This document shows, piece after piece, positions 1-5,320 of a stretch of 5,320 nucleotides of DNA. How positions within the stretch are numbered: position 1 is the stretch's first letter; each line of letters opens with the position of its first letter. A program made the position numbers and the translations under genes. The notes beneath the pieces were generated by a model, which saw only the letters and a program-made list of their open reading frames with translations, made no database searches and was not told the DNA's origin. Source of the DNA: Candidatus Methanophaga sp. GoMg3.2. GTDB taxonomy: Archaea > Halobacteriota > Syntropharchaeia > Alkanophagales > Methanospirareceae. The stretch is taken from NCBI GenBank assembly GCA_013180565.1, contig QBUN01000259.1:1-5320 (forward strand), given 5' to 3'.

Positions 1-67
1 TCTCTCCTTTGACCTCAAAAATGTCCGCTATTTCGTCAAAGATCCGTGCCATGTCAAGGTTTATCAT
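1..67 (-). CDS. polX: DNA polymerase/3'-5' exonuclease PolX, N-terminal fragment (runs off left edge)
   Basis: Reading down from an ATG at 67-65 gives 22 codons that stay open to the window edge. The residues include ARIFDEIADIFEVKGE, the characteristic opening helix of the N-terminal helix-hairpin-helix domain of family X DNA polymerases. In this family the domain precedes the nucleotidyltransferase palm and, in the PolX type, a C-terminal PHP exonuclease; the enzymes fill short gaps in base-excision repair. Only the first helix is visible, so catalytic residues and the PHP domain cannot be checked. A second in-frame ATG at 52-50 is less likely as the start, because family members normally have a few residues before the conserved helix. 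No good Shine-Dalgarno site is seen. The gene lies 67 bp after the stop of the minus-strand gene at 135-548 and may be read through from it. Confidence 0.82.
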   Translation of the reverse strand, partial: MINLDMARIFDEIADIFEVKGE

Positions 68-134
68 CTTTTATTCTAACTAATTATTTCCATACCTTAG
101 CACTTAATCTTTCGGACCTATTAGGACGACAGAC

Positions 135-548
135 TTATGGCATAAAATGTGGCTCATCCCTAATAGCGTTCATACATTCATCCAGAGTTGAGTCCGGATA
201 AATCTCCCACCACTTCCCTGTGTGCCTCATATACGACAAATTAAACCGGTTTTTACTGATAAATTCCATCCGGGCAAACCCTGTCTCAAAAAAAGGTTCT
301 ATGGCATTTGGGCCAGGGGAATGATATTTTGCATAAAAATAGAAATAGTTGCGATAACACTTCGTAAAAATATCCACGATGTAATTAAAGCGCTTTTCTT
401 TTGGATTAGGCACAATGAATTTAGGTTTCAAAACGGATTCAATAAGTTCATCACCTACTTTCTTTACTTCAATTTTCATTGACTCTGGAACTTTGGGTTT
501 GGGCGCTTTAGGTGGATTGTAGAACCAATACATTTTATTTTTTGCCAT
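135..548 (-). CDS. Conserved-looking hypothetical protein, 137 aa, family not recognised
   Basis: Read from ATG 548-546 to TAA 137-135. A TTG twelve bases further upstream (560) is in frame, but the ATG is preferred because AGGT sits just before it and nothing resembling a Shine-Dalgarno precedes the TTG. The product is soluble, basic and aromatic-rich, with no signal peptide or membrane segment. A Pro/Lys-rich start (NPPKAPKPKVPES, residues 11-23) is followed by a helix (about 24-41), then FNYIVDIFTKCYRNYFYFYAK (residues 54-74, possibly strands with many Tyr/Phe) and FARMEFISKNRFNLSYMRHTGKW (91-113), ending in a short helix TLDECMNAIRDEP. The composition looks like a genuine protein, and the complementary-strand frame is a shadow. 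It is the immediate upstream neighbour of polX on the same strand, but no functional link is claimed. Confidence 0.75.
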   Translation of the reverse strand: MAKNKMYWFYNPPKAPKPKVPESMKIEVKKVGDELIESVLKPKFIVPNPKEKRFNYIVDIFTKCYRNYFYFYAKYHSPGPNAIEPFFETGFARMEFISKNRFNLSYMRHTGKWWEIYPDSTLDECMNAIRDEPHFMP

Positions 549-581
549 TTTACCTATCAATTTAATTTAATTTGTTTTTTG

Positions 582-640
582 GTGGTGGTTTTGTTAAAAT
601 TCACCACTCAAAGTATAAATTGAGCAGTACCATTTATAAA
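582..640 (-). promoter_or_regulatory. Candidate promoter and leader hairpin of the 135-548 gene
   Basis: On the minus strand two TATA-like boxes precede the gene: TTTATAAATG (640-631) and ATTTATACTT (620-611). The nearer box would place transcription start near 590, giving a leader of about 40 nt. The leader would include GTGGTG (582-587) and CACCAC (602-607), which can pair around an A/T-rich loop. These are pattern matches only. Confidence 0.35.
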
Positions 641-722
641 ACATATCTTTTCAATAATTTTTACCCGAGTACTTGGGCTAAGGATGAAAAATATTTGATG
701 CTGCTAAAAATGACAACTTGAA

Positions 723-809
723 GAATTTAGCGTTTTGCGTGTTCGCTAAGTCTACCAGCTGGCGGATTTGGGGTGATCGATAGCGAACCGCATACCCGCT
801 GTTATATGC
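723..809 (-). repeat. attC-like imperfect hairpin (candidate integron cassette recombination site)
   Basis: Read on the minus strand, the element has the layout of an integron attC site, 38 bp after the stop of the DUF2441-like gene. Its order is GCATATAAC (809-801, R''-like, ending in AAC), AGCG (800-797), a short unpaired spacer, TGCG (792-789) and GTTCGCTA (788-781). A 32-nt apical part follows, then TAGCGAAC (748-741), one unpaired base at 740, CGCA (739-736), a short spacer and CGCTAAATT (732-724). The 8-bp and 4-bp arms pair exactly, with an extrahelical base between them. The R'-like end reads GCTAAAT where GTTRRRY is expected, so the core GTT carries a C and the site may be inactive. 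The apical part contains the palindrome CCAGCTGG (755-762). It could instead be a plain transcription-terminator hairpin. Confidence 0.5.
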
Positions 810-846
810 AGTGTGCTCGAATTGTTTAGTATTATCGTTCATGAAA

Positions 847-1359
847 TCAATCTATCCTACGAACTACCCTCACAGGAGGCACCATTATATATTCCCAAAC
901 TGGATTATTTCCACCCGAGATTCCGTTCCAATATTGGTGTGCCCAATAAGACAATACCAACAACGTACCTTGCAAAGTCAATAGGCGCATATCCGCTTTA
1001 AATGCAACATCTGATTCAACTTCAAAGATTAAACCATCGGATGTTCCATATTCCTTTCCGAAGCTCTCTGCTTGCTTAATGTTTTCAAATGCAAAAACTG
1101 ATTGAAAACGTGAAGGACGAGAAGGGAAATAACTTCTACGTACATACTCAAAAAGGAGTTCGATAATTTCATTTACGCCCGCAGCAGGCGCATTGTTACT
1201 AAGAATATAGCGCTCACCATGACTTGTAACTCCATCAGGAAACAAAGAATCAACGTGAATTTGTACTTCTTGGGGTTCAACATCTCTATATTTAACTAGG
1301 TTAATTATTTGGCCTTCTTCTAATGTTCCACTACGATCAACTGTAAAGCAACGCAACAT
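847..1359 (-). CDS. DUF2441-like protein, 170 aa; probable cassette cargo
   Basis: The ATG at 1359-1357 is chosen over an in-frame ATG at 1383 because GAGGA (1370-1366) lies six bases upstream of it, and the TATA-like box at 1391-1398 would leave the longer start outside the transcript. The product is soluble, without signal peptide or membrane helix. Visible blocks are RCFTVDRSGTLEEGQIINL (residues 3-21), FPDGVTSHGERYIL (40-53), LLFEYVRRSYFPSRPSRFQS (68-87) followed by VFAFENIKQAESFGKEYG, then VAFKADMRLL (118-127) and NPVWEYIMVPPVRVVRRI (152-169). This order (an 'EGQIINL' opening, an HGE block, 'FPSRPSRFQS..FAF' and a closing 'WEY..PPVRVV') matches my memory of the DUF2441 family, whose function is not established. 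The arrangement faintly recalls ADP-ribosyltransferase-type folds, which is speculation. The gene stands alone between cassette-like signals, so horizontal acquisition is likely. Confidence 0.72.
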   Translation of the reverse strand: MLRCFTVDRSGTLEEGQIINLVKYRDVEPQEVQIHVDSLFPDGVTSHGERYILSNNAPAAGVNEIIELLFEYVRRSYFPSRPSRFQSVFAFENIKQAESFGKEYGTSDGLIFEVESDVAFKADMRLLTLQGTLLVLSYWAHQYWNGISGGNNPVWEYIMVPPVRVVRRID

Positions 1360-1365
1360 TGTAAT

Positions 1366-1398
1366 TCCTCTAATTGTTTGCATTTAATAAAAATATAT
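1366..1398 (-). promoter_or_regulatory. TATA-like box and Shine-Dalgarno site of the DUF2441-like gene
   Basis: On the minus strand ATATATTT (1398-1391) lies about 25 bp before the Shine-Dalgarno core GAGGA (1370-1366), which is six bases from ATG 1359. An archaeal TATA box there would start transcription close to 1370, giving a very short leader. This supports the 170-residue start over the 178-residue one. Confidence 0.45.
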
Positions 1399-1413
1399 GC
1401 ACATTGCGGATAA
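1398..1413 (-). repeat. GTTATCC half-site at the upstream border of the cassette-like unit
   Basis: The minus strand reads GTTATCCGCAATGTGC from 1413 to 1398. GTTATCC fits the integron core consensus GTTRRRY except at one position, as many natural sites do. It matches 13 of 16 bases of GTTATATGCAGTGTGC on the plus strand at 801-816, so the two copies form an inverted repeat around the DUF2441-like gene. That arrangement is expected when one is the R' end of the preceding site and the other the complement of the R'' end of this cassette's attC. No paired arm is seen beyond 1413, so this is a half-site, not a second complete attC. Confidence 0.45.
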
Positions 1414-1540
1414 CGTCAGGTTGTGTAAAAAACTCTTTTTTCTACTAGAACACTTCTTAGAACGCTTTATTTAACTGCCCCTGTCTTTAGGCATCTTTTA
1501 CCGGCTTTTTATATTAGGGTCCTGTGCTAGCCTGAAAAAT

Positions 1541-1884
1541 TTTGTAAGGTGCCCCCATCATCAAGTCAAAAAGTACCCCATTTTAATCACCGCCCCCTAT
1601 GTTCATTCTTCTATAATCTCTCCAAATCCCATTAAAATCGTTGGTTTTGGTTTTTCTTCTCTCTCCGCTCCGCCCCTAGTTGACCATTTTGCGACCACCT
1701 TCCGGCCTGTTAATACGTGCGCAGTTTTTGCTGTTATACTATTGTATAATTCGCATTGGATCGGTGCCATGAGCTCTGGTGGATCATCAGGCCTTGGAGC
1801 TCATAAATTGACCTTATTGTATATTAATAAGTTCAATGCAATAGCGAACAAAAAATCAGCCGGTTGTAGGCGGTTATGCGGGTG
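1541..1884 (-). mobile_element. Possible terminal remnant of an IS21-family insertion sequence
   Basis: On the minus strand two copies of an ATGGGG-headed motif occur 23 bp apart: ATGGGGTACTTTTTGACTTG (1581-1562) and ATGGGGGCACCTTAC (1558-1544). Tandem 'GGGGTAC-TTTTTGA' type motifs after the last gene are typical of IS21-family ends. Upstream on the same strand (about 1790-1588) one frame reads as basic, protein-like sequence, for example NSKNCARINRPEGGRKMVN and NDFNGIWRDYRRMNIGGGD, interrupted by stop codons. It may be a decayed gene tail, but I cannot assign it to IstA or IstB. No second end or target duplication is seen, so the right-hand boundary is arbitrary. Confidence 0.33.
1769..1804. 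repeat. Perfect 8-bp inverted repeat ATGAGCTC/GAGCTCAT
   Basis: ATGAGCTC (1769-1776) and GAGCTCAT (1797-1804) are exact reverse complements separated by 20 bases, so either strand can form a hairpin. No T-run follows on either strand, so a terminator role is not supported. It may belong to the neighbouring insertion-sequence remnant. Confidence 0.55.
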
Positions 1885-1889
1885 CTGAT
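1849..1889 (-). terminator. Probable terminator of the nosD-like gene
   Basis: On the minus strand ATCAGC (1889-1884), overlapping the stop codon, pairs with GCTGAT (1860-1855) and is followed at once by a run of six T (1855-1850). The stem is short with a 23-nt loop, but archaeal termination depends mainly on the T-run, which is clear here. Confidence 0.45.
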
Positions 1890-3583
1890 CAGGGAAGAAT
1901 ATAGTTCTCAAAAGGCTTCATTAATGGATAAGCATCACTTTCATCTTTTTCAGAATCTATGCTGTAATGTGTGTCTCCAATTCCATCACCTTCTGCATCT
2001 GTTACTTCGTAATCATCCCAGTAGTTGCCTAAGTAGCTTTTGTACGTTGTTCCATCATAAGTATAGGTTATTTCCAATGGCGAGTTCCAGATGTTAGTTG
2101 ATTTAGAATATGTAGAAGAATGAGCGTTGTCTGTGTTGTTTATAAAATTGTTGAGATAGATTAAGTTATCAGATCCAGAGGAATAGATGCCTTCAGGGTA
2201 GTTGTTGCTGACAGTGTTGCCTGTGATAGTGTTATTGTTGCTGGAAGAGCCGAGGCAGATGCCGCCATAGTTGTTGCTAACATTGTTGCCTGTAATTGTG
2301 TTTTTATTGCTGGAAAAGAAGAGGACGATGCCGCCCCAGTTGTTGTTGCTGACATTGTTGCTCATAATGTTGTTGTTACAGGAAACGACGAGGTGGATGC
2401 CGCGATAGTTGTTGCAGACGGAATTACCCGTAATGGTGTTATTGCTGGAATACCCTAGGAAGATGCCATCATCATAATAGTTGTTGCTGCTGACATTGTT
2501 ACCTGTGATGGTGTTATTGTGGGAATAGTTGAGGAAGATCCTGCTGACAGTATTTTTTGAGATTATACAATTTTCCGTCTCCAAAACTTCTACACCGACA
2601 CTTGTATTGGATAAATCCAGATTTTCCACTGTGATATTATTGCAATTTACAAGTATAACCTGCCCAGCATCATTAACCCTATAATCCGAGGCATCTTCAA
2701 GATAAACAAGCGGCTTGCCATTTACCCTGTTGTCTTCCACGGTATTGTGATAAGAATCCATAACAAAAAGACTATCATTTACAAATGTATTACTTGTAAG
2801 GGTGTTGTTGTTGCTGGAATCGGTGAGGCCGATGCCGACGCGGTTGCTACTAACATTGTTGCCTGTTATGGTATTATTGCTGGAACAGAAGACTGCGATG
2901 CCCCATTCGTTGCTGCGGACATTGTTGCCTGCAACGTTGTTGTTGCTGGAAAAGAATAAGTCGATGCCGTCATCGTTGTTGCTTACATTGTTGCCTGTTA
3001 TGTTGTTGTTACAGGATTCCTTGAGATAGATGCCAACGAAGTTGTTACGGGCAGTGTTGCTAGTAATGGTGTTGCTACAGGAAGAGGAGAGGTAGATGCC
3101 TTTTCTGTTGTTGCTGGCATTGTTGCCTGTAATTGTGTTGTTGTTGCTGGAAAAGGAGAGGCTGATGCCACTCCCGCTGTTGTTGCTGACATTGTTGCTT
3201 CTAATGTTATTGTTGTTTGAGTTTACGTTGATCCCCGCATCATACTGTGACCATCTTCCTGAGTTTGCTACAGTAAATCCCTCTAGCGTAATTCCATCCG
3301 CAGTTAATGTAATCGCGCTATCACTGCCGTTTGCATCCACAATTGGATGACCAATCCCTCTTAGTGTAACCGATTTATCCACAACCACATTCTCGTAGTA
3401 AATACCGGAATAAACTAAAATTGTATCACCCTCCTTAGCATTATTTATCGCATCTTGTATCCCTGTGAAATCTGCCCCGCCGCTGCCATCCACAGACCAG
3501 TTCGTTGCCGATGCAGTTCCTACCAGACTAAGAACCAAAATCGTAACGCTTACAATCAGTATACTATATCTTTTATCCATCAT
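1889..3583 (-). CDS. Secreted NosD-like right-handed beta-helix (PbH1) repeat protein, 564 aa
   Basis: The product has a signal peptide (residues 1-26: short basic start, hydrophobic core, cleavage after TASA), so it is exported. Residues 28-110 form the usual NosD/pectin-lyase-like cap (WSVDGSGGADFTGIQDAINN, then GDTILVYSGIYYENVVVDK). Two blocks of about 22-residue PbH1 repeats of the type NNTITGNNVSNNxxGIxL cover residues about 118-270 and 351-476. They flank a non-repeat segment with NGKPLVYLEDASDYRVNDAGQ (288-308). The tail has the family's NIWNSPLEITYTYDG and YLGNYWDDYEVTDAEGDGIGD motifs, the last an acidic, possibly Ca-binding loop, and YPLMKP. The family builds parallel beta-helices; NosD itself serves nitrous oxide reductase, but archaeal paralogues like this are generally surface proteins of unknown ligand. 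Many N-x-S/T sequons suggest glycosylation. No C-terminal membrane anchor is present. ATG 3583 or 3580 could start; GGGTGAT lies four bases before the former. Confidence 0.93.
   Translation of the reverse strand: MMDKRYSILIVSVTILVLSLVGTASATNWSVDGSGGADFTGIQDAINNAKEGDTILVYSGIYYENVVVDKSVTLRGIGHPIVDANGSDSAITLTADGITLEGFTVANSGRWSQYDAGINVNSNNNNIRSNNVSNNSGSGISLSFSSNNNTITGNNASNNRKGIYLSSSCSNTITSNTARNNFVGIYLKESCNNNITGNNVSNNDDGIDLFFSSNNNVAGNNVRSNEWGIAVFCSSNNTITGNNVSSNRVGIGLTDSSNNNTLTSNTFVNDSLFVMDSYHNTVEDNRVNGKPLVYLEDASDYRVNDAGQVILVNCNNITVENLDLSNTSVGVEVLETENCIISKNTVSRIFLNYSHNNTITGNNVSSNNYYDDGIFLGYSSNNTITGNSVCNNYRGIHLVVSCNNNIMSNNVSNNNWGGIVLFFSSNKNTITGNNVSNNYGGICLGSSSNNNTITGNTVSNNYPEGIYSSGSDNLIYLNNFINNTDNAHSSTYSKSTNIWNSPLEITYTYDGTTYKSYLGNYWDDYEVTDAEGDGIGDTHYSIDSEKDESDAYPLMKPFENYILP
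2156..2533 (-). repeat. Distal block of about 66-bp tandem repeats within the nosD-like gene
   Basis: This codes for residues about 351-476. On the minus strand units carrying AAC-AAT-rich tracts around AACAATACCATCACAGGTAA-like cores recur at about 66-69 bp, each encoding one PbH1 coil. The DNA copies remain similar enough to allow slippage or recombination with the other block. Confidence 0.7.
2774..3232 (-). repeat. Proximal block of about 66-bp tandem repeats within the nosD-like gene
   Basis: This codes for residues about 118-270, about seven PbH1 coils, with the same Asn-Asn-Thr-Ile-Thr-Gly-Asn core as the distal block. Copies differ mostly in the segment encoding the hydrophobic GIxL strand and the adjoining SS/SC residues, so the coil scaffold is held while one face varies. 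Confidence 0.7.
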
Positions 3584-3587
3584 TCAT

Positions 3588-3649
3588 ATCACCCAATTAA
3601 CATTCATTTCGATTTTATCTTAGCTATTCATCCCATAAATATATATTTT
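3588..3649 (-). promoter_or_regulatory. BRE/TATA promoter and Shine-Dalgarno of the nosD-like gene
   Basis: On the minus strand GGAAAATATATATTTATGGG (3652-3633) contains a purine/A BRE-like stretch followed by a strong TATA box (3649-3637). Transcription would begin about 25 bp downstream, near 3618, giving a leader of about 35 nt. That leader carries GGGTGAT (3594-3588), a good match to the 16S 3' end, four bases before ATG 3583. Confidence 0.6.
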
Positions 3650-3676
3650 CCTATTTTTACTTTATCTGCAAGATCA

Positions 3677-3702
3677 AGGCGTGTTATTTTATTAATACAC
3701 CT
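3677..3702. repeat. Small imperfect hairpin upstream of the nosD-like promoter
   Basis: GTGT (3681-3684) plus ATT (3686-3688) pairs with AATACAC (3694-3700) around a five-base A/T loop, with one bulged T. It lies between the nuclease remnant and the nosD-like promoter and could end transcription of whatever preceded. Confidence 0.3.
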
Positions 3703-3752
3703 GACCTCTCCGCAAAATCAAAAAGGGAAGGTCTTGGCGAAAGCATTGGACT

Positions 3753-3890
3753 TTACGAAGGCGTATAATCCGCTTCCCACTCACGACAATAGAACTCAGA
3801 AGGCGGAATATACATAACCTCTGCATATCCTTCTCTTACCATCTTCTCATTTAGATTTGATTCAATATCTGTTATCGCTCTCGTTATCGT
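3753..3890 (-). pseudogene. C-terminal remnant of a staphylococcal-nuclease-like (thermonuclease family) protein
   Basis: One minus-strand frame is open from 3890 down to TAA 3755-3753 and has no usable start. It reads NLNEKMVREGYAEVMYIPPS, then EFYCREWEADYTPS. The series 'LNEKMVREGYAxVMYIPPSEF' is the C-terminal end of staphylococcal nuclease homologues, where the last helix and its following loop close the OB-fold enzyme. The N-terminal catalytic part (Asp/Arg/Glu residues around the Ca site) is absent, so this is debris. It lies just after, and in a different frame from, the lamin-tail remnant at 3862-4083; the two overlap by 29 bp. Archaeal proteins combining a thermonuclease and a lamin-tail domain are known, so both may come from one ancestral secreted nuclease that was frameshifted and truncated, although here the lamin-tail piece comes first. 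Confidence 0.6.
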
Positions 3891-4083
3891 TTACAAGGGG
3901 TGTTCTATCTACTACTTCGCCAACTACATCTCTCAGGATTATTGATTCGTTGTTATTGTCTATCCAGCGATAAGAAGGGCTATGAATATAATAGGCTCCG
4001 GGGTAAAGGGTAGTGCATTCGGCCATCCATAGACTTACTGTTGAGCCATTAGTGGTTTCTAAAGTTAATTGTCTTTTCAGCAA
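3862..4083 (-). pseudogene. Lamin-tail-domain remnant
   Basis: A minus-strand frame of 73 codons ends in TGA at 3864-3862. It can begin only at a TTG (4083) with no Shine-Dalgarno, and the frame is closed by a TAA about seven codons further upstream. The sequence has the pattern of an archaeal lamin-tail (Ig-like LTD) domain: TLETTNGSTVSLWMAE as the edge strands, TTLYPGAYYIHSPSYRWIDN as the conserved 'L.PG.Y..I.....RW.N' core, then ESIILRDVVGEVVDRTPLVN as the 'D.i.L.D..G.vVD...' strands. LTDs are extracellular binding modules, often attached to nucleases. The usual continuation after VDRTP.VND is missing and the frame ends. It is therefore probably a fragment, the partner of the nuclease tail at 3753-3890. 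A short real gene cannot be fully excluded. Confidence 0.5.
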
Positions 4084-4141
4084 CTGTAATAAAATCGATT
4101 ACTTCCCGTATCAAATACACATGCATTAATATACCTGGATG

Positions 4142-4152
4142 ACTATATATAA
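4142..4152 (+). promoter_or_regulatory. TATA box of the antitoxin-vapC operon; probable leaderless start
   Basis: ACTATATATAA (4142-4152) is a good archaeal TATA box centred about 21 bp before the antitoxin ATG at 4168, so transcription should begin at or next to the ATG. No Shine-Dalgarno precedes the ATG, which agrees with a leaderless mRNA. Confidence 0.55.
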
Positions 4153-4167
4153 GTTGACTGAAACAAA

Positions 4168-4308
4168 ATGAAAGTTGAGCAATTATTAAAAAGTGGAAAC
4201 GCCACTCTTTTACTCGAATGGATTGAGGAATGCATGCCTGACGAAGAATATGCCTCATTACTTGATGCGGCAGAGGAAAACACGCGTAAAAACCTAAAAT
4301 TGAGGTGA
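4168..4308 (+). CDS. Putative VapC-associated antitoxin, 46 aa, family not recognised
   Basis: The frame runs from ATG 4168 to TGA 4306-4308, directly ahead of the vapC remnant (TTG 4314). The stop lies inside the Shine-Dalgarno of vapC, an arrangement typical of translationally coupled antitoxin-toxin pairs. The small protein is acidic in its middle, with sequence KVEQLLKSGNATLLLEWIEE followed by CMPDEEYASLLDAAEENTRK. It looks entirely helical: one helix over residues 2-22, a break at Met-Pro (23-24), and a second helix over 25-42. It shows no ribbon-helix-helix, AbrB or Phd pattern of the usual VapB types and no basic DNA-binding start. The identification rests on position and size. It is intact although its toxin is broken. 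It could be a truncated or new antitoxin type, perhaps one that wraps the toxin without binding DNA. Confidence 0.6.
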   Translation: MKVEQLLKSGNATLLLEWIEECMPDEEYASLLDAAEENTRKNLKLR

Positions 4309-4309
4309 T
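4302..4309 (+). promoter_or_regulatory. Strong Shine-Dalgarno fixing the TTG start of vapC
   Basis: GAGGTGAT (4302-4309) is an exact match to the archaeal anti-Shine-Dalgarno and stands four bases before TTG 4314. It overlaps the last codons and stop of the antitoxin gene and decides for the unusual TTG start, since no ATG is available before the conserved LDTSFIADL motif. Confidence 0.75.
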
Positions 4310-4313
4310 TTCT

Positions 4314-4711
4314 TTGGTTTGTCTCGACACGTCTTTCATAGCCGACCTAAATCGCAAAGATATTGGTGCAATCGAAAAACTAAAGGAGTTATCGAAAATC
4401 GAGAAAAATTGGTTACGACTGTTATAAATGTCGCGGAATTATATAAAGGTGCATATGGTCATCATAACGCTGAAAGAAAGTTAAAAGAGGTTGACGAGCT
4501 GATTCTGATACTTTTTGTGTGAGAGATGAATGTAAGAGCATCTAAAAACTATGGCTATTATTATCACTATCTGAAGAAGAGCGGAAAAATGATCGAAGAT
4601 AGGGATATCCTTATTGCCGCCATAGCCCTTTCTTTTGGCGAGAATAGGATCGTTACGAGGAATATTAAGCACTTTGAAAGGATAGAGGAGATCGAAGTGG
4701 TGAGCTACTAG
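4314..4711 (+). pseudogene. vapC: VapC-type PIN-domain ribonuclease toxin, broken by a frameshift and a stop
   Basis: From TTG 4314 the frame gives VCLDTSFIADLNRKD, with the first PIN acidic residue (Asp5), and continues to KLKELSKIEK. The frame is then lost at a run of five A (4404-4408) and would end at TAA 4425. One extra A there restores IEKKLVTTVINVAELYKGAY, with the second acidic residue Glu42 in VAELYKG. The restored frame meets TGA at 4520-4522, then continues in register to KMIEDRDILIAAIALSFGEN (third acidic, Asp98), IVTRNIKHFERI and TAG 4711. The reconstructed length of 132 residues is normal for VapC, a Mg-dependent endoribonuclease that blocks translation. Both lesions fall inside the catalytic domain, so as sequenced no active toxin is made. 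The A-run lesion could be a read error, but the TGA would still interrupt the protein. Confidence 0.85.
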
Positions 4712-4857
4712 CACCTCACCAGTAGAGCATGAGGAGATCCTTCGACCACCGTTATGCAATGAGCAAGTACGGCTTTCTCATATACTGCTCTCCTTAGGCG
4801 GTGCTCTGTTACAGTGATAGATATTAGCCCTTCTTTCAACCTAACAACCTCTTTCAT
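4708..4857 (-). CDS. Small hypothetical reading frame, 49 aa, possibly a gene fragment
   Basis: ATG 4857-4855 to TAG 4710-4708 on the minus strand. It reads KEVVRLKEGLISITVTEH, then RLRRAVYEKAVLAHCITVVE and GSPHALLVRC. The start looks like a beta-rich segment and the middle like an amphipathic helix, and the composition is protein-like. AGGTTG lies about seven bases before the ATG as a weak Shine-Dalgarno. Its stop and the vapC stop share the four bases CTAG (4708-4711) on opposite strands, so the two frames meet tail to tail. I do not recognise a family. It may be the N-terminal part of a protein truncated by the event that brought in the toxin operon, or a chance frame. Confidence 0.35.
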   Translation of the reverse strand: MKEVVRLKEGLISITVTEHRLRRAVYEKAVLAHCITVVEGSPHALLVRC

Positions 4858-5061
4858 ATTTGCAACCTGGCAAACTGTTTCTTACTCTTACAAGGTTTAC
4901 TATACCCTCAAATTTTTTTCTAGTATGGCTTTAGATCTCTCGATTATTTCTATGAGGCGCCTCCAATTTTGGTTATAGAAGCATCTGGCGGCTTCCTCCC
5001 AATCTTCAGTAGACATCTTACTTCGGATGAACTTTCATTTTTTAGTGATCCTCTTTAATCT
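4712..5061. other. 350-bp interval without a recognised gene
   Basis: Between the end of vapC and the HEPN gene there is only the pair of short minus-strand frames listed separately. Just after the HEPN stop the minus strand has AGAGGATCAC followed by an ATG (5039-5037) that opens only six codons, which looks like a surviving translation start whose gene has been lost or frameshifted. No RNA gene or repeat array is seen. Confidence 0.5.
4900..5016 (-). CDS. Very short hypothetical reading frame, 38 aa, possibly a remnant
   Basis: ATG 5016-5014 to TAG 4902-4900. The product STEDWEEAARCFYNQNW followed by RRLIEIIERSKAILEKNLRV is predicted to be helical and charged with aromatic spacing, unlike random sequence. 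The frame extends a few codons upstream (FIRSK) before a stop, so it may be the C-terminal end of a larger decayed gene. No clear Shine-Dalgarno precedes the ATG. It lies between the HEPN gene and the 49-residue frame on the same strand, but no function can be given. Confidence 0.3.
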   Translation of the reverse strand: MSTEDWEEAARCFYNQNWRRLIEIIERSKAILEKNLRV

Positions 5062-5320
5062 TTAGATGACTGTAATTTTATTTAAAACGAATTCTTTTAT
5101 TTTCTTTGCTATATCGAAGGATTCTTTTGCCTCTTCTAACGTTGGCTCAAACTCGTCCTCGGGATATCGAACTTCAACAGCATAATCGGTAAGTTTATCT
5201 GCTTTTTCTTTCAATACAGAAATTTCGCTATCTCTACTTTCACATTTTGTAATTAATTCACCAATTTCATGAGTCTTGGTAAAAGAAATACCAAGAAAAA
5301 CTAGATATGCTTTTAAATAC
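5062..5320 (-). CDS. HEPN-domain protein, C-terminal part (runs off right edge)
   Basis: A minus-strand frame is open from the window edge to TAA 5064-5062, about 86 codons, with the start beyond the window. It reads YLKAYLVFLGISFTKTHEIG, then ELITKC, and later DKLTDYAVEVRYPEDEFEPT and EEAKESFDIAKKIKEFVLNK. This is the C-terminal two thirds of a HEPN domain: the 'KAyLvf.Gi.f.KTH.i.eL' helix pair, the 'LT.YAVEVRYP' turn and the last helix ending in 'A..i..FV'. HEPN proteins of this size usually pair with a MNT-type nucleotidyltransferase as toxin-antitoxin or as an RNA/NTP-acting module; such a partner would lie upstream, outside the window. No R-x4-6-H ribonuclease motif is visible in this part. 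It faces the vapC locus from the opposite strand. Confidence 0.85.
   Translation of the reverse strand, partial: YLKAYLVFLGISFTKTHEIGELITKCESRDSEISVLKEKADKLTDYAVEVRYPEDEFEPTLEEAKESFDIAKKIKEFVLNKITVI

Follow-up and report, generated by a model that had tools for sequence, protein, structure and literature searches.

A worn attC-type site in an ANME-1-class archaeon and what looks like an integron system native to its group

The window analysed here, a whole stretch of 5,320 nucleotides, carries at 724-815 a hairpin that is very probably the attC site of a DUF2441-like gene cassette, surviving in degraded form in the chromosome of a methane-oxidising archaeon of the ANME-1 class. It looks like part of a gene-collecting system, an integron, native to this archaeal group and previously unnoticed. 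In the best reading, the site is a remnant of an integron lineage that resides in these archaea, and not evidence of a recent jump from bacteria. The element is best filed as an integron attC at family level, not as a canonical member, in an archaeal variant of the integron system.

The hairpin and its cassette

The hairpin has every pairing that the initial annotation assigned to it (Table 1). The single-strand fold proposed there gives a real hairpin, but an ordinary one: among 200 shuffled sequences for each strand, 16 (plus) and 6 (minus) are as stable. Folding alone not being exceptional, the significance of the hairpin comes from comparison.

Table 1 Features of the window around the attC-type site (strand of the feature; dot, no strand)
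Feature	Position	Strand	Basis or remark
DUF3024 gene	135..560 (ATG at 548)	-	Pfam; next gene after the attC-like site
Block absent from two syntenic relatives	660..1567	.	G162:C131 and G160:C97 (L090, L091); ~57 other nt there
Degenerate attC-type site of the DUF2441 cassette	724..815	-	extent of family-model match
R' core GCTAAAT	725..731	-	family mostly GTT; GCT in 1/48 family sites
Outer pair AGCG / CGCT	729-732 / 797-800		placed as in the initial annotation
Inner pair TGCG / CGCA	736-739 / 789-792		extra T740
L stem 3' arm (AGCGAACACGC)	737..747	-	7/11 Watson-Crick pairs left
GTTCGCTA / TAGCGAAC	741-748 / 781-788		around 32 nt (749-780)
L stem 5' arm (GCGGGTATGCG)	789..799	-	family alignment
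R''-like ATATAAC	801-807	-	
Extended R'' (GCACACTGCATATAAC), cassette 3' end	801..816	-	13/16 complementary to 1399-1414
Cassette gene, 178 aa, DUF2441-like	847..1383	-	PF10386 22.9 bits, cut-off 25
Cassette 5' end (GTTATCCGCAATGTGC)	1399..1414	-	core G at 1414; homology start and end complementarity

In the family of sites described below, the stem consists of an 11-bp L stem (in the window, 789-799 with 737-747) and of R''/R'. Judged from the family alignment, the GTTCGCTA hairpin and its extra base are peculiar to the window copy and not family features. T740, read initially as an extrahelical base, is present but not diagnostic: the L arms of 48 family sites contain no gap and no extrahelical base, and T740 lies on the arm opposite to the extrahelical base of the bacterial set (alignment A3). 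As to the cores, ATATAAC ends in AAC and GCTAAAT does not begin with GTT. From its sequence the window site looks decayed; with a GCT core and seven of eleven L pairs, this copy is probably inactive or weak.

The site begins 31 nt (model match, 815-724) or 39 nt (ATATAAC) after the stop of the gene at 1383-847, a single short gene directly before it on the same strand, and the window holds one recognisable cassette. This gene has 63 relatives, 62 of them listed with PF10386; no paper listed in a search of the open-licence literature contains the name 'DUF2441'. A pattern-based scan of one genome per species gives 16 loci with a DUF2441-like gene. Amino-acid identity is 79% in Methanothrix, 76% in ANME-1 GoMg1, where the gene is present and the 5' arm of the site seems by eye to be deleted, and 49% in a Thermoplasmatota archaeon. 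It is 41-45% at the loci of Zobellella, Shewanella and Chlorobiaceae, and the protein of a Chloroflexi MAG reaches 51%. Among viral contigs, 14 stretches fit the gene pattern and none is a relative.

At the Zobellella, Shewanella and Chlorobiaceae loci the coding match is followed, 5-8 nt on, by the start of a canonical attC, and archaeal integrons with canonical attCs have been published (PMC9668308). Both would suit an ordinary bacterial integron cassette that recently entered the archaeon, a reading that we consider very unlikely. The nearest named relatives of the gene are archaeal and the bacterial loci stay at or below 45%, the Chloroflexi MAG apart. Covariance model R1, our stand-in for the canonical attC, was built from 21 bacterial attCs beside intI genes, from the family of Zobellella. 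It does find attCs in L004, L006 and L008, but it returns nothing at the site at E<=10, so that the search with a canonical model proposed in the initial annotation came out negative. R1 also gives an intact-looking archaeal family member only 6.5 bits, and matches in 0 of 50 Methanothrix-order genomes at E<=0.1. The site family itself is widespread: 54 of the 57 genomes in the class of the window match it. The initial annotation would take a cassette here as a sign of transfer across domains, and this part of it is not supported. Nevertheless, the distant relatives of the gene before canonical attCs in bacteria imply that cassette genes crossed domains at some time.

The resident archaeal cassette has recognisable ends. 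The window and Methanothrix have a unit in common, at 782-1418, with 87% DNA identity; the Methanothrix homology starts at the core TGACGTTAT and runs on, weaker, through the hairpin. The match between the two ends of the window cassette (Table 1) is equalled by 57 of 100000 shuffles. In the Methanothrix DUF2441 cassette the ends are complementary at 15 of 16 positions (0/100000 shuffles as good), and in the next Methanothrix gene, with other end letters, at 14 of 16 (11/100000). Eight cassettes, taken from the window, Methanothrix and G057, have own ends that fit at 11-15 of 16 positions, and 2 of 40320 orderings score as high, the true ordering included. Imperfect pairs in these eight give no evidence of bottom-strand bias beyond one conserved position (5 versus 3). 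Two syntenic relatives, G160 and G162, have the DUF3024 gene and the far flank in the same arrangement as the window and lack the intervening block (Table 1); this is a presence/absence difference only, a clean empty site not being found in either.

A unit with 16-nt complementary ends that is absent from two relatives could also be a small transposon or MITE-like unit with cargo, bounded by terminal inverted repeats. We hold this to be highly improbable: the end letters vary between cassettes yet match within each, and the homology passes the unit end into the hairpin. Moreover, the units stand in head-to-tail arrays in which one site is common to neighbours, with an attI-like element at the array heads.

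The archaeal context proposed for the hairpin is borne out by the surrounding DNA, which matches 51 of the 58 genomes in the class of G002 ('ANME-1 cluster archaeon GoMg1', Ca. Methanophagales in the NCBI taxonomy). Examples are G161 (99% identical over 4939-5320), G162 (95% over 86-659) and G159 (91% over 3737-4379), and many of the remaining matches fall within a repetitive NosD-like gene. This gene, at 1889-3583 on the minus strand, has 66-72-nt repeats and encodes a large, surface-like parallel beta-helix protein of the NosD type; similar genes occur in many class genomes. At 4168-4711 on the plus strand, a small gene is followed by one that by eye is PIN/VapC-like and split over two frames; Pfam gives no support for the pieces, and the region matches other class genomes in pieces, at 84-96%. 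On the minus strand at 1-53, ~80 nt beyond the DUF3024 gene, starts a gene that runs off the contig and whose first residues seem to resemble DNA polymerase X.

The DUF3024 gene is a cassette gene in G183 (L095), with family sites on both sides. In the window no family site follows it, and we rejected it there as an intact cassette: its ends are only 9/16 complementary, and 16957 of 20000 shuffles do as well. A DUF3024 search of 50 Methanothrix-order genomes gives 0 matches. In the window, a tRNA search finds none, Rfam gives three matches at E<=5, none of them at the hairpin site, and a motif search and the ORF list reveal neither an attI-like element nor an integrase.

A family of sites in the window's class

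Two further covariance models place the window site in an archaeal family. R2, built from five Methanothrix-order sites with the window and any DUF2441 site left out, ranks window 724-815 first (17.9 bits, E 8.3e-4; next 8.1 bits). R3, built from ten Methanothrix-order sites, the Methanothrix DUF2441 site included and the window left out, ranks it first as well (24.3 bits, E 1.5e-4; next 9.1 bits); the E-values of the models are rough because their calibration was short. At E<=1, R3 matches in all class genomes except G185, G138 and G148, with 1-40 matches per genome (among 70 candidates scored in each) and best E-values down to 1e-17; the class genomes may contain binning errors. As R3 was trained without sites of the window's class, the class signal is independent of training. 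In the Methanothrix order it matches in 4 of 50 genomes, of which G053 and G019 match no better than E 0.1-1. An early search, with a pattern taken from the Methanothrix 3' arms and up to 3 mismatches, found sites in two of these 50. With one site as query, the family has no match in plasmids. In viral contigs we found one exact 18-mer, within another hairpin, and judged it chance.

To describe the family we used 20 array loci, picked for strong or clustered matches, which give 48 sites at E<=0.01 and 28 neighbouring same-strand site pairs. As aligned, the archaeal attC has an R stem of 13-16 nt, the R' half of which comes from the next cassette, an 11-bp L stem, and two spacers, 1 and 5 nt long. 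In all 48 sites R'' ends in AAC, and in 40 of the 48 R' begins with GTT; the 5' spacer is A in 45 sites and the 3' spacer 5 nt long in 46. The L stem is 93.6% paired and 9 of its 11 pairs are changed on both sides, in an alignment that was fitted to the model; the structure-free MAFFT alignment A6 agrees (90% paired, double changes in 8/11 pairs). There are 30 different L-stem 5' arms among the 48 sites, and so many arm sequences with one structure suggest that the folded strand is recognised. One R-stem pair is C.A in 41/48 sites, that is, G.T on the bottom strand; together with the asymmetry of the 1/5-nt spacers, this conserved pair may give the attC its polarity.

R'' pairs better with the R' of the previous site than with its own in 23 of the 28 pairs and worse in 5 (means of 9.7 versus 7.9 of 13; 0/20000 permutations as good). 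This is cassette logic; a plain hairpin would show the opposite. In 24 of the 28 intervals the longest ORF lies on the strand of the site, and in the other four on the opposite strand; the median distance from stop to site is 27 nt. A plain transcription terminator, or some other hairpin after a gene with no role in recombination, would suit a position close behind a stop codon and an ordinary folding energy, but it is the least probable of the readings considered, against the preference of R'' for the previous R', the conserved AAC and GTT ends, a homology unit that starts at the core and arrays that carry different genes. The attC of a single-gene cassette in an archaeon, as initially suggested, is thus supported by the cassette ends, the homologous arrays and the family covariance model.

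Integrase, attI-like element and cargo

An integrase and further attC sites had been named as things to look for. Beyond its one site the window has none, but relatives have arrays, some with an integrase beside them (L177, L184). TIGR02249-like matches at E<=1e-30 occur on ten contigs from nine of the 58 class genomes, and 0/58 pass the TIGR02249 cut-off. Nine of the ten fetched recombinases form one clade. The three integrases that were scanned all exceed the cut-off of NF040815 ('site-specific tyrosine recombinase/integron integrase') and miss that of TIGR02249 (237, 231 and 226 versus 265 bits). For the L177 integrase, the best PDB sequence match is IntI4 2a3v (E 1.2e-45), in two pieces; the stretch between them is much shorter in the archaeal protein, and residues 171-239 of 2a3v have little counterpart there. 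The IntI-specific insertion near patch III is not present in nine of nine clade integrases, whose motif spacing is 59 aa in 9/9 versus 100-101 in IntI, the latter taken from the 6 of 13 IntIs where the motif was found.

A tree of 36 rows resolves the archaeal clade (18 rows, half of which are the nine database relatives) and the set of 13 IntIs as one group each (100/99); the two, together with L182, unite at 97/98. The other recombinases in this tree are a small, long-branched sample. Relatives of the integrase number at least 7999 candidates, and those listed include Thermoplasmatota, Methanotrichaceae, Syntropharchaeales and the bacterium Thermodesulforhabdus. One bacterial protein, P0241 of Thermodesulforhabdus norvegica, is 68% identical to the archaeal integrase. 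The AlphaFold model of the L177 integrase (pLDDT 76.6, pTM 0.60) is weak in its C-terminal part. Foldseek ranks XerA 5hxy and IntI 2a3v first, with TM-scores (query) of 0.36-0.42, and at such low values structure comparison adds little.

Directly after the integrase stop lies a conserved GAGGGATGTATATACG...GGATATAC...GAGTTA, the attI-like element. It is found by motif in 6 of the 9 clade contigs, with a degenerate core in L177, and by eye, incomplete, in L183; L179 and L181, the remaining clade contigs, stop 0-1 nt past the integrase reading frame. In L184 the integrase and this element are followed by six family sites from 8475, and in L177 by three from 8744, so that all three components stand together in these two relatives. 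L176 has one family site 3.6 kb on from the integrase, and L185 has none in the 923 nt left after it. The element also heads the arrays of G057:C8 and of Methanothrix G001:C112, the latter contig having no TIGR02249-type match, and it is further present on G057:C42 and at seven loci from the window's class. Downstream of the integrase, five of nine contigs break off within 153 nt and six of ten within 191. Such ends would be expected where variable arrays interrupt assembly; we take this as suggestive only. The contig of L178 (G135:C3, 1-80) ends exactly at the GAGTTA core of the element, as if the first cassettes varied in the population.

In G057:C8, five cassettes follow an amino-acid-kinase gene, with a family site after each. 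Their cargo comprises a DpnII/MboI-type restriction enzyme, an unknown protein, a metallo-beta-lactamase-fold protein, a nucleotidyltransferase/HepT pair and a RelB/ParE pair. Of 21 cassette ORFs of at least 100 aa, 20 were scanned: nine have no Pfam match, and among the rest Pfam identifies, for instance, two STAND NTPases, R.HinP1I, PemK, a reverse transcriptase, a trypsin-like domain, GNAT, 8xMP and DUF5615. Behind an attI-like element, L171 (G002:C1) carries a reverse transcriptase gene at 7025-8569 on the minus strand, flanked on either side by a family site. One cassette of Methanothrix, whose 151-aa gene looks PIN-like by eye, recurs between two sites of G162 (81% over 793 nt), with a partial copy in G178; the relative of this gene in L156 has no Pfam match. 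From this recurrence, it seems that cassettes are passed from one archaeal order to another, provided that no contig is misbinned.

These layouts suggest a mechanism in which the recombinase, a tyrosine enzyme of the NCBIfam XerA/integron-integrase type that lacks the IntI-specific insertion, would recognise the folded bottom strand, cut the site at G|TT, and join cassettes either to other attCs or to the attI-like element immediately downstream of the integrase gene. From the sequences we infer this single-strand recognition, the pairing of the integrase with the family sites, catalysis and recombination itself. It is likely that the ANME-1 class has its own near-universal integron lineage, with a XerA/IntI-like integrase devoid of the IntI-specific domain, an attI made up of two or three palindromic boxes downstream of the integrase gene, attCs without extrahelical bases, and partly defence-like cassettes exchanged with Methanothrix.

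If this is true, integrons would regularly contribute to the evolution of archaeal genomes and would serve as a reservoir of defence-type genes. The need for extrahelical bases and for the IntI-specific domain in integron recombination would become testable, as would the question whether the XerA-like group lies near the origin of IntI. With such an integrase and such an L stem, standard tools may overlook these systems, and detection would need new models.

Relation to known systems

Integrons are viewed mainly as bacterial elements. Using standard attC models and IntI-domain integrases, Ghaly et al. 2022 report them in 75 of 6718 archaeal genomes (PMC9668308); the main text of that paper contains neither 'ANME' nor 'Syntroph', and in the open-licence literature we found no report of integrons in ANME-1 or Syntropharchaeia. 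Our observations resemble theirs in that arrays occur in archaeal MAGs, many without an integrase, and that cassettes carry toxin-antitoxin and restriction genes (PMC9668308). The sites and the integrase described here differ in departing from the standard models; the two genome sets may overlap.

With bacterial attCs and cassettes, as represented by R1, the archaeal family has in common an R'' ending in AAC, an R' mostly beginning with GTT, a stem with L arms and a variable tip, as well as one small gene per unit, same-strand arrays and an R' common to neighbours. Extrahelical bases in the folded stem are a feature of attCs (PMC5371416). Unlike these, the archaeal sites have an L stem free of extra bases, fixed spacers and longer complementary ends, and R1 does not find them.

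The integrase resembles two known groups. It is like IntI (TIGR02249, PDB 2a3v) in its best PDB sequence match and in the joining of the clades in our small tree, and differs from it in its score below the TIGR02249 cut-off, its shorter motif spacing and its separate clade. With archaeal XerA (NF040815, PDB 5hxy and 4a8e) it has in common the NF040815 scores of the three scanned proteins and the lack of an IntI-type insertion. It differs from XerA in having ~65 aa more at the N-terminus and in adjoining, in L177 and L184, an attI-like element and cassette sites.
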